DNA of 64,000 nt from Blastococcus sp. CT_GayMR19 (lineage in GTDB: Bacteria; Actinomycetota; Actinomycetes; Mycobacteriales; Geodermatophilaceae), in contig NZ_SPQL01000004.1 in the NCBI RefSeq assembly GCF_004570385.1, forward strand, positions 62,001 to 126,000, read 5' to 3'. The notes below the pieces were generated by a model. The model was not told the origin of the DNA. It made no database searches and saw nothing but the letters and a program-made list of their open reading frames with translations. Positions within the stretch are counted from its first letter, which is position 1; each line of letters begins with the position of its first letter. Below, piece after piece: positions 1-64,000 of this stretch. Position numbers and translations under genes: made by a program.

Positions 1-748
1 CGTCGACCGCGAAGATCACGGCGTCGGCCGCGCGGATCAGCGACGGGTCGAGCGGGGTGGAGCCGGACGAGCCCTGCGTCTCGACGTGGACGTCGACGCC
101 GGCCGCCTTCCCTGCGGCGGTGAGCTTGTCGGCGGCCATGTAGGTGTGCGCGATGCCGGTCGGGCAGGCGCTGACGACGACGATGCTCTTCCGCCCGGCC
201 CCGGGCCCGGCCCCGTCGCCCGCGGTAGCGCTGGCTCCCGCCGTCGCGGCGGGCTCCGTCGCGGCGGGCGCGGCAGCGGCTGCGGGCGGTGCGGGGGCGG
301 GGGAGACGACCTCGTCCACGAGTCGCACGACGTCCTCGTCCGACGCGGCGGCGCGCAGCGACGCGACGAACTCCGGCCGGACCAGCGCCCGGGCGAGCGC
401 GGTCAGCAGGGTGAGGTGGTCGGCGTCGCCGTGGGCGGGCGCGGCGATCAGGAAGACGAGGTCGGCCGGGCCGTCCGGTGCGCCGAAGTCGACCTTCGGG
501 GCCAGCCGCGCGAACGCCAGGGAGGGCTGGGTCACGGCCGCGGAACGGCAGTGCGGGATCGCGATCCCGCCGGGGAGGCCGGTCGGCGCCTGTGCCTCAC
601 GGGCCATGGCGTCCCCGTGCAGGGAGTCGGCCGCGGTGGCCCGGCCGGCGCCGGCGACCAGCTCGGCCAGCCGGCGCACGACCGTGCCCTTGTCGGCGCC
701 GAGGTCGGCGTCGAGGCGGACCAGGTCGGTGGTGATGAGTGCGGTCAT
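1..748 (-). CDS. fruA: PTS fructose transporter subunit IIA-IIB (IIC off the edge), partial
   Basis: This gene begins with ATG at 748 and runs off the left edge; about 249 residues are visible. The first ~145 residues form a type-2 IIA domain with the phospho-histidine motif GIAIPHCRS (His about 66). An Ala/Pro-rich linker follows, then the start of a IIB domain with the phospho-cysteine motif [18 protein letters not shown] (Cys about 195). This IIA-IIB order is that of fructose-specific FruA, whose membrane IIC part should lie left of the window. It takes phosphate from HPr and phosphorylates incoming fructose to fructose-1-phosphate. It lies 19 bp after fruK in the fruR-fruK-fruA operon, with GGGAGAGG as ribosome binding site. 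No HPr gene is visible in the window. Confidence 0.93.
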
Positions 749-767
749 GGGACCTCTCCCGGGAGGG

Positions 768-1796
768 TCAGTGGGCGTCCCGGCCGGCGGCCGGGACGGA
801 GTCGGTGCTGGTGGAGGCGGTGCGGTCGGGCATTCCGGCGGTGACGCAGACGGCCGAGACGTCGACCTGTGCGGGGGTGGGAAGTGCGGAGCCGGGCATG
901 GAGGCAGCGGCGGAGCCGTAGGCGACCGCGGTCCGCAGCCGCTCGGCCGGCGGGGCGCCGGCGAGGTGGGCGAGCAGGTAGCCGGCCAGGCTGCTGTCGC
1001 CGGCGCCGACGGTGCTGCGCACCGTGATCCGGGGCGGGAGCGCCGACCAGAGGCCGCCGTCCGCCGTGGACAGCACCGCGCCGTCGCCGCCGAGGGTGAG
1101 CAGCACCTCGGCGACGCCCCGGTCGTGCAGCGTCCGGACCGCCGCCAGTGCCACCGCGGGATCGCCGAGGATCTCCTCCTCGGACACGCCGGCCAGCTGG
1201 GCGAGCTCCTCGGTGTTGGGCTTGAGCAGGTCCGGCGCCGCCTCGGGGCCGGCGGCCAGGAGCGCCAGGAGCGGCGCCTCCGAGGTGTCGACGGCGACGC
1301 CCGCGCCGGTGTTCCGCAGCGAGGCCACGAGCGTGCCGTACCAGTCCACCGGGGTGCCGGGAGGCAACGAGCCCGACAGCGCGACCCAGCGGGCGCCGTC
1401 GGCGTGCTGGTGGAGGACGGCGGCCAGGGTCGCGCGGGTGTCGTCGTCCAGCGGGGTGCCGGGCTCGTTGAGCTTCGTGGTGGTGCCGTCGGGCTCGGTG
1501 AGCGTGTAGTTGGTGCGGACGGCGGCCGCGACCGGCACCGTGGCCAGGTCCAGCCCCAGGTCGTGCAGCGCACGGACGATCGGGTCGTCGTGGGCCGCGG
1601 GCAGCACGCAGACGACGTCCCCGCCGGCCGCCGCGATCGCACGGGCCACGTTGACGCCCTTGCCGCCGGGCTCGGTGGAGCTGGGACCGAGCCGGACGAC
1701 GCCGCCGCGCTCGAGCGGGGCCGGGACGGTGAGCGTGCGGTCCAGGCTCGGGTTCGCCGTCAGCGTGACCACCCGGCCGGCCGTGGTGTGGGTCAT
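768..1796 (-). CDS. fruK: 1-phosphofructokinase
   Basis: A 342-residue PfkB-family sugar kinase that converts fructose-1-phosphate, the product of FruA, to fructose-1,6-bisphosphate in the cytoplasm. The N-terminal PfkB signature [18 protein letters not shown] (about residues 42-59) and the C-terminal ATP/catalytic motif [13 protein letters not shown] are intact. GGKGVN and the opening [11 protein letters not shown] are typical of 1-phosphofructokinase rather than ribokinase. Its ATG overlaps the TGA of fruR by 4 bp, so the two are translationally coupled, and fruA follows 19 bp downstream. About 30 C-terminal residues beyond the usual fold are low-complexity. Confidence 0.95.
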
Positions 1797-2560
1797 GCGA
1801 CCAGGACCTCGATCCCCATCGTCTCGAGCTCTGCCACGACGCCGGGATCGGCGTCGCCGTCGGTGACGAGGACGTCGACGTCCTCCACTGCGGCGAAGCG
1901 CACGAGGTGCTCGCGACCCAGCTTGCTGCTGTCGGCGAGCACGATGACCCGCTGGGCGGCACGGGCCATGGCCCGCTTCGTGGCCGCCTCGGCCTCGTCC
2001 GGGGTGCTGAAGCCGTGCCCGGGGCTGATCCCGTTGGAGCCGAGGAAGACGACATCGACGCGGAGGTCCGCCAGCGCGCGGATCGTCGCGTCGCCGACGG
2101 CGGTCTGGGTCAGGCCGCGCACGCGTCCGCCGAGGACGTGCAGGGTGATGCCGGGCGAGGCCGAGAGGCGGGCGGCGATGGGCACCGAGTTGGTGGCGAC
2201 GTAGAGCCGGCGGTCAGGCGGCAGCACGTCGGCCAGCGCGGCCGTGGAGGTGCCGCCGTCGAGGATCACGCTGCCGTTCATGCCGGGCAGGAGCTCGAGG
2301 GCCGCCGTGGCGATCGCCCGCTTGGCCTCGGTCCGTGTGCCGTGCCGCTCGCCGAGCCCGGTCTCCACGAGCGTCAGCGCGCCGAGCGGTACGGCGCCGC
2401 CGTGCACGCGGCGGAGCATCCCGGCCCGCTCCAGGAGGGCGAGGTCGCGCCGGACGGTCTCCGTGGTGACGCCGAACTGCTCGGCGACCGCGGTGACGGC
2501 CAGCCGGCCCCGCTCGCTCACCAGGGTGGCGATCGCGTGCTGCCGTTCCTCCGGATACAC
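1793..2560 (-). CDS. fruR: DeoR-family fructose operon repressor
   Basis: A 255-residue DeoR-family regulator. The N-terminal winged helix shows VTAVAEQFGVTTETVRRDL and RRVHGGAV, and the C-terminal sugar-phosphate sensing domain (DeoRC) includes LDGGTSTAAL and GSNGIS. I chose GTG at 2560 because AAGGAGGT sits 7 nt upstream; a longer reading to 2590 would run through that site. Known relatives repress fru genes and are relieved by fructose-1-phosphate or fructose-1,6-bisphosphate. It is the first gene of fruR-fruK-fruA and is divergent from ptsI, so the shared intergenic region with its 10-bp-spaced repeats is the likely operator. Confidence 0.92.
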   Translation of the reverse strand: MYPEERQHAIATLVSERGRLAVTAVAEQFGVTTETVRRDLALLERAGMLRRVHGGAVPLGALTLVETGLGERHGTRTEAKRAIATAALELLPGMNGSVILDGGTSTAALADVLPPDRRLYVATNSVPIAARLSASPGITLHVLGGRVRGLTQTAVGDATIRALADLRVDVVFLGSNGISPGHGFSTPDEAEAATKRAMARAAQRVIVLADSSKLGREHLVRFAAVEDVDVLVTDGDADPGVVAELETMGIEVLVA

Positions 2561-2625
2561 GGGTCCACCTCCTTCGTGACCGTTCCCCACCCCGGATGCC
2601 CGATCGTGTGGGTTTGTGATTGCGC

Positions 2626-2641
2626 TTACGTTGTTTTACGT
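2626..2641. promoter_or_regulatory. Direct-repeat candidate operator between fruR and ptsI
   Basis: The AT-richer 172-bp region between the divergent fruR and ptsI starts holds two TTACGT copies exactly 10 bp apart (2626-2631 and 2636-2641), so both lie on one helix face. A TTGACA hexamer at 2650-2655 is a possible -35 for ptsI, but no good -10 is evident at 16-18 bp. A FruR site is the natural guess; this is inference from position. Confidence 0.4.
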
Positions 2642-2732
2642 CCGTTCCGTTGACAAGTCAAGAGCTGTTCGTGACTCTGGTCACCGCGCCACAGAATGGC
2701 CGCCGACCCGCTCTCCCACAGTGAGGCCCTCC

Positions 2733-4448
2733 ATGTCGACCACCTCCACCGGAACCGCGTACCTCCCCCAGGCGTCCGGGCCCACGGTGCTCACCGGCAC
2801 CCCCGTGGTGCCGGGAGTGGCGCTCGGTCCCGTGATCCGGCCGTCCGGCGCCGTGCGTCTGCCCGGCGACGGGGAGCCGGACGTCGAGGAGGGTGCCCGT
2901 CCCGCCGAGAAGCAGCGTTTCGTCGCGGCCGCCGAGGTCGTGGCGGGACGCCTGGCCCAGCGGGCCGCGGCCGCCACCGGCGTGAGCGCCGAGGTGCTGT
3001 CCACGACCGCCGGGCTGGCCCGGGACCGGGGCCTGCTCTCGGCGGTCGAGCAGCGGATCGACAGCGGGTCCCCGGCCGCCGTCGCGACGGTCCAGGCCGC
3101 GCAGCAGTTCATGGACATGTTCACGGCCCTGGGCGGGCTCATGGCCGAGCGGGTGACCGACGTGCGGGACGTCCGTGACCGGATCGTCGCCGAGCTGACC
3201 GGCCAGGGGGAGCCGGGCGTGCCGAGCCCCGACGTGCCGTCGGTCCTGCTCGCGGACGACCTCGCCCCGGCCGACACCGCGGGGCTCGACCCGGCACGGG
3301 TGATCGGTCTGGCCACCCGGCTCGGCGGCACGACCAGCCACACCGCGATCATCGCCCGCCAGCTCGGGCTGCCCTGCGTCGTCGCGGTGGGCGGGCTGGA
3401 CGACGTCCCGGCGGGCGCCACCGTGCTGCTCGACGGCGAGCAGGGCACGGTGACCGTCGATCCCGAGGAGTTCGAGGCGCTGGCCCGGGTCGACGCCGCG
3501 CGCGCCGCCGCCGAGGCGCTCTCGGGGTACGAGGGGCCGGCCACCACCAAGGACGGGCACGCCGTCCAGGTGCTGGCCAACGTGCAGGACGGCGCCGGGG
3601 CGCAGGCCGCCGCGGCGGTGCATGCGGAAGGCGTCGGCCTGCTGCGGACCGAGCTCGCCTTCCTCGGCCACGCCGAGGAGCCCTCCGTCGAGGAGCAGGC
3701 GAAGGGGTACGCCGCCGTCTTCGAGGCCTTCGCCGGGCGGAAGGTGGTGCTGCGCACCCTGGACGCCGGATCGGACAAGCCGCTGGCCTTCGCGACCCTG
3801 CCCGACGAGGCCAATCCCGCCCTCGGGGTTCGCGGGCTGCGCATCGCACGCCTGGACCCCGGCCTGCTGGAGCGCCAGCTCGACGCGGTGGCCGAGGCCG
3901 CACGGACCACGAGCTCGACCCCGTGGGTCATGGCCCCCATGGTGGCGACCGTCGCGGAGGCGGCCGACTTCGCGACGCAGGTCCGCGCCAGAGGCCTCGT
4001 GCCTGGCGTCATGATCGAGGTGCCGTCCGCGGCGCTGCTCGCCGACCGGCTGCTCGAGCACGTCGACTTCCTGTCGATCGGCACCAACGACCTGTCGCAG
4101 TACACGCTGGCGGCCGACCGGCTCTCCGCCGACCTGGCGGACCTCACCGACCCGTGGCAGCCGGCACTCCTGCTGCTCGTCTCCATGACGGCGGAGGCCG
4201 GCCGGCGCCGGGGCAAGCCGGTCGGGGTCTGCGGGGAGGCGGCCGCCGACCCTCTGCTGGCCTGCGTCCTGGTGGGCCTCGGCATCAGCTCGCTCTCGTG
4301 CGCCGCGTCGGCCGTGCCGGGGGTCGGCTCCAAGCTGGGCACGGTGGAGCTCGCCACCTGCCAGGAGGCCGCCCGGGCCGCGCTGGCCGCCGACGGCCCG
4401 GCCGAGGCCCGTGCGGCGGTCCGGGCGGTGCTCGCCGCGGCCGAGTGA
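2733..4448 (+). CDS. ptsI: Phosphoenolpyruvate-protein phosphotransferase (PTS enzyme I)
   Basis: A 571-residue enzyme I, the soluble first step of the PTS, which moves phosphate from PEP to HPr. The N-terminal HPr-binding helical domain is followed by the phospho-histidine swivel motif GGTTSHTAIIARQLGLP with His about 203. The C-terminal PEP-binding barrel includes GVGLLRTELAFL, LRTLDAGSDKPL, GVRGLRIA and SIGTNDLSQYTLAADR. ATG 2733 was chosen because homology begins nearby and GTGAGG lies upstream; the frame is open to 2616 but the extension looks non-coding. It is divergent from fruR and together with fruA gives a fructose uptake route lacking only HPr. Confidence 0.95.
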   Translation: MSTTSTGTAYLPQASGPTVLTGTPVVPGVALGPVIRPSGAVRLPGDGEPDVEEGARPAEKQRFVAAAEVVAGRLAQRAAAATGVSAEVLSTTAGLARDRGLLSAVEQRIDSGSPAAVATVQAAQQFMDMFTALGGLMAERVTDVRDVRDRIVAELTGQGEPGVPSPDVPSVLLADDLAPADTAGLDPARVIGLATRLGGTTSHTAIIARQLGLPCVVAVGGLDDVPAGATVLLDGEQGTVTVDPEEFEALARVDAARAAAEALSGYEGPATTKDGHAVQVLANVQDGAGAQAAAAVHAEGVGLLRTELAFLGHAEEPSVEEQAKGYAAVFEAFAGRKVVLRTLDAGSDKPLAFATLPDEANPALGVRGLRIARLDPGLLERQLDAVAEAARTTSSTPWVMAPMVATVAEAADFATQVRARGLVPGVMIEVPSAALLADRLLEHVDFLSIGTNDLSQYTLAADRLSADLADLTDPWQPALLLLVSMTAEAGRRRGKPVGVCGEAAADPLLACVLVGLGISSLSCAASAVPGVGSKLGTVELATCQEAARAALAADGPAEARAAVRAVLAAAE

Positions 4449-4587
4449 TCAACGGCTGGCCGTCACCCGTCTGAGTGAGGAACCTTCAGGCGGATCTCAG
4501 GCTCACCTGCGTTTCGTCGGAATATAGTGGTGTACGCCTGCTTTGCTACGGATGTACCCCATGAAGCGTCGATGAAAGGCACCAGAC

Positions 4588-4737
4588 ATGAGCACCGTGA
4601 CGTCCACGTGGCGGCAGCGTCGTCAGGCCGCGCGTACCCGGCGAGCGATCGACCGCGCCCTGTCGCGGACGAGCAGCCCCGGGATGCGCAACGAGCTCCT
4701 GGCCCTGGCGAACGCCGACCGGATCGTCGGTCGCTGA
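4588..4737 (+). CDS. Small basic protein of unknown function (49 aa)
   Basis: A short gene with ATG at 4588 and a GAAAGG ribosome binding site. The product is 49 residues, Arg-rich and probably helical: RQRRQAARTRRAIDRALSR, then MRNELLALANADR near the end. It has no signal peptide or membrane segment. It sits alone between ptsI and a strong terminator (4776-4804), with an AT-richer promoter-like tract near 4520-4545 upstream, which is the layout of a free-standing small gene. I think similar small proteins occur in related actinobacteria, but no function is known to me. Confidence 0.6.
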   Translation: MSTVTSTWRQRRQAARTRRAIDRALSRTSSPGMRNELLALANADRIVGR

Positions 4738-4775
4738 TCCGCCCGCGCCTCCCGAGGGGGCGCTCCTGACATGCA

Positions 4776-4804
4776 CGACCCCGGTCCCGGTGGGACCGGG
4801 GTCG
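4776..4804 (+). terminator. Strong hairpin terminator after the 49-aa gene
   Basis: A perfect 13-bp stem (CGACCCCGGTCCC pairing with GGGACCGGGGTCG) with a 3-nt loop, followed by TTCGCTCTT. It lies 38 bp after the small gene. In the rest of 4738-5031, before the GGDEF gene, I see no other gene or clear structure. Confidence 0.7.
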
Positions 4805-5031
4805 TTCGCTCTTCCGGGACCGTCGAGAGCCCCTCCGGCTGGGCAGCGGCACCCACAGGGCAGGCCGACAGCGGTCGGGGGACCCCCCGGACGGGTGGCT
4901 CCCCGCCTCAGGCACCGCGCCGTTCCTGCCGATGCAATCCTCGTGAACGACGAAGGGACACCGGGCCGGCCCGGGCTCTCCGCCACGCGGCGGAGCCCCG
5001 GGGCAGTTCCTCCGTCCCCGGGGTGCGCTCG

Positions 5032-7083
5032 ATGACCGCCCTTCGGGACAGCGAGGCCCGAGAGACGTCGGGCGCCACCACGGGCGGGCTGCTCCGCTAC
5101 GTCCGCGCCCACGGTGGCAACGACGCCGTCACGCAGCTGCTCGCACTGGCCGGCCTCCCGTACACCGCCGAGGAGCTCGACGACCAGTCCCGCTGGTGGA
5201 GCTACGACACCCGGATCCGGCTCTTCGCCGCGGCCACCGAGGTCCTCGGGGACCGGGACACCATGTTCAAGGTCGGCTCCGCGGCTCTGCACAGCGGACT
5301 GACCCACTCGATGGTGCTGCTGCTGCGCGCCACGGGCACGCCCCGACAGGTCATCCGGCAGCTGCCGCGCGCCGTCGCGAAGTTCTCGACGACCTCGACC
5401 ATGGAGGTCCTCGAGTCCGGTGCGACCGCGGCGACGGTCCGCTTCCGGCTGCGCGACGGCTACGTGCACTCCCGCCTGGACTGTGACTACGCGCGGGGCC
5501 TGCTCAGCACGGTTCCGACGATCTTCGACCTTCCCCCCGCCCAGATCGTGCACGGCGAGTGCGAGTCCGACGGCTTCTCCGCCTGCATCTACGAGCTCCG
5601 CTGGGACCGGCGGAGCCGCCTGCCCCGCCGTCGTTCCCGCGCGGCGGACCTGGAACTGACGGCGCTGCGCGGGCAGCTGCGCATTCTGCAGTCGGCCAGC
5701 ACCGACCTGGTCGGCTCCGACGACGTGGAGACGGTGCTGCACCGCATCGTGGCGCGCGCTGCCGAGGCCGTTCTCGCCCCCTCCTACCTCCTGGCCGTCG
5801 CGGCGCCGGCGGGCGGCTCGCCGCTCGTGCACAGCGCCGGCGTGCCCGAGCACGAGGTGGCCGGTCTGGCGGCGGCCCTGCTGGGCGGCGGGGACCTGGG
5901 ATCGCGCGCAGTGGTGGTCGACGTCGCCTCCGCCCGCCGCTCGCACGGGCGGCTCGCCGCGCTGTACGGACCGGGCTACGGGGCCATTGGTGACGAGGCC
6001 TCGATGCTCGCCGCCTACGCCGGCCATGCCGCGGCGGCCCTCGACCTGCTCATCGCGCTGGAGGAGGCCCGGCTGGAGGCCAACCGCGCGAGCGCGCTGC
6101 TCGAGCTCGCACACGAGCTGGCGGCCGCGCCCGACGCACAGTCGGTGACCGACGTGGTGGCCTCGGCGCTGCCGCGCATCGTCGGCTGCAGCCGGGCCAG
6201 CATGATGCTCTGGGATCCGGGTGCCGGTGTCCTGCGCACCTCGGCGGCGGTGGGGATGACACCCGAGCAGGAAGCACTGCTCCGCGGTGCCGCCCTCCGT
6301 CCCGAGGACACTCCGGAACTCGTCGGGATGCTGACCGACCCCGCGCCGCTGGTGATCGACGACTCCAGCAGCAGCCCGGTGCTGCAGGGCATCCTGCGCG
6401 GCATCGGCAGCGCCGACGTCGTCGCGGTGCCGCTGCTGGCGGGCACAACGTTCCTGGGTGTCGCGACCGCCGGCTTCGAGGCCGGGGAGGCGCCCGCCTC
6501 GCTCGCCGGAGACGTCCTCGACCGCCTCCGCGGCGTGGGTGACCAGGCCTCGACCGCGCTCCAGAAGGCGCGCCTGCTCGAGACGGTCCGCCACCAGGCG
6601 ACGCACGACGCCCTGACCGGACTGCCGAACCGGGTCCTGTTCCTGGACCGCCTCGAGGGCGCCCTCGCGGGCTCGGGCCGCGGAGCGCGTCTCGGCGTCC
6701 TCTTCTGCGACCTGGACCGGTTCAAGGAGGTCAACGACACGCTGGGCCACGCGGCGGGGGACGAGCTGCTCCGGCAGGTGGGCGCGCGGATCCGTGGCGC
6801 CGTCCGGCCCGGCGACACCGTCGGCCGGCTCAGTGGCGACGAGTTCGCGATCATCCTGCCGGGGCTGGTCGAGCCGGCCGACGCGCACGGCCTGGCCGCG
6901 CGGGTGACCGCCTGCTTCGCCGAGCCCTTCCGGCTCGAGGGGACCGATGTGGCGGTCGGCACGAGCGTGGGCGTCGCCGTGCACCTCGCCGACTCCGAGC
7001 GCGCGGCCGAACAGCTCCTGCGCGAGGCCGACGCGGCCATGTACCGGAACAAGCAGACCCGCCGGAGCCCCCAGCCCCGCTGA
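5032..7083 (+). CDS. V4R-like/GAF diguanylate cyclase
   Basis: A soluble 683-residue signalling protein. Residues 1-200 resemble a V4R-type ligand-binding domain and end in the Cys-containing motif HGECESDGFSACIYELRW. Two GAF-like regions follow (about 215-350 and 360-520), then a GGDEF domain (HDALTGLPNR, FCDLDRFKEVNDTLGHAAGDELL). The active-site loop reads SGDEF, a variant usually compatible with cyclase activity. RPGD five residues before it matches the RxxD product-inhibition site. It should make c-di-GMP in response to a small ligand. GTG 5023 is an alternative start; neither has a clear ribosome binding site. Confidence 0.85.
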   Translation: MTALRDSEARETSGATTGGLLRYVRAHGGNDAVTQLLALAGLPYTAEELDDQSRWWSYDTRIRLFAAATEVLGDRDTMFKVGSAALHSGLTHSMVLLLRATGTPRQVIRQLPRAVAKFSTTSTMEVLESGATAATVRFRLRDGYVHSRLDCDYARGLLSTVPTIFDLPPAQIVHGECESDGFSACIYELRWDRRSRLPRRRSRAADLELTALRGQLRILQSASTDLVGSDDVETVLHRIVARAAEAVLAPSYLLAVAAPAGGSPLVHSAGVPEHEVAGLAAALLGGGDLGSRAVVVDVASARRSHGRLAALYGPGYGAIGDEASMLAAYAGHAAAALDLLIALEEARLEANRASALLELAHELAAAPDAQSVTDVVASALPRIVGCSRASMMLWDPGAGVLRTSAAVGMTPEQEALLRGAALRPEDTPELVGMLTDPAPLVIDDSSSSPVLQGILRGIGSADVVAVPLLAGTTFLGVATAGFEAGEAPASLAGDVLDRLRGVGDQASTALQKARLLETVRHQATHDALTGLPNRVLFLDRLEGALAGSGRGARLGVLFCDLDRFKEVNDTLGHAAGDELLRQVGARIRGAVRPGDTVGRLSGDEFAIILPGLVEPADAHGLAARVTACFAEPFRLEGTDVAVGTSVGVAVHLADSERAAEQLLREADAAMYRNKQTRRSPQPR

Positions 7084-7101
7084 CGCCGGCGGGCCGGCGC
7101 C

Positions 7102-7935
7102 TCAGTCGCGCAGCCGGGCGCGGAGCGCCGCCTGCTCGCGGGCGCCGAACCCGTGTGCCTCGAGCCACCCCGCCGCGCCCCCGTGGCGCTCGTCGAGCAG
7201 CGTGAGCACCCGGTCCATCGTCTCCGCGCGCGGCGTGTGGCTGGCGACGTCGCGGCGCTCCATGTCCCCGGCGTAGGTGGGGGACGCCGCCAGCTTGGCG
7301 ACGAGCGCCTCGATGACGTCGGCCGTCATCGCGTAGTCGGCGACGATGTCGTCGTGTCCGACCCCGGCGACCGCCAGGGCGAGCGCGACGACGACACCCG
7401 TCCGGTCCTTCCCCGCCGCGCAGTGCACCACCGACGCCCCCGGCCCCCCGGTGGCGAGGGCCCGCACCGCATCCACGACGGCACCGGACCGGTCACCGAG
7501 GTACCCGAGGTAGGCGCGCACGGCCGGCGGCTCCTCCTGGTCGTGCGCCGCCGCCTGCCGCGGCAGCAGCGACTCGACCCAGTCCGCCGGCAGCCCCTCG
7601 ACCACCTCGTCCTCCTCAACCGCGAAGACGTCGGTGTAGTGGCCCCGCTCGGGGATCAGGCTGAAGTGCCGGTGGGTCACCTCGGGGACGGCGCGCAGCG
7701 GCCCGCGGCCCTCCAGCAGGATCTCCGCGGTGGTGCGCAGGTCGATCACCTCGCGCAGGCCGATCTCCTGCACCAGTCGGCGGACGTCGTCCTCGCTGAG
7801 GGTCTGCAGGTTGTCGCTGCGCAGGACGCGGCCGGCCACGGTGACGCCGCCGTCCGTGGTGGGCAGTCCGCCCAGGTCGCGGGTGTTCGTCGTCCCGTCG
7901 AGCCGCACCCAGCGGCCGGTGCGCGTATCGGTCAC
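7102..7935 (-). CDS. Tyrosine/lipid phosphatase (PtpB-like)
   Basis: A 277-residue member of the bacterial tyrosine-phosphatase family that includes mycobacterial PtpB. It begins with the family signature LDGTTNTRDLGGLPT and carries the P-loop VVHCAAGKDRTGVVVAL (nucleophile Cys, Arg for phosphate binding, and Asp/Lys in GKDR, typical of dual protein/phosphoinositide phosphatases). A general acid Asp is likely in the central region. I took GTG 7935 because the conserved fold starts just after it. An upstream ATG at 7989 would give 18 extra residues but lies inside the 68-bp palindrome. There is no signal peptide. Substrate unknown. Confidence 0.85.
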   Translation of the reverse strand: MTDTRTGRWVRLDGTTNTRDLGGLPTTDGGVTVAGRVLRSDNLQTLSEDDVRRLVQEIGLREVIDLRTTAEILLEGRGPLRAVPEVTHRHFSLIPERGHYTDVFAVEEDEVVEGLPADWVESLLPRQAAAHDQEEPPAVRAYLGYLGDRSGAVVDAVRALATGGPGASVVHCAAGKDRTGVVVALALAVAGVGHDDIVADYAMTADVIEALVAKLAASPTYAGDMERRDVASHTPRAETMDRVLTLLDERHGGAAGWLEAHGFGAREQAALRARLRD

Positions 7936-7966
7936 CCGACGACCGTACGACGCCCGCCGGCGACTG

Positions 7967-8034
7967 CTTTGCGGGTGTTGTTCAAACATTGCGTGCGTTG
8001 CAGCACTGCCAATGTCGGCACAGCACCCGCAAAG
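7967..8034. repeat. 68-bp near-perfect palindrome
   Basis: The two arms pair in one register around 8000/8001. The outer 15 bp (7967-7981 with 8020-8034) contain one G-T wobble. A second run, ACATTG/CAATGT plus its flank (7986-7991 with 8010-8015), pairs again, with weaker pairing at the centre. The element is clearly more AT-rich than its surroundings. It starts 6 bp after the stop of the minus-strand gene at 8041 and lies 31 bp before the phosphatase start. It could be a bidirectional terminator, a tandem operator, or a REP/MITE-like insertion; there is no T-tract. Confidence 0.75.
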
Positions 8035-8040
8035 CGTGCG

Positions 8041-8931
8041 TCAGGGCGTCCCGGTGAGCTGGTCACAGACGTCCATCAGGCGCTCCCGGAGCTCGGCGCC
8101 GCGCCGGGCGAACCCGCGCTGGGCAGCGGCGTAGGCCGCCTTCCCCTCGGGGGTCTCGATCGCGACGGGCTCGTAGCCGTGCGCGCGGAGGTCGTAGGGC
8201 GAGGCCCGCATGTCGAGCTCGCGGATCTCGACGGCCAGCTCGAAGCAGTCGGCCACCAGCTCGCCGGGGGTGGCCGGGCTGAGCTTGTAGGCCCACTTGT
8301 AGAGGTCCATCCCGGCGTGCAGGCAGCCCGGCTGCTCCAGGTCCACCTGCGACTCCCGTGTCGGGCGGAGGCGGTTGAGGCCGACGGCCGGGGGCGTGAA
8401 GAACCGGAAGGCGTCGAAGTGCGTGCAGCGGATCGGGTGCGCCTCCACGACCGCGTCCGTGCCCGCCCGGCCGAGACGGAGCGGGACCGGGTGCCGGGTG
8501 GTGGTGTCGCGGTAGACCATGGCCCACTCGTGCAGGCCGAAGCAGCCGCTGAAGGCCGGTCGTCCCGCGGTGGCGGCCAGCAGTTGGCGGACGAACCGGA
8601 CGGTGTCCCCCCGCTCCGCCAGGAAGGCCTCGGAATCGAGACGCACGGATCCGTCGGGACCGGTCGCGTACCAGCGCCACGCCGCGTGCGGCGGGGGACC
8701 GGCCGGGCACGGCGCCAGCGTCGTGCCCGGGCCGGGGTGCCAGCGGCCGAGCCGGCCGGGCGTCTCCGAGTAGTAGGTGAACAGGAAGTCGAGGACGGGG
8801 TGCGTCTCGCCGCGACGACGGCGCTCCCGGTGCGGTGCGGTCCAGCGCTCGACCCGCGCCGCGTGGGCATCGGCCAGTGCGGCCCACTCCTCCGCCGCCA
8901 GCACCGAGGGAGACGCGGCGACGGAGGGCAC
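8041..8931 (-). CDS. Conserved actinobacterial protein, annotated in relatives as 3-methyladenine DNA glycosylase
   Basis: A 296-residue soluble protein. Recognisable conserved stretches are HPVLDFLFTYYSETPGRLGRW near residue 45, GLHEWAMVYR, HFDAFRFFTPPA and the GMDLYKWAYKLSP region. Many actinobacteria carry this family next to unrelated genes, often labelled 3-methyladenine DNA glycosylase, but I see no helix-hairpin-helix or other motif that proves base-excision activity, so the function is uncertain. The start is GTG 8931; the upstream PucR gene ends 20 bp before it on the same strand, so the two may be co-transcribed. The palindrome follows 6 bp after its stop. Confidence 0.7.
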   Translation of the reverse strand: MPSVAASPSVLAAEEWAALADAHAARVERWTAPHRERRRRGETHPVLDFLFTYYSETPGRLGRWHPGPGTTLAPCPAGPPPHAAWRWYATGPDGSVRLDSEAFLAERGDTVRFVRQLLAATAGRPAFSGCFGLHEWAMVYRDTTTRHPVPLRLGRAGTDAVVEAHPIRCTHFDAFRFFTPPAVGLNRLRPTRESQVDLEQPGCLHAGMDLYKWAYKLSPATPGELVADCFELAVEIRELDMRASPYDLRAHGYEPVAIETPEGKAAYAAAQRGFARRGAELRERLMDVCDQLTGTP

Positions 8932-8951
8932 GACGCCAGGGTAGGAGGCGG

Positions 8952-10925
8952 TCAGTCCTCCGCCGCGCCGGCGAGGCGCTGCAGTCGCAGGGCGAGCTGC
9001 ACCTCCAGCGCCCGGTCGGGCGAGGACCAGTCCTTGCCGAGCAGCCGGCCCACCCGCTCCAGTCGCTGGGTGACGGTGTTGACGTGCACGCGCAGTGCCT
9101 CGGCCGCCCGGGCGGGGGATCCGCCGGTGGCGAAGTAGGCCTGCAGTGTGGACGCGAGGTCGGTCCCCCGCCTCGCGTCGTACTCCAGGACGGGCGCGAG
9201 GGTCGAGGCGACGAAACCGCGCACGTCCCGTCCCTCGCCGACGAGCAGGCCGAAGAAGCCGAGCTCGTCCGCGCTGCCCGCGCTGTCGCTCCGCCCGAGG
9301 GCCTCCAGGGTCGTCGCGCACCGGGCCGCCTCGGCGTGCGCCGGTGCGATGGCCGCGGGCCCGTGCGCCGGGCCGCTCCCGCCGACCGTCACCGGCCCGG
9401 CACCGGCCTGCGTCAGCTCCCGGTGCACCGTCGCCGCCGCCGCGCCCGGGGTGAGGTCGGGCAGGCAGAGGACGACGCAGCCGTCGTGCATGCCGGCGAG
9501 CCCGCCGCGCGTGGCGGCCAGGTGGGTGGCCGCGGCCAGGGCGCGCGCCCGGGAACGTTCCTCCACCCGGGCCACCGCGACGGCCAGCGGGCGGTCGAGG
9601 TCGGCGCCCAGGCGTCGGGCGCGCTCGCGCAGGCCGTCGGGGTCGCGGGCCGAGGAGGTGAGGAGCTCGCCGAGCAGCTCCCCCCGGACCCGGTTCTCCG
9701 CCTCGCCGGCCGTGCGGCGGATCAGCAGGAGCAGCGCCGTGACCAGGGCGGCGCGCTCGAGGATGCGCTGGTCGGACTCCGGCAGCTCGTCGTCCCGGTG
9801 CAGGACGAGCCCGCCCAGCAGCTCGCTGTCGACCGTGACGGCGGCGGTCCACCAGCTGCCGTCACGCACCGTGTGGCCCGTCGCCCGGGCGCGGGTGAGC
9901 GCAGCCGCCGGGTCCGGGGGCAGACCCGCCTCGGTCGGCCGCGCGTCCGCGGGGATCACCCGGCCCTCCTCGTCGAGGACGGTGATGCAGCTGCCGAGCG
10001 CGTCGGTCACCGCGGCGGCGACGTCCTCGACACCGCCGCCGCGCAGGACGACGTCGATGAACCGGTCGTGCGCACCGGCGGCCCGCTCCACCGACGAGGA
10101 GTGCGCCTGCAGCTCCCGCGTCGCCGCGGACAGCTCGTCCAGCGCCGTGCGGGTCTCCTCGAGCAGACGGGCGTTGTCCAGGGCGATCGCGGCGTGGGCG
10201 GCGAGCGAGCCGAGCAGGGCCACCTCGGAGCGGTCGAAGGAGCGCTCGCTGCGGTCGGCGGCGTACAGCACGCCGATCACCTGGGACCCGCGGATGAGGG
10301 GCACGCCGAGGATGGCGACGAGCCCCTCGTCGCGGACGCCGTCGTTGATCTCGGCGGTGTGCCGGAAGCGCCCGTCGGCGAAGTAGTCCGCCGTCGCGTA
10401 CGGGGCGGCCGTCTGGGCGACCAGGCCCCCGAGCCCGGCGCCCATCGGCAGCTGCAGCGCCTGGAAGCGGGCCGACACCGTGCCGTCGGTGACCCGCATG
10501 TAGGTGTGGCCGCGCGCGTCGTCGTTGAGGGTCAGGTAGGAGGTGTCGGTGCCGAGCAATTGACGGGCGCGGCGCACGATGGCCAGCAGGACCGAGTCCA
10601 CCCCGCGGAGCGCCGCCAGGTCGCTGGCCGTGTCGAACAGTGCGGTCAGCTCCGTCTCCCGGCGACGCCGGGCGGCGAAGGCCTCCCGGACGGCCAGGGC
10701 CAGCGCCTTGACCCGTTCGAGCTCCACGAGCTCGGCACCGTCGGCACCGCCGGCCCGCGCCCGCACCAGGGGACGCTCGAACTCGATCGCGGGCGCGTCC
10801 GAGAGGAGCAGCTCGAAGAACTCCGCCGCGCGGCCGGCGGGGGAGCCGGCGCCGCCCGTCGCGGGGCCGGCCGGGGGGTTCCCGAGCCGCGCTCTGGGCG
10901 GGCGCGCGCTCAGTGGGCGCTCCAC
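8952..10925 (-). CDS. GAF-domain PucR/CdaR-type transcriptional regulator
   Basis: A 657-residue regulator. An Ala/Gly-rich N-terminus is followed by a GAF domain (about 105-270, with TSYLTLNDDARGHTYMRVT and GVPLIRGSQVIGVLYAADR), a coiled-coil stretch, a middle region, and a C-terminal PucR-type helix-turn-helix (TLQAYFATGGSPARAAEAL, then HVNTVTQRLERVGRLLGKD). Its start lies inside the end of the 3-hydroxybutyrate dehydrogenase gene (16-bp overlap), so it is co-transcribed and probably coupled. I know this pairing from other actinobacteria. The likely role is to control the dehydrogenase operon in response to a small metabolite. Confidence 0.88.
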   Translation of the reverse strand: MERPLSARPPRARLGNPPAGPATGGAGSPAGRAAEFFELLLSDAPAIEFERPLVRARAGGADGAELVELERVKALALAVREAFAARRRRETELTALFDTASDLAALRGVDSVLLAIVRRARQLLGTDTSYLTLNDDARGHTYMRVTDGTVSARFQALQLPMGAGLGGLVAQTAAPYATADYFADGRFRHTAEINDGVRDEGLVAILGVPLIRGSQVIGVLYAADRSERSFDRSEVALLGSLAAHAAIALDNARLLEETRTALDELSAATRELQAHSSSVERAAGAHDRFIDVVLRGGGVEDVAAAVTDALGSCITVLDEEGRVIPADARPTEAGLPPDPAAALTRARATGHTVRDGSWWTAAVTVDSELLGGLVLHRDDELPESDQRILERAALVTALLLLIRRTAGEAENRVRGELLGELLTSSARDPDGLRERARRLGADLDRPLAVAVARVEERSRARALAAATHLAATRGGLAGMHDGCVVLCLPDLTPGAAAATVHRELTQAGAGPVTVGGSGPAHGPAAIAPAHAEAARCATTLEALGRSDSAGSADELGFFGLLVGEGRDVRGFVASTLAPVLEYDARRGTDLASTLQAYFATGGSPARAAEALRVHVNTVTQRLERVGRLLGKDWSSPDRALEVQLALRLQRLAGAAED

Positions 10926-11659
10926 CCGCCGTCCATGACGAGGTTGGTGCCGGTGACCGACATGGCGACGGGGGAGCAGAGGTAGGCCACCGCCTCGGCA
11001 ACCTCCTCGGGCTCGAGAAGGCGCTTGATCGCCGCGGGCGCGAGCATCACCTTCGCGACGACGTCCTCCTCGCTCAATCCGTGGGCCTTGGCCTGGTCGG
11101 CGATCTGGCCCTCCACCAGCGGAGTGCGCACGTAGGCCGGGTTGACGCAGTTGGAGGTCACCCCGTGCGGGGCGCCCTCGAGCGCGATGACCTTCGAGAG
11201 CCCCTCGAGCCCGTGCTTGGCGGTCACGTAGGCGGACTTGTACGGGGAGGCGTACAGCCCGTGGATGGAACTGATGTTGACGACCCGCCCCCAGCCCCGC
11301 TCGTACATGTGCGGAAGCGCGCCGCGGACCAGCCGGAAGGGCGCCTCGAGCATCAGCCGGAGGATGTAGGAGAACCGGTCGACGGGGAACTCGTGGATCG
11401 GCGCCACGTGCTGCAATCCGGCGTTGTTGACCAGGATGTCGACCGCGAGGTCCAGGGCGTCGACGGCCTCGAGGTCGGACAGGTCGACGGCGACCGCGGT
11501 GCCACCGACGAGTTCGGCGACGGCCTTCGCCGCCTCGGCGTCCCGGTCGACCACCACCACCTCGGCGCCGCCTGCGGCCAGGCGGACGGCGCAGGCCCGC
11601 CCGATGCCCGATGCGCCACCGGTGACCAGTGCCCGACGTCCCGCCAGATCGTTCGCCAT
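10910..11659 (-). CDS. bdhA: 3-hydroxybutyrate dehydrogenase
   Basis: A 249-residue short-chain dehydrogenase, close to the family norm. It has the NAD-binding motif TGGASGIGRACAVRLA, the NNAG motif (NNAGLQHVAPI, typical of D-3-hydroxybutyrate dehydrogenase), the catalytic Ser in ISSIHGLYASP and the YxxxK pair in YVTAKHGLEGLSK. It interconverts 3-hydroxybutyrate and acetoacetate in the cytoplasm, linking poly-hydroxybutyrate or ketone-body use to acetyl-CoA. It overlaps the GAF/PucR regulator downstream by 16 bp. Confidence 0.9.
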   Translation of the reverse strand: MANDLAGRRALVTGGASGIGRACAVRLAAGGAEVVVVDRDAEAAKAVAELVGGTAVAVDLSDLEAVDALDLAVDILVNNAGLQHVAPIHEFPVDRFSYILRLMLEAPFRLVRGALPHMYERGWGRVVNISSIHGLYASPYKSAYVTAKHGLEGLSKVIALEGAPHGVTSNCVNPAYVRTPLVEGQIADQAKAHGLSEEDVVAKVMLAPAAIKRLLEPEEVAEAVAYLCSPVAMSVTGTNLVMDGGWSAH

Positions 11660-11767
11660 GAGGGCACGGTAGTGGCCCCGGTCACGACGCCTGTACGGCG
11701 GGGGAGCACACGACCCGGCCGGGTGATGTGGGCCCGCGGCACACCTCCCTCGTCGGCGGGTGAACCG

Positions 11768-11947
11768 TCAGTCGGGCTCGTTGCCGGGGCGCATCACCGA
11801 GTCGTCGCGTTGGGCCTCGCTGTCGGTGGTCAGCGTGGCGTCCCCGGAGCCCCCGGCGTCCTGCGCGCCGTCCTGCTGGTCGTTCTCGACCGGACCGTCG
11901 CTGGTGTCCGGGGAGTCCCCGTAGCCGGTGCTGTCTGACTCGCTCAT
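11768..11947 (-). CDS. Small acidic, probably disordered protein (59 aa)
   Basis: ATG at 11947 is preceded by AGGAGA at good spacing. The 59-residue product is rich in Asp, Ser, Gly and Glu (for example DSPDTSDGPVENDQQDG) with almost no hydrophobic residues, so it is predicted to be disordered and soluble. It follows another acidic small gene (11973-12188) on the same strand with a 25-bp gap, so the two are probably one transcript. I do not recognise a family. Confidence 0.6.
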   Translation of the reverse strand: MSESDSTGYGDSPDTSDGPVENDQQDGAQDAGGSGDATLTTDSEAQRDDSVMRPGNEPD

Positions 11948-11972
11948 CGGTCTCCTGTTCAGGATCGGTCGG

Positions 11973-12188
11973 TCACGCGCTGCCGTCGGGGTCCGCTCGG
12001 TCGAGCAGGCCGAGGTCGCTGCCCGGGGCGGCCGGCTGGTCGTCGCCGTGCGCGGAGTCCCGCTCGACGGCCTCGTCGCGGGTCAGCGGCACGTCGTCGA
12101 ACCCGGTGCCCGTCGAGCTGTTGTCGCCGGTGCCCGAGGCCGTGGGGATGTCCTCCTGGATGCGGTCGCTGCCCGCCGGGTCGGTCAT
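11973..12188 (-). CDS. Small acidic, probably disordered protein (71 aa)
   Basis: ATG at 12188 has AGGGAAGG just upstream. The product has 71 residues: acidic, rich in Asp, Gly, Ser and Thr (FDDVPLTRDEAVERDSAHGDD), and without membrane segment or Cys. It is followed by a second acidic small gene. A longer frame to 12308 exists, but only the inner ATG has a ribosome binding site. Function unknown. Similar microproteins recur in this window at 14843, 16422 and 21362. Confidence 0.6.
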   Translation of the reverse strand: MTDPAGSDRIQEDIPTASGTGDNSSTGTGFDDVPLTRDEAVERDSAHGDDQPAAPGSDLGLLDRADPDGSA

Positions 12189-12337
12189 GGCCTTCCCTGT
12201 GCCCGCCGTCGCCGGTCGGAAACGGCCGGCGCGTACGGGGCGGAGCCGTGGGTGGGCCGGTCGCGGGGCCCGGAGGGTCCCCGACCGGGACATGGTCAGC
12301 GGCTCCACGTCGGTCGGGCACGGCTCCTGGCCGCGGT

Positions 12338-12354
12338 GTCGTCCGGAGGACGAC
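12338..12354 (-). terminator. Possible terminator after fadE5
   Basis: A 7-bp perfect stem (GTCGTCC with GGACGAC) with a 3-nt loop lies 12 bp beyond the fadE5 stop on the minus strand. It has no T-tract, which is common in such genomes. The rest of 12189-12337 holds no gene I can support. Confidence 0.35.
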
Positions 12355-12366
12355 GAAGTGCACAGC

Positions 12367-14211
12367 TCAGAACGCGGCCTCGGGGACCTCCATGAGCGCG
12401 TTGTCGGTGTTCTCGACGATCGCCCGCTCCGAGGAGAGACGCGGCAGCACCTGGGTGGCGAAGAACCGGGTGGCGGCCAGCTTGCCCTCGTAGAAGTACC
12501 GGTCCTTCTCGCTCACCTCGCCGGACAGCGCCGCCAGGGCGACCTCCGACTGGCGGATCAGCAGCCAGCCGGTGATCAGGTCGCCGGTGGCCAGCAGCAG
12601 GCGGCTGGTGCTCTGCGCGACCTTGTACAGCGAGGTCATGTCCTCCTGCGCGGCCGTGAGGTGGCCGAACATCGCGGTGAGCATGCCCTGGACGTCGGCG
12701 AGAGCGGCGCCGAGCAGCCCGCGCTCCTCCTTGAGCCGGCCGTTGCCGGCCTCACCGTCGACGGTGGCCTGGATCTGCCCGGCCAGCCAGGTCAGCGCCA
12801 CGCCGCCGTCCTTGACGATCTTCCGGAAGAAGAAGTCCTGACCCTGGATCGCCGTCGTGCCCTCGTAGAGCGTGTCGATCTTGGAGTCGCGGATGTACTG
12901 CTCGATCGGATAGTCCTGCAGGTACCCGGAACCGCCGAGCGTCTGCAGCGACTCGGCGGTGAGCAGCTGGGTGGCCCGCTCCGAGCCGAAGCCCTTCACG
13001 ATCGGCAGCAGCAGGTCGTTGACCCGCTCCGCCAGCTGCGCCTCCTCGCCGTGCCCTTCGCCTGCCGCCTCGGCCGCGGTGACCCGGTCGCGGAAGCTCG
13101 CGGCGTAGAGGTAGAGCGCCCGCATGCCCTCGGCGTAGGCCTTCTGGACCATCAGCGACCGTCGGACGTCGGGGTGGTGGGTGATGGTCACCCGCGGGGC
13201 GTCCTTGGTCGTCGCGGTGAGGTCGGCGCCCTGGATGCGGGTCTTCGCGTAGTCGAGGGCGACCATGTAGCCGGCCGAGAGGGTCGCGATCGCCTTGGCG
13301 CCGACGAACATCCGGGCGTGCTCGATGACCTTGAACATCTGCGCGATGCCGTCGTGCACCTCGCCGACCAGCCAGCCCTGGGCGGGCACGGGGCCGTCGC
13401 CGAAGGTGAGCTCGCAGGTGGTCGAGACCTTGAGGCCCATCTTCTTCTCGACGTTGGTGACGTAGGCGCCGTTGCGTTCGCCCAGCTCGCCGGTCCCGAG
13501 GTCGACGTGGAACTTGGGGACGACGAACAGCGACAGCCCCTTGGTGCCGGCCTTCGCGCCCTCGGGGCGGGCCAGGACCAGGTGGATGATGTTGTCGCTC
13601 AGGTCGTGCTCGGCGGAGGTGATGAACCGCTTCACGCCGTGGATGTGCCACGTGCCGTCGGGCTGCTGGACGGCCTTGGTGGTGCCGGCGCCGACGTCTG
13701 AGCCCGCGTCGGGCTCGGTGAGCACCATCGTGGCTCCCCAGCCCTTCTCCAGCATCAGCTCGGCCATGCGCTTCTGGTCGGGGGTGCCGAGCTCGTCGAG
13801 GATGGCGGCGAAGGCGGAGCCGGACCCGTACATGAACGCGGCCGGGTTGGCGCCGAGGATCATCTCGAACGCGCCCCAGGTCAGGGCGTGCGGTGCGCCG
13901 AAGCCGCCGAGGTGCTCGGGCAGGTCGAGCCGGTACCACTCGCCGTCCTCGATGGCCTTGACCGACTTCTTGAACGACTCGGGGAGCGTCACCGAGTGCG
14001 TCGAGGGGTCGAAGACCGGCGGGTTCCGGTCGGCGTCGGCGAAGGAGGCCGCCACGGGGCCCTCCGCCAGCCGGCGCACCTCGCCGAGCACCCCGCGGGC
14101 GGTCTCGGCGTCCATCTGCTCGAACGGGCCCGTGCCGAAGCGGTCCTTCGTGTCCAGGAACTCGAAGAGGTTGAACTCGAGGTCCCGGAGGTTGGCGGTG
14201 TAGTGGCTCAT
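12367..14211 (-). CDS. fadE5: Acyl-CoA dehydrogenase, FadE5 type
   Basis: A 614-residue long-form acyl-CoA dehydrogenase; M. tuberculosis FadE5 is about 611 residues. It shows the FAD/substrate motifs [13 protein letters not shown] and [11 protein letters not shown], the [13 protein letters not shown] stretch, and the active-site segment [20 protein letters not shown] containing the catalytic Glu. It introduces the first double bond in beta-oxidation of a wide chain-length range and passes electrons to ETF. A paired palindrome (14256-14282) lies upstream of its start. The EtfD-like oxidoreductase at 42267, the expected final electron acceptor for ETF, lies in the same window. Confidence 0.92.
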
Positions 14212-14255
14212 GGCGCTGGGCTCCCCGTGCGGTCCGGCGGCGACGTCCTACTCGC

Positions 14256-14282
14256 CGGTAACAAGAATATTACCGACGGGTA
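14256..14282. promoter_or_regulatory. Overlapping palindromes upstream of fadE5
   Basis: Two inverted repeats share a half-site: CGGTAA-N8-TTACCG (14256-14275) and TACC-GACG-GGTA (14271-14282). The site lies 45-71 bp upstream of the fadE5 start in an AT-richer patch. The layout suits a dimeric TetR-type fatty-acid regulator binding twice. The TACCGAC core resembles sites I recall for TetR regulators of fatty-acid genes, but the specific regulator is not identified. Confidence 0.5.
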
Positions 14283-14331
14283 GACCTCGGGCAAGTTCGG
14301 GCACCGGACACGCCCACGGGAGTGAGAAAGC

Positions 14332-14742
14332 TCAGCGGTGGCGCCGCGCCCGCCGCAGCAGGGAGGCCAGCGCCACCACGAGCCCGCCGAGGAGGGCGGC
14401 CACCAGGAGGGCAACCACCAGCGGCGCCTCGATGTCGGTGAAGACGAGGCTGATGCCCACGGTCTGGGTGTTGAACACGACGAACAGGACGAGGAGGACG
14501 GTCACGAACACCAGGAGCGCCGCGGCGAGGGTGCGCCCGATGGTCCGCCCGGTGTGCCGCGGTGCGGGTGCGGCCGGCGGCGGGCCGGACACGGGTGGGG
14601 CGGACACGGGTGGGGCGGAGGCCGGCGCGGGGGTCGGACCGGCCGGTCCCCCGACGGGCGGTGGGGACGGCGAGCTGTACGGCGGGCCGGCCGGGAGCGG
14701 GTCGACGGGGGAGCCTGCCGGGCGCGGATCGGGAGCGGTCAC
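14332..14742 (-). CDS. LapA-domain membrane protein
   Basis: A 136-residue protein with a Pro/Ala-rich cytoplasmic N-terminus of about 65 residues and two membrane helices (LAAALLVFVTVLLVLFVVF and PLVVALLVAALLGGLVVALASLL) that flank a short loop, NTQTVGISLVFTDIEAP. This helix-NTQ-helix pattern is the LapA/DUF1049 family, linked in proteobacteria to lipopolysaccharide assembly and of unknown role in actinobacteria. It ends in a basic tail, RRARRHR. GTG 14742 was chosen from the protein start; the ribosome binding site is weak. It lies just upstream of the fadE5 promoter, on the same strand. Confidence 0.75.
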   Translation of the reverse strand: MTAPDPRPAGSPVDPLPAGPPYSSPSPPPVGGPAGPTPAPASAPPVSAPPVSGPPPAAPAPRHTGRTIGRTLAAALLVFVTVLLVLFVVFNTQTVGISLVFTDIEAPLVVALLVAALLGGLVVALASLLRRARRHR

Positions 14743-14842
14743 GTCACCAGTGTCCTGGGCGGCGCGGCCGCGTGCAGGCCAGCGCGCCGGACGTCGTCGC
14801 GCGGGCCGGCGACGGACGGACGGTGACCTGCCCTGTCGGCGC

Positions 14843-15025
14843 TCAGTGCGCGTCGGGCTCGGTCGCCTCGGGCGGGTAGCTCGGTCCCGCGTCGCCGCCC
14901 GCGTCGCCGCCCGCAACGCCGTCCGCGTCGCCGTCCGCGTCGACGTCGCCGTCCCCGGTCGGGGCGACGTCGCTGCCGAGGGGACGCGCTTCGCGCTCGT
15001 CGTCGTCCGGTGCCGGCATGGTCAT
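14843..15025 (-). CDS. Small acidic Asp/Gly-repeat protein (60 aa)
   Basis: A 60-residue acidic product with the internal repeat DVDADGDADGVAGGDAGGDAG split by Gly/Ala, predicted to be disordered. It starts MTMPAPDDDE, so ATG 15025 or 15019 are both possible; neither has a good ribosome binding site. Its strong acidic bias matches the other microproteins in this window. It could be a spurious open frame. Confidence 0.4.
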   Translation of the reverse strand: MTMPAPDDDEREARPLGSDVAPTGDGDVDADGDADGVAGGDAGGDAGPSYPPEATEPDAH

Positions 15026-15104
15026 GCGCCCGAGGGTGGAACGCCTCGGCAGCAACGGCGACCCAGGGCGAGCGAACGGGCTGCCCGTGATCAACGCCCG
15101 TCCA

Positions 15105-15133
15105 GCGCCCTCTCGTGGAGCGGGAGAGGGCGC
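15105..15133 (-). terminator. Hairpin terminator
   Basis: A perfect 10-bp stem (GCGCCCTCTC with GAGAGGGCGC) and 9-nt loop. It lies 35 bp downstream of the stop of the minus-strand gene at 15169 and separates it from the acidic small gene. Confidence 0.65.
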
Positions 15134-15168
15134 TCAGGAGGCGCTGATCGTGTCTGGGGCGACGGGTG

Positions 15169-15594
15169 TCAGTCGGACAGCGCGGGCCCGGCCTCGTGGC
15201 GGGGATGGCCCTGCGTGCGCTCGCGCTGCTTCATCCGCGCCTCGTGGACGTGCCGGTCGCCGTCGGCCAGCTCGGTCCGGGCGCGCTCCTCGAAGTCGCG
15301 GAAGGTGGCCCAGTAGTTCGCGTCGTAGTCCTCGACGATCTGGAAGGTCCACCGGTCGGCGATCACGTTGCGGCCGACGAGGTCGCGCTCGAGGTCGCCG
15401 GCGAGGGCGTCGTGGCCGGCTTTCCGCAGCAGCTCGACGGCGTCCTGCAGCAGGAGGTCGGCCTTGCCGGTCAGCTGGTGGAAGCCGTAGAGCAGCCCGC
15501 GGGCCTGGTCCACCGTCTCGAGCGCCTCGGACAGCTTGCCGAGGCCCTCCACGGTCGTGTCGTCGAGGTCGGGGCGGCTGCGGTCGGTCGTCAC
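15169..15594 (-). CDS. Conserved actinobacterial hypothetical protein
   Basis: A 141-residue soluble, mostly helical protein. Conserved features are the helix around ARGLLYGFHQLTGKADLLL and the block DLVGRNVIADRWTFQIVEDYD followed by RHVHEARMKQRERT near the C-terminus. I recall this family from many actinobacteria, including mycobacteria, always without assigned function. It is followed by a clear hairpin terminator and preceded by a TetR gene on the same strand (37-bp gap), so the two may be one transcript. Confidence 0.75.
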   Translation of the reverse strand: MTTDRSRPDLDDTTVEGLGKLSEALETVDQARGLLYGFHQLTGKADLLLQDAVELLRKAGHDALAGDLERDLVGRNVIADRWTFQIVEDYDANYWATFRDFEERARTELADGDRHVHEARMKQRERTQGHPRHEAGPALSD

Positions 15595-15631
15595 CGGCCC
15601 ATCGTGCGGGTGGTGCCGGACCGCCGCGAGC

Positions 15632-16267
15632 TCAGGCCCGGGTCTCGGCGATGGTGATCAGGCGCTCGGCCAGCTGGCGACCGTGCGACGCGGGGCCGTC
15701 CGGGCCGAGCAGGCCGCCGGAGAGGTACATGCCGTCGATGATCAGGTGGATCTGCGCGGCGAGGTCCTCGCCGCCGCGCGGCACGATCTGGTCGGCCAGG
15801 CGCTCCAGCCGCAGGTGCAGCTCGAACTTGTAGTCGGCGGCGGCGCTGCGCGCGGGGTGCTGCGGGTCGTCGTACTCGCTGCTGACGTTGGTGAAGGGGC
15901 AGCCGCGGAAGCCGGTCCGGGTGACGTCCCGCTCGACGGCGTCCACCACCGACAGGAGCGCGGCGCGCGGGTTCCCCTCGAGCCGGACGAGCTCGGCGTC
16001 GATGAAGGCGAGCACCGTGGCGGCCTTGCGGGCGAGGTAGGCGCCGACCAGGTCGTCCTTGCTCTTGAAGAGCCGGTAGACGGTCATCTTGCCGAGGCCG
16101 GTCTCGCGGACGAGCTCGTCCATGCCGACGCTGCGCGAGCTGCGCCCGGCGAAGAGCCGCTCGGCGGTGTCGAGGACGATGGCCTGCCGCTCGGCGCGGC
16201 TGCGGCGCACCGGGGCCCCGGCGTCTGCGGCGGCGTCGGCGGGGGCGAGGCTGAGGGCGGCGGTCAC
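15632..16267 (-). CDS. TetR/AcrR-family regulator
   Basis: A 211-residue TetR repressor. The N-terminal helix-turn-helix is clear: VGMDELVRETGLGKMTVYRLFKSKDDLV at about residues 48-75 (broken here only for reference, positions about 16040-16130). The ligand domain includes FRGCPFTNVSSEY, a pattern common in regulators whose partners handle xenobiotics. The start is one of several GTG codons (16267 to 16285). No divergent target gene is adjacent; the nearest same-strand gene is the conserved hypothetical at 15169. Confidence 0.85.
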   Translation of the reverse strand: MTAALSLAPADAAADAGAPVRRSRAERQAIVLDTAERLFAGRSSRSVGMDELVRETGLGKMTVYRLFKSKDDLVGAYLARKAATVLAFIDAELVRLEGNPRAALLSVVDAVERDVTRTGFRGCPFTNVSSEYDDPQHPARSAAADYKFELHLRLERLADQIVPRGGEDLAAQIHLIIDGMYLSGGLLGPDGPASHGRQLAERLITIAETRA

Positions 16268-16421
16268 GGGCCGATCGTGCACCACCCGCGTGACGGAGCA
16301 GTTCGCGGCACGCCGGGATGGTTGCGCTGGGTGACGAGAGACGCGCGGGCTGAGCGGGACGGCGGGGGTCGCTGAGACCGGTGTGGCTACGGAGAGTGAT
16401 GATCTCCGTTTCGAGTGGAGC

Positions 16422-16559
16422 TCAGGCGCGGCGGATCCGCCGGGGGTTGGCCAGCAGCCGCGCCGTGGTCATCGCCGATGCATCAGGGCTGCGGGACTCC
16501 TCGGTCTGCGGAGTGGAGGAGTCCTCGCCCAGCCGGGCGTCGTGCTGCGAGTCGGCCAT
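16422..16559 (-). CDS. Possible small protein (45 aa)
   Basis: An ATG at 16559 opens a 45-residue frame, hydrophilic at first (MADSQHDARLGEDSSTPQ) and ending in a basic tail (NPRRIRRA). The ribosome binding site is weak. It is the only gene candidate in the roughly 385-bp stretch 16268-16652 between the TetR gene and znuB; the rest of that stretch shows no clear hairpin or operator. Confidence 0.4.
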   Translation of the reverse strand: MADSQHDARLGEDSSTPQTEESRSPDASAMTTARLLANPRRIRRA

Positions 16560-16652
16560 GCGGACAGCCTGCCCTCGCCTCTCCCCGCAGAAACAGACCT
16601 GACGGGGTGATCCACACCGTAGGGGGTGAGATCCCGCTCACGCAGGCGCAGG

Positions 16653-17528
16653 TCAGTGCGGGTGATGGTTGTCGACGGGGGCCCGCGCGGGCGTCGCGCG
16701 CCGGCCACCCGGAACCAGCAGGACGGCGAGCCAGGCCAGCACGGCGAGGGACACGATGAAGAAGCTGGGCGGCAGGTCGACCATCGCCGAGAGGACCAGC
16801 CCGCCCCACACCGACCCGAGGGCGATGGCCACGGCGAGCGCCGCGACGCGGACGGGACGGGCGGTGATCCGCAGAGCGGTGGCGGCCGGCGTCACGACCA
16901 GCGCGAACAGCAGCAGCGTGCCGACGACCTGCACTGCCATCGTGATGGTCAGGGCCAGGAGGACGACGAAGGCGATCCCCAGGGCCCGCACCGGGACGCC
17001 CCGGGCCTCGGCCACCGCCGGGTCCACCGACGCGAAGACCAGCGGCCGGGCGAGGACGGCGAGCGTCCCCACGACCGCCGCGGTGAAGGCGGCGAAGACG
17101 AGGAGCTGGTCCTCCGAGATCGCCAGCAGGTTGCCGAAGAGGACCGACGTCGTCGTACCGGCGTTCGCGCTGGCCAGGGACGCGAACAGGACCCCGACCG
17201 CGGTGGCCAGCGCCAGGATCGTGCCGGTGGCCATCTCCCGGTCGGCGACCCGCCGGCCGAACAGGCCGATCAGCAGCCCGCCGCCGACGCAGAAGACGGC
17301 GAGCCCGAGAGTGACCGGGACGCCGAGGAGGATCGCGCCCGTGGCGCCGGGGAAGCCGATGTGGGCCAGGGCATGGGCCGCGAACGCGTTCTGCCGGGTG
17401 ATGACGAAGTAGCCGAGCAGCCCGGCGGCGACGGCGACCAGCGAGCCGCCGATGAGCGCGTTGCGCATGAAGGTGGTCTGCAGGACGTCGAGCCAGTTCG
17501 ACTGGAACTCGACCGCGAGGAGGGTCAC
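16653..17528 (-). CDS. znuB: Zinc ABC transporter permease
   Basis: A 291-residue integral membrane protein of the ABC-3 family with about eight to nine hydrophobic helices. Family hallmarks include QNAFAAHALAHIGFPGATGAILLG and VVGTLLLFALVVTPAATA. It forms the membrane channel of a high-affinity metal uptake system. GTG 17528 overlaps the TGA of the ATPase gene (GTGA, 4 bp), so translation is coupled. A His-containing tail, DNHHPH, ends the protein. Zinc is assigned from the His-rich binding protein and the Zur-like box upstream; manganese transporters share this family. Confidence 0.9.
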   Translation of the reverse strand: MTLLAVEFQSNWLDVLQTTFMRNALIGGSLVAVAAGLLGYFVITRQNAFAAHALAHIGFPGATGAILLGVPVTLGLAVFCVGGGLLIGLFGRRVADREMATGTILALATAVGVLFASLASANAGTTTSVLFGNLLAISEDQLLVFAAFTAAVVGTLAVLARPLVFASVDPAVAEARGVPVRALGIAFVVLLALTITMAVQVVGTLLLFALVVTPAATALRITARPVRVAALAVAIALGSVWGGLVLSAMVDLPPSFFIVSLAVLAWLAVLLVPGGRRATPARAPVDNHHPH

Positions 17529-18352
17529 GCCTGCGGCTCCCGCCACGCGGCGCGGGTGAACAGGTCGCCCTGGGCCGTGCGGACGACGCCGACCGGGGTG
17601 CCGTAGAGGTGGGTCAGCAGCTCCTCCTGCACCACCTGGCCGATCTCGTCGTGGTGCGGGTGCCCGTCGAGCAGGTACACGGCGTCGGTCAGCACCGGCA
17701 GCAGCGGGTTGAGGTCGTGGGCGACGACCATGATCGTCACGTCCCGCTCCCGGCGCAGGTCGCCGAGCAGCCGGACGATCTCCTGCTGGTTGCGCAGGTC
17801 GAGGTTGGCCAGCGGCTCGTCGAGCAGCAGCAGTTCGGCGTCGTCCACGATGGCCTGGGCGATCGCGACCCGCTGCTGCTGGCCGCCCGACAGCTCCGAC
17901 ATGCGGCGCTCGGCGAACGCCTCGGCACCCACCCAGGCCAGTGCCTGGTCGACCCGCGCCCGCTCGGCCGGCGACGTCCGCCGCAGGCCGAATCGGCTCC
18001 CGGTGAGACCGAGGGTGACCAGGTCGCGGGCGCGTATGGCGTCCCCCAGGGCCGCGGTGTAGTTCTGCGGTACGTACCCGATCCGACGGTTGCCGCGGCG
18101 CGGCGCGGCGCCCAGGACCTCGACGCGGCCGGCCGTGACCGGCAGCAGGCCGAGGGCGACCTGGAACATCGTCGTCTTCCCGGCGCCGTTCGGACCGATC
18201 ACGCCGACGACCGCGCCCGCGCGGACGGTGAACGTGCCGTGGGACCAGACGGTCTGCCCGCCGCGGGCGACGCTGACGCCGTCCAGCACCAGAGCCGGCG
18301 GGCGGCTGCCGCCCGCGCTCCGGTCGGCGGTCGGGACGCCGGAGGACGTCAC
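17525..18352 (-). CDS. znuC: Zinc ABC transporter ATP-binding protein
   Basis: A 275-residue ABC ATPase that powers the ZnuB channel at the inner face of the membrane. Walker A is GPNGAGKTT (about residue 50), the signature is LSGGQQQR, Walker B is LLLLDEPLANLD, and the H-loop His is in VVAHDLN. The segment LLDGHPHHDE after the H-loop is an extra His cluster. It is coupled on both sides by GTGA overlaps, to znuA upstream and znuB downstream. Confidence 0.92.
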   Translation of the reverse strand: MTSSGVPTADRSAGGSRPPALVLDGVSVARGGQTVWSHGTFTVRAGAVVGVIGPNGAGKTTMFQVALGLLPVTAGRVEVLGAAPRRGNRRIGYVPQNYTAALGDAIRARDLVTLGLTGSRFGLRRTSPAERARVDQALAWVGAEAFAERRMSELSGGQQQRVAIAQAIVDDAELLLLDEPLANLDLRNQQEIVRLLGDLRRERDVTIMVVAHDLNPLLPVLTDAVYLLDGHPHHDEIGQVVQEELLTHLYGTPVGVVRTAQGDLFTRAAWREPQA

Positions 18353-19332
18353 GGGGTCGCGGGGAGGGCGTCGGAGAGGGCCGAGAGCTGGGCGAGCTGC
18401 CACGCGACGAAGGAACCGTCGGCGTCCGACGGCGATTCCGTCACCTCGACCACGGGGACGCCGGCGTCCTCGGCGGCGGCCCGCAACTGCTCCGGGATGG
18501 TGCCGCGGGTCTGGGCGTTGTAGATCAGGACGTCCACCGATCCGTCGCTCAGAGCCGCCTCGAACGCCGTCAGGTCGCCGGGTGTCGGCTCGCTCTCGTT
18601 CCCGGCCGCGCGACGGTAGCCCTCCGGCGTGACGTCCTCGAGCCCCAGGGCCGCGGCCATCCGGTCGAAGACGGTCTCGGTCGCGGCGTAGGTGCGCCCG
18701 TCGGCCTCGGCGCGCAACGACTCGACCGCGTCGAGGTAGGGCTGCAGGTCCTGGGCCCACGCGGCGGCCTGCTCGTCGAAGTAGCCGGCCGCGTCGGGGG
18801 AGAGGGCGCCGAGCTCCTCGGTCACGGCCGCGGCCACGTCCGGGAGGACGTCGGGTTCGTACCAGAGATGCGGGTCTGCGCCGCCGTGCCCGCCGTCCTC
18901 GGCGCGCTCGTCCTCGCCGGCGTGGCCACCACCCTCCAGGCCGGCCAGGTCCGCCACGTCCACCAGTGCGGGGGCCGGGTCGAGGTTCTCCACCGCGGCC
19001 TCGGCCCAGCCGTCGTAACCCGCGCCGTTCACCACGACCAGCTCGGCGTCCGAGAACGCGGCGATGTCGGCGGTGTCGGGCTCGAAGCTGTGCGGGTCGA
19101 CGGCGGACGACGCCACGACGGTGGTGACCGTCGCGCACGCGCCGCCGAGGCTCTCGACCAGGTCGGCCCACTGCCCGACCGACACGACCACGTCCACGAT
19201 CTTCCCGGGGCAGGCGTCAGGATCCCCGGCCCGCACCGCCGCATCGTTGCCGGCGCTCCCACCCTCGGAGCACCCGGTCAGGACCAGCGCCCCGAGCGCG
19301 GCCAGTGCGACGGTCGTGCGGACGTGCTGCAT
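18349..19332 (-). CDS. znuA: Zinc-binding lipoprotein (ABC substrate-binding protein)
   Basis: A 327-residue lipoprotein. The signal peptide ends in a lipobox (LGALVLTGCS, Cys about 21), anchoring it outside the membrane. It is a cluster A-I metal-binding protein with metal-ligand His residues in DPHSFEPDTADI and HLWYEPDV. An acidic His-rich loop (GGGHAGEDERAEDGGHGGADPH across about 150-172) is typical of ZnuA zinc scavengers. ATG 19332 follows GGAGAG. A Zur-like box lies 22 bp upstream. It starts the znuA-znuC-znuB operon. Confidence 0.92.
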   Translation of the reverse strand: MQHVRTTVALAALGALVLTGCSEGGSAGNDAAVRAGDPDACPGKIVDVVVSVGQWADLVESLGGACATVTTVVASSAVDPHSFEPDTADIAAFSDAELVVVNGAGYDGWAEAAVENLDPAPALVDVADLAGLEGGGHAGEDERAEDGGHGGADPHLWYEPDVLPDVAAAVTEELGALSPDAAGYFDEQAAAWAQDLQPYLDAVESLRAEADGRTYAATETVFDRMAAALGLEDVTPEGYRRAAGNESEPTPGDLTAFEAALSDGSVDVLIYNAQTRGTIPEQLRAAAEDAGVPVVEVTESPSDADGSFVAWQLAQLSALSDALPATP

Positions 19333-19353
19333 GGTGGGGAACTCTCCAGTTAC

Positions 19354-19368
19354 TGACAATGATTCTCA
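19354..19368. promoter_or_regulatory. Zur box upstream of znuA
   Basis: TGACAATGATTCTCA is a 7-1-7 inverted repeat with a single mismatched pair. It matches the actinobacterial Zur consensus core (TGAAAATGATTTTCA) at 13 of 15 positions. It lies between the LLM oxidoreductase stop and the znuA start, where it would block znuA transcription when zinc is abundant. Confidence 0.8.
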
Positions 19369-19409
19369 TAACCAGTATGCCGGACGCCGGTGCAGGCGAC
19401 GGCGGGAGG

Positions 19410-20426
19410 TCAGCGGAACGCCTCGGTCAGCGGATCCCACAGGTCCAGCGGCGCGGGGTAGGACGCGTAGACGCTGAACCGGTCGACCAGGCCGTCGAAC
19501 CGCGCGCGGACGGCCGGGCCCACGTCACCCGGCTCCCCGACCACCGCGAACGTGCCCAGCACCTGGTCGTCGACGAGGTCGCGCATCGCCGACCACTTGT
19601 CCTCGCGCCGGGAGACCGACAGCGCGTGCAGCTCGTCGGCGAGGGAGTCCCAGCCGTGCAGTTCCAGCACCGGCCGGTAGGCGGGCGTGCTGCCGTAGAA
19701 GGCGATGGTCGCCTTCACCGCCGCGGCAGCCTCGGCGCGCTCGGCCTCGGTCCACCCGGTGACGACGAAGCCCGGCAGGCTGACCGTCACCTCCCCCCGC
19801 GAGCGCCCCGCCGCCTCGAGCCCCTCGGCGAGGACGGGCAGGGTGCGCTCGCGCAGGTAGCGGGCGGTGGTGAACCCGTGGGCCAGGAGGCCGTCGGCCA
19901 CCTCGCCGGCCAGGCGGGTCATCCCGGGCCCGACGGCGGCCAGGTGAACCGGCGGCGCGCCCCACTCGTGGGGCGGGGGCGAGAACATCGGCGTCATCAG
20001 CGTGTGCCGGTAGTGCTCCCCCTGGAAGCGGAGCCGGGTGCCGTCCTGCCAGGCGGCCCAGATGGCCCGCAGAGCGGCGATGTACTCGCGCATCCGCTCG
20101 ACCGGAGGGCTCCACGGCATGGAGAAGCGGCGTTCGATGTGCGGCTTCACCTGGCTGCCCAGCCCGAGCACGAACCGGCCGCGGGTGTAGCGCAGCAGGT
20201 CGTGCGCCGTCATCGCCAGGGTCATGGGGGACCGGGCGAAGGCCACGGCGATCGCCGTCCCGACCTGCAGCCGGTCGGTCGCCAGCCCGGCGGTCAGCAG
20301 CGGCAGGAACGGGTCGTGGTCGGCCTCCGACGCCCACACCCCGGCGTAGCCGCGGGCCTCCAGGTCTCGGGCGGTGCCCGGGACGTCGTCGATCCCGGTG
20401 GACAGCAGCGCGGCATCGAGGAGCAC
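19410..20426 (-). CDS. LLM-class (F420-dependent type) oxidoreductase
   Basis: A 338-residue luciferase-like monooxygenase fold with the TIGR03617-type pattern. Markers are [58 protein letters not shown] and MTPMFSPPP. Relatives in actinobacteria usually bind coenzyme F420 and act on unknown substrates. GTG 20426 begins the protein. It is divergent from the TIGR03084 gene (71-bp gap) and lies directly upstream of znuA, but the Zur box between suggests separate control. Confidence 0.85.
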
Positions 20427-20497
20427 GGTTCGCGAGCCTGCCCGACCAGTACGGTTCCCGCGAGGGTCGGCAGCGTCCCGGCGTCGCGGAGGTGGGC

Positions 20498-21304
20498 ATG
20501 GCGGACCGGAGTGCGTTGCTCGCCGGGCTGCTCGCGGATCTCGAGGCCGAGTCGGCCGCCCTGGACGCCGTGCTGGCCCGGCTCGAGGACTCGGAGTGGC
20601 GCCGGCCCACGCCCGCCGCGGGCTGGACGGTGGCGCACCAGATCGCCCACCTCGCCTGGACCGACGGTCAGGCGCTGCTCGCGGCCACCGACCCCGAGGG
20701 CTTCCGGCGGGCCGTCACCGACGCGGGGCCCCGGCTGGGGGCCCACGTCGACGACGCCGCCGAGGCCGGCGCGACCCGGCCGCCCGCGGACCTGCTCGAC
20801 CGCTGGCGGGCGGGGCGCCGCGCGCTGGCCGACCGGCTCGCCGCCCTGCCGGACGGGACGAAGCTGCCCTGGTTCGGTCCGCCGATGAGCGCCGCCTCGA
20901 TGACGACCGCCCGGCTGATGGAGACCTGGGCCCACGGTCTCGACGTCACCGATGCGCTGGGGCAGCCGCCGTCGGTGTCGGACCGGCTGCGGCACATCGC
21001 GCACATCGGCGTCCGGACCCGGGACTTCGCCTTCGCCCAGCACGGGCTGCCCGTTCCCGAGGAGCCCTTCCGGGTCGAGCTGACGGCGCCGGACGGCGGC
21101 ACGTGGAGCTGGGGTCCCGAGGACGCTGCACAGCGGATCGCCGGGCCCGTGGTGGACTTCTGTTCGCGGGTGACGCAGCGCCGGCACCGTGCCGATCTCG
21201 CGCTGAGCGCCACTGGGGACGACGCGGACCGCTGGCTGGACATCGCCCAGGCGTTCGCCGGCCCGCCGGGCGCCGGGCGGGCCGCCTCCGGAACGGCCGC
21301 CTGA
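20498..21304 (+). CDS. TIGR03084-family protein (DinB/mycothiol-dependent-like metal protein)
   Basis: A 268-residue protein with an N-terminal DinB-like helical bundle ([21 protein letters not shown], where the two His residues are probable metal ligands; a third His lies in [10 protein letters not shown]) and a small C-terminal domain. This matches TIGR03084, related to mycothiol-dependent maleylpyruvate isomerase N-domains, but its reaction is not established. ATG 20498 was preferred over GTG 20492 because GGAGG lies at proper spacing. It is divergent from the LLM gene. Confidence 0.8.
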
Positions 21305-21361
21305 CGGCGGCCCCGATCGGCCCGCCCGGCCGACATGGCCATTGTGGCCGCCGGGAAAGGG

Positions 21362-21508
21362 TCAGGCGTCCGGGGTGTCGGCGTCTCCGCTGGTCTCGGC
21401 GCCCTCCGCCGGGTCCTGGGGATGCGGCGTCCGGCCGCCGGCGCCGTGTTCCCCGGGGTCCTCGCCCTCGGCGGGCTCGGTCGAGTGCTGGCGGTCGGGG
21501 TCGGTCAT
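21362..21508 (-). CDS. Small acidic protein (48 aa)
   Basis: ATG 21508 is preceded by GGAGGCG, a good ribosome binding site. The 48-residue product (starting MTDPDRQHSTEPAEGEDP) is rich in Glu, Asp, Gly and Pro with no hydrophobic core, so it is predicted to be disordered. It lies 63 bp after ribokinase on the same strand and may belong to its transcript. It resembles the acidic microproteins at 11768-12188 in composition. Function unknown. Confidence 0.55.
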   Translation of the reverse strand: MTDPDRQHSTEPAEGEDPGEHGAGGRTPHPQDPAEGAETSGDADTPDA

Positions 21509-21571
21509 GGCGGTTCGCCTCCGGAGGTCGCGGTCGGCGTTCCTGTGCCCGCGGTTGCTGCCGGGAAACCG

Positions 21572-22498
21572 TCAGCCGACGTCGACGGCGTCCGGCACCC
21601 GGGGCAGCAGCGCCCGGACGGCGGCGTCGTCCGGCAGCGCGCCCCGGGCGCCCGGCCCCGTGGTGGACAGGGCCGCGGCGGTCACCGCGTGCCGCACCGC
21701 CTCGGTCAGGCCCGCGCCGCAGGCCAGCGCCTGCGCGAGCGCGCCGCAGAAGCAGTCCCCGGCGCCGGTGGTGTCCACCGGTGTCACCGGTGGGGGCGCC
21801 TGCAGCTCGGGCGTCCCGCCGTGCGCCGGCACCACCAGCGCACCGCGCGCGCCGAGGGTGACCACGACGGCGCAGGACGCGACCGACCGGGCGAGCGACG
21901 CCAGCTCCGCGGCGCTGCGCTCGCCCGGCGCGACGCCGGCCAGCTGCGCGAGCTCGTGCTCGTTGGGCACCAGCACGTCCACCCGCCCGAGCAGGTCGGC
22001 CGGCAGTGGCTGTGCGGGCGCCGGGGTGAGGACGACGGTGCCGGTCGCCGCCCGGGCCGCCGCCACCACCGTGGGCATGGGCACCTCCAGCTGGAGCAGG
22101 ACCACCCGCGCGCGCCGCACCGAGTCGACGTCGACGTCCTCGGGGGTGAGCGCGGCGTTGGCGCCGGGCACCACCACGATCAGGTTCTCGCCGGTGCCGT
22201 CCTCCACCGGGATCGTCGCCGATCCGGTGGGGACGCCGGGGGTGCGGCGCACCCGGCCCACGTCCACGCGGGAGTCCGCCAGCGCGGCCAGCTGCCGGTC
22301 GCCGGCCGGGTCCTGGCCGACCCGTCCCACCATGTGGACGCCGACTCCCAGGATGCCGGCGGCGGCCGCCTGGTTGGCGCCCTTCCCGCCGGGCGCGCGG
22401 GTGGCCGTCCGCCCGATCACCGTCTCGCCCCGCGCGGGAAGCCGGCCCACGGCCACGAGCACGTCCTCGTTCAGGCTGCCGACGACGGTGACGGACAC
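21572..22498 (-). CDS. rbsK: Ribokinase
   Basis: A 308-residue PfkB-family sugar kinase. It opens with VVGSLNEDVLV, then has the substrate motif APGGKGANQAAAAGILG (typical of ribokinase) and the catalytic/ATP motif PVDTTGAGDCFCGALA with the Asp general base. The PNEHELAQLAG stretch is also typical. It makes ribose-5-phosphate from ribose. No ribose transporter is adjacent. It is divergent from the DUF3140 gene. Confidence 0.9.
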   Translation of the reverse strand: MSVTVVGSLNEDVLVAVGRLPARGETVIGRTATRAPGGKGANQAAAAGILGVGVHMVGRVGQDPAGDRQLAALADSRVDVGRVRRTPGVPTGSATIPVEDGTGENLIVVVPGANAALTPEDVDVDSVRRARVVLLQLEVPMPTVVAAARAATGTVVLTPAPAQPLPADLLGRVDVLVPNEHELAQLAGVAPGERSAAELASLARSVASCAVVVTLGARGALVVPAHGGTPELQAPPPVTPVDTTGAGDCFCGALAQALACGAGLTEAVRHAVTAAALSTTGPGARGALPDDAAVRALLPRVPDAVDVG

Positions 22499-22584
22499 GC
22501 GGGACCTCCGGTGCGGGCGGAAGGGGTTTCCCCTTCAGCCGGGAAAGGTACGGCCCTCCGAGCAGGCCGATCTCAGGAGGACCC

Positions 22585-22926
22585 GTGGCCCAGGACGACG
22601 CTGCCGACGTGCGGCGCGAATTCGCCCAGGCGGTCAACATGACCGCCGCGGAGCTGGAGAAGTGGCTGCAGACCGAGGAGTCGCAGGCGATGGGACAGAA
22701 GAACGGCGGGTCCGACGAGTCCACCGGCCACGAGTCGGGACGCCGCATCGTCGAGCTGCTGCGCACGAAGAAGGACGACCTCACCGACGACGACATCGCG
22801 CACATGCGCAAGGTCCACGGTTACGTGCAGCGGCACCTGGCCCAGGAGCCGGCGAAGGATGACGTCGAGACGTCGCGCTGGCGGTACTCGCTGATGAACT
22901 GGGGCCACGACCCGCTGAAGACGTAG
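22585..22926 (+). CDS. DUF3140 protein
   Basis: A 113-residue soluble, charged protein starting at GTG 22585. The pattern matches DUF3140: EFAQAVNMTAAELEKWLQTEES, SGRRIVELL, DDIAHMRKVHGYVQRHLAQEP, and the C-terminal TSRWRYSLMNWGHDP. This family is common in actinobacteria and has no assigned role. The methyltransferase gene begins 9 bp after it, so they are likely co-transcribed. Confidence 0.85.
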   Translation: MAQDDAADVRREFAQAVNMTAAELEKWLQTEESQAMGQKNGGSDESTGHESGRRIVELLRTKKDDLTDDDIAHMRKVHGYVQRHLAQEPAKDDVETSRWRYSLMNWGHDPLKT

Positions 22927-22935
22927 GTTGCGCGG

Positions 22936-23628
22936 GTGCTGCGCAACGATCCCGCCCAGTACGACGAGCTCGCCGATCAGTGGTGGGAACCCGCCGGGGA
23001 CTTCGCGATGCTCCACTGGCTCGCGGCGTCCCGGACGGAGCACATCCCGCCGGCACCGCACCCGGACGCCGTCCTGGTGGACCTGGCCTGCGGCGGGGGT
23101 CTCATGGCCCCGCACGCCGCCGCTCTCGGGTACCGCCACGTCGGCGTCGACCTGAACCTGCTCGCGGTACGGGCCGCCGCCGACCACGGCGTGCTCGCGG
23201 TCCGCGCGTCGGTCCTGGCGGTGCCGCTGGCCGACGGCTGCGCCGACGTGGTGGTCGCGGGCGAGATCCTGGAGCACGTCGAGGACGACGTCGGGGTGCT
23301 GGCCGAGTGCGCCCGGCTGCTGAAGCCGGGCGGCACGCTGGTCATCGACGCGATCGCGGCCACGCTGCTGGCCCGGCTGATCGCCGTCGAGCTCTTCGAG
23401 CGGATCCCCCACGGGGCGCCTCCCGGCATCCACGATCCCGCTCTCTTCGTCGACCGGAGGCGGTTGCTGGCCGCCGCCGACGGGCTGGGTCTGGATCTGC
23501 GGCTGGTCGGGATCCGCCCCTCGGTGCGGGACGTCGTGGCCTGGCGGCGGGGCCGTCGACCGGGCGTGCGGATGAAGCCGGTGTTCACGTCCGCGGTCCT
23601 GTTCGCCGGCTACGGGCGCAAACGCTGA
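22936..23628 (+). CDS. SAM-dependent methyltransferase (UbiG-like)
   Basis: A 230-residue class I methyltransferase. Motif I is VDLACGGGLMAPHAAALG, motif II/III are VVAGEILEHVEDD and LKPGGTLVIDAIAATLLARL. The opening YDELADQWWEPAGDFAMLHWL is like UbiG-type O-methyltransferases. GTG 22936 is the likely start. It sits 9 bp after DUF3140 and 93 bp before a type III polyketide synthase. Methyltransferase plus type III PKS is a known pairing for making methylated phenolic lipids or quinones, so the PKS product is the likely substrate. Confidence 0.85.
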   Translation: MLRNDPAQYDELADQWWEPAGDFAMLHWLAASRTEHIPPAPHPDAVLVDLACGGGLMAPHAAALGYRHVGVDLNLLAVRAAADHGVLAVRASVLAVPLADGCADVVVAGEILEHVEDDVGVLAECARLLKPGGTLVIDAIAATLLARLIAVELFERIPHGAPPGIHDPALFVDRRRLLAAADGLGLDLRLVGIRPSVRDVVAWRRGRRPGVRMKPVFTSAVLFAGYGRKR

Positions 23629-23721
23629 CGGGCCGCGCATGGGCGGGAACGGGCGGGTGGCGGAGCAGCGTCGTACCGTCGGACAGATGACGCCGAGCCC
23701 GCGCGCCCCGGAGACCCGCAG

Positions 23722-24750
23722 GTGAGTGCCGCCGTCGTGACCGGAGCCGGCTCGGCCCTCCCGGCGACGATCGAGCAGGACGCGGTCTGGGACGGCTACT
23801 TCGCCCGGCACTACGAGGGCGTGCGGGCCGCCCGCCGGATCTTCGCGGGGTCCGGCGTGCGCCGCCGGCACGCGGTGGCGAGCCCGCTCGACGAGGACCT
23901 CAGCCGGTGGAGCACGGGCGCACGCATGGAGCGCTATGTCCAGGAGGCGCTGCCGCTGGGCAAGCAGGCGGTGGCCGGGGCGCTGGACGCGGCCGGCCTG
24001 GCGCCGGGGGACGTCGGGCTGTTCGCCGTCGTCACCTGCACCGGCTACGCCACCCCCGGACTGGACATCCGGCTGGCCAGCGACCTCGGCATGCCGCCGG
24101 GACTGCAGCGACTGCTCGTCGGCCACATGGGCTGCTACGCCGCGATCCCCGGCCTCGCTGCGGTCAGTGACTTCGTCACCGCGCGGTCCCGTCCGGCGGT
24201 GATGCTCTGCTGCGAGCTCACCAGCCTGCACGTCCAGCCCGCGCAGGACGACCTCGAGCAGGTCGTCTCCCACGCGCTGTTCTCCGACGCCGCGGCCGCC
24301 GTCGTGCTCGAACCCGGGGCGTCCCGGGGGCGCCGGGTGGCCGGGATCGTGGCACGGACCGACCCGTCGACGGCCGACCACATGACCTGGGACGTCACCG
24401 ACCTCGGATTCCGCATGGGCCTCTCCGCGCGGGTGCCCGACGTCCTGGGCCGGCACGTGGGTGGTGTGGTCGACGAGCTGCTGGCGGTGGCCGGGCTGCG
24501 GATCGAGGACGTCGCCGGCTGGGCGGTGCACCCGGGGGGCCCGCGGATCCTGGACGTCGTCCGCGACCAGCTCGGTCTCGTGGAGGAGCAGCTGTCGGCG
24601 TCGCGCCGTGTGCTCGCCGAGCACGGCAACTGCTCGTCGGCGACCGTCCTGCTCGTGCTGGAGGAACTGGCCGACGTCGACGGTCCGGTGGTCGCCATGG
24701 CGTTCGGCCCGGGGCTCACTCTCTACGCGGCTCTCCTCCTCCCGACCTGA
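23722..24750 (+). CDS. Type III polyketide synthase
   Basis: A 342-residue chalcone-synthase-fold enzyme with the full catalytic triad: Cys 138 in VGHMGCYAAIPGL, His 270 in WAVHPGGPRILD, and Asn 303 in EHGNCSSATVL. These positions equal those I recall for Streptomyces RppA. It condenses malonyl-CoA units on a starter acyl-CoA. The starter pocket (ELTSLHVQ region) is not diagnostic to me, so the product could be a phenolic lipid, an alkylpyrone or a naphthol. GTG 23722 overlaps the stop of a 12-codon frame (23687-23725) that may be a leader. The methyltransferase upstream is the likely partner. Confidence 0.9.
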   Translation: MSAAVVTGAGSALPATIEQDAVWDGYFARHYEGVRAARRIFAGSGVRRRHAVASPLDEDLSRWSTGARMERYVQEALPLGKQAVAGALDAAGLAPGDVGLFAVVTCTGYATPGLDIRLASDLGMPPGLQRLLVGHMGCYAAIPGLAAVSDFVTARSRPAVMLCCELTSLHVQPAQDDLEQVVSHALFSDAAAAVVLEPGASRGRRVAGIVARTDPSTADHMTWDVTDLGFRMGLSARVPDVLGRHVGGVVDELLAVAGLRIEDVAGWAVHPGGPRILDVVRDQLGLVEEQLSASRRVLAEHGNCSSATVLLVLEELADVDGPVVAMAFGPGLTLYAALLLPT

Positions 24751-24821
24751 ATCGTGCCGCCGGGGCCCCTCGCGCCCTACGCTGCGGATACGAGATCCCA
24801 GCGTCCGGAAGGGGACTGCCG

Positions 24822-25475
24822 GTGGAGTCGCCGAACGCCGCGGTCCGGGTCTTCCTGGTCGACGACCACGAGGTCGTCCGTCGCGGGGTCGCCGAAGTGC
24901 TGGAGGACGACCCGGGGATCACCGTGGCCGGCGAGGCGAGCTCGATGGCCGAGGCGCTGGTCCGCGTGCCCGCCGTTCGGCCCGACCTGGTGGTGGTCGA
25001 CATGCGCCTGCCCGACGGCGACGGAGCGGAGCTCTGCCGCGGGCTGCGGGAGCGGGTCCCAGGGCTGCGCTGCCTGGTGCTGACCAGCTACTCGGAGCAG
25101 GACGCGCTCGACGCCGCGGTCCGCGCCGGTGCCTCCGGCTTCCTGCTGAAGAAGGTCCGTGGGCCGGCTCTGGTCTCCGCGGTGCGCACCGTGGCGACCG
25201 GGGGGACGTTCTTCGACGACGTCGGGCCGGGCGGGCGCCGCCGCCGGCCCGGCGCGACGGGCGGTGACCGGCTGGCGCTGCTCACCGATCAGGAGCGCAC
25301 CGTCCTGCTCCTGATCGGGCAGGGCCTCACCAACCGGCAGATCGGTGAGCGGATGGGCCTGGCGGAGAAGACCGTGAAGAACTACACCAGCCACCTGCTG
25401 GCCAAGCTGGGGCTGGAGCGGCGCACCCAGGCGGCGATCCTCGCGACGGAGCTGCGGGACCACCCGGACGGCTGA
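24822..25475 (+). CDS. DosR/DevR-like response regulator
   Basis: A 217-residue NarL/LuxR-type regulator. The receiver has Asp 14, Asp 15, phospho-acceptor Asp 60 (VVVDMRLPDGDG) and Lys 110. The DNA-binding end reads LTDQERTVLLLIGQGLTNRQ then AEKTVKNYTSHLLAKLG. This is very close to M. tuberculosis DosR, including the DNA-contacting Lys, Lys and Asn (here 183, 186 and 187), which predicts a GGGAC-type target. The cognate kinase gene is tail-to-tail with it (5-bp gap), not in an operon. GTG 24822 is preceded by GGAAGGGG. Confidence 0.9.
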   Translation: MESPNAAVRVFLVDDHEVVRRGVAEVLEDDPGITVAGEASSMAEALVRVPAVRPDLVVVDMRLPDGDGAELCRGLRERVPGLRCLVLTSYSEQDALDAAVRAGASGFLLKKVRGPALVSAVRTVATGGTFFDDVGPGGRRRRPGATGGDRLALLTDQERTVLLLIGQGLTNRQIGERMGLAEKTVKNYTSHLLAKLGLERRTQAAILATELRDHPDG

Positions 25476-25480
25476 CCCGC

Positions 25481-27163
25481 TCAGCCTGCGGGGGCCGGCA
25501 CGGCCCAGCAGACCTGCGTCCCGGCCGGGCCTGCGAACGTGGTGAGCGCGCCGCCGCGCCGTTCGGCGCGGTCCGCCAGGTTGGCGAGCCCGCTGCGCGC
25601 GGTGACCTCCGGCAGCCCGGTCCCGTCGTCGGCCACCGCCACCGTCACCTGGTCCCCGACGGCGACCGTGACGGTCACCCGGGACGCGGCCGCATGCCGC
25701 ACGACGTTGGTCACGAGCTCGCGCACGACCGCGACGAGATCCGGCACGAGCGCCCGGGGGAGGTCGTCGACCGAGCCCCGGAACCGGACGTCGCGCTGGA
25801 GGTCGTGGCCCTCGGTGACCTGGCGGACCACGTCGGCGAGCTGGCTGCGCACGGTCGCGGGCTCGGGCCCCTCGCCCTGGTGCAGCTCGAAGATCGCCGC
25901 CCGGATCTCGGCCATCGTCCCGTCGAGCTCGTCGACGCTGCGGGACAGCCGCTCGGCCGCCTCCGGGTGGTCCGGCTGCAGAGCGCGGCTCAGGCGGTCG
26001 AGGGACAGCGCCGTGGCGAAGATCCGCTGGACGACGTGGTCGTGCAGGTCCCGGGCGATGCGGTCGCGGTCGGCCTGCACCTGGAGCCGGCGCTCGCGCT
26101 GCTGCGTGCGGGCCAGCTCCAGGACGATCGAGGCCCGGGCAGCGAACGTGGCGAGCAGGTCCAGGTCGTCGGAGGAGAACGGCTCGCGGCCCGAGGACCG
26201 CAACACCGCGAGGAAACCCCGGTCGGGGCCGCTGCCCAGCGGCGCGATCATCCCCGGGCCGAAGGTGGCGGTCAGCTCCACGACTGCCGCTGCGCGCCGG
26301 CCGATCACGGGCATGGTGCTGATGTCCTGCATGACCCGCGGTAGGCCGCTCTCGTAGAGGGCGCCGAGGTAGGTCCCGTCCAAGGGCAACCGGACGCCCT
26401 CGTAGTCGTCGGCCAGGGCGCCCACCGCGGACACGATCGTCAGCGACTTGTCGCCGTCGACACTGGGCAACAGCACGCCGGCCATGTCGGCGGTGGTGAG
26501 CGCCGAGACCTGGGAGGTGACCGCCCGGAGCACGTCGTCGGGATCGGCGCCGGACAGCAACGCGGTGGCCATCTCCGTCCCGGCCTGGCCCCAGCGGTGG
26601 CGGGTCTCGGAGCGCTCGGCCAGCCGCGCATTCGTGATGGCCAGGCCGGCCACGGCGGCCAGGGCCCGCGCCACCTCGGTGTCCGCCTCGGTGAACGGGC
26701 CGCCGCCCCGTTTCTCGGTCAGGTAGAGGTTGCCGAACACCGTCGCTCCGACACGGATCGGGACGCCGAGGAAGGACCGCATCGGCGGGTGTCCCGGCGG
26801 GAAACCGGTGGCGGCGGGGTGCTGCCCCAGGTCGTCGAGGCGGAGCGGGGTCGGGTCGTCGACCAGCAGACCCAGGATGCCCTGGCCGGTCGGCAGCCGG
26901 CCGATGCGCTCGGCATCCGCGTCGTCCATGCCCACGACGATGAACCGGTCCAGCTTGCTGCCGTCCGGGGTGAGCACGCCGAGTGCGCCGTAGGTGGCAT
27001 CGACGTGCCGGACCGCGGCGCGCGCGATGTCGTGCAGCGTCGCCTCGCCGTGCCCGACCGAGGCCACGGCGACGACGGCCGCGGCCAGCACGGGCAGGTC
27101 GCCGGGCATCCCCTCCGCGGGACGGCCGGCTACCTCAGCGGCGGGGCCGTCGGGCGGGGTCAC
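25481..27163 (-). CDS. DosS-like GAF-GAF heme sensor histidine kinase
   Basis: A 560-residue kinase with two GAF domains (about 42-185 and 205-350), a HisKA_3 dimerisation domain and a HATPase domain. GAF-A carries QHPAATGFPPGHPPMRSFLG: His 125 aligns with the heme-ligating His 149 of M. tuberculosis DosS as I recall it, and Tyr 147 in FGNLYLTEK aligns with the distal Tyr 171. The phospho-acceptor is His 374 (RIARDLHDHVVQR). The ATP-binding region has NVVRHAAAS and DDGTGLP. It probably senses O2, NO or CO through heme and phosphorylates the convergent DosR-like regulator. GTG 27163 starts it. Confidence 0.88.
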   Translation of the reverse strand: MTPPDGPAAEVAGRPAEGMPGDLPVLAAAVVAVASVGHGEATLHDIARAAVRHVDATYGALGVLTPDGSKLDRFIVVGMDDADAERIGRLPTGQGILGLLVDDPTPLRLDDLGQHPAATGFPPGHPPMRSFLGVPIRVGATVFGNLYLTEKRGGGPFTEADTEVARALAAVAGLAITNARLAERSETRHRWGQAGTEMATALLSGADPDDVLRAVTSQVSALTTADMAGVLLPSVDGDKSLTIVSAVGALADDYEGVRLPLDGTYLGALYESGLPRVMQDISTMPVIGRRAAAVVELTATFGPGMIAPLGSGPDRGFLAVLRSSGREPFSSDDLDLLATFAARASIVLELARTQQRERRLQVQADRDRIARDLHDHVVQRIFATALSLDRLSRALQPDHPEAAERLSRSVDELDGTMAEIRAAIFELHQGEGPEPATVRSQLADVVRQVTEGHDLQRDVRFRGSVDDLPRALVPDLVAVVRELVTNVVRHAAASRVTVTVAVGDQVTVAVADDGTGLPEVTARSGLANLADRAERRGGALTTFAGPAGTQVCWAVPAPAG

Positions 27164-27258
27164 GGCCCGACGGTAGGAGTCCCGGCCAGGAGAGGGAAGC
27201 GGTCCCGGCGTGTGCCCGCTGGTCGAGGACGGAGGGAGCGACGACGGTGGCGGGCCGG

Positions 27259-27792
27259 TCAGGCGCCGTGCGCCAGCCGTCGGGCGGGCGGCCGAGGTAC
27301 GGCCTGACGCAGGAGGCTCTTTCCCTGGCGCCCGACCACGACGAGGTCCGCGCCGCGGGTCGCGGCGGTGAGGGCCTCGTACACCGGCCGGTCCAGCACG
27401 GCCGTCCGGGTGCGGCCGTGGACGCCGGTCTCGGCGATCGCCCGCAGGACCTGCGCCTCCAGGCGGTCGTGCGCGGCGAGCTGGGCCCGGATCAGGACCC
27501 GGGTGGAGCCCTCGAGCGGGTCGCCCGCGGGGGCGTCGAGAACCGTCACGGCGACGACGGTCGCCTCACGACGAGCCGCCTCCCGGAGGGCCCAGACGAG
27601 GCCCTGGTGCGCGCCCGGCGAGCCGTCCACCTCGACGATCAGCCAGGGGCTCTGCCGGCGGGGGAGCAGGGGCGGAAGACGGAGCGGCGCGGGGGCGCCG
27701 GACTCCCGTGGAGCGGGCATGGGCGGGACGACCGGGCGGGGCTCCGTCTCCGGTGACGGCTCGGGCTCCCTGGACGCCCGGATGTCGCTCAT
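27259..27792 (-). CDS. Universal stress protein family, divergent
   Basis: A 177-residue protein with a Pro-rich N-terminus of about 55 residues and one Usp domain (LIVEVDGSPGAHQGLVWALREAA, RGADLVVVGRQGKSLL). The usual ATP-binding tail G-2X-G-9X-G(S/T) is incomplete: after GRQGKS the chain runs into a Pro/Arg-rich end, RPPARRLAHGA, so ATP binding is doubtful. ATG 27792 lies 35 bp from a DosR-like box, and the DosS-like kinase lies directly downstream on the same strand. Usp genes are classic members of the mycobacterial DosR regulon. Confidence 0.8.
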   Translation of the reverse strand: MSDIRASREPEPSPETEPRPVVPPMPAPRESGAPAPLRLPPLLPRRQSPWLIVEVDGSPGAHQGLVWALREAARREATVVAVTVLDAPAGDPLEGSTRVLIRAQLAAHDRLEAQVLRAIAETGVHGRTRTAVLDRPVYEALTAATRGADLVVVGRQGKSLLRQAVPRPPARRLAHGA

Positions 27793-27827
27793 GACTCGAT
27801 CGTCGCGGGCTCGGTGGAGCAACTACA

Positions 27828-27841
27828 GGGACCAAAGACCC
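27828..27841. promoter_or_regulatory. DosR-like box upstream of the Usp gene
   Basis: GGGACCAAAGACCC matches the core of the mycobacterial DosR box, GGGACTAAAGTCCC, at 12 of 14 positions and keeps its inverted-repeat form. It lies 36-49 bp upstream of the Usp start. The neighbouring DosR-like regulator keeps the residues that contact this motif. Confidence 0.65.
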
Positions 27842-28006
27842 GGCCACCGAACCAGTCGGCCGATTTCGGTCCGTATACAGGGCAGGACCGGCATCGCGCA
27901 CACCGAAGGTCATCGGGCGTCACAGTCCGTCACCCCGTCTCGCTGAGTGAGGCGCGTCGAGTCTCGCCCGACTCAAGATGGACGATTTCGTTCCGATGGT
28001 GGAACC

Positions 28007-30055
28007 GTGAGGCTTCTCCGCCGGCTGCGCAGCACCAGCCTGCTGACGCGCTTCGCGACGCTCAGCCTGCTGCTGACCGTCGCGGTCGGGGTCGTCCTCT
28101 CCTCCGTGCTCACCACCGTCATCGAGGACCGGGCCCGTCAGCAGGCGGAGGACGCCGCGCTGATGGCGGTGCGCCTCGGCCTCCAGCCGCAGTTCACGCG
28201 GACCGATCTCACCCGCGGCTTCGACGTCGAGCGCCTCGCGGGAGTGGAGAAGGCCGTCGACGACGCCTCCGACCAGTTCGGGACGGAGGGCACGCCGCTG
28301 GCCGCGTTCGATCCGATCGAGCTGAAGGTCTTCGGCGCCGACCGGACGATCCTCTACCACTCCGAGCACCCCGAACTGGTCGGCGAGACCTCGCAGTCGG
28401 GGGAGTTGGGCGCCGCCCTCGACGGCTACGTGGTCTCCGGTTTCGCGCACTCCGCCGACGACGGCGCCGGCAGCGAGGACGGGGCGCACCAGTTGCTCGA
28501 GGTCTACGTCCCGCTGCAGTTCGACGGGGCCGCCCGTCCCGGCGGCGCCATCGAGCTCTACCTCCCGTACGCCCCCGTGGCGGCCGCCGTGCGCGACGAC
28601 GTCCGCACCATGACCGTCGCCCTGGGGATCAGTCTCGCCGTCTTCTGCCTCGTCGTCCTCCGGGTGATCGCGTCGGCCTCCCGGCGGATGCGCCGGCAGA
28701 GCGAGGCGTTGCAGGCCTCCGCCGACCGCGACCGCCACCAGTCCACCCACGACGCGCTGACCGGCCTGCCGAACTGGGTCCTGGTCCGTGACCGCCTCGA
28801 CCAGGGGCTCGCCGCCGCCGGCCGGTCCGACGCGGAGGTCGCCCTCCTGCTCATCGACCTGGACCGCTTCAAGGAGATCAACGACAGCCTCGGGCACTCC
28901 TACGGGGACAAGCTCCTCTGCCAGGTGGGTCCGCGGCTCCGGTCCGCCCTGCGGGACGCGGACACCGTCGGTCGCCTGGGCGGCGACGAGTTCGCCGTCC
29001 TGCTGCCGTCGGTGGACGGCGTCGGCGAGGCGGAGGCGGTGGCGGAGCGGCTCCGCCAGGCCCTGCACCAGCCGTTCGACGTCGACGGCGTGATCCTCGA
29101 CGTGGAGGCGAGCATCGGCATCGTCCTGTCGCCGTGGCACGGCACCGACAGCGAGGAACTGCGCCGCAACGCCGACATCGCGATGTATGCGGCGAAGGAG
29201 CTGAAGGGCGGCGCGGTCGTGTTCCAGCCCGAGGCGCACGCCACCACCCCGGTCCGGCTCTCGGTCCTCGGCGACCTCCGTCGCGCGCTCGACGGCGCGG
29301 ACGAGCTGTTCCTCAACTACCAGCCCAAGATCACCCTGGACGGCGGGCGGATCGAGGGGCTGGAGGCGCTGCTGCGCTGGCAGCACCCGACCCAGGGGCT
29401 CATCCCGCCGGGCGAGTTCATCCCGGTCGCCGAGGGCACCGGCATCATCCTGCGGCTCACGGAGCGGGTGCTGAACCTGGCGCTCGCCCAGCAGCGGTGC
29501 TGGCTGGAGGCGGGGCTCGCCGTCCCGGTGGCGGTCAACCTGTCCACCCGATGCCTGCTCGACGCCGACCTGCCCGAGCTCGTCGAGCGGCTGCTCACCG
29601 AGCACCGGGTGCCCGCGGCCCTGCTGCGGCTCGAGGTCACCGAGAGCGCCGTCATGGGTGACGCGGCCCGGTGCATGGACGTGCTCCAGCGGCTGCGCGA
29701 CCTCGGCGTCCACCTCTCGATCGACGACTTCGGCACGGGGTACAGCTCCATGGCCTACCTCCGGCGGCTGCCGGTGGACGAGCTGAAGATCGACCGTTCC
29801 TTCGTCCTGGGCATGACCACCACGGCACAGGACCTCGTGCTGGTGCGGACGGCCATCGACCTGGGCCACAACCTGGGCCTCACGGTCGTCGCGGAGGGCG
29901 TCGAGCTCGCCGAGCAGGTCGACGCGCTCCGCGAGCTCGGCTGCGACATCGCCCAGGGCTACCACTACGCCCGCCCGATGGCGGCCGAGTCGATGACCGT
30001 GCTGCTGGCCCGGGTGGGCACGATGCACGACGAGCGGCTGCGCGCCGGCTCCTGA
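28007..30055 (+). CDS. Membrane GGDEF-EAL protein (c-di-GMP turnover)
   Basis: A 682-residue protein. Membrane helix 1 (LLTRFATLSLLLTVAVGVVL) is followed by an extracytoplasmic sensor region (about 45-190) and helix 2 (TVALGISLAVFCLVVLRV). The GGDEF domain is intact (GRLGGDEFAVL) with an RDAD inhibition site before it. The EAL domain is intact too: LEALLRWQHP, VTESAVMGD, DDFGTGYSSMAYLRRLP and KIDRSFV. It may therefore both make and degrade c-di-GMP. GTG 28007 was chosen as the conserved start, and the frame is open to 27947. A shared terminator follows. Confidence 0.92.
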   Translation: MRLLRRLRSTSLLTRFATLSLLLTVAVGVVLSSVLTTVIEDRARQQAEDAALMAVRLGLQPQFTRTDLTRGFDVERLAGVEKAVDDASDQFGTEGTPLAAFDPIELKVFGADRTILYHSEHPELVGETSQSGELGAALDGYVVSGFAHSADDGAGSEDGAHQLLEVYVPLQFDGAARPGGAIELYLPYAPVAAAVRDDVRTMTVALGISLAVFCLVVLRVIASASRRMRRQSEALQASADRDRHQSTHDALTGLPNWVLVRDRLDQGLAAAGRSDAEVALLLIDLDRFKEINDSLGHSYGDKLLCQVGPRLRSALRDADTVGRLGGDEFAVLLPSVDGVGEAEAVAERLRQALHQPFDVDGVILDVEASIGIVLSPWHGTDSEELRRNADIAMYAAKELKGGAVVFQPEAHATTPVRLSVLGDLRRALDGADELFLNYQPKITLDGGRIEGLEALLRWQHPTQGLIPPGEFIPVAEGTGIILRLTERVLNLALAQQRCWLEAGLAVPVAVNLSTRCLLDADLPELVERLLTEHRVPAALLRLEVTESAVMGDAARCMDVLQRLRDLGVHLSIDDFGTGYSSMAYLRRLPVDELKIDRSFVLGMTTTAQDLVLVRTAIDLGHNLGLTVVAEGVELAEQVDALRELGCDIAQGYHYARPMAAESMTVLLARVGTMHDERLRAGS

Positions 30056-30075
30056 TCGGTGTGCAGCACCGGAAA

Positions 30076-30115
30076 CGCGACGAGGCCCAGGTCGGCTGAC
30101 CTGGGCCTCGTCGCG
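30076..30115. terminator. Bidirectional terminator between the GGDEF-EAL gene and tRNA-Gly
   Basis: A perfect 18-bp stem with a 4-nt loop (GGCT). It lies 20 bp after the GGDEF-EAL stop and 10 bp past the tRNA 3' end on the other strand, so it can end both convergent transcripts. Confidence 0.85.
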
Positions 30116-30125
30116 TCGAACGGCG

Positions 30126-30196
30126 AGCGGGTGACGAGAATCGAACTCGCACTGTCAGCTTGGGAAGCTGATGTTCTACCATTGAACTACACCCGC
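30126..30196 (-). tRNA. tRNA-Gly (anticodon CCC)
   Basis: A 71-nt cloverleaf on the minus strand. The acceptor stem is GCGGGTG/CACCCGC with discriminator T. The D-arm contains TAGTTCAATGGTAGA, the anticodon stem is TCAGC/GCTGA with loop TTCCCAA (anticodon CCC), and the T-arm carries GTTCGATTC. CCA is not encoded. It reads GGG codons. Confidence 0.95.
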
Positions 30197-30307
30197 GTGG
30201 CGCTCTGACCTGCGTAAACGTTCTCGCAGAACACGGCCGGGACCGGACGAGCACCGCGGAAAGCGTACACGGCTCGCCGATCGGGACGGCGCGAGGGAGG
30301 CCCGCAG

Positions 30308-30796
30308 GTGGTCCCGGCCTCCGGCGCGAGTGGCACGATCCCGCAGGTGACCAGCGGACCCGCCGCCGAGCAGCACCTGCGCGACCTCGCGCGGTTGCGC
30401 CGCGTCCGCGACCGGATCGACCGGGAGTACGCGCAGCCGCTCGACGTCGAGGCGCTCGCCCGGGGTGCGCACATGTCGGCCGGCCACCTCAGCCGCGAGT
30501 TCCGGGCCGCGTTCGGCGAGTCGCCGTACGCCTATCTGATGACGCGGCGCATCGAGCGCGCGATGGCGCTGCTGCGCCGCGGGGGCCTCAGCGTCACCGA
30601 TGTGTGCTTCGCGGTCGGCTGCTCGTCACTGGGCACCTTCAGCACGCGCTTCACCGAGCTGGTGGGGGTGCCGCCCAGCGTCTACCGCCGGACGGCCGCG
30701 GACGCGACGGCGGGGATGCCCTCGTGCGTGGCGAAACAGGTCACGAGACCGGTCAGGAATCGAGAAGCGCCCGCCCCCGAGCCGTCCCTAGCGTGA
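30308..30796 (+). CDS. AraC-family transcriptional regulator
   Basis: A 162-residue compact AraC regulator that is essentially only the DNA-binding domain with two helix-turn-helices: VEALARGAHMSAGHLSREFR and VTDVCFAVGCSSLGTFSTRF, followed by LVGVPPSVYRR. A short tail contains one more Cys (MPSCVAKQV). GTG 30308 has GGAGG upstream; GTG 30347 is an alternative. A VOC protein begins 5 bp after its stop and a UvrA-like ATPase follows, forming a three-gene set. There is no separate ligand domain, so the signal may be sensed directly or by the neighbours. Confidence 0.88.
   Translation: MVPASGASGTIPQVTSGPAAEQHLRDLARLRRVRDRIDREYAQPLDVEALARGAHMSAGHLSREFRAAFGESPYAYLMTRRIERAMALLRRGGLSVTDVCFAVGCSSLGTFSTRFTELVGVPPSVYRRTAADATAGMPSCVAKQVTRPVRNREAPAPEPSLA
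30789..30794 (+). promoter_or_regulatory. Probable -10 element for leaderless VOC mRNA
   Basis: TAGCGT in the context CCCTAGCGT, exactly 7 nt before the VOC ATG and overlapping the AraC stop. dcd has the same arrangement (38228). A transcript starting at or beside the ATG would be leaderless. Confidence 0.4.
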
Positions 30797-30801
30797 CGGC
30801 C

Positions 30802-31212
30802 ATGACGATCACCATTCACTCGAGTTTCCTCCCGCACACCGACCCGGACGCCTCGCTGGCCTTCTACCGCGACGTCCTCGGCTTCGAGGTCCGCCTGGAC
30901 GTGGGCTACGGGGGCATGCGCTGGGTCACCGTCGGCCCGGCCGACCAGCCGGACACGGCCGTCGTCCTGCATCCACCGACCGCCACTCCCGGCCTCACCG
31001 AGGAGGAGAAGCGCACTCTCCTCGAGCTGATGGCCAAGGGCAGCTACTTCGGCGTCAACCTGGCCAGCAAGGACCTCGACGGCACCTTCGAGCGGCTGGT
31101 GGCCGGTGGCGCCGAGGTCGTGCAGGAGCCGACGGAGCAGCCGTACGGCGTCCGCGACTGCGCGTTCCGCGACCCGGCGGGCAATCTGATCCGCATCCAG
31201 GAGCTGCGCTGA
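30802..31212 (+). CDS. VOC-superfamily (glyoxalase/bleomycin-resistance fold) protein
   Basis: A 136-residue single VOC domain of paired beta-alpha-beta-beta-beta units. The N-terminal part reads SFLPHTDPDASLAFYRDVLGFEVR and the C-terminal part YGVRDCAFRDPAGNLIRIQEL. Probable metal ligands are His near residue 11 and the final Glu. This fold includes glyoxalases, dioxygenases and drug-binding proteins, so the exact role is open. It sits between an AraC regulator and a class II UvrA, a recurring gene set; a detoxification or drug-tolerance role is plausible. It may be transcribed both from the AraC gene and from its own promoter. Confidence 0.88.
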   Translation: MTITIHSSFLPHTDPDASLAFYRDVLGFEVRLDVGYGGMRWVTVGPADQPDTAVVLHPPTATPGLTEEEKRTLLELMAKGSYFGVNLASKDLDGTFERLVAGGAEVVQEPTEQPYGVRDCAFRDPAGNLIRIQELR

Positions 31213-31306
31213 CGTCAGCCGGACGGGCGACGCGCCGCTCCGGGCGCGCCGCCGATCAGGTAGACAGCCTGCGTTGCCGCGACCGCGCCCGACGGATGGA
31301 GAACCG

Positions 31307-33691
<2,385 letters not shown>

Positions 33692-33699
33692 CCGGGGGA

Positions 33700-35118
33700 C
33701 TATCCCGTCACGGTGACCAGGGTCTGCGCGGACTCGTCGAACTCCGGCTCCGTGCCGCCCGGTGGCGCCGGAGACGAGCAGCGCGACACCGAGCGCACCA
33801 CGGCCGTGTAGGTGCCGGGGGCGGCGTAGACGTGCGCCACCCGCGCCGTGAGAAGGGTGCCCGACCGGGGCAGGAAGGACTGGGCGCCGCTGCCGTCCCC
33901 CGGGTCCAGGGTGAACAGGGGCCGGCAGCCGGAGGCGCCGACCGGTTCGTAGCGCTCGCCGTAGGCGGTCAGCAGGACCGGGTTCCCCGCGGCGGGGTGC
34001 GGCCGCGACGCGCAGACCGCGATGACCGGCCAGGCGGCTGGGTCGGAGGCGCAGGCGGGGCCGGCGGCCGTGGGGTCCGTCGACGTCGCGTCGGCACGGC
34101 GGGCCGCCCCGGCCTGCGCGGGGTCGTCGACCAGCAGCGCCGACGAGACCGCCAGCACCCCTTGATCTGAGCCTTGCGGGTACTCGCCGACCGCGGGGAC
34201 GAGCACGGCCGGGACGAGCAGCCGGCCGGCCGGGGCGTCGACGACGCCACCGGGCGTGTGGTCGTGGCCGCCCCAGCCCCCGTTCGTCGCGTACGCAAGG
34301 CCGAGCGTGGCGCCATCGGTGCTCAGGGCGCAGGGGGCGACGCAGTCCCCGGGCACCAGGCCGGGTCCGTGGACCAGACGGCGGAGCACCTCGGTGGCGG
34401 GGGCGAGTTCGACGTCGCCGAGCGACTCCAGGTGCAGCAGCGGCCCGCCTGCCTCCACGACCGTGCCGCTGCCGTCCACCCAGGCGATCCCGCTCAGCCC
34501 GATCAGCGGGAGGTCATCCACCAGCACCGACACGTCGACCCGGGTGAGGTCGCCGATGCAGTCGTTCGTCGGCGGATCGAGCCGGACCGGTACGCCGATC
34601 CGCTCGAAGAACGCCAGCGCCGCCCGTTCGGTGCGCGCGTTCGGGGGCGCAGCGCACGGCCCTTGGATCACCGGCACCGGGTGGTAGACCGTCTGGTTGC
34701 GCCAGGCGGCCTCATACCAACTCCAGCCGCCGCCGTTCCCCGCTTCGCCGTCCAGGGAGTCGGTCGGGGCCAAGAACCAGCCGTCTCCGGTGTCGAAGCT
34801 GGTCAGCTCCGGGCTGAAGTTCGGGCCGCGTCCCTCCGTGACTGTCGTCCCGGCGTACCGCTCGGCCAGCGCACGGAGGTCCGCGACGCTCCCGGGTTCG
34901 ACCGAATAGACCGGGCCGGTCTGCGGGACCATCAGCGGCTCGCCCAGGTCGACGACCCGGGGCGCCAGGTCGATCTCATCGAGCAGGAGGCCCCGCAGGT
35001 GGGGGTAGGGGTCCGCCGGGACGGGCTGCACGGATCCCGTTCCGGAGCAGCCGGTGGCCACCAGGGCTAGGAAGGCCGCAGACGCGACCCGTCGCCGGAG
35101 CCTTCGGCCTCCTCGCAC
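33700..35118 (-). CDS. Secreted lipoprotein with C-terminal PKD-like domain
   Basis: About 472 residues. The signal peptide ends in a lipobox, ALVATGCSG, so the protein is anchored outside the membrane. The mature part starts VQPVPADPYPHLRGLLLDEIDLAPR and contains several Cys residues that could form disulfides. The last ~85 residues look like a PKD fold (FTLDPGDGSG, then VAHVYAAPGTYTAVV). I do not recognise the main domain. It lies on the same strand directly after the protease gene and may share its transcript. GTG 35118 fits the signal peptide; the frame is open to 35241 but the extension looks non-coding. Confidence 0.7.
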   Translation of the reverse strand: MRGGRRLRRRVASAAFLALVATGCSGTGSVQPVPADPYPHLRGLLLDEIDLAPRVVDLGEPLMVPQTGPVYSVEPGSVADLRALAERYAGTTVTEGRGPNFSPELTSFDTGDGWFLAPTDSLDGEAGNGGGWSWYEAAWRNQTVYHPVPVIQGPCAAPPNARTERAALAFFERIGVPVRLDPPTNDCIGDLTRVDVSVLVDDLPLIGLSGIAWVDGSGTVVEAGGPLLHLESLGDVELAPATEVLRRLVHGPGLVPGDCVAPCALSTDGATLGLAYATNGGWGGHDHTPGGVVDAPAGRLLVPAVLVPAVGEYPQGSDQGVLAVSSALLVDDPAQAGAARRADATSTDPTAAGPACASDPAAWPVIAVCASRPHPAAGNPVLLTAYGERYEPVGASGCRPLFTLDPGDGSGAQSFLPRSGTLLTARVAHVYAAPGTYTAVVRSVSRCSSPAPPGGTEPEFDESAQTLVTVTG

Positions 35119-35261
35119 CGGGCCAGTCTCGTGGCTCGTGCTGCCTTTCGGGGACGACTCGTCCGCGGAGGCACGTCGGTCCGGGGGCCGACCGGGTCGG
35201 GACGCCGCCGTGCCCCGTCCGAGCGGACCCGGACGGGGCACGGTGGAGCGGTGCGGTCAGG

Positions 35262-38066
35262 TCAGAGCGCGACCCCGGTGCAGGACACCGCGCAGTTCAT
35301 CGACCAGATCGACCCCAGGCCGGCGAACTTCGCCGTCCGGACGAGCCGCTCTCCGTTGGGGCCGGTCGTGACGACCGGTCCGGCGGAGGCGCCGGAGTCC
35401 CCGGAGTCGCTGTCCGAACCGTCGGAACCGTCCGAGCCGTCGGAGTCGTCCCCGGTCCCGTCGTTCCCGTCGCCGACCCCGCTCGGGGCGTTGGGACCGT
35501 CGTCGCCCCCATCCGAGTCGCCGCCATCGGCGGCGTCACTGACGTACGCGAGGGCGCCACTCAGCGTCCACTGCCGGCCGTCGCGAGCGAAGACGTGGAC
35601 GTCGTAGCTGCCTTCGACGCGAGCCGGCACCCGGAACACCAGCTCGGTCGCGGTGGACCGCACCACCGAGGCGGCCGCGGCAGCCCCGATCCGCACGGAC
35701 GGGTCCACCGGCAGCGCGTTGCCGGTGATGGTCACCAGCGTTCCGCCGGCAACGTCCACCCGCGTGGGGCTGATCGAGGTGATCGCGAACGGCCCGACAC
35801 CCGGGTAGACGGTCTCACCGCCGTCGTCGGGGCCGGAACCGCTGTCCGGAGCGTCGCCGTCGCCGGCACCGCCGCCGCCCGAACCGCTGTCCGACCCGGA
35901 GCCGCTGTCGGTGCCCGAGCCGGAGTCCGGGCCGGAGCCGCTGTCGGTGCCCGAGCCGGAGTCCGAGCCGGACCCGTTGTCGGTGCCCGAGCCGTTGTCC
36001 GGGCCGGAGCCGTTGTCCGAGCCGGGGCCGTTGTCCGAGCCGGAGCCGGAGCCGGAGCCGTCGCCGGAGCCGTTGTCGGGGCCGGAGTCGCCTCCGCCGC
36101 CGTCCCCCGAGCCGGAGTCGCCAGGACCGTCGGAGCGGCCCGAGCCATCCGGGCCTTCCGTACCGGAGCCCGAGTCGCCGGAGCCTGGGTTGCCGGCGTC
36201 CCCGGGTCCGGACCCGCCCGGACCAGAACCGTCGGAGCCGTCGGATCCCGAGCCGCCCGAGCCGTCGGACCCGGAACCGTCGGACCCGGAGCCGTCGGAC
36301 CCGGAGCCGTCGGACCCGGAGCCGTCGGACCCGGAGCCGTCCGAGCCGTCGAGCTCGTCCGGGCCGTCCGCGGGAGGCGAGCCGACCAGCAGCGGAGCAG
36401 CGAAGGTGCGTCCGAGCGGGGCGCCGTCGCGGTGCAGCTGGACGGTCAGCACGTAGCGGCCGTCGCCGAGCGCGAGCGTGGGGGAGAGGGCGAGTTCAGA
36501 GAGCGAACCGGCGGTGCCGAGATCGAACTGCACCTCACCGGCGTCGTCCGTCGTCCCGGTCGCGGACCCGAGCGTGATGGCCTTGTCCGCGACGGCCCAG
36601 ATCTCGCCCTGGTGGGCCATGCCGAGGCCCACGGTGACGGCGTAGTCGCCGACGGCGTCCTCACCGGCCGCGGTGATCCCCGGCGAGACGACGCCGGCGA
36701 GCCCGGACAGGGACGTGAAGGTGTAACGGACCGCGCCCAGGGCGGCCTCGGGCAGCGAGGCGATGGACAGGCGGCCGCCGGTCACCGACTTCCCGGCGAA
36801 GGCACCGACGGGGTCGACGTCGTCGAGCAGCGCCTGCCGGAGCTCGGCCGTCGTGGCCTCCGGCCACGCCGCGCGGTACAGCGCGTACGCCGCCGCGACC
36901 TGCGGAGATGCGATCGACGTGCCCGAGACGAGGCGGTAGGTGCCGTCGTTCCAGGTGGTGAAGACGAGCTCGCCGGGGGCGAACAGGTCGACCGACGCCG
37001 CGCCGTAGGCCGAGCTGCGGCTGATCCGGTCGGCGGCGTCGGAGTTGCCGACGGTCACCAGCGCGGGCTCGGCGAAGCTGGCCGGGTACATGGGCGAGAC
37101 GTCGCGGTTGAGCGAGTCGTTCCCGGCCGCCGCGACCACGAGCACCCCGTGCTCGCCGGCGTAGGCGATCGCCGAGCGGAGGTTCTCCAGTTCCCAGGGC
37201 CGGCCGCCACCGCCCCAGGAGGCGTTGATGACGTCGGCGCCGTGGTCGACGGCGTAGCGGATCGCCTCGGCGCCGAGGTTCATGTCGACCGAGGAACCGC
37301 TGCCGATGACCAGCGGCATGATCGTGACGTCGGGAGCCACGCCGGCGGTGCCCGCGCCGTTGCCGGCCCGCCCGCCGATGACGCCGGAGACGCTCGCGCC
37401 GTGCGTGCCGTAGCTGCCGTTGTCCACGTCCGGGCTGTTGGTGACGAAGTTCCAGCCGTGGCAGTCGCCGGCCTTGTTCCAGCTGTCGGCCCCGTCCGCT
37501 GAGCCGCAGGACTCGAGCGGGTTGGTCCACAGGGCACCCGCGAGCTCGGGGTGGTCGGAGTCGTATCCGGTGTCGACGACGGCGACGATCGCGCCCGCGC
37601 CGGTTCCGCCGTCCCAGCCCTCGGGCGCGTCGACGTCGGCGTCCGCGACCGCGGTCTGCCCGTAGGCGTTGCCGCCGGTGTTGTCCAGGTTGTAGCCGTA
37701 GTTCCGGAAGTACGGGTCGCTGACCGTGCCGAGCACGGGCACCGAGGTGGAGAAGTCGGCGTCCGCGACGCCGGGCAGTGCCTCGAGGTGCTGCGGGGCG
37801 AGGCCCTCGGTGGCCACCATCGCCCGGCCGTCGCTCAGCCGCTGGGCGTGGACCACGCCGTCGAGGTTCTCGAGGGCCGCCAGGAGCTCGTCGGAGGCGG
37901 TGCCCGAGGTGGCCGTGAGCACGTAGCGGGTCAGCCCGTCGTCCGGGCCGAAGCCGGTGGCGATCGGCACGGCCGGCTGTCCCCAGGCGGAGAACGCGGC
38001 CGCGCCGGCGTAGCCGGCGACGACAGCCGTGACCAGGACGGCAGCCTGGGCCCGCATGCTCTTCAT
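35262..38066 (-). CDS. Secreted subtilisin-like (S8) serine protease with Ser/Asp/Gly-repeat and IPT/TIG domains
   Basis: A 934-residue exported protein. A signal peptide (about 1-28) is followed by a propeptide-like region and an S8 domain with Asp 165 (AVVDTGYDSDHPELAG), His 222 (SYGTHGASVSG), oxyanion Asn 316 and Ser 384 (SGTSIASPQ). A second beta domain follows, then a ~185-residue Ser/Asp/Gly-rich linker (568-752), an IPT/TIG domain (about 755-835), a second Asp/Ser/Gly linker, and an unusual 40-residue end with Cys (MNCAVSCTGVAL). GGAGGA lies before ATG 38066. It probably works at or beyond the cell wall. Confidence 0.93.
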   Translation of the reverse strand: MKSMRAQAAVLVTAVVAGYAGAAAFSAWGQPAVPIATGFGPDDGLTRYVLTATSGTASDELLAALENLDGVVHAQRLSDGRAMVATEGLAPQHLEALPGVADADFSTSVPVLGTVSDPYFRNYGYNLDNTGGNAYGQTAVADADVDAPEGWDGGTGAGAIVAVVDTGYDSDHPELAGALWTNPLESCGSADGADSWNKAGDCHGWNFVTNSPDVDNGSYGTHGASVSGVIGGRAGNGAGTAGVAPDVTIMPLVIGSGSSVDMNLGAEAIRYAVDHGADVINASWGGGGRPWELENLRSAIAYAGEHGVLVVAAAGNDSLNRDVSPMYPASFAEPALVTVGNSDAADRISRSSAYGAASVDLFAPGELVFTTWNDGTYRLVSGTSIASPQVAAAYALYRAAWPEATTAELRQALLDDVDPVGAFAGKSVTGGRLSIASLPEAALGAVRYTFTSLSGLAGVVSPGITAAGEDAVGDYAVTVGLGMAHQGEIWAVADKAITLGSATGTTDDAGEVQFDLGTAGSLSELALSPTLALGDGRYVLTVQLHRDGAPLGRTFAAPLLVGSPPADGPDELDGSDGSGSDGSGSDGSGSDGSGSDGSGSDGSGGSGSDGSDGSGPGGSGPGDAGNPGSGDSGSGTEGPDGSGRSDGPGDSGSGDGGGGDSGPDNGSGDGSGSGSGSDNGPGSDNGSGPDNGSGTDNGSGSDSGSGTDSGSGPDSGSGTDSGSGSDSGSGGGGAGDGDAPDSGSGPDDGGETVYPGVGPFAITSISPTRVDVAGGTLVTITGNALPVDPSVRIGAAAAASVVRSTATELVFRVPARVEGSYDVHVFARDGRQWTLSGALAYVSDAADGGDSDGGDDGPNAPSGVGDGNDGTGDDSDGSDGSDGSDSDSGDSGASAGPVVTTGPNGERLVRTAKFAGLGSIWSMNCAVSCTGVAL
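35811..36360 (-). repeat. In-frame Ser/Asp/Gly coding repeats in the S8 protease
   Basis: The linker of the protease is built of short in-frame units. At 36271-36345 there are five near-identical 15-bp units of the type CCGGAGCCGTCGGAC, encoding Gly-Ser-Asp steps. From 35890 to 36060 longer related units encode Ser-Gly-(T/S/P)-Asp-(N/S). Such units can gain or lose copies by slippage without breaking the frame. Confidence 0.85.
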
Positions 38067-38227
38067 CCGTGTGTCCTCCGGGACGCCCCCTCCGGTACGT
38101 CCGGCGAGGTCGCTCCCCGGGGTGCAGGCAGCAGACAGGCGTCTTCCGGGACGTCAACGGCGGTTCGAGCGGACCGCTTGAGCGGCGGCTCCATGGTTCG
38201 CCCGGAGGGGTGAGCGGGCCGGTTCCC

Positions 38228-38233
38228 TAGACT
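38228..38233 (+). promoter_or_regulatory. Probable -10 element for leaderless dcd mRNA
   Basis: TAGACT in CCCTAGACT, exactly 7 nt before the dcd ATG and with no ribosome binding site between them. This suggests transcription starting at the start codon. No clear -35 is seen. Confidence 0.5.
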
Positions 38234-38240
38234 CCGCGCC

Positions 38241-38831
38241 ATGCTGCTGTCCGACCGCGACATCAAGGCTGCGATCGCCGAGGGGCGGCTCGGCATCGAG
38301 CCCTACGACGCGGGGCTGGTGCAGCCCTCGAGCGTCGACGTGCGGCTCGACCGGTTCTTCCGCGTGTTCAACAACGCCCGGTACACCCACATCGACCCGG
38401 CCCTGCAGCAGGACGACCTGACCACGCTGGTCGAGCCGGAGGGGGACGAGCCGTTCGTGCTGCACCCGGGCGAGTTCGTGCTCGGTTCCACCCTCGAGGT
38501 GGTCAGCATCCCCGACGACCTCGCAGCACGGCTGGAGGGGAAATCGAGTCTCGGGCGTCTCGGATTGCTCACGCACTCGACCGCGGGTTTCGTCGACCCC
38601 GGCTTCTCCGGGCACATCACGCTGGAGCTGTCCAACGTCGCGAACCTGCCGATCACCCTGTGGCCGGGCATGAAGATCGGCCAGCTGTGCATGTTCCGGC
38701 TGTCCACCCCGGCCGAGCACCCCTACGGCTCGGCGGTCTACGGCTCGCGCTACCAGGACCAGCGCGGTCCGACGCCGTCCCGCTCCTACCGCAACTTCAC
38801 GCGGACGGAGACCCGTCCCGCGGAGGACTGA
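38241..38831 (+). CDS. dcd: dCTP deaminase
   Basis: A 196-residue enzyme of the dCTP deaminase/dUTPase fold. It carries [12 protein letters not shown] at the start, [11 protein letters not shown], the catalytic block [26 protein letters not shown] with the active-site Glu, and [17 protein letters not shown], followed by [15 protein letters not shown]. It converts dCTP to dUTP. Some actinobacterial relatives are bifunctional and go straight to dUMP, and the sequence alone does not settle this. It is convergent with the AbrB gene. Confidence 0.95.
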
Positions 38832-38855
38832 CCGGGAGGCGGGCAATAGGGTGCC

Positions 38856-39974
38856 TCACGTCCGCCGCCTCAGCAGGCGGGCCACCAGCGGGGCGCTGAG
38901 CAGCATCGCGAACAGCCGCAGGACCTGTACGGCGAGCACGAACGTGGTGTCAGCCCCGCTGTCGGTGGCCGTCACGAGGACCGCGTTCATCCCGCCCGGC
39001 GTGGTGGCGAGGTACCCGTCCAGCGGGCTGACGCCGGTCGTGCCGGCGAGGAGGGCGCCCAGGCCCGCGCAGGCGCACCCGAGCAGCACGATGACCAGCA
39101 GGGCCAGCGGGAGGGCGCGGCCGACCATCCGCAGGCTGGAACGGGTGAAGTTGACCCCGACCTGCAGTCCGACGAGGAGGAAGGCGAGGCTCTCCAGCGG
39201 GACCGGCACGCCCGCTCCGCCGGACAGCCCACCCAGGTCCAGGGCGGCCGCCACCAGCATCGGGCCCAGGAGGGAGGCGACCGGCACCCGGAGCAGCCCG
39301 GCGAGCAGCGTGCCCACCAGCCCGCACCCGATCGTGAATCCCAGCTCCGCCCACCAGCCGGGACCGTCGCCGGGGTCCGCCCCGCCTCCCGATCCGGGCT
39401 CGGCTCCGTAGACCAGGAGCGCCACCAAGGGCATGGCCAGGACGATCAGCAGCACCCGCAGGTACTGCAGGACGGCGACCATCCTTTCGTCCGCACCGAG
39501 GTCACGGGCCATCGCGGTGATGCCGGTCGCCCCGCCGGCGATCATGGCGAACGCCCCCGTGTCCGGGGTGATCCCGCGCCGGAGCGCCATGAGCTGACCG
39601 GCCGCCAGGCTCAGCACGAGCGTCGTCGCGGTGACGAGAACGACCGGCACCCAGTCCCGGGCGATGGCCGCGAGCGTGTCGAGCTGGACGAGGGTGCCCA
39701 CCATGACCCCGATCACGATGTGCGCCGCGGTCAGCGCGGGCCGGGGCACGACGATCCGCCGCGGCAGGTACAGCGCCCGGACGAGCCCCACCGCCAGTCC
39801 GGCGAAGAGGGCTGCCGAGGGGACGGAGACGGCCTCGAGGGCGGCCGCGCCCGCCAGGGCGAGGAGGGCGACGAGGAGGAGGTCGAGGGGGCCGGCCCAC
39901 CACCGTGTCCCGTCCGCCCGCACAGCGCCCAGTCTGCTGGGACCGCCCCGCAGGCGCGGCGGGACGCCGGTCAC
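38856..39974 (-). CDS. AbrB-family (ammonia-monooxygenase-type) membrane transporter
   Basis: A 372-residue membrane protein with about ten hydrophobic helices. The repeated AbrB membrane-domain hallmarks are visible twice: GAFAMIAGGATGITAMARDLGADE and GYLATTPGGMNAVLVTATDSGADTTF. These paired Gly-rich PGG/AGG loops define the AbrB (duplicated) family, whose substrates are unknown. GTG 39974 overlaps the MFS stop by 4 bp (GTGA), so it is the third gene of DUF389 - MFS - AbrB. It ends in a basic tail, RLLRRRT, and is convergent with dcd. Confidence 0.85.
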   Translation of the reverse strand: MTGVPPRLRGGPSRLGAVRADGTRWWAGPLDLLLVALLALAGAAALEAVSVPSAALFAGLAVGLVRALYLPRRIVVPRPALTAAHIVIGVMVGTLVQLDTLAAIARDWVPVVLVTATTLVLSLAAGQLMALRRGITPDTGAFAMIAGGATGITAMARDLGADERMVAVLQYLRVLLIVLAMPLVALLVYGAEPGSGGGADPGDGPGWWAELGFTIGCGLVGTLLAGLLRVPVASLLGPMLVAAALDLGGLSGGAGVPVPLESLAFLLVGLQVGVNFTRSSLRMVGRALPLALLVIVLLGCACAGLGALLAGTTGVSPLDGYLATTPGGMNAVLVTATDSGADTTFVLAVQVLRLFAMLLSAPLVARLLRRRT

Positions 39975-41230
39975 ACGACCTGCCGGCCGGCCTCGACGTC
40001 GTCGCCCCTCCCGGCCGCAGACCAGCCCGGGACGGCGCGGCCCACCTCGTCGTCGACGTACTCCTGCCGCGTCGCCAGCCAGCCACTGACCATCAGGCCG
40101 GCGATCCCGACCAGCAGCAGCACGAACATGCCGTCGTAGTTCCCGGTGAGGCCCCTCAGGACCCCCACGAGCAGCGGCCCCGCCCCGGCCAGCAGGTAGC
40201 CCCAGCCCTGGGCGACGGTGGACAGGGCTGCCGTGGTCTCCGGCGTCCGGGCGCGCAACCCGATGAGAGTCAGGACCATCGAGAAGCTGGCCATGCCGAT
40301 GGCCAGCAGCGCCATCCACAGCCAGGACACCGCCAGCGGGGCCACCCGCAGGCCCACCCAGCCGGCGATGTAGCTGGCCACGAACGTGACGAGCAGCGGT
40401 CGCTGGAGGTGCGCGCGGACCGTGAGGCCCGGGACGACGGCGTTGAGGGGGATGGCGACCAGCAGATTCAGACCGAGCAGCAGACCGGCCCCGGCGGGGC
40501 TCAAGCCGGCGTCCCGCAGGTACTGCGCCAGCCACCCGACCAGGATGTAGGCCTGCATCGCCTGCAGCCCGAGGAAGACCGTGAGGGCGATCGCGAGCCG
40601 GCTGTGCACGAGCGCGCGCATCCGGACGGCGGCATGGCTTCCGCGAGAGGCGCCCGGCCTGGCGGGGACGGCGAGCCAGGGGATCGCCGCGAGCGCGGCG
40701 AACACCGCCCAGCAGCCGAGCCCCCATCGCCACCCCTCCGCGCCCGTCGCGGCGGCGATAGGGGCGGTCGAGACGGAGGCGATCGCACCGCCCACGGTCA
40801 TGGCGGTGCCGTATGCGCCGACGAGGAGCCCGGTCCGATCGGGGAAGTACCGCTTCACCAGGCTGGGCAGCAGCACGTTCCCGAGCGCGCCGCCGACCAT
40901 CGCCAGCACGGTGCCGCCGAGGAACAGCCAGAGCGAGCCGGCGGCCGCGCGCACCACGGTCCCGGCCGCCATGGCCAGCAGCGCCCCTGCGAGCACGGAG
41001 GAGTCGCGGAAGCGCGCGGACAGCGGCGGACCGGCGAACCCCAGTGCCGCGAAGCAGATCAGTGGCATCGTGGTGATCAGGCCGGCCTGACCGCTGGACA
41101 GGCCCAGACCGGTCTGCAGCTCCTGGAGGACCGGGCCGACGCTGTTCACCGCCGTCCGCAGGTTCAGCCCGGTGAGCACGATCGCCGCACCGATCAGCAC
41201 CAGGCCGCGCCGGGAGCCGGGCGCCGTCAT
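39971..41230 (-). CDS. MFS transporter, CynX/NimT type
   Basis: A 419-residue protein with about 12 membrane helices. Hallmarks of the cyanate/nitroimidazole (CynX/NimT) branch include LTGLNLRTAVNSVGPVLQEL in helix 1 and GNVLLPSLVKRYFPDRTGLLVG. The linker between the halves is short (PARPGASRGSHAAVRMRALV). The substrate is not clear from sequence. It has 4-bp overlaps with DUF389 upstream (ATGA) and with AbrB downstream (GTGA), so the three membrane proteins are translated together. Confidence 0.88.
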   Translation of the reverse strand: MTAPGSRRGLVLIGAAIVLTGLNLRTAVNSVGPVLQELQTGLGLSSGQAGLITTMPLICFAALGFAGPPLSARFRDSSVLAGALLAMAAGTVVRAAAGSLWLFLGGTVLAMVGGALGNVLLPSLVKRYFPDRTGLLVGAYGTAMTVGGAIASVSTAPIAAATGAEGWRWGLGCWAVFAALAAIPWLAVPARPGASRGSHAAVRMRALVHSRLAIALTVFLGLQAMQAYILVGWLAQYLRDAGLSPAGAGLLLGLNLLVAIPLNAVVPGLTVRAHLQRPLLVTFVASYIAGWVGLRVAPLAVSWLWMALLAIGMASFSMVLTLIGLRARTPETTAALSTVAQGWGYLLAGAGPLLVGVLRGLTGNYDGMFVLLLVGIAGLMVSGWLATRQEYVDDEVGRAVPGWSAAGRGDDVEAGRQVV

Positions 41231-42198
41231 GTCTCCTGCCCGACGACCCCGCCGCGGACCGCGCGGGGCAGGGCACTGGGCACCCGCCGCCAGATGCCCT
41301 TGAGGACGAGCAGCGTCACCAGCGCGGCCAGCAGGATGCCGCCGACGTTGATCGCCAGCTGCAGGAGGGACCGGCCCGCGTCGGTCCAGTCCCCGAAGGC
41401 GACGCCGAGGGCGAAGGCCGCGGTGGCCGGCACGGTCGTGACCGAGATGAAGACACCGACCAGGCTGCTGGACTTGGCCGAGGTGAGGGAGAGCATCCCG
41501 GCGGCGCCGGCGATGAACGCCACGGGGAAGGACCAGCGGTCGGGGCGGGTGATGAACCCGGTCTCGGGCCGTTCGGCCAGGAGATCCTCGATGCCCGCCC
41601 AGCCGGCGGCGCGCAGCGCGACGGCGCCCACGATGGTGAGGGCCGTGGCGATGGCGAAGCCGATGCCCAGCGTGCGGAGGGAGCGCCGGAACAGCGACGC
41701 CCGGCGGTGCACCAGGCCCAGCGCCAGCCCGGCCAGCGGGCTGAACTCGGGGCCCATCACCATGCCGCCGATCAGCAGGACCGCCGAGTCCGTGACGATC
41801 GCCAGCGCGGCGAGCAGGCTCGCGATGGTCAGGAAGGTGACGAAGGTGAACGTCAGCCGGGATTCTCCTCCGGCCGTCCGGATGACCTGCTCCCAGACGA
41901 CGGCGTCCGCCCCGTCGCCCGGGGCGGCCCGCACGGCGCGGTCGCTCGCCCGGGAGAGCGAGGTGTCCACCGCCTCGATGGCGATCCCGCCGTCCCGCAC
42001 GACGCCGAGCTCCTGCAGGTCGTCGACGAGGGCGTCCACGGACTCGCGGGCGACGTCGCAGAGCACCAGGTCGCCCGACGGGCGCCGCACCGCGCCGGGG
42101 AAGTGCACGAGGTGCGTGACCCCGACGTGCCGGCCGAGCAGGTCGAGCACCTCGGCGGAACTCGCCTCGGGCACGGTGATCCGGAGGTGCAGCAGCAC
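41227..42198 (-). CDS. DUF389 membrane protein
   Basis: A 323-residue protein. An N-terminal soluble domain of about 110 residues (LRITVPEASSAEVLDLL, GDLVLCDVARESVDAL) is followed by a DUF389 membrane domain with the conserved TFTFVTFLTIASLLAALAI, IGGMVMGPEFSPLAGLALG and FISVTTVPATAAFALGVA. The family has no assigned function. GTG 42198 is preceded by AGGAC. Its end overlaps the MFS start (ATGA), and it heads the three-gene membrane operon. Confidence 0.88.
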   Translation of the reverse strand: MLLHLRITVPEASSAEVLDLLGRHVGVTHLVHFPGAVRRPSGDLVLCDVARESVDALVDDLQELGVVRDGGIAIEAVDTSLSRASDRAVRAAPGDGADAVVWEQVIRTAGGESRLTFTFVTFLTIASLLAALAIVTDSAVLLIGGMVMGPEFSPLAGLALGLVHRRASLFRRSLRTLGIGFAIATALTIVGAVALRAAGWAGIEDLLAERPETGFITRPDRWSFPVAFIAGAAGMLSLTSAKSSSLVGVFISVTTVPATAAFALGVAFGDWTDAGRSLLQLAINVGGILLAALVTLLVLKGIWRRVPSALPRAVRGGVVGQET

Positions 42199-42266
42199 GG
42201 GGAAGTCCTATCGCGGGGCGGCGCGCGGCACCCGGGGTGCCGCGCGCCGCCGTCCAGTGTCGGTGC

Positions 42267-44561
42267 TCAGGCCTGGGGGCCGTGCTCCGTGGCGGGGGAA
42301 CCGGCGCCGGCCGGGTCGTCGGAGACGGTGCCGACCTCGGGACCGGACGCCGCGCCGGGCGCACCGACCGGGGCCATCGACCGCAGCAGGATCTGGCTGA
42401 CGTCGAGGACCTCGACGTGGTCCTTGGCCTCCCCGTTCTGCTTCTTGGTGTTGAGCGCGTCGCTGAGCATGGTGATGCAGAACGGGCAGGCCGTGGAGAT
42501 GACGTCGGGATCGAGCTCGAGCGCCTCCTCGGTCCGCTCCATGTTGATCCGCTTGCCGATCTTCTCCTCCATCCACATGCGCGCCCCGCCGGCGCCGCAG
42601 CAGAAGCCGCGGTCCTTGCAGCGGTGCATCTCCTGCGTGGACAGACCCTGGACGGAGTCCAGGATCTCGCGCGGGGGCGTGTAGACCTTGTTGTGCCGGC
42701 CCAGGAAGCACGGGTCGTGGTAGGTGACCTTGCGGTCGACCGGCGTGACCGGGGTCAGCCGGCCCTCCTCCACCAGCTTGCCCAGCAGCTGGGTGTGGTG
42801 GACGACCTCGTAGTCGCCGCCGAGCTGGGGGTACTCGCGGCCGAGCGAGTTGAAGCAGTGCGGGCAGGTGGCCACGATCTTGCGCATCCCCGGCACCCGG
42901 CCCTCGAAGGCGGCGTTGAGCGTCTCGACGTTCTCCATCGCCAGCTGCTGGAAGAGGAACTCGTTGCCCATCCGGCGGGCCGGGTCGCCCGAGCAGGTCT
43001 CGCCGGAGCCGAGGACGGCGAACTCGACGTCGGCCAGGTGCAGCAGCTCGGCGACGGCCTTGGTGACCTTCTTGGCCCGGTCGTCGATGGCGCCGGCACA
43101 CCCCACCCAGAACAGGTACTCGACCTCGTAGGGGATCGGGCCGTCGACCTGGCGCACCTCGAAGTCGAGGTCCTTCATCCACTCCTCTCGGACGTTGCCG
43201 CCCACGCCCCACGGATTGCCGCGGTTCTCGAGGTTCCGCATCATCACGCCGGCCTCGGAGGGGAAGCTCGACTCGATCAGGGTCTGGTAGCGCCGCATGT
43301 CCATGATGTGGTCGACGTGCTCGATGTCGACCGGGCACTGCTCCACGCATGCCCCGCAGCTCGTGCAGCTCCACAGGACGTCGGGGTCGATGACCCCGCC
43401 CTCCTCCAGCGTGCCGACCAGCGGGCGGTGCGCCTGGGCGTCGTTCGTGCCCTCGATGCGGGCGTATCCGGAGGCCCAGGCCTGCTCGTCGCTGGGCTCG
43501 AGGACGTCGTAGTCGGGGGCGGTCTCGCTCGCGGTCTTCTCGCCGAGCAGGTAGGGCGCCTTCGCGTAGAGATGATCGCGGAGGTCCATGATCACCATCT
43601 TCGGGCTGAGCGGCTTGCCCGTGTTCCACGCCGGGCACTGGCTCTGGCACCGCCCGCACTCGGTGCAGGTGGTGAAGTCGAGCATCCCCTTCCAGGTGAA
43701 GTCCTCGATCTTCCCGCGGCCGAAGACGTCGTCCTCGCCGGGATCCTCGAAGTCGATGGGCTTGCCGCCGCTGGTCATCGGCTGCAGCGGGCCGAGGGCG
43801 ACGGCGCCGTCGTCCTCACGCTTGAAGTAGATGTTGAAGAAGGCGCTGAACCGGTGCCAGGCGACACCCATGTTCAGGATCCGGCTGATGACGACGAGCC
43901 AGACGAGGCTCACCACGATCTTGACGAAGGCGACGACGGTCAGCAGGTCGGGGCTGTCGGGCAGCACGGTGGCCAGCGCGCTGGAGACCGGGTGCGACCA
44001 GGCAGGTGTGTCGGTGAGGCCGGAGGAGACCTTCAGGGCGCGGATCAGCAGGATGCAGGTGCCGACGGTGAGGACGACGGCCTCGACGAAGTAGCCGCGC
44101 CCCTCGTTGGTGCCGGCGAAGCGGCTCTTCCGGCCCTGCCGGCGCGGGTGGTCCTTCTGGCGCCGGTAGATCAGGTAGAGGATGCCGAGGATGGTGCCGG
44201 TGCCGATCAGGTCGGCGAACAGGTTCCACAGGAAGAACTCGCCGATCAGCGGCAGGTGGAACGCCGGGTTCCAGACCTCGCCGAAGGCCTCGACCAGCGT
44301 GAGGAACAGGCCGTAGAAGCCGACGAAGACGAACCAGTGGGCGATCCCGATGGTCGACCACTTGAGCATCCGGGTGTGGCCCAGCGACTCGATCGCCAGC
44401 GTCTTGAGGCGGGTCTTGACCGGGCCGGAGCGGGTGGCGTCCGGCTGGCCCGTGCGGATGATCCGCACCATCGCCCGGACCGCCCGGTAGGCCATGACCG
44501 AGGCGACGATCAGGAACAGGACGCTGATCGTCCCCAGGACGATCTGCAACGGGCCCGTCAT
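42267..44561 (-). CDS. etfD: EtfD-like membrane (Fe-S) oxidoreductase
   Basis: A 764-residue protein. The N-terminal third has about five membrane helices (nitrate-reductase-gamma-like, with His residues such as GIAHWFVFVGFYG that could bind heme). It is followed by two 4Fe-4S motifs (CTECGRCQSQCP and CTSCGACVEQCP) and two CCG domains (TCPHCFNSLG, HDPCFLGRHN, FCCGAGGARMW). This architecture and order match M. tuberculosis Rv0338c, since named EtfD, which takes electrons from ETF during fatty-acid oxidation to the quinone pool. GGGAGGAAG lies before ATG 44561. FadE5 is also in this window. Confidence 0.88.
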   Translation of the reverse strand: MTGPLQIVLGTISVLFLIVASVMAYRAVRAMVRIIRTGQPDATRSGPVKTRLKTLAIESLGHTRMLKWSTIGIAHWFVFVGFYGLFLTLVEAFGEVWNPAFHLPLIGEFFLWNLFADLIGTGTILGILYLIYRRQKDHPRRQGRKSRFAGTNEGRGYFVEAVVLTVGTCILLIRALKVSSGLTDTPAWSHPVSSALATVLPDSPDLLTVVAFVKIVVSLVWLVVISRILNMGVAWHRFSAFFNIYFKREDDGAVALGPLQPMTSGGKPIDFEDPGEDDVFGRGKIEDFTWKGMLDFTTCTECGRCQSQCPAWNTGKPLSPKMVIMDLRDHLYAKAPYLLGEKTASETAPDYDVLEPSDEQAWASGYARIEGTNDAQAHRPLVGTLEEGGVIDPDVLWSCTSCGACVEQCPVDIEHVDHIMDMRRYQTLIESSFPSEAGVMMRNLENRGNPWGVGGNVREEWMKDLDFEVRQVDGPIPYEVEYLFWVGCAGAIDDRAKKVTKAVAELLHLADVEFAVLGSGETCSGDPARRMGNEFLFQQLAMENVETLNAAFEGRVPGMRKIVATCPHCFNSLGREYPQLGGDYEVVHHTQLLGKLVEEGRLTPVTPVDRKVTYHDPCFLGRHNKVYTPPREILDSVQGLSTQEMHRCKDRGFCCGAGGARMWMEEKIGKRINMERTEEALELDPDVISTACPFCITMLSDALNTKKQNGEAKDHVEVLDVSQILLRSMAPVGAPGAASGPEVGTVSDDPAGAGSPATEHGPQA

Positions 44562-44792
44562 CTTCTTCCTCCCGCGTACGCCTGGCGGCGTCGGCCGACT
44601 CCCGTCCGCCGTGCGACGACGAGGCTCTGACTGCCTCGCACGATAGCTCCCCGACCGCAGGGCTACTCGCTGGTAATCCAAGCGGTCTGCGGCGGTGGTC
44701 GCCGTTCCCGTGCAAGGGGCACGGCGGTCGCCTTCGCGACGTCCGCGGTGTGGTGGACATGTCCGCGCTGTGCTGCCGCACTGTCATCCACT

Positions 44793-44897
44793 CCGCGGAC
44801 GTCCACACCGCGGACATCGACACCGCGGACATCGACACCGCGGACGTCCACACCGCGGACGTCCACACCGCGGACGTCCACACCGCGGACGTCAGCC
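44793..44897. repeat. 15-bp tandem repeat array with an inverted partner
   Basis: Seven 15-bp units: CCGCGGACGTCCACA (44793, 44838, 44853, 44868), the variant CCGCGGACATCGACA (44808, 44823), and a partial last unit (44883). An inverted copy (44738-44767, GACGTCCGCGGTGTG...) lies just before, so several alternative long hairpins can form. The array includes the stop codon (44892) of the AbiEi-like gene and then runs through its 3' region. The remainder of the ~330-bp stretch 44562-44891 should hold the etfD promoter; no gene is seen there. Confidence 0.85.
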
Positions 44898-45893
44898 GGT
44901 GCGCGGGAGGCCGGCGGAGCGGGGCGTCGACGTGAACCGGCGGATCCGGGGTCCGGGCGCCGCCAGGAGCTCGCGCAGCCGTCCCTCCACGGCCGCCCAG
45001 CGAGCCGTGACCAGATCCGCGTCGGCGACCCGGACCACGCGGACGTCGAGCGCCCGCAGCTCGTCCTCGCGGCGTTTCTCCTCCCACAGCACGCGTTCGG
45101 GGGTCCGGTCGCGCCACGGGTCGGTGTACTTGACGCGGCCGTCGAACTCCACGGCGACGGCAGCCGCCTCGAACCAGGCGTCGACCACGCCCACGAGCCG
45201 ACTGCCGGCCCGGATCTCGACCTGGAGCTCGGGCGAGGGCAGCTCCGCGCCGACGATGCGGAGCCGGCCACGCGTCTCCAGTGGCGACTCGGCGCGTCCG
45301 TCGGCGAGCGCGACCGCCCGGGCGGCCCTGCGCCCGCCCCGCCAGGTCGCGGCTCGTTCCGCCGCGTTACGCAACTCCTGCCGGGTGACTCTGCCCGCGA
45401 GCAGGCCGCCGTCCATGGCGACGACGGCGTCCTCGAGCGGTTCCTCCCTGGCGACGTCGACGAGCGTGCGGGCGGCCGTGGTCAGGCGGAACGGGCCGCG
45501 GATGCTCACCTCGCGGGGATCGAGCGGGGCGCGCGTGACGTGGAACCCGCGTCCGTCATGACCATGCGTGGGGTCGGTGAGACGGACGACGTCCGCGGGC
45601 CTCCGCAGCTGCGGAAATCCCCACAGCCGCGCCGCCGACCGGTGGCTGACGGCCGCCGACGGACGGTCCACCGCCAGGAGTACCGCCAGGCAGTCGAGCT
45701 GGTGTCGTCGCCCCTGCTCCGCGGCGCGCGCCAGGTCGTCGGCCGCGATGTAGACGCCCCGGCGGAGCCGCTGCCACCGGCCGGATGCGCACAGCTGCCG
45801 GATCTCGGGGTGCGCGTACCCCGCGCGCCGGGCGTCGGAGGCGGTGAAGACCCCGCTGTGGCGCTGCGCTACGGAACGAAGGAGCGGATGCAC
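44892..45893 (-). CDS. AbiEi-N domain protein with C-terminal endonuclease-like domain
   Basis: About 333 residues. The N-terminus is the winged AbiEi-type domain (GVFTASDARRAGYAHPEIRQL, then GRWQRLRRGVYIA). The middle is a common actinobacterial linker (DRPSAAVSHRSAARLWGF and TTAARTLVDVAREEP). The end resembles DUF559/very-short-patch-repair nucleases: VAVEFDGRVKY, WEEKRREDELRALDVRVVRV. This family is widespread, often labelled type IV antitoxin-like; no toxin partner is adjacent. GTG 45893 gives the family-like start VHPLLRS, and ATG 45959 is an alternative. Its stop lies in the tandem repeat array. Confidence 0.75.
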   Translation of the reverse strand: MHPLLRSVAQRHSGVFTASDARRAGYAHPEIRQLCASGRWQRLRRGVYIAADDLARAAEQGRRHQLDCLAVLLAVDRPSAAVSHRSAARLWGFPQLRRPADVVRLTDPTHGHDGRGFHVTRAPLDPREVSIRGPFRLTTAARTLVDVAREEPLEDAVVAMDGGLLAGRVTRQELRNAAERAATWRGGRRAARAVALADGRAESPLETRGRLRIVGAELPSPELQVEIRAGSRLVGVVDAWFEAAAVAVEFDGRVKYTDPWRDRTPERVLWEEKRREDELRALDVRVVRVADADLVTARWAAVEGRLRELLAAPGPRIRRFTSTPRSAGLPRTG

Positions 45894-46093
45894 CGCCGAA
45901 GTCTGAGCGAGCGACGGGCGGGGCCGCGTGCTCGACGAGGATCCTGTGGACGGCGCCATCCGCGAGTGCCGTCATGTGGTGGAGAAGTCCGCGCTGTAGC
46001 CCGGGACTGACGACGACACCGCGGCACCGAGGACGGCGACGACCCGCCCCCGGGAACACGACTCGAATCCATGCCGTTATGGTGGGCAGGAAA

Positions 46094-46114
46094 GTTGAGC
46101 GGACCCCACGCAAG
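46094..46114. promoter_or_regulatory. HAIR-like HspR operator upstream of dnaK
   Basis: GTTGAGC-N7-ACGCAAG matches the HspR-associated inverted repeat CTTGAGT-N7-ACTCAAG at 11 of 14 positions with exact spacing. It lies 62-82 bp upstream of dnaK. HspR is encoded in the same operon, giving autoregulation. Confidence 0.75.
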
Positions 46115-46175
46115 AGTGTTCCGCCAGGCTCCGAGACCAGCACCACCCCGGCACAGATGAGAGAGGTCCACCCCC

Positions 46176-48031
<1,856 letters not shown>

Positions 48032-48035
<4 letters not shown>

Positions 48036-48745
48036 CAGAGCCGCAGGAGCCGCGCGTCGTCATCAACGACAGGCGGCGCATCGACCCGGTCACGGGTGCG
48101 CGGCGGGTGCCGGCCGGCGAGCAGCCGGCCGGCACCCCCGCCCCCGACCGCCCGGCCAACGCAGCCGTCCCAGGGGAGCAGATGAGCGAGCAGGAGAGCC
48201 CGGTCGCCGAGCAGCCGACGGCGGCCCCGACGACGGGCGACAGCGGGGGCGGTGATCTGGCGAGCCAGCTGGCGGAGCGCACCGAGGACCTCCAGCGGGT
48301 CAGCGCGGAGTACGCCAACTACCGGCGCCGGGTGGACCGCGACCGCTCGCTGGTCGTCGACCAGGCGGCCGAGCGGTTCGCACTGCAACTGTTCCCGATC
48401 ATCGACGACATCGAGCGCGCCCGTGACCACGGTGACCTGACCGGTGCCTTCAAGGTGGTCGCGGACCGGGTCCTCGGCCTGGTCGACGGCCTCGGCGTGA
48501 CCGCGTTCGGGCAGGCGGGCGACGTCTTCGACCCGGCCCTGCACGAGGCGGTCATGCACGACACGTCGCCGGAGGTGTCCGTCCCGACGGCCACCACCGT
48601 CCTGCGGCAGGGCTTCCGGCGGGGCGACCGCGTCCTGCGGACGGCGATGGTCGCCGTGACCGATCCCGAGTCCCCGGCGGCCCAGCCGGAGGCCACGGAC
48701 GCCGCAGCGCCGCAGCAGCCGGCCGCCGACCCGGCCGCCGGCTGA
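48032..48745 (+). CDS. grpE: Nucleotide exchange factor GrpE
   Basis: A 237-residue GrpE. The disordered N-terminal ~75 residues lead into the coiled coil ([30 protein letters not shown]), then [15 protein letters not shown] and the beta-domain signature ([17 protein letters not shown], then [18 protein letters not shown]). It swaps ADP for ATP on DnaK. ATG 48032 overlaps the dnaK stop by 4 bp. The C-terminal ~25 residues are Ala/Pro-rich. Confidence 0.96.
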
Positions 48746-48821
48746 CCGGCGCCCGCACGAGACGGAGAGGGGGCGGAATGGTGGAGCCGCAGGCTTCTGG
48801 TTCCCCACCGGAGGTGTGTCG

Positions 48822-50012
48822 ATGAGCACCCGGGACTTCATCGAGAAGGACTACTACGCCGCGCTGGGCGTCCCCAAGGACGCCGACGCCGCGGCGATCA
48901 AGAAGGCCTACCGGCAGCTGGCGCGTGATCTGCACCCGGACAAGAACCCGGGGAACGACGCGGCGGAGACCCGCTTCAAGGAGGTCTCCGAGGCCTACGA
49001 CGTCCTCTCCGACCCGAAGCGGCGCGGTGAGTACGACGAGGCTCGCCGGCTGTTCGGAGCCGGTGGCCGTGCTGGAGGGTTCCCCGGCGGATTCCCCGGT
49101 GCGGGCGGTGGGCAGCCGTTCGACCTCGGCGACCTGCTCGGTGGTGCGGGCGGCGGGCGCGCCGGTGGTCTCGGCGACCTGTTCGGCGGTCTCTTCGGCG
49201 GCGCCGGCCAGGGCACGGCGCGCGGCCGGAGCCAGGCGGCGTCCGGGCCGGCCCGTGGCCAGGACGTGGAGACCGAGGCGACGCTCTCGTTCGACGAGGC
49301 CGTCCTGGGTGTGACCGTGCCGCTGCGGATGCAGAGCCCCGGCACGTGCCCGACCTGCTCGGGCAGCGGCGCCAAGCCGGGGACCTCGCCGCACACCTGC
49401 ACCGTCTGCCAGGGCGCGGGGGTCACCAGCCGGAGCCAGGGCGCGTTCGCGTTCTCCGAGCCGTGCCGCGCCTGCCGTGGCACCGGTTCGGTCATCGACG
49501 ACCCCTGCCCGACGTGTGCCGGCAGCGGGATCACCTCCCAGACCCGGACGATCACGGTTCGCATCCCGGCCGGCGTCAAGGACGGCCAGCGCATCCGGCT
49601 GGCCGGCAAGGGGGCCCCGGGCAGGCGCGGCGGCCCGGCCGGCGACCTGTTCGTCGTCGTCCACGTCGCTGAGCACACCCTGTTCGGCCGCAAGGGCGAG
49701 GACCTCACGCTGACCGTGCCGATCACGTTCGCCGAGGCATCCCTCGGGACGACGCTGACGGTGCCCACGCTGGACGGCAGCGTCTCGCTCAAGGTGCCGG
49801 CCGGGACGGCGAGCGGCCGGACCCTCCGCGTGCGCGGTCACGGTGTACCGGGCAAGGGCAGGACCGGAGACCTGCTGGTCACGCTCGAGGTGGCGGTGCC
49901 GGTCCGGCTCACACCCGCGCAGCGCAAGGTGATCGAGAACCTCGCCGAGGAGATGGACGAGGACCCGCGGCCGCAGATCACCGCGGCCGTGCGGGAGGGA
50001 GCGCAGGGATGA
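48822..50012 (+). CDS. dnaJ: Chaperone DnaJ
   Basis: A 396-residue type I J-protein. The J-domain has the HPD motif ([13 protein letters not shown]) at about residues 38-50, then a Gly/Phe-rich stretch ([22 protein letters not shown]), four zinc-finger repeats ([32 protein letters not shown]) and C-terminal substrate domains. ATG 48822 is 7 nt after GGAGG; an earlier GTG at 48816 is in frame. The [13 protein letters not shown] start is typical of actinobacterial DnaJ1. Its TGA overlaps hspR by 4 bp. Confidence 0.96.
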
Positions 50013-50464
50013 CCAGCCCGACCGGCCGGGCGGCCGCGCAGGACTTCGCCGGCGCGATGGCCGAGGACGCACCCGTCTTCGTCATCTCGGTGGCGGCCGA
50101 ACTGGCCGGCATGCACGCCCAGACGCTGCGCCAGTACGACCGGCTCGGTCTGGTCAGCCCGGGCCGCACCCAGGGCGGGGGACGCCGCTACAGCCCCCGC
50201 GACGTGGCCCTGCTCCGTGAGGTGCAGCGGCTGTCGCAGGAGGACGGCGTCAACCTGGCCGGCATCAAGCGGATCATCGAGCTCGAGTCCCGGGTCGAGG
50301 CGCTGCAGTCCCGGGTGCACGAGCTGCTCGAGGAGCTGGAGCTCTCGGAGGGCCGGCGGATGGCGGCGGAGGCGGCGGTGCCGGCCGGGTACCGCCGCGA
50401 CCTCGTCCCGCTGCGGGCGCCCAGCTCGGCGCTCGTCGTCTGGCGGCCCCGGACCGGCCGGTGA
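50009..50464 (+). CDS. hspR: MerR-family heat-shock repressor HspR
   Basis: A 151-residue MerR-type repressor. The N-terminal winged helix reads [21 protein letters not shown] with [17 protein letters not shown], and is followed by a long helix ([20 protein letters not shown]) and a C-terminal tail. It binds HAIR inverted repeats with DnaK as co-repressor, and such repeats occur before dnaK and clpB in this window. ATG 50009 overlaps the dnaJ stop, and its own TGA overlaps the marR GTG. Confidence 0.95.
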
Positions 50465-50979
50465 ACGGCGATCGGCAGCCGACCTCCCCGCCCGCCGGGC
50501 CGAACGCCCCGCAGGAGGGATTCGGCCGGCTGGAGCGGGAGATCGCCCTGCTGCTGCGCCGCGCGCGTGTGATCTCGCAGCGTCTCTCCGGGGAGCTGCA
50601 CCCCGATCTGGACGGATCCGCCTACGGCCTGCTGGCGCTGCTGCAGGACCTCGGCCCGCTCCGGGCCGGCGACCTGGTCGCGCGGCTCGGCCAGGACAAG
50701 AGCACCGTGAGCCGGCAGGTCACCAAGCTGGTCGAGCTGGGCCTGGTCGACCGGACGGCGGACCCCGTCGACGGACGTGCGCAGGTGCTCGCCCCGTCAC
50801 CGGATGGCTCGGCCCGCCTCGAGCGGATCCGGGCGGCCCGCCGCGCGCGCTGGGAGGCCGACCTCGCCGACTGGCCGGCCGACGACGTCGCGACGCTGGG
50901 TGAGCTGCTGGCCCGGCTCAACCGGCTCGGCGAGGCGCGCGACGACGTCCGGCCGGGGGAGCGCCCCCAGAGCCCTTAG
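50461..50979 (+). CDS. MarR-family regulator coupled to the dnaK operon
   Basis: A 172-residue MarR protein with a winged helix: LGPLRAGDLVARLGQDKSTV, SRQVTKLVELGLVDRTADPVDGRAQ. GTG 50461 overlaps the hspR stop by 4 bp (GTGA), so it is the fifth gene of dnaK-grpE-dnaJ-hspR-marR, an arrangement outside the standard four. Its TAG overlaps the stop codon of the convergent lldP gene. No redox Cys is visible in the DNA-binding part. Its ligand and targets are unknown; the convergent glycolate/lactate transport genes are a possible target. Confidence 0.88.
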   Translation: MNGDRQPTSPPAGPNAPQEGFGRLEREIALLLRRARVISQRLSGELHPDLDGSAYGLLALLQDLGPLRAGDLVARLGQDKSTVSRQVTKLVELGLVDRTADPVDGRAQVLAPSPDGSARLERIRAARRARWEADLADWPADDVATLGELLARLNRLGEARDDVRPGERPQSP

Positions 50980-52733
50980 CCGGGCACCATCCAGCTGAGC
51001 ACCGGGCTGGCCTGCAGGACCACGATCGCGCACATGAACAGCAGGAGCAGGATGCTCCAACCGAACACCTTGCGGAACAGCTCCCCTTCCTTGCCCGCCA
51101 TGCCCACGGCGGCCGCCGCGATGGCGAGGTTCTGCGGGCTGACCATCTTGCCCAGGACGCCACCGGAGGTGTTGGCGGCGGCGAGCAGCACCGGGTCCAA
51201 CCCGGCCTGAGCCGCGGTCTGCACCTGCAGGGCACCGAACAGCGCGTTGGCCGAGGTGTCCGAGCCGGTCACCGCCACCCCGATCCAGCCGAGGATGGGG
51301 GAGAGGAAGACGAAGAAGCTGCCGGTCTGGGCGAGGAAGGCGCCGAGGGTGGTCGTCTGGCCCGACTGGTTCATCACGTAGGCCAGGGCGAGGACCGCCA
51401 TGACGGTGACGATCGCCCACTTGAGTTCTTTGTAGGTGTCGACGTAGGCCTTGAGGGCACGAGCCGGGGACACCTTCAGCACGATCGCGGTGAGGATCCC
51501 CGCGAAGATCATCAGCGTGCCCGCAGCGGCGAACCAGTTGAACGTGAACGTGGTGGACGCGAGCGGTTCGTCGGCGCCGGGGGCGAGCACGTTCAGCCCG
51601 GGCCACGGGAACTTGACCGTCCACGGCGCCTCGGCGAAGAACGCCTTCACGGGGGCGAGATTGGCCAGCGCGAAGATCACGATGATGATCAGGTACGGGG
51701 CGTAGGCCTTGGCGACGTCGCCACCGTGGTCGGACAGGTGCCCGTCGGCGGCCCCGCCTCCGCCGGTACGCGGCGCGTTCCGGTCGTGCGCCCGCTGCTC
51801 ACCCGGCTCGTCGCCCAGCGTCTCCCCGGCGGTCGCCCCGCCGCCGCCCATGGCGGCGGTGGCGTGCGCCTGCTCGGAGAGATCCGGGGACTCCGACGGC
51901 TGCCACACGCGCAGCAGCCCCACGACGGCGGCCGCGGACACGAGCGCCGCGATGATGTCGGCGAGCGGCACGGAGATGTAGTTGGCGGCGATGAACTGGG
52001 CGATGGCGAAGGAGATCCCCGAAACGATCGCCGGCAGCCAGGTCTGCCGCACACCGCGCTTCCCGTCGACCACGAAGACGAGCACCAGCGGGACGATGAC
52101 CGCGAGGATCGGCGTCTGCCGGCCGACCATCGCGCCGAGGGTGTCCACGGTCAGGCGCGCGTCGTCGTTCACACCGGAGGTCACCGTCGCGAGCGTGACG
52201 ATCGGCGTGGCCAGGGCGCCGAAGGCGACCGGTGCGGTGTTGGCGATCAGGGCCACCGCCGCCGCCTTGATCGGCTGGAAGCCCATCGCCATGAGCATGA
52301 CGACGGTGATGGCCACCGGGGTGCCGAAACCGGCGAGTGCCTCGAGCAGGGCGCCGAAGCAGAAGGCGATGATGATCGCCTGGATCCGCTGGTCGGGGCT
52401 GACCTTCGCGAACGAGCGGCGCAGGACGTCGAAGTGGCCGCTGGCGACCGTCAGGTTGTAGACCCAGATCGCGTTGATGACGATCCAGAGGATCGGGAAG
52501 AACCCGAACGCGGCGCCCTCCGTGGCCGACAGCAGGGTCTGGCCGACGGGCATCGAGAAGAACACCACCGCCACGACCATGGAGACCAGCAGGGAGACCA
52601 ACCCGGCGATCCAGGCTTTGACCTTCAGCGCCCCTAGCAGCACGAAGAGGGTGACGAGCGGGATCGCCGCGCACAGGGCGCTGAGCCCGAGCGATCCGGC
52701 TACCGGGTCGAGGACCTGCTGGAACATCGGCAT
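50976..52733 (-). CDS. lldP: L-lactate/glycolate permease (LldP family)
   Basis: A 585-residue membrane protein with about 13 helices. LldP hallmarks include GALLEALAGFGTPVAITVVMLM, NTAPVAFGALATPIVTLA and GSDTSANALFGALQVQTA. A ~75-residue Gly/Ala-rich cytoplasmic linker (about 285-345) separates the two halves. The family imports L-lactate, D-lactate or glycolate with protons. It follows glcF by 34 bp on the same strand, which makes glycolate the likely substrate here (GlcA-like). ATG 52733 or the in-frame ATG 52727 may be used. Confidence 0.9.
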   Translation of the reverse strand: MPMFQQVLDPVAGSLGLSALCAAIPLVTLFVLLGALKVKAWIAGLVSLLVSMVVAVVFFSMPVGQTLLSATEGAAFGFFPILWIVINAIWVYNLTVASGHFDVLRRSFAKVSPDQRIQAIIIAFCFGALLEALAGFGTPVAITVVMLMAMGFQPIKAAAVALIANTAPVAFGALATPIVTLATVTSGVNDDARLTVDTLGAMVGRQTPILAVIVPLVLVFVVDGKRGVRQTWLPAIVSGISFAIAQFIAANYISVPLADIIAALVSAAAVVGLLRVWQPSESPDLSEQAHATAAMGGGGATAGETLGDEPGEQRAHDRNAPRTGGGGAADGHLSDHGGDVAKAYAPYLIIIVIFALANLAPVKAFFAEAPWTVKFPWPGLNVLAPGADEPLASTTFTFNWFAAAGTLMIFAGILTAIVLKVSPARALKAYVDTYKELKWAIVTVMAVLALAYVMNQSGQTTTLGAFLAQTGSFFVFLSPILGWIGVAVTGSDTSANALFGALQVQTAAQAGLDPVLLAAANTSGGVLGKMVSPQNLAIAAAAVGMAGKEGELFRKVFGWSILLLLFMCAIVVLQASPVLSWMVPG

Positions 52734-52767
52734 CTCACTTCGTCCGGAGCGGAAGGGGAGGGGAGTG

Positions 52768-54141
52768 CTACTTCGAGTCGCCGAGGAGAGCCGAGACCGG
52801 CAGCCCGCGGATGGAGGCGTCGAGGACCTCGATGGTGTGCGCCATGCCCACGCGCGCGCCCTGCCGGTCCAGGGACGCCGCGACCTGCATGAGACAGCCC
52901 GGATTCGCCGTGACCAGCAGCGCGGCGCCCGTCGCGACGATGTTCTGGGCCTTGCGGTCGCCGAGCTCGCGCGCCGGCTCGGGGTTCAGGACGTTCCAGA
53001 TGCCGGCCGAGCCGCAGCAGATGGCGGCGTCGGCGATCTCGCGCACCTCGAGGCCGGGGATCGCGCCGAGCAGCGCCCGGGGCTGGGCCCGGACGCCTTG
53101 GGCGTGCGCCAGGTGGCAGGCGTCGTGATAGGCGACGCTGACCTCGAGGGGGTGGCGCTCCGCCACCGGCCCGAGCTCGGCGAGGAACTCCGAGATGTCC
53201 CGGACCCGGTCCGAGAACCCCTTCGCCCGCTCGGCGTAGTCCGGATCGTCGGAGAGGAGGTCGGCGTACTCCTTCATGCTCGATCCGCAGCCCGCGGCGT
53301 TCACCACGACGGTGTCCACGCCCTCCTTCTCGAACACGTCGATGGTCGCCCGGGCGAAGCGCTGGGCCTCCGGCTCGCGGCCGTTGTGCACCGAGAGGGC
53401 CCCGCAGCAGCCCTGCGACGGCGGAACGATGACGTCGCAGCCCTCGGCGGCCAGGACCCGTGCGGTCGCGGCGTTCACCCCGGGGAAGAACTCACCCTGC
53501 ACGCAGCCGGTGAGCAGGCCGACGACGGCGCGCCGGGGCCCGACGGCGGGCACCCGCGCCGGGACCCGCTCACGCTTGCGGAGCGGTGGCGCCAGGCTCT
53601 CCATGGCGGCCAGCTTCGGGGCCAGCCGCTCCAGCAGGCGGCTGCGGCGGAGCAGCTGCGGCAGGCCGCTGTGCTGGTAGGCGCGCAGGGGGCCCCGGAG
53701 GAGACGAAGGCGCCGCTTGTACGGGAAGAGCGCGAAGATGGCGCCGCGCAGGGCCCGGTCCCCGGGCGTCCGGTCGTGGTTCCGCTCGACCTGGGCCCGC
53801 GTCGCCTCGATGAGCTTGTCGTACTGCACGCCGGAGGGGCAGGCGGTCACGCAGGCCATGCAGCCGAGGCAGGCGTCGTAGTGCTGCACCATGGAATCGG
53901 TCATGGGCTCGCCCTCGAGCCCCGACTTCATCAGGTAGATCCGGCCGCGGGGCGAGTCCATCTCCTCGCCCCACAGGTTGTACGTGGGGCAGGTGGGCAG
54001 GCAGAACCCGCAGTGCACGCAGTCGCTGACCAGCTCCGGCGGGGGCGGCCGGTGGTCGTCGAAGGCGCCGCGGAGAGCCGGCAGCCCGAGGGGGACCGCC
54101 CCCTCGGCAGCCGGCCGGGTCCGGTCGGTCGAGCTGGTCAT
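52768..54141 (-). CDS. glcF: Glycolate oxidase iron-sulfur subunit
   Basis: A 457-residue soluble subunit. Two 4Fe-4S motifs lie near the N-terminus (CVHCGFCLPTCP and CLGCMACVTACP), followed by two CCG domains (GCCGALSVHN, YHDACHLAHA, CCGSAGIWN). It carries electrons from the FAD subunits GlcD/GlcE toward the quinone pool. ATG 54141 shares one base with the glcE stop (TGATG). It precedes lldP on the same strand. A lactate-utilisation LutA-like role is less likely because true glcD and glcE lie next to it. Confidence 0.92.
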   Translation of the reverse strand: MTSSTDRTRPAAEGAVPLGLPALRGAFDDHRPPPPELVSDCVHCGFCLPTCPTYNLWGEEMDSPRGRIYLMKSGLEGEPMTDSMVQHYDACLGCMACVTACPSGVQYDKLIEATRAQVERNHDRTPGDRALRGAIFALFPYKRRLRLLRGPLRAYQHSGLPQLLRRSRLLERLAPKLAAMESLAPPLRKRERVPARVPAVGPRRAVVGLLTGCVQGEFFPGVNAATARVLAAEGCDVIVPPSQGCCGALSVHNGREPEAQRFARATIDVFEKEGVDTVVVNAAGCGSSMKEYADLLSDDPDYAERAKGFSDRVRDISEFLAELGPVAERHPLEVSVAYHDACHLAHAQGVRAQPRALLGAIPGLEVREIADAAICCGSAGIWNVLNPEPARELGDRKAQNIVATGAALLVTANPGCLMQVAASLDRQGARVGMAHTIEVLDASIRGLPVSALLGDSK

Positions 54142-55418
54142 CAGATCCCTCCCACGAAGCGGCCGGGTGCCAGGCGGCGCTCCGGGTCGAAGCGGTCCTT
54201 CACCCGCTGCATGAGGTCGATCGCCGGGACCGGCCCCCAGGTGTCCACCGCGGCCTTGACCGCGGGCGGTCCGTCGAGGACGACGAGCGCGCCGCCGAGC
54301 GCGGTGCACTCGGCGCGCAGCCGGTCGACGACCGAGCCGACGGCGCCCGGGTCTGCGTCGGCGGACACCGCGCCGTAGAGGACGCCGGCGCCGCCGGAAC
54401 CGCGCAGGTCCAGCCGCACGCCGGCGGCGGCGGACGCGGTGCGCGCGACGTCGAGCACCCGGGCCAGGCCGGACAGGGCGAAGGTGGCCTTGAGTGCCGT
54501 CTGCCTCTCGGCCGGAGCGGCGGCGGCCCAGGGGAAGGTGCCCCAGCCCGGGGGGAGGTCGGCGTCCTCGCGGGCGTCGGACCCGAGCAGCCGCAGCGTG
54601 GTGGCGGTGCGCCCCGCGACCCCCGCCTCGATGCCGTCGAGGAGGACGGCGACGGTGCCCTGCCCCTCGGCGGGCCGGTCGACCTCGATGGCTCCGGGCA
54701 CCACCTGCGCGTGGATCACCTGCTGCACCAACCGCTGCGCCTCCTCCGGACGGTCGAAGCCGACGGTGACCACGCGCCGCGCCGCCGGCAGGGGGTGCAG
54801 GCGGAACACCGCCTGGGTGAGGACGGCCAGGGTGCCGAAGGACCCGATGAAGAGCTTGCCGATGTCGTAGCCCGCGACGTTCTTGACGACCCGGCCCCCG
54901 GCCTTGGCGATCACCCCGTCGCTACGGACGACCGTGACCCCGATGAGGAGGTCGCGCGCGGTGCCGGTGGCCACCCGCCCGGGGCCGCTGAGGTTCGTGG
55001 CGAGCGCCCCGCCGACGCTGGAGTCGCCGACCGGGTCGTCGAGGGCGAACCGCTGGCCGGCGCCGGCCACGGTCTCCTGGACGGCGGCGAGGGGCGCCCC
55101 CGCCTGGGCCTCCACGATGAGGTCGCCGGCCGCGTGGTCGACGACGGCGTCCATGCGGCTGAGGTCCACGACGAGGTCGACCCGCTCCGGGGGCCTGCCC
55201 CAGGTCATCTTCGTGCCCCGCCCCCGGGGCACGACGGTGAGCCCCGCGGCATCGGCGGCACGCAGCACCTCGGCCACCTCCGCGGTCGAGGCCGGGCGGG
55301 CGACGAGAGCGGGGGGCACGCCGTCGACGGCGTCGTCCGGCCCGGCGTCGGTGACGTCCCCGCAGGCGGATCCGAGCGCGGAGCGGGCGGCGTCGAGGTC
55401 GATCGTGGGAGCGCTCAT
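54141..55418 (-). CDS. glcE: Glycolate oxidase FAD-binding subunit GlcE
   Basis: A 425-residue FAD-linked (PCMH-fold) protein. It has VVPRGRGTKMTWGRPPERVD near residue 60, DDPVGDSSVGGALATNLSGP, RDLLIGVTVVRSDG, and the C-terminal FDPERRLAPGRFVGGI. This short form with ~425 residues matches GlcE rather than GlcD. It pairs with GlcD in the oxidation of glycolate to glyoxylate. Its start and stop both use TGATG overlaps with glcD and glcF, so the three are translationally coupled. Confidence 0.92.
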   Translation of the reverse strand: MSAPTIDLDAARSALGSACGDVTDAGPDDAVDGVPPALVARPASTAEVAEVLRAADAAGLTVVPRGRGTKMTWGRPPERVDLVVDLSRMDAVVDHAAGDLIVEAQAGAPLAAVQETVAGAGQRFALDDPVGDSSVGGALATNLSGPGRVATGTARDLLIGVTVVRSDGVIAKAGGRVVKNVAGYDIGKLFIGSFGTLAVLTQAVFRLHPLPAARRVVTVGFDRPEEAQRLVQQVIHAQVVPGAIEVDRPAEGQGTVAVLLDGIEAGVAGRTATTLRLLGSDAREDADLPPGWGTFPWAAAAPAERQTALKATFALSGLARVLDVARTASAAAGVRLDLRGSGGAGVLYGAVSADADPGAVGSVVDRLRAECTALGGALVVLDGPPAVKAAVDTWGPVPAIDLMQRVKDRFDPERRLAPGRFVGGI

Positions 55419-56974
55419 CAGAACTGCTCCGCCAGACCGGCCTCGACCAGTGGGTGCGCGCCCCGGTGCCGGCCGGGAACCTCGCCGCACAGTCGCGGCG
55501 TCGGGAAGACCTTCCCGGGGTTGGCGATGTTGTCCGGGTCGAAGGCACAGCGGACCAGCTGCATCGTGTCCAGGTCGTCCTCCGAGAACATCCGCGGCAT
55601 GTACGCGGCCTTGTCGATGCCCACCCCGTGCTCTCCGGTGATCGACCCGCCGGAGGAGATGCAGAGGTCGAGGATGGCCCCGCTGACCTTCTCGGCCGCC
55701 TTCCCCGCACCCTCGATCGCGTCGTCGAACAGCACCAGGGGGTGCAGGTTGCCGTCGCCGGCGTGGAACACGTTGGCGACCCGGACGCCGGAGGACGAGG
55801 AGAGGTCGGCGATCGCGCGCAGCACCTGGGGCAGCGAGGTCCGCGGGATCACGCCGTCCTGGACGATGTAGTCCGGGCTGATCCGCCCGACCGCGGCGAA
55901 CGCCGACTTGCGGCCCTTCCAGATCAGCGCCCGCTCCGCGGGATCGACCGCCACCCGCAGCTCGAAGCTGCCGTGCTCGCCGCAGAGCCGCTCCACCTCG
56001 GCGAACTCGTGGTCGACCTCGGCCGTCGCCCCGTCGAGCTCGATGACCAGCACCGCGCCGGCACCGGCCGGATAACCGCAGTGCGTCGCCGCCTCGGCCG
56101 CCTCGATCGCCAGCGCGTCCATCATCTCGATGGCGGCCGGGACGATGCCGGCGCCGATGATGGCCGACGTCGCGGCGCCGGCGTCGTCCGTGGACGCGAA
56201 GCCGGCCAGCAGGGTGCGGACGTCCTCCGGAAGCCGCACCAGGCGGACGGTCACCGACGTCGCCACTCCCAGCGTGCCTTCCGAGCCCACGACCGCGCCG
56301 AGGAGGTCGTAGCCCGGCGCGTCGGGTGCCAGGCCGCCGAGCTGCACGATCTCGCCCTGCGGCGTGACGAACTCGGCGCCGAGGACGTGGTTGGTGGTGA
56401 AGCCGTACTTCAGGCAGTGCGCGCCGCCGGAGTTCTCGGCGAGGTTGCCGCCGATCGAGCAGATCTGCTGGCTGCTGGGGTCGGGCGCGAAGTAGTAGCC
56501 GCCCCCGGTGGTCGCCTTCGTGATGTCGAGATTGATGACGCCGGGCTCGACGACGGCTCGCTGGTCCTCCCGCCGGACCTCGCGGACGGCGCGCATCCGT
56601 GACGTCACGATCAGCACGCCGTCGGCCCGGGGGAGGGCGCCGCCGGACAGTCCGGTCCCCGAGCCGCGAGCCACGAACGGCACGCCGTGCTCCGAGCACG
56701 CGCGGACGACGGCGGCGACCTGTTCCGCGGTCTCCGGCAGCACCACGAGCGAGGGGATGACCTTGTAGTGGGCCAGCCCGTCGCACTCGTACGTGCGCAG
56801 CCGGAGGTGGTCGTCGATCACGCTGTCGGGCGGCAGCGCCGCGCGGACGGCACGCGTCACCGCGGCGACGGCGGCCGGATCGGCGTCGGCGCGACCGGTC
56901 GCCTCCGTCTCCTCCGGTGGCACGGGCCCGGGGACGGGTCCGGCCGTTTCCGTCGTTCCGTGCGTGCCGGTCAT
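55418..56974 (-). CDS. glcD: Glycolate oxidase catalytic FAD subunit GlcD
   Basis: A 518-residue FAD-linked oxidase. The N-terminal PCMH FAD-binding domain contains VPFVARGSGTGLSGGALP and GGNLAENSGGAHCLKYG. The cap domain ends with NVFHAGDGNLHPLVLFD, ISSGGSITGEHGVG and FDPDNIANPGKVFPTPRLC, all typical of GlcD/D-lactate dehydrogenase family enzymes. ATG 56974 follows GAGAGG and begins the glcD-glcE-glcF-lldP operon. With GlcE and GlcF it oxidises glycolate; D-lactate is a known side substrate of the family. Confidence 0.94.
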   Translation of the reverse strand: MTGTHGTTETAGPVPGPVPPEETEATGRADADPAAVAAVTRAVRAALPPDSVIDDHLRLRTYECDGLAHYKVIPSLVVLPETAEQVAAVVRACSEHGVPFVARGSGTGLSGGALPRADGVLIVTSRMRAVREVRREDQRAVVEPGVINLDITKATTGGGYYFAPDPSSQQICSIGGNLAENSGGAHCLKYGFTTNHVLGAEFVTPQGEIVQLGGLAPDAPGYDLLGAVVGSEGTLGVATSVTVRLVRLPEDVRTLLAGFASTDDAGAATSAIIGAGIVPAAIEMMDALAIEAAEAATHCGYPAGAGAVLVIELDGATAEVDHEFAEVERLCGEHGSFELRVAVDPAERALIWKGRKSAFAAVGRISPDYIVQDGVIPRTSLPQVLRAIADLSSSSGVRVANVFHAGDGNLHPLVLFDDAIEGAGKAAEKVSGAILDLCISSGGSITGEHGVGIDKAAYMPRMFSEDDLDTMQLVRCAFDPDNIANPGKVFPTPRLCGEVPGRHRGAHPLVEAGLAEQF

Positions 56975-57164
56975 CGTCGTGTGCCTCTCGGGAAGCCGTG
57001 GATGCCCTGCCCGGCCGGCTCCGGCTGCCACCCGCACGCCGGGGAGAAGCGGGTGCGCGTGGGCCGGAGCCGTCCGGTGAACAGGTCTCGCATCGTCGCA
57101 CCGCTCGGCGCCCAGGGCACCTCCGCGGGTGCAAAGTTCCGTTACCGGAACTGGCGGGGAGCGC

Positions 57165-57608
57165 TCAGCCGCCCAGTGCCGCGTCCAGGCGGATCTCGAC
57201 GCCGGTCAGTGCCTTGCTGACCGGGCAGCCGGCCTTGGCCTCCTGGGCGGCCTTCTCGAATCCCGCAGCGTCCAGCCCCTCGACCTGCCCGCGCACGGTC
57301 AGCAGGATCCCGGTCAGCCGGAACCCGCCGTTGTCCTTGTCCGGGCCGAGGGTGACCTCCGCGGTGACGTCCAGGGATCCCGGCGTGCCGCCGGCCTCCG
57401 CCACGTTGGCGGACAACTGCATCGCGAAGCAGGCCGAGTGGGCCGCGGCGACGAGCTCCTCGGGACTGGTCGTGCCGCCGGCGTCGTCCGCGGCCCGCTT
57501 GGGGAAGGAGACCTGGTAGGTGCCGACCTTCGAGCTGGAGAGCTCCACCTGGCCGGAGCCCTCCTGGAGCGATCCGGTCCAGGCGGTGTGTGCAGTGCGG
57601 GTGGGCAT
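57165..57608 (-). CDS. osmC: OsmC-family peroxiredoxin
   Basis: A 147-residue OsmC/Ohr-fold hydroperoxide reductase. The two catalytic cysteines lie in TSPEELVAAAHSACFAMQLS and AKAGCPVSKALTG; the AAHSACF and AGCPVS forms point to OsmC rather than Ohr. It reduces organic hydroperoxides using a dithiol partner. ATG 57608 follows GGAGGCG. It lies 96 bp downstream of a MarR gene of OhrR type on the same strand. A GTTGCGCACAAC palindrome sits between the two genes. Confidence 0.92.
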   Translation of the reverse strand: MPTRTAHTAWTGSLQEGSGQVELSSSKVGTYQVSFPKRAADDAGGTTSPEELVAAAHSACFAMQLSANVAEAGGTPGSLDVTAEVTLGPDKDNGGFRLTGILLTVRGQVEGLDAAGFEKAAQEAKAGCPVSKALTGVEIRLDAALGG

Positions 57609-57672
57609 GGCGCCTCCTGCGGGCCGGGCCGCCTCAGGGGTGGACGGCGTCGCCGTCCCGTTACCCGGACCT

Positions 57673-57684
57673 GTTGCGCACAAC
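57673..57684. promoter_or_regulatory. Candidate OhrR-type operator upstream of osmC
   Basis: GTTGCGCACAAC is a near-perfect 12-bp palindrome in the osmC-ohrR intergenic region, 65 bp before the osmC start. The half-site TTGTGCG (other strand) recurs next to the ohrR start, so both promoters share a motif. Confidence 0.45.
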
Positions 57685-57704
57685 CGTCGTCGCGGCGGGA
57701 GCCG

Positions 57705-58163
57705 TCAGGCGCAGAACGCCTCGCCCCGGTTCACCCGGTCGGTGAGCAGGCGGAGGCGCTGCATGAGGTCGCCGAACTCGTCGGCGTCGAAGCCGATGGT
57801 CCCGATCATGGACTCGGAGATGCGGAAGGCCCGGTCGCGCAGCGCCCGGCCCTCGTCGGTCAGGGCGATGGACACGGAGCGCTCGTCCTCGACCCGGCGG
57901 TGGCGGGTGACCAGCCCGGCGGCCGTGAGCCGCTTCAGGAGGGGCGACAGCGTGCCGCTGTCGAGCGCGAGCCGGGATCCCAGCTGCCCCACGGTCTGGT
58001 GGTCGGACTCCCAGAGCAGCATCATGACCAGGTACTGGGGATACGTCAGACCGAGCTCGTCGAGCATCGGGCGGTACCGCGCGGTCACGGCCCGCGAGGC
58101 GGCGTACAGCGCGAAGCACAGCTGATCGTCGAGCGCCACGCTCGGCGCGGGCAGAGCGGTCAT
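57705..58163 (-). CDS. ohrR: OhrR-type MarR regulator
   Basis: A 152-residue MarR-family repressor. The redox-sensing Cys near residue 16 lies in LDDQLCFALYAASRAVTARY, the canonical OhrR position, and a second Cys ends the protein (EAFCA). The winged helix reads QTVGQLGSRLALDSGTLSPL then RHRRVEDERSVSIALTDEG. Oxidation by organic peroxides is expected to release it from DNA and induce osmC, the next gene on the strand. An inverted repeat upstream (58183-58199) may be an operator. Confidence 0.9.
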   Translation of the reverse strand: MTALPAPSVALDDQLCFALYAASRAVTARYRPMLDELGLTYPQYLVMMLLWESDHQTVGQLGSRLALDSGTLSPLLKRLTAAGLVTRHRRVEDERSVSIALTDEGRALRDRAFRISESMIGTIGFDADEFGDLMQRLRLLTDRVNRGEAFCA

Positions 58164-58182
58164 CGCACAAGTCTAGGGCGCA

Positions 58183-58199
58183 GATGGTTTTGTGCCATC
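58183..58199. promoter_or_regulatory. Inverted repeat upstream of ohrR
   Basis: GATGG-TTTTGTG-CCATC, 5-bp arms with a 7-bp spacer, 20 bp before the ohrR start. Its TTGTG core resembles the half-site near 57673 and the sequence beside the start codon (TTGTGCGATG). It could be the ohrR autoregulatory site. Confidence 0.35.
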
Positions 58200-58247
58200 G
58201 GTTGGGCCGCCGCATCGGCGGAGGCGAGGGGCCGCTGGACGCCGGGG

Positions 58248-58268
58248 GTTGAGCGGAACAGACTCAAC
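58248..58268. promoter_or_regulatory. HAIR-like HspR operator upstream of clpB
   Basis: GTTGAGC-N7-ACTCAAC matches the HAIR consensus CTTGAGT-N7-ACTCAAG at 11 of 14 positions and forms a nearly perfect inverted repeat (GTTGAG with CTCAAC), with exact spacing. It lies 98-118 bp upstream of clpB. Confidence 0.8.
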
Positions 58269-58365
58269 TCTATGGTCGTTGTCCCCGGTGAATCCCGTCG
58301 GCTGAGGACGACGGTCCACCGCAGCTCCCGAACAGCTCCACTCGGAAGGACGCACCGCAGCCATC

Positions 58366-60960
58366 ATGGAGAGCAAGCTCACCACCCGATCGCAGGAAGC
58401 CTTCGCCGCCGCCCAGCGGCTGGCCGTCAGCCGGGGCCAGGCAGCACTCGAACCTCTGCACCTGCTCGCCGCCCTGGTGGAGCAGGCCGACGGCATCGCG
58501 GGACCGCTCCTGAAGGCGGTCGGCGCCGATCCCGTCGACGTCCGCGCCAAGACGGAGGCGGCCCTGCGCCGCATGCCCAGCGTCAGTGGCGCGACGGTGT
58601 CCGCGCCGTCGCCGTCCCGGGAACTCCTGCGCGTGATCAACGCCGCCGGGGAGCAGGCGAGCGCCCTCGGTGACGAGTACGTCTCGACCGAGCACCTGCT
58701 CGTGGGCCTGGCCGGCTCCGACGGCGAGGCCGGCACGGTGCTGAGCAGCACCGGCGCGACCCGCGACGCCCTGCTGGCCGCCTTCCGGACGGTCCGGGGC
58801 ACCCGCAAGGTCACCACGCCGGATCCCGAGGGCACCTTCCAGGCCCTGGAGAAGTACGCCGTCGACCTCACCCAGCGGGCCCGTGAGGGGAAGATCGATC
58901 CCGTCATCGGCAGGGACACCGAGATCCGCCGCGTCGTCCAGGTGCTGTCCCGCCGCACCAAGAACAACCCGGTCCTGATCGGGGAGCCCGGCGTCGGCAA
59001 GACCGCGATCGTCGAGGGGCTCGCGCAGCGGATGGTGGCCGGTGACGTGCCGGAGAGCCTGAAGGGCAAGCGACTCATGGCGCTGGACCTGAGCTCGATG
59101 GTCGCCGGCGCCAAGTACCGGGGGGAGTTCGAGGAGCGGCTCAAGGCCGTCCTCCAGGAGATCACCGACGCCGAGGGCCAGATCGTCACGTTCATCGACG
59201 AGCTGCACACGATCGTCGGGGCCGGTGCGACCGGGGACTCCGCGATGGACGCCGGGAACATGATCAAGCCGATGCTCGCCCGTGGCGAGCTGCGGATGGT
59301 GGGCGCCACCACGCTCGACGAGTTCCGCGAGCACATCGAGAAGGACCCGGCGCTGGAGCGGCGCTTCCAGCAGGTCTTCGTGGGCGAGCCGAGCGTCGAG
59401 GACACGATCGGCATCCTGCGGGGGCTCAAGGAGCGCTACGAGGTGCACCACGGCGTCCGGATCACCGACACCGCGATCGTCGCGGCCGCGACCCTGTCGG
59501 ACCGGTACGTCACGGCCCGCTTCCTGCCGGACAAGGCGATCGACCTCGTCGACGAGGCCGCCAGCCGGCTGCGCATGGAGATCGACAGCCGCCCCGTCGA
59601 GGTGGACGAGGTCGAGCGCGCCGTCCGCCGCATGGAGATCGAGGAGATGGCCCTGGCCAAGGAGGACGACGAGTCGTCCCTCCAGCGGCTGGCGACGCTC
59701 CGCGAGGAGCTGGCCAACCGGCGTCAGGAGCTGGCCGAGCTGACCTTCCGCTGGCAGCAGGACAAGACCGCCATCAGCCGGCTCCAGCACATCAAGGAGG
59801 AGCTGGAGCACGTCCGGCTCGAGGCCGAGCGTGCCGAGCGGGACGGCGACCTCGCCCGGGCCGCGGAGCTCCGCTACGGCCGGCTGCCCGAGCTGGAGAA
59901 GGCGCTGACCTCCGCGGAGGAGTCGGTGAAGTCCGGGGAGTCGATGCTCAAGGAGGAGGTCGGCCCCGACGACATCGCCGAGGTCGTCCAGGCCTGGACC
60001 GGCATCCCCGCCGGCCGGCTGCTCGAGGGCGAGACGCAGAAGCTGCTGCGGATGGAGGAGGGCCTCGCGGCGCGGGTGGTCGGTCAGCCCGAGGCGGTCC
60101 GCGCGGTCTCCGACGCCGTCCGTCGTGCGCGGTCCGGCGTCTCCGACCCGGACCGCCCGACCGGCTCCTTCCTCTTCCTGGGCCCGACCGGTGTCGGCAA
60201 GACCGAACTGGCCAAGGCGCTGGCGGAGTTCCTCTTCGACGACGAGCGGGCGATGGTCCGGGTCGACATGAGCGAGTACTCGGAGAAGCACTCGGTGGCC
60301 CGCCTGGTCGGGGCACCGCCCGGCTACGTCGGGTACGAGGCCGGCGGCCAGCTCACCGAGGCGGTGCGCCGTCGCCCGTACACGGTCGTCCTCCTCGACG
60401 AGGTGGAGAAGGCGCACCCCGACGTCTTCGACGTCCTGCTGCAGGTCCTGGACGACGGCCGCCTGACCGACGGGCAGGGCCGGACGGTCGACTTCCGGAA
60501 CACGATCCTGGTGCTGACGTCGAACCTGGGGTCGCAGCTGATCGCCGACCAATCGGTCCCCGAGGAGCAGCGCCGGGGCGCGGTGATGGAGGTCGTCCGC
60601 ACGCACTTCAAGCCGGAGTTCCTCAACCGGCTCGACGACGTCGTCGTCTTCCGCGCGCTGGGCAGCGAGGAGCTGGCCGGGATCGTCGACATCCAGGTCG
60701 GCGTGCTCGCCCGCCGGCTGGCCGCCCGCCGGCTCACCCTCCGCGTCACCGACGCCGCGCGCGAGTGGCTGGCGCTGAACGGGTTCGACCCGGTCTACGG
60801 GGCCCGCCCGCTGCGCCGGCTGGTGCAGTCGGCGATCGGCGACCAGCTGGCCAGGGCGCTGCTGTCCGGCGACATCCGGGACGGCGACGAGGTGGTCGTG
60901 GACGCGAACGTCGACTTCGCCGGGCCGGAGGAGGTCGGCCTCACGGTCCGCCGCGGCTGA
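58366..60960 (+). CDS. clpB: ATP-dependent disaggregase ClpB (Hsp100)
   Basis: An 864-residue two-ring AAA+ chaperone. The N-domain (about 1-145) is followed by NBD1 with Walker [15 protein letters not shown] and Walker [15 protein letters not shown], a coiled-coil middle domain (about 410-525), and NBD2 with Walker [15 protein letters not shown] and Walker [14 protein letters not shown]. It pulls proteins out of aggregates together with DnaK-DnaJ-GrpE, encoded 8 kb away. The start is ATG 58366. A HAIR-like site upstream places it under HspR. Confidence 0.97.
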
Positions 60961-61085
60961 GAGCGCAGCCCGGGAAGGCGCTGGTCACGTCTCCCTCGAA
61001 CGGCCGACACGGACGACGGATCCTGGCCTCCACCCTGCCGGTCCAGCATGATCGTCGGGAATACGGAACGACGAGGAGTCGCGGA

Positions 61086-61787
61086 ATGACGGCAGGACAG
61101 GGCCCCTACGGCAACCCGGCGGGCGAGAGCGGCGCGCCGGGTCAGCCGGAACCCCAGGGCTGGGGTGCCCCGCAGGGCCCGCCGCCCTATGGCCAGCCGC
61201 CGTACGGTCAGCAGCCGTACGGCCAGTCGCCCTATCCGGGGTACGGCGCGGCGCCCACGGCCCCGAGCGGTTACGGGGCACCGACGCCGGTGGAGCGGCC
61301 CGTCACCGTGCGCGCCGGCATCGGGGCGTTCGTGGCGTCCGTCGTGATCAGCCTCGTGAGCCAGCTCATCGCCGTGCTCAACATGGACACGCTGACCGAC
61401 CTCGCCACGACGGAGGCCGGGCTCGGCGAGCTGTCCCCCGAAGAGGCCGAGATGGCCGCGGGGATGGCCGAGACGTTCGGCACCTTCGGAGTCCTGATCG
61501 GCCTGCTCTTCACCGCTCTCTTCGCGATGTTCGTCTGGTTCGCCTGGCGCGGGCACAACTGGGCACGGATCGTCCTGTGGGTCCTGGCGGGACTGGGGCT
61601 CGTCTTCGGTCTCCTCGGGGCCGGGTTGAGCTCGTCCTTCGGCGTGGCGACCCTTCCCGTCCTCACCTTCCTGGGCTGGGTCGAGATGCTCCTCGACGCG
61701 GTCGCGATCGTGCTGCTGGCGCTCAAGCCGTCGAGCGAGTGGTACCGCTACCGCGGGTGGTTGCGCGCCACCGGCCAGCCCGGCTGA
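61086..61787 (+). CDS. Membrane protein with Pro/Tyr/Gly-rich N-terminus
   Basis: A 233-residue protein. The first ~65 residues are a Gly/Pro/Gln/Tyr-rich cytoplasmic tail with repeated PYGQ units (GQPPYGQQPYGQSPYPGYG). Four membrane helices follow (AGIGAFVASVVISLVSQLIAV, GVLIGLLFTALFAMFVWFAW, ARIVLWVLAGLGLVFGLLGAG, EMLLDAVAIVLLAL). The final helix precedes KPSSEWYRYRGW. Ribosome binding site AGGAG lies before ATG 61086. I do not recognise a named family. It is convergent with another small four-helix protein at 61803 (15-bp gap). Confidence 0.75.
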   Translation: MTAGQGPYGNPAGESGAPGQPEPQGWGAPQGPPPYGQPPYGQQPYGQSPYPGYGAAPTAPSGYGAPTPVERPVTVRAGIGAFVASVVISLVSQLIAVLNMDTLTDLATTEAGLGELSPEEAEMAAGMAETFGTFGVLIGLLFTALFAMFVWFAWRGHNWARIVLWVLAGLGLVFGLLGAGLSSSFGVATLPVLTFLGWVEMLLDAVAIVLLALKPSSEWYRYRGWLRATGQPG

Positions 61788-61802
61788 CCCGGCCGGCGGG
61801 GG

Positions 61803-62267
61803 TCAGGCCCCGACGCCGGGCCGCCCGATCCATCCGACGGTCGGTCGGGCGAGCAGGCTGGTGACGGCCGCGACGGACAGCACCAGCACGAACAGCGAGA
61901 TCGGGGTCACGCCGCCGATCGAGGCCATTCCGAGCAGCATCAGCCCGGCCAGCAGGAACGACGCGGCCAGCCCGGTCCAGCGCGCCCAGGGGCGCCGCCG
62001 GGGCAGGAACCAGGCGGAGACGGCGAGCACGACCCCGACGACGAGGTAGGGAGAGGCACTGACCAGGACGTACCGCGCGGCCTCCGCCTCCGAGTAGTCC
62101 GGCCGCGCACGCCCCACCGCCTCGGCCAGCCCCTCCCGCCCCAGCCAGGTGATGGCGGCGTAGAGCAGCAGCATCGCCGCGAGGACCCCCATCAGGCCCA
62201 CCGCGACGCGGGCGCTGACCGGCATCAGCGGGGCTGCGCCGTCGGGGGTGGGGACGGCACCGGTCAC
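61803..62267 (-). CDS. Small four-helix membrane protein
   Basis: A 154-residue protein with four hydrophobic segments: VAVGLMGVLAAMLLLYAAITWL, YLVVGVVLAVSAWFLPR, WTGLAASFLLAGLMLLGMA and ISLFVLVLSVAAVTSLL. The RRRPWARWTG loop between helices 2 and 3 resembles the RGHNWARIVLW loop of the neighbouring protein, which suggests a distant shared ancestry. GTG 62267 is the start. It is divergent from the molybdopterin oxidoreductase. No function is known. Confidence 0.7.
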   Translation of the reverse strand: MTGAVPTPDGAAPLMPVSARVAVGLMGVLAAMLLLYAAITWLGREGLAEAVGRARPDYSEAEAARYVLVSASPYLVVGVVLAVSAWFLPRRRPWARWTGLAASFLLAGLMLLGMASIGGVTPISLFVLVLSVAAVTSLLARPTVGWIGRPGVGA

Positions 62268-62374
62268 CCCGCCAGCCTCGCAGACCGCGGGATCTGCGAT
62301 GCCCTCCCGGTGGCGTCGGCAAGAAATGTCGTACGCAATGAATCCAGATGGCGGGCTCGGTTCGAAGACAGAGC

Positions 62375-64000
62375 GTGACCACCTCGGCGCAGGCCCCCGT
62401 AGCCGCCCCGGACTCTCCGGGCGCTCCGCGCGGCCTGCGCAACGCCCTCGCCGCCCTGGCCGGTCTGCTGTCCGCCGCAGTCGCCCTCGGCTTCGCCGAG
62501 CTGACCGCCGCGCTGGTGGGACCCGCGTCCTCCCCGGTCATCGCGGTGGGGGACGCCGTCATCACGCTGACGCCGGAGCCGGTCAAGGAGTTCGCGATCC
62601 GGAACTTCGGCGAGAACGACAAGATCGTGCTCGTCGCCGGGACGCTGGTCGTCATCGCGGTCTACGCGCTGCTGCTCGGGCTCGTCGCGCTGCGCAGCCG
62701 GCCCCTCGGGATCCTCGGGATCGCGCTGTTCGGCTTCGTGGGCGCGCTCGCCGCGTTCACCCGGCCGGCCGGCAGCCTGCTCGACGTCCTGCCCTCGATC
62801 GTCGGCGCCGGCGCCGGGATCCTCGCGCTGCTCGCCCTGCTTGTCCCGCTGACCGCCCCATCCGGCGCGGCCGCGGCTCCCGCTCGGCACGGCCGCGAGG
62901 CCCCGGCCGCCGGGTCCGCCGATCCCGCCCACGCCGACGAGCGCATGGTGGAACGGCTCCGCGAGATCCTCGGCTCCGGCGACCGCAAGGGTGCCGCGCT
63001 CGACCGGCGGCGCTTCTTCCTCACCGGCGGGGTGGCCCTCGGCGTGGCCGCGGTCGCCGGCGGCGGGGGCCGGCTGCTCCAGCGGCGCTTCGACGTCGCC
63101 GAGGCGCGCGCCGATCTCAGCCTGCCGAAGCCGGCCTCCGCTGCCGCTGCGTTGCCCCGCGGCGCCGACCTCTCCGGCGAGATCGACGGCCTGACGCCGC
63201 TGTTCACCGACAACCGCGAGTTCTACCGCGTCGACACCGCGATCAGCGTGCCGCAGATCCGGCCCAGCGACTACAAGCTGTCGCTGACCGGGATGTTCGA
63301 CTCGCCGCGCAGCTACACGCTGCCCGAGCTGTTCGAGCGCGACGACGTCATCGAGCGCGACATCACGATCACCTGCGTCTCCAACGAGGTCGGCGGGCAG
63401 CTGGCCGGCACCGCCCGGTGGATCGGGATCCCCCTCGGCGCCTTCCTGCGGGAGAACGGCGTGCAGTCGGGCAGCGACCAGCTGGCCTGCCGCGACGTCA
63501 ACGGCATGACCATCGGCGCGCCGACCCGCTCCGCCCTCGACGTCGAGGACGCGATGCTCGCGTTCGGGATGAACGGCGAGCCGCTGCCGGTCGAGCACGG
63601 CTTCCCGGTCCGGATGCTCATCCCCGGGCTCTACGGCTACGTCTCGGCCTGCAAGTGGCTGACCGGCATCGAGGCCACCACGTTCGACGCGTTCGACGCC
63701 TACTGGGTCGAGCGCGACTGGGCCGCCGAGGGGCCGATCAAGGTCGCCTCACGGATCGACACCCCGGCCCCGCTGCGCGAGTTCCCGGCCGGCCGCCGCG
63801 CCATCGCCGGGGTCGCCTGGGCGCAGACCCGGGGCATCGCCAAGGTCGAGGTACGGGTCGACGAGGAGGACTGGGCCGAGGCCGAGCTGTCCCCGGAGGT
63901 CGACGCCGACGTGTGGCGCCAGTGGGTCCTGCCCTACGACTTCCCCGCCGGCCGGCACTCGATCACCGTCCGCGCCACCAGCGCCGACGGCGAGGAGCAG
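62375..64000 (+). CDS. Membrane molybdopterin-dependent oxidoreductase (sulfite-oxidase fold), partial
   Basis: At least 542 residues; it runs off the right edge. The N-terminus has four membrane helices (about 20-175), then a linker with a twin-arginine motif (DRRRFFLTGGVALGVAAVAGG, broken by position about 209-230) and a fifth hydrophobic segment. The rest is a sulfite-oxidase/YedY-type molybdopterin domain with the cofactor Cys near residue 334 (ITCVSNEVGGQLAGTARW), plus a start of the Mo-co dimerisation domain near the edge. The substrate is unknown. GTG 62375 was chosen; an in-frame ATG at 62348 is possible, and neither has a good ribosome binding site. Confidence 0.85.
   Translation, partial: MTTSAQAPVAAPDSPGAPRGLRNALAALAGLLSAAVALGFAELTAALVGPASSPVIAVGDAVITLTPEPVKEFAIRNFGENDKIVLVAGTLVVIAVYALLLGLVALRSRPLGILGIALFGFVGALAAFTRPAGSLLDVLPSIVGAGAGILALLALLVPLTAPSGAAAAPARHGREAPAAGSADPAHADERMVERLREILGSGDRKGAALDRRRFFLTGGVALGVAAVAGGGGRLLQRRFDVAEARADLSLPKPASAAAALPRGADLSGEIDGLTPLFTDNREFYRVDTAISVPQIRPSDYKLSLTGMFDSPRSYTLPELFERDDVIERDITITCVSNEVGGQLAGTARWIGIPLGAFLRENGVQSGSDQLACRDVNGMTIGAPTRSALDVEDAMLAFGMNGEPLPVEHGFPVRMLIPGLYGYVSACKWLTGIEATTFDAFDAYWVERDWAAEGPIKVASRIDTPAPLREFPAGRRAIAGVAWAQTRGIAKVEVRVDEEDWAEAELSPEVDADVWRQWVLPYDFPAGRHSITVRATSADGEEQ

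Follow-up and report, generated by a model that had tools for sequence, protein, structure and literature searches.

The two-component circuit analysed here is closest to the DosS/DosT-DosR (DevS-DevR) system of Mycobacterium tuberculosis, in which Lys179 and Asn183 of the response regulator DosR are DNA-contact residues. Regulators of this kind bind boxes of the form GGGNC-N4-GNCCC and activate transcription from there; the mycobacterial DosR regulon includes hspX, tgs1 and nitroreductase genes. A DNA-contact role is also described for Lys182 of DosR (PMC5999986), and in the sensor DosS the roles of proximal and distal heme residue are assigned to His149 and Tyr171 (PMC4082495). For those mycobacterial promoters that have been analysed, an overlap of the proximal DevR box with the −35 element is described (PMC3029386), and in M. 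smegmatis −10 elements of the form ANNNT and leaderless transcripts are common (PMC6448022). Related pairs have been described outside mycobacteria. OsdR of Streptomyces coelicolor binds DosR-type sites that are also predicted upstream of genes for universal stress proteins (USP), e.g. AGGGACCTTCGGCCCC, and several of the predicted sites were bound in vitro (PMC5069765). PolS-PolR of Microlunatus phosphovorus is a DevS/DevR-like pair as well; PolR, reported to be 76% identical to DevR, was found to bind a different motif, the direct repeats GTTCACnnnnnGTTCaC at phosphate and polyphosphate genes (PMC6754071). A literature search that combined DosR/DevS with names of Geodermatophilaceae gave no paper treating DosR or DevS among the matches listed, which is no proof of absence in print.

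Here, we describe such a circuit in Blastococcus sp. CT_GayMR19. We estimate a probability of roughly 0.7 that it represents a Geodermatophilaceae branch of the DosS/DosT-DosR family with an operator-driven USP-kinase operon, working by the mechanism proposed below.

Gene organization

The window, i.e. the whole stretch of 64,000 nucleotides that was analysed, is part of contig C34 of a genome of 4.57 Mb in 42 contigs. Among the loci compared, L085, from the same genus, is identical to a record of Blastococcus tunisiensis, L109 to one of Blastococcus sp. TF02A-30 and L148 to one of Geodermatophilus siccatus, which places the genome in Geodermatophilaceae, near Blastococcus. The genes are ordered type III polyketide synthase (+), regulator (+), kinase (−), USP (−), box and GGDEF-EAL (+). 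The polyketide synthase gene (23722..24750, +) lies directly 5' of the regulator gene with a gap of 71 nt; among the 68 orthologous loci, 67 have it 5' of the regulator on the same strand, at a median distance of 70 nt. The regulator gene (24822..25475, +), which has a GTG start, encodes a DosR-like response regulator of the NarL/LuxR type of 217 aa with Response_reg and GerE domains. The kinase gene (25481..27163, −) encodes a DosS/DosT-like sensor histidine kinase of 560 aa with GAF-A (heme type), GAF-B, HisKA_3 (His374) and HATPase_c domains. It is preceded by the gene for a non-canonical USP (27259..27792, −; 177 aa from the ATG at 27792; Usp, 46 bits) with a Pro-rich N terminus and a C-terminal tail that ends in RRLAHGA; the start position and the [RHS]GA end are conserved in 53/68 loci. 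Beyond the box follows a divergent gene for a GGDEF-EAL protein (27947..30055, +; start uncertain, possibly 28007), which is not a constant neighbour in relatives.

Regulator and kinase are indeed arranged tail to tail, as stated in the original prediction, but the layout is not the peculiarity it was taken for. Outside Geodermatophilaceae, the flank contains a DosR-like regulator in 45 named loci and none in 32 more; 17 of the 45 are convergent, 14 with the two genes within 600 nt and 3 with the genes farther apart. The tail-to-tail order is thus common outside mycobacteria in this set, and the idea of an unusual order was rejected.

The regulator and the sensor kinase

The closest PDB match of the regulator is DevR (3c3w, 234.6 bits), with VraR second (116.1). 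The protein has a NarL receiver, in which Asp60 and Lys110 align to D54 and K104 of DosR, and a GerE helix-turn-helix, in which the predicted DNA-contact residues were found as claimed: Lys183, Lys186 and Asn187 align to K179, K182 and N183 of DosR and are kept in all 68 type-A orthologs (see below). The kinase has the domain order of DosS/DosT, that is GAF-A, GAF-B, HisKA_3 with the phospho-His and HATPase. His125 and Tyr147, proposed originally as counterparts of the heme-ligating His and the distal Tyr of DosS, both align with His149 and Tyr171; the reading frame puts the codons of His125-Pro126 at 26786..26791 (−), and by the alignment His125 is the predicted proximal heme ligand. GAF-A is complete in the window, and its sequence and predicted fold match solved heme domains. 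The label "DosS-like" holds for the DosS/DosT type in general and fails at the position of DosS Glu87, where the kinase has a glycine (Gly62) like DosT (Gly85). Gly is found there in 59 of 68 kinase rows, the DosT and DosS rows having been removed; the functional weight of this residue is disputed in PMC4082495. Judged by the tested features of sequence and predicted fold, the pair is a member of the DosS/DosT-DosR kind. NCBIfam gave no regulator family at cut-off among the best 25 of 78 matches (top: MadR) and no kinase family at cut-off among the 11 shown (top: MadS).

Type A comprises 68 listed loci, all from Geodermatophilaceae, whose kinases are 50–71% identical to that of the window. Outside the family, the best-scoring kinase match listed is 45% identical (404 bits), and identities of up to 47% are listed; these figures hold among the matches listed from a class sample of 394 genomes with three candidates scored per genome. 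Many genomes of the family have a second kind of kinase with 43–47% identity, named type B. In the tree, type A forms one clade (67/67, support 0.907) and type B another. Compared to M. tuberculosis, the type-A regulators are farther from DosR (mean identity 59.4%, 68 loci) than the type-B regulators (64.5%, 20 loci).

The operator and its predicted promoter

A DosR-type site in front of the adjacent USP gene was part of the original prediction and was recovered at 27828-27841 (−), where it ends 35 nt 5' of the USP ATG at 27792. The sequence GGGACCAAAGACCC is a single exact copy in the 4.57 Mb genome. The coding strand, GGGTCTTTGGTCCCT, departs at one position from the strong DosR consensus that PMC6448022 quotes for mycobacteria and, according to our own reading, at none from the weak consensus. 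The site also resembles the predicted OsdR sites of Streptomyces, but the centre of the consensus is GATC for OsdR and CTTG here.

In each of the 68 type-A loci (a first set of 31 and 37 fetched additionally), the best site 5' of the kinase was scored at 12 key positions of GGGNCYWWRGNCCC: 59 loci have no mismatch, 7 have one and 2 have two, a count that is not blind, since the choice of the site favoured matches with a downstream −10 element, and that comes from mutually related loci. Columns 2, 3, 5, 7, 12, 13 and 14 of the box are invariant. An ANNNT element follows exactly 24 nt after the box in 67/68 loci; in the window, this predicted −10 element is ACGAT at 27799..27803 (−). Where the USP gene is present (53 loci), its ATG or GTG comes 6 nt (35 loci), 7 nt (17) or 8 nt (1) after ANNNT. 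From these fixed spacings, the centre of the predicted operator (GGGTCTTTGGTCCC on the coding strand) is placed at −42.5 and the start of the transcript at or next to the start codon. By its position, the box would most likely drive a leaderless USP-kinase operon and not USP alone. The USP gene is lost in 15/68 loci and the box stands there before the kinase gene, which points to the kinase as a main target.

Enrichment of the motif across the genome, which had been put forward as a check, was not seen, raw counts being neutral or negative. A degenerate box pattern gave 35 rows in the genome against 20 control rows, and tight patterns were rarer than in reversed controls, both in genomes (17 versus 55 rows) and in 16 genomes of the genus (47 versus 135 places). 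Of these 47 places, the USP-kinase promoter accounts for one in each of the 16 genomes. The composite of box and ANNNT is absent from all 13 other Usp matches of the genome (0/13); lone strict sites are found in the flanks of two other Usp matches (L061:1977, L071:33). The site is credible because its sequence is conserved in orthologous loci, not because it is abundant.

Of the other places, the 29 that lie outside the window's genome were inspected as well, and a recurring one led to the second operator described below. In the own genome, the tight pattern also matches at C3:9574-9587. Judged from the translations only, the genes on its two sides are ABC-ATPase-like and rRNA-methyltransferase-like. 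On neither strand is there an ANNNT at a distance of exactly 24 nt; the ATPase side has one at 26 nt.

A second operator in front of a three-helix-bundle gene

A small and self-contained regulon had been envisaged. This did not hold in full, since a second operator is conserved elsewhere and the genome has a second DosR/DosS-like pair (type B) on contig C14. The second operator of the window's genome is located at C26:121854-121867. GGGACCTTGGTCCCTGG or a near variant stands before a gene for a 69-aa protein that matches the NCBIfam three-helix bundle dimerization domain NF046112 (E 2.3e-6). An ABC-F ATPase gene is next in the window's genome (273 bits with the NCBIfam ribosomal-protection-like ABC-F model, under the cut-off of 380 bits), and ABC-F-like frames are also next in most other three-helix loci read.

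The three-helix gene is present in 80/108 genomes of the family. The operator was found with at most one mismatch in 30/30 and 43/50 loci, i.e. 73/80, and with at most two in 78/80, compared to about 2.5% of resampled 500-nt upstream regions that reach at most one mismatch by chance. ANNNT follows after exactly 24 nt in 61/80. A strictly local regulon with a single target was therefore rejected. Altogether, a pair of the DosS/DosT-DosR type and a DosR-type box remain from the original interpretation, whereas strict self-containment and an unusual layout do not.

Proposed mechanism and alternatives

Gene content, key residues, the predicted fold, the operator, the −10 spacing and the conservation of all of these are shown here; that the kinase binds heme and gases and passes phosphate on, that the regulator binds DNA and activates, and that USP and kinase share a transcript is what we infer. 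In the proposed mechanism, heme would be held in GAF-A of the kinase via His125. The kinase would be off as long as the heme carries O2, hydrogen-bonded by Tyr147, and would be switched on once O2 is lost or NO or CO binds. The phosphate would then be transferred from His374 of the kinase to Asp60 of the regulator, and the phosphorylated regulator would bind the 14-bp operator at −42.5, overlapping the −35 region, and activate the leaderless USP-kinase transcript. Elsewhere in the genome, an operator of the same type may activate the three-helix-bundle gene, which is followed by the ABC-F gene.

It is conceivable, though on balance doubtful, that the operator is real but read mainly by the type-B regulator of the same genome (C14:526696-527325), or by both regulators, and that the type-A regulator has other targets. 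Identity to DosR is 61% for the C14 regulator, and the AEKTVKNY stretch is the same. Moreover, seven genomes (G085, G089, G091, G100, G101, G102 and G103) have a 65–68% identical regulator and no listed type-A kinase, and all seven carry the operator with at most one mismatch at the three-helix gene. However, the box is present at the type-A kinase operon in 68/68 type-A loci, with or without USP, and the type-A regulator has identical contact residues, which argues for the type-A regulator as reader.

A different question is whether heme is still the main input of the kinase. If GAF-B or another signal were in control, His125 and Tyr147 would be remnants. Such a loss is indeed seen among relatives. 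In eight of the 68 type-A kinases (L127-L134), the stretch of 50 positions that leads up to the His lacks 26–43; seven of them have also lost the His (L128 has a His at that column), and the Tyr is absent from all eight. By the topology of the tree, they appear to fall in two groups with intact kinases between them. GAF-A of L163 is shortened by 26 positions, too, and has Ser where the His and His where the Tyr would be. All nine, which are without a usable heme site, still have regulator and box, which argues that heme sensing is dispensable to the circuit. In addition, the type-B kinase on C14 is without the GAF-A segment bearing the proximal His, and it falls inside an intact type-B clade (support 1.0). 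Nevertheless, 58/68 kinases keep segment and His (L144 with a 6-residue gap; L089 was not assessable), 51 of these also the Tyr, and the window's own GAF-A is complete. A remnant heme site is therefore unlikely in the case of the window, and we keep to the heme-controlled kinase of the proposed mechanism.

The box could also belong to an unrelated transcription factor, the DosR-like pair standing alongside by coincidence of a shared promoter class. A search for the regulator in 24 genomes of the family gave none at E ≤ 1e-50 in nine of them. Of these, G022 and G043 keep the second operator (0 mismatches in L334 and 1 in L376, respectively); G066 has a weak match to the three-helix gene and no site (3 mismatches, L416). 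An operator that is kept where no regulator was detected may be read by another protein, or the loss may be recent; an incomplete assembly is possible as well, that of G043 consisting of 370 contigs. Against this, the box fits the mycobacterial and the OsdR consensus, is placed at −42.5 and stands at the kinase's own operon, and we regard an unrelated factor as quite improbable. A motif that arose by chance, given the high GC content of the genome, was rejected as a very unlikely explanation of the arrangement of box, USP and kinase: although the degenerate palindrome GGGNCNNNNGNCCC is not in excess in the window alone (6 observed, 11.2 expected), the box recurs in 68/68 orthologous loci with the fixed ANNNT spacing in 67.

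Predicted position of the feedback

A box in front of the circuit's own regulator gene, as for devR and osdR, is a variable trait of these systems and was not found here beyond chance. A strict site within 300 nt of the type-A regulator gene is present in 2/68 loci (one regulator, L104, is cut by a contig end), with about 3.6 expected from the shuffle rate, and the window has no such site within 300 nt. In the set of 24 genomes, a strict site within 350 nt of a regulator gene was seen in 7/19 loci, mostly of type B. The type-A regulator promoters have a CRP-like motif, GTGA-N6-TCAC, in 33/67 loci and with one mismatch in 14 more, compared to a null of 0.05% for exact sites and 3% with one mismatch; reading of the window's own regulator promoter revealed no CRP-like site. 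Since the kinase gene follows USP in the predicted transcript, feedback would apparently act on the sensor and not on the regulator.

With the system of M. tuberculosis, the circuit shares domain order, the equivalents of His149 and Tyr171, the contact residues and the operator type. It differs from the DosRS kind in the place of the box, the gene order and the predicted targets: the regulator and kinase genes are convergent, a type III polyketide synthase gene stands 5' of the regulator, and the box is before the USP-kinase operon. It also differs from OsdK-OsdR, where osdR and osdK form one operon with the site before osdR.

A tentative reading that goes further is that of a DosR circuit rewired throughout the family: by way of the USP-kinase operon, the conserved operator would amplify the sensor kinase and not the regulator, and the heme module would have been trimmed more than once in type A and, as a separate event, in the type-B kinase on C14, with the regulator and, in type A, the operator retained. 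If so, an oxygen switch would have retained its output, with a different input taking the place of the gas sensor.

In the literature covered here, DosR circuits have been studied mostly in mycobacteria and in few organisms elsewhere (Streptomyces, Microlunatus). Geodermatophilaceae are a further family, whose sequences reveal the operator, the spacing and two predicted targets. Their natural variants, which have lost USP, the heme segment or the regulator, distinguish the needs of the circuit from the changes it tolerates and make the position of the feedback in the DosRS switch and its need for heme testable.

Conservation of the regulator and of the box

Among the 68 orthologous type-A loci, nine kinases from family genomes (L127-L134 and L163) have a shortened stretch of GAF-A, the predicted heme domain, ahead of the proximal heme His. 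These nine loci have nevertheless kept the box, the predicted DosR-type operator ahead of the genes for the universal stress protein (USP) and the kinase. A separate case is the type-B kinase of the window's genome, the second DosS-like kind (G000:C14:524934-526199, L023), in which this stretch is absent. In type A and type B alike, the regulator is kept despite shortening or loss of this part of GAF-A.

In five type-A kinases (L108, L148, L151, L152 and L155) the His is retained and the distal Tyr is replaced by Phe. In DosS, the corresponding Y171F variant was reported no longer to distinguish O2, CO and NO (PMC4082495).

The USP of the window stops early (27259-27320, minus strand): the ATP motif usual in such proteins is followed only as far as its first glycines, and a short tail then closes the protein. 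The canonical C-terminal motif seems to be missing. The tail ends in [RHS]GA, which is retained in 53 of the 68 loci.

Surroundings of the regulators

Immediately upstream of the window's regulator are genes for a DUF3140 protein, a methyltransferase and a type III PKS (22585-24750, plus strand). The PKS gene lies upstream of the regulator on the same strand in 67/68 type-A loci, and its product is 84-92% identical to the window copy across the 29 other type-A loci with a match. In relatives such as L085, L087 and L081, the promoter of the type-A regulator carries a CRP-like palindrome, GTGA-N6-TCAC, which is exact in 33 of 67 loci and has one mismatch in 14 more; it was not seen at the window's own copy. 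In contrast to type A, the seven of 19 regulator loci with a strict DosR-type site at most 350 nt upstream (L356, L358-L360 and L363-L365) are mostly type B. The regulator loci L349 and L353 carry GGGACCTTGGTCCT.

A second operator

A second conserved DosR-type operator (G000:C26:121854-121867; L048, L313) is located ahead of a gene for a three-helix-bundle protein, followed by one for an ABC-F ATPase. On contig C33 of the window's genome (G000:C33:36904-36917, L052), GGGACCGAAGACCC is followed by TAGCAT and, 7 nt further, by an ATG. By its sequence this looks like a similar promoter, but no frame of at least 70 aa begins at its ATG. The second operator with its three-helix-bundle and ABC-F genes may possibly link the oxygen state to translation.
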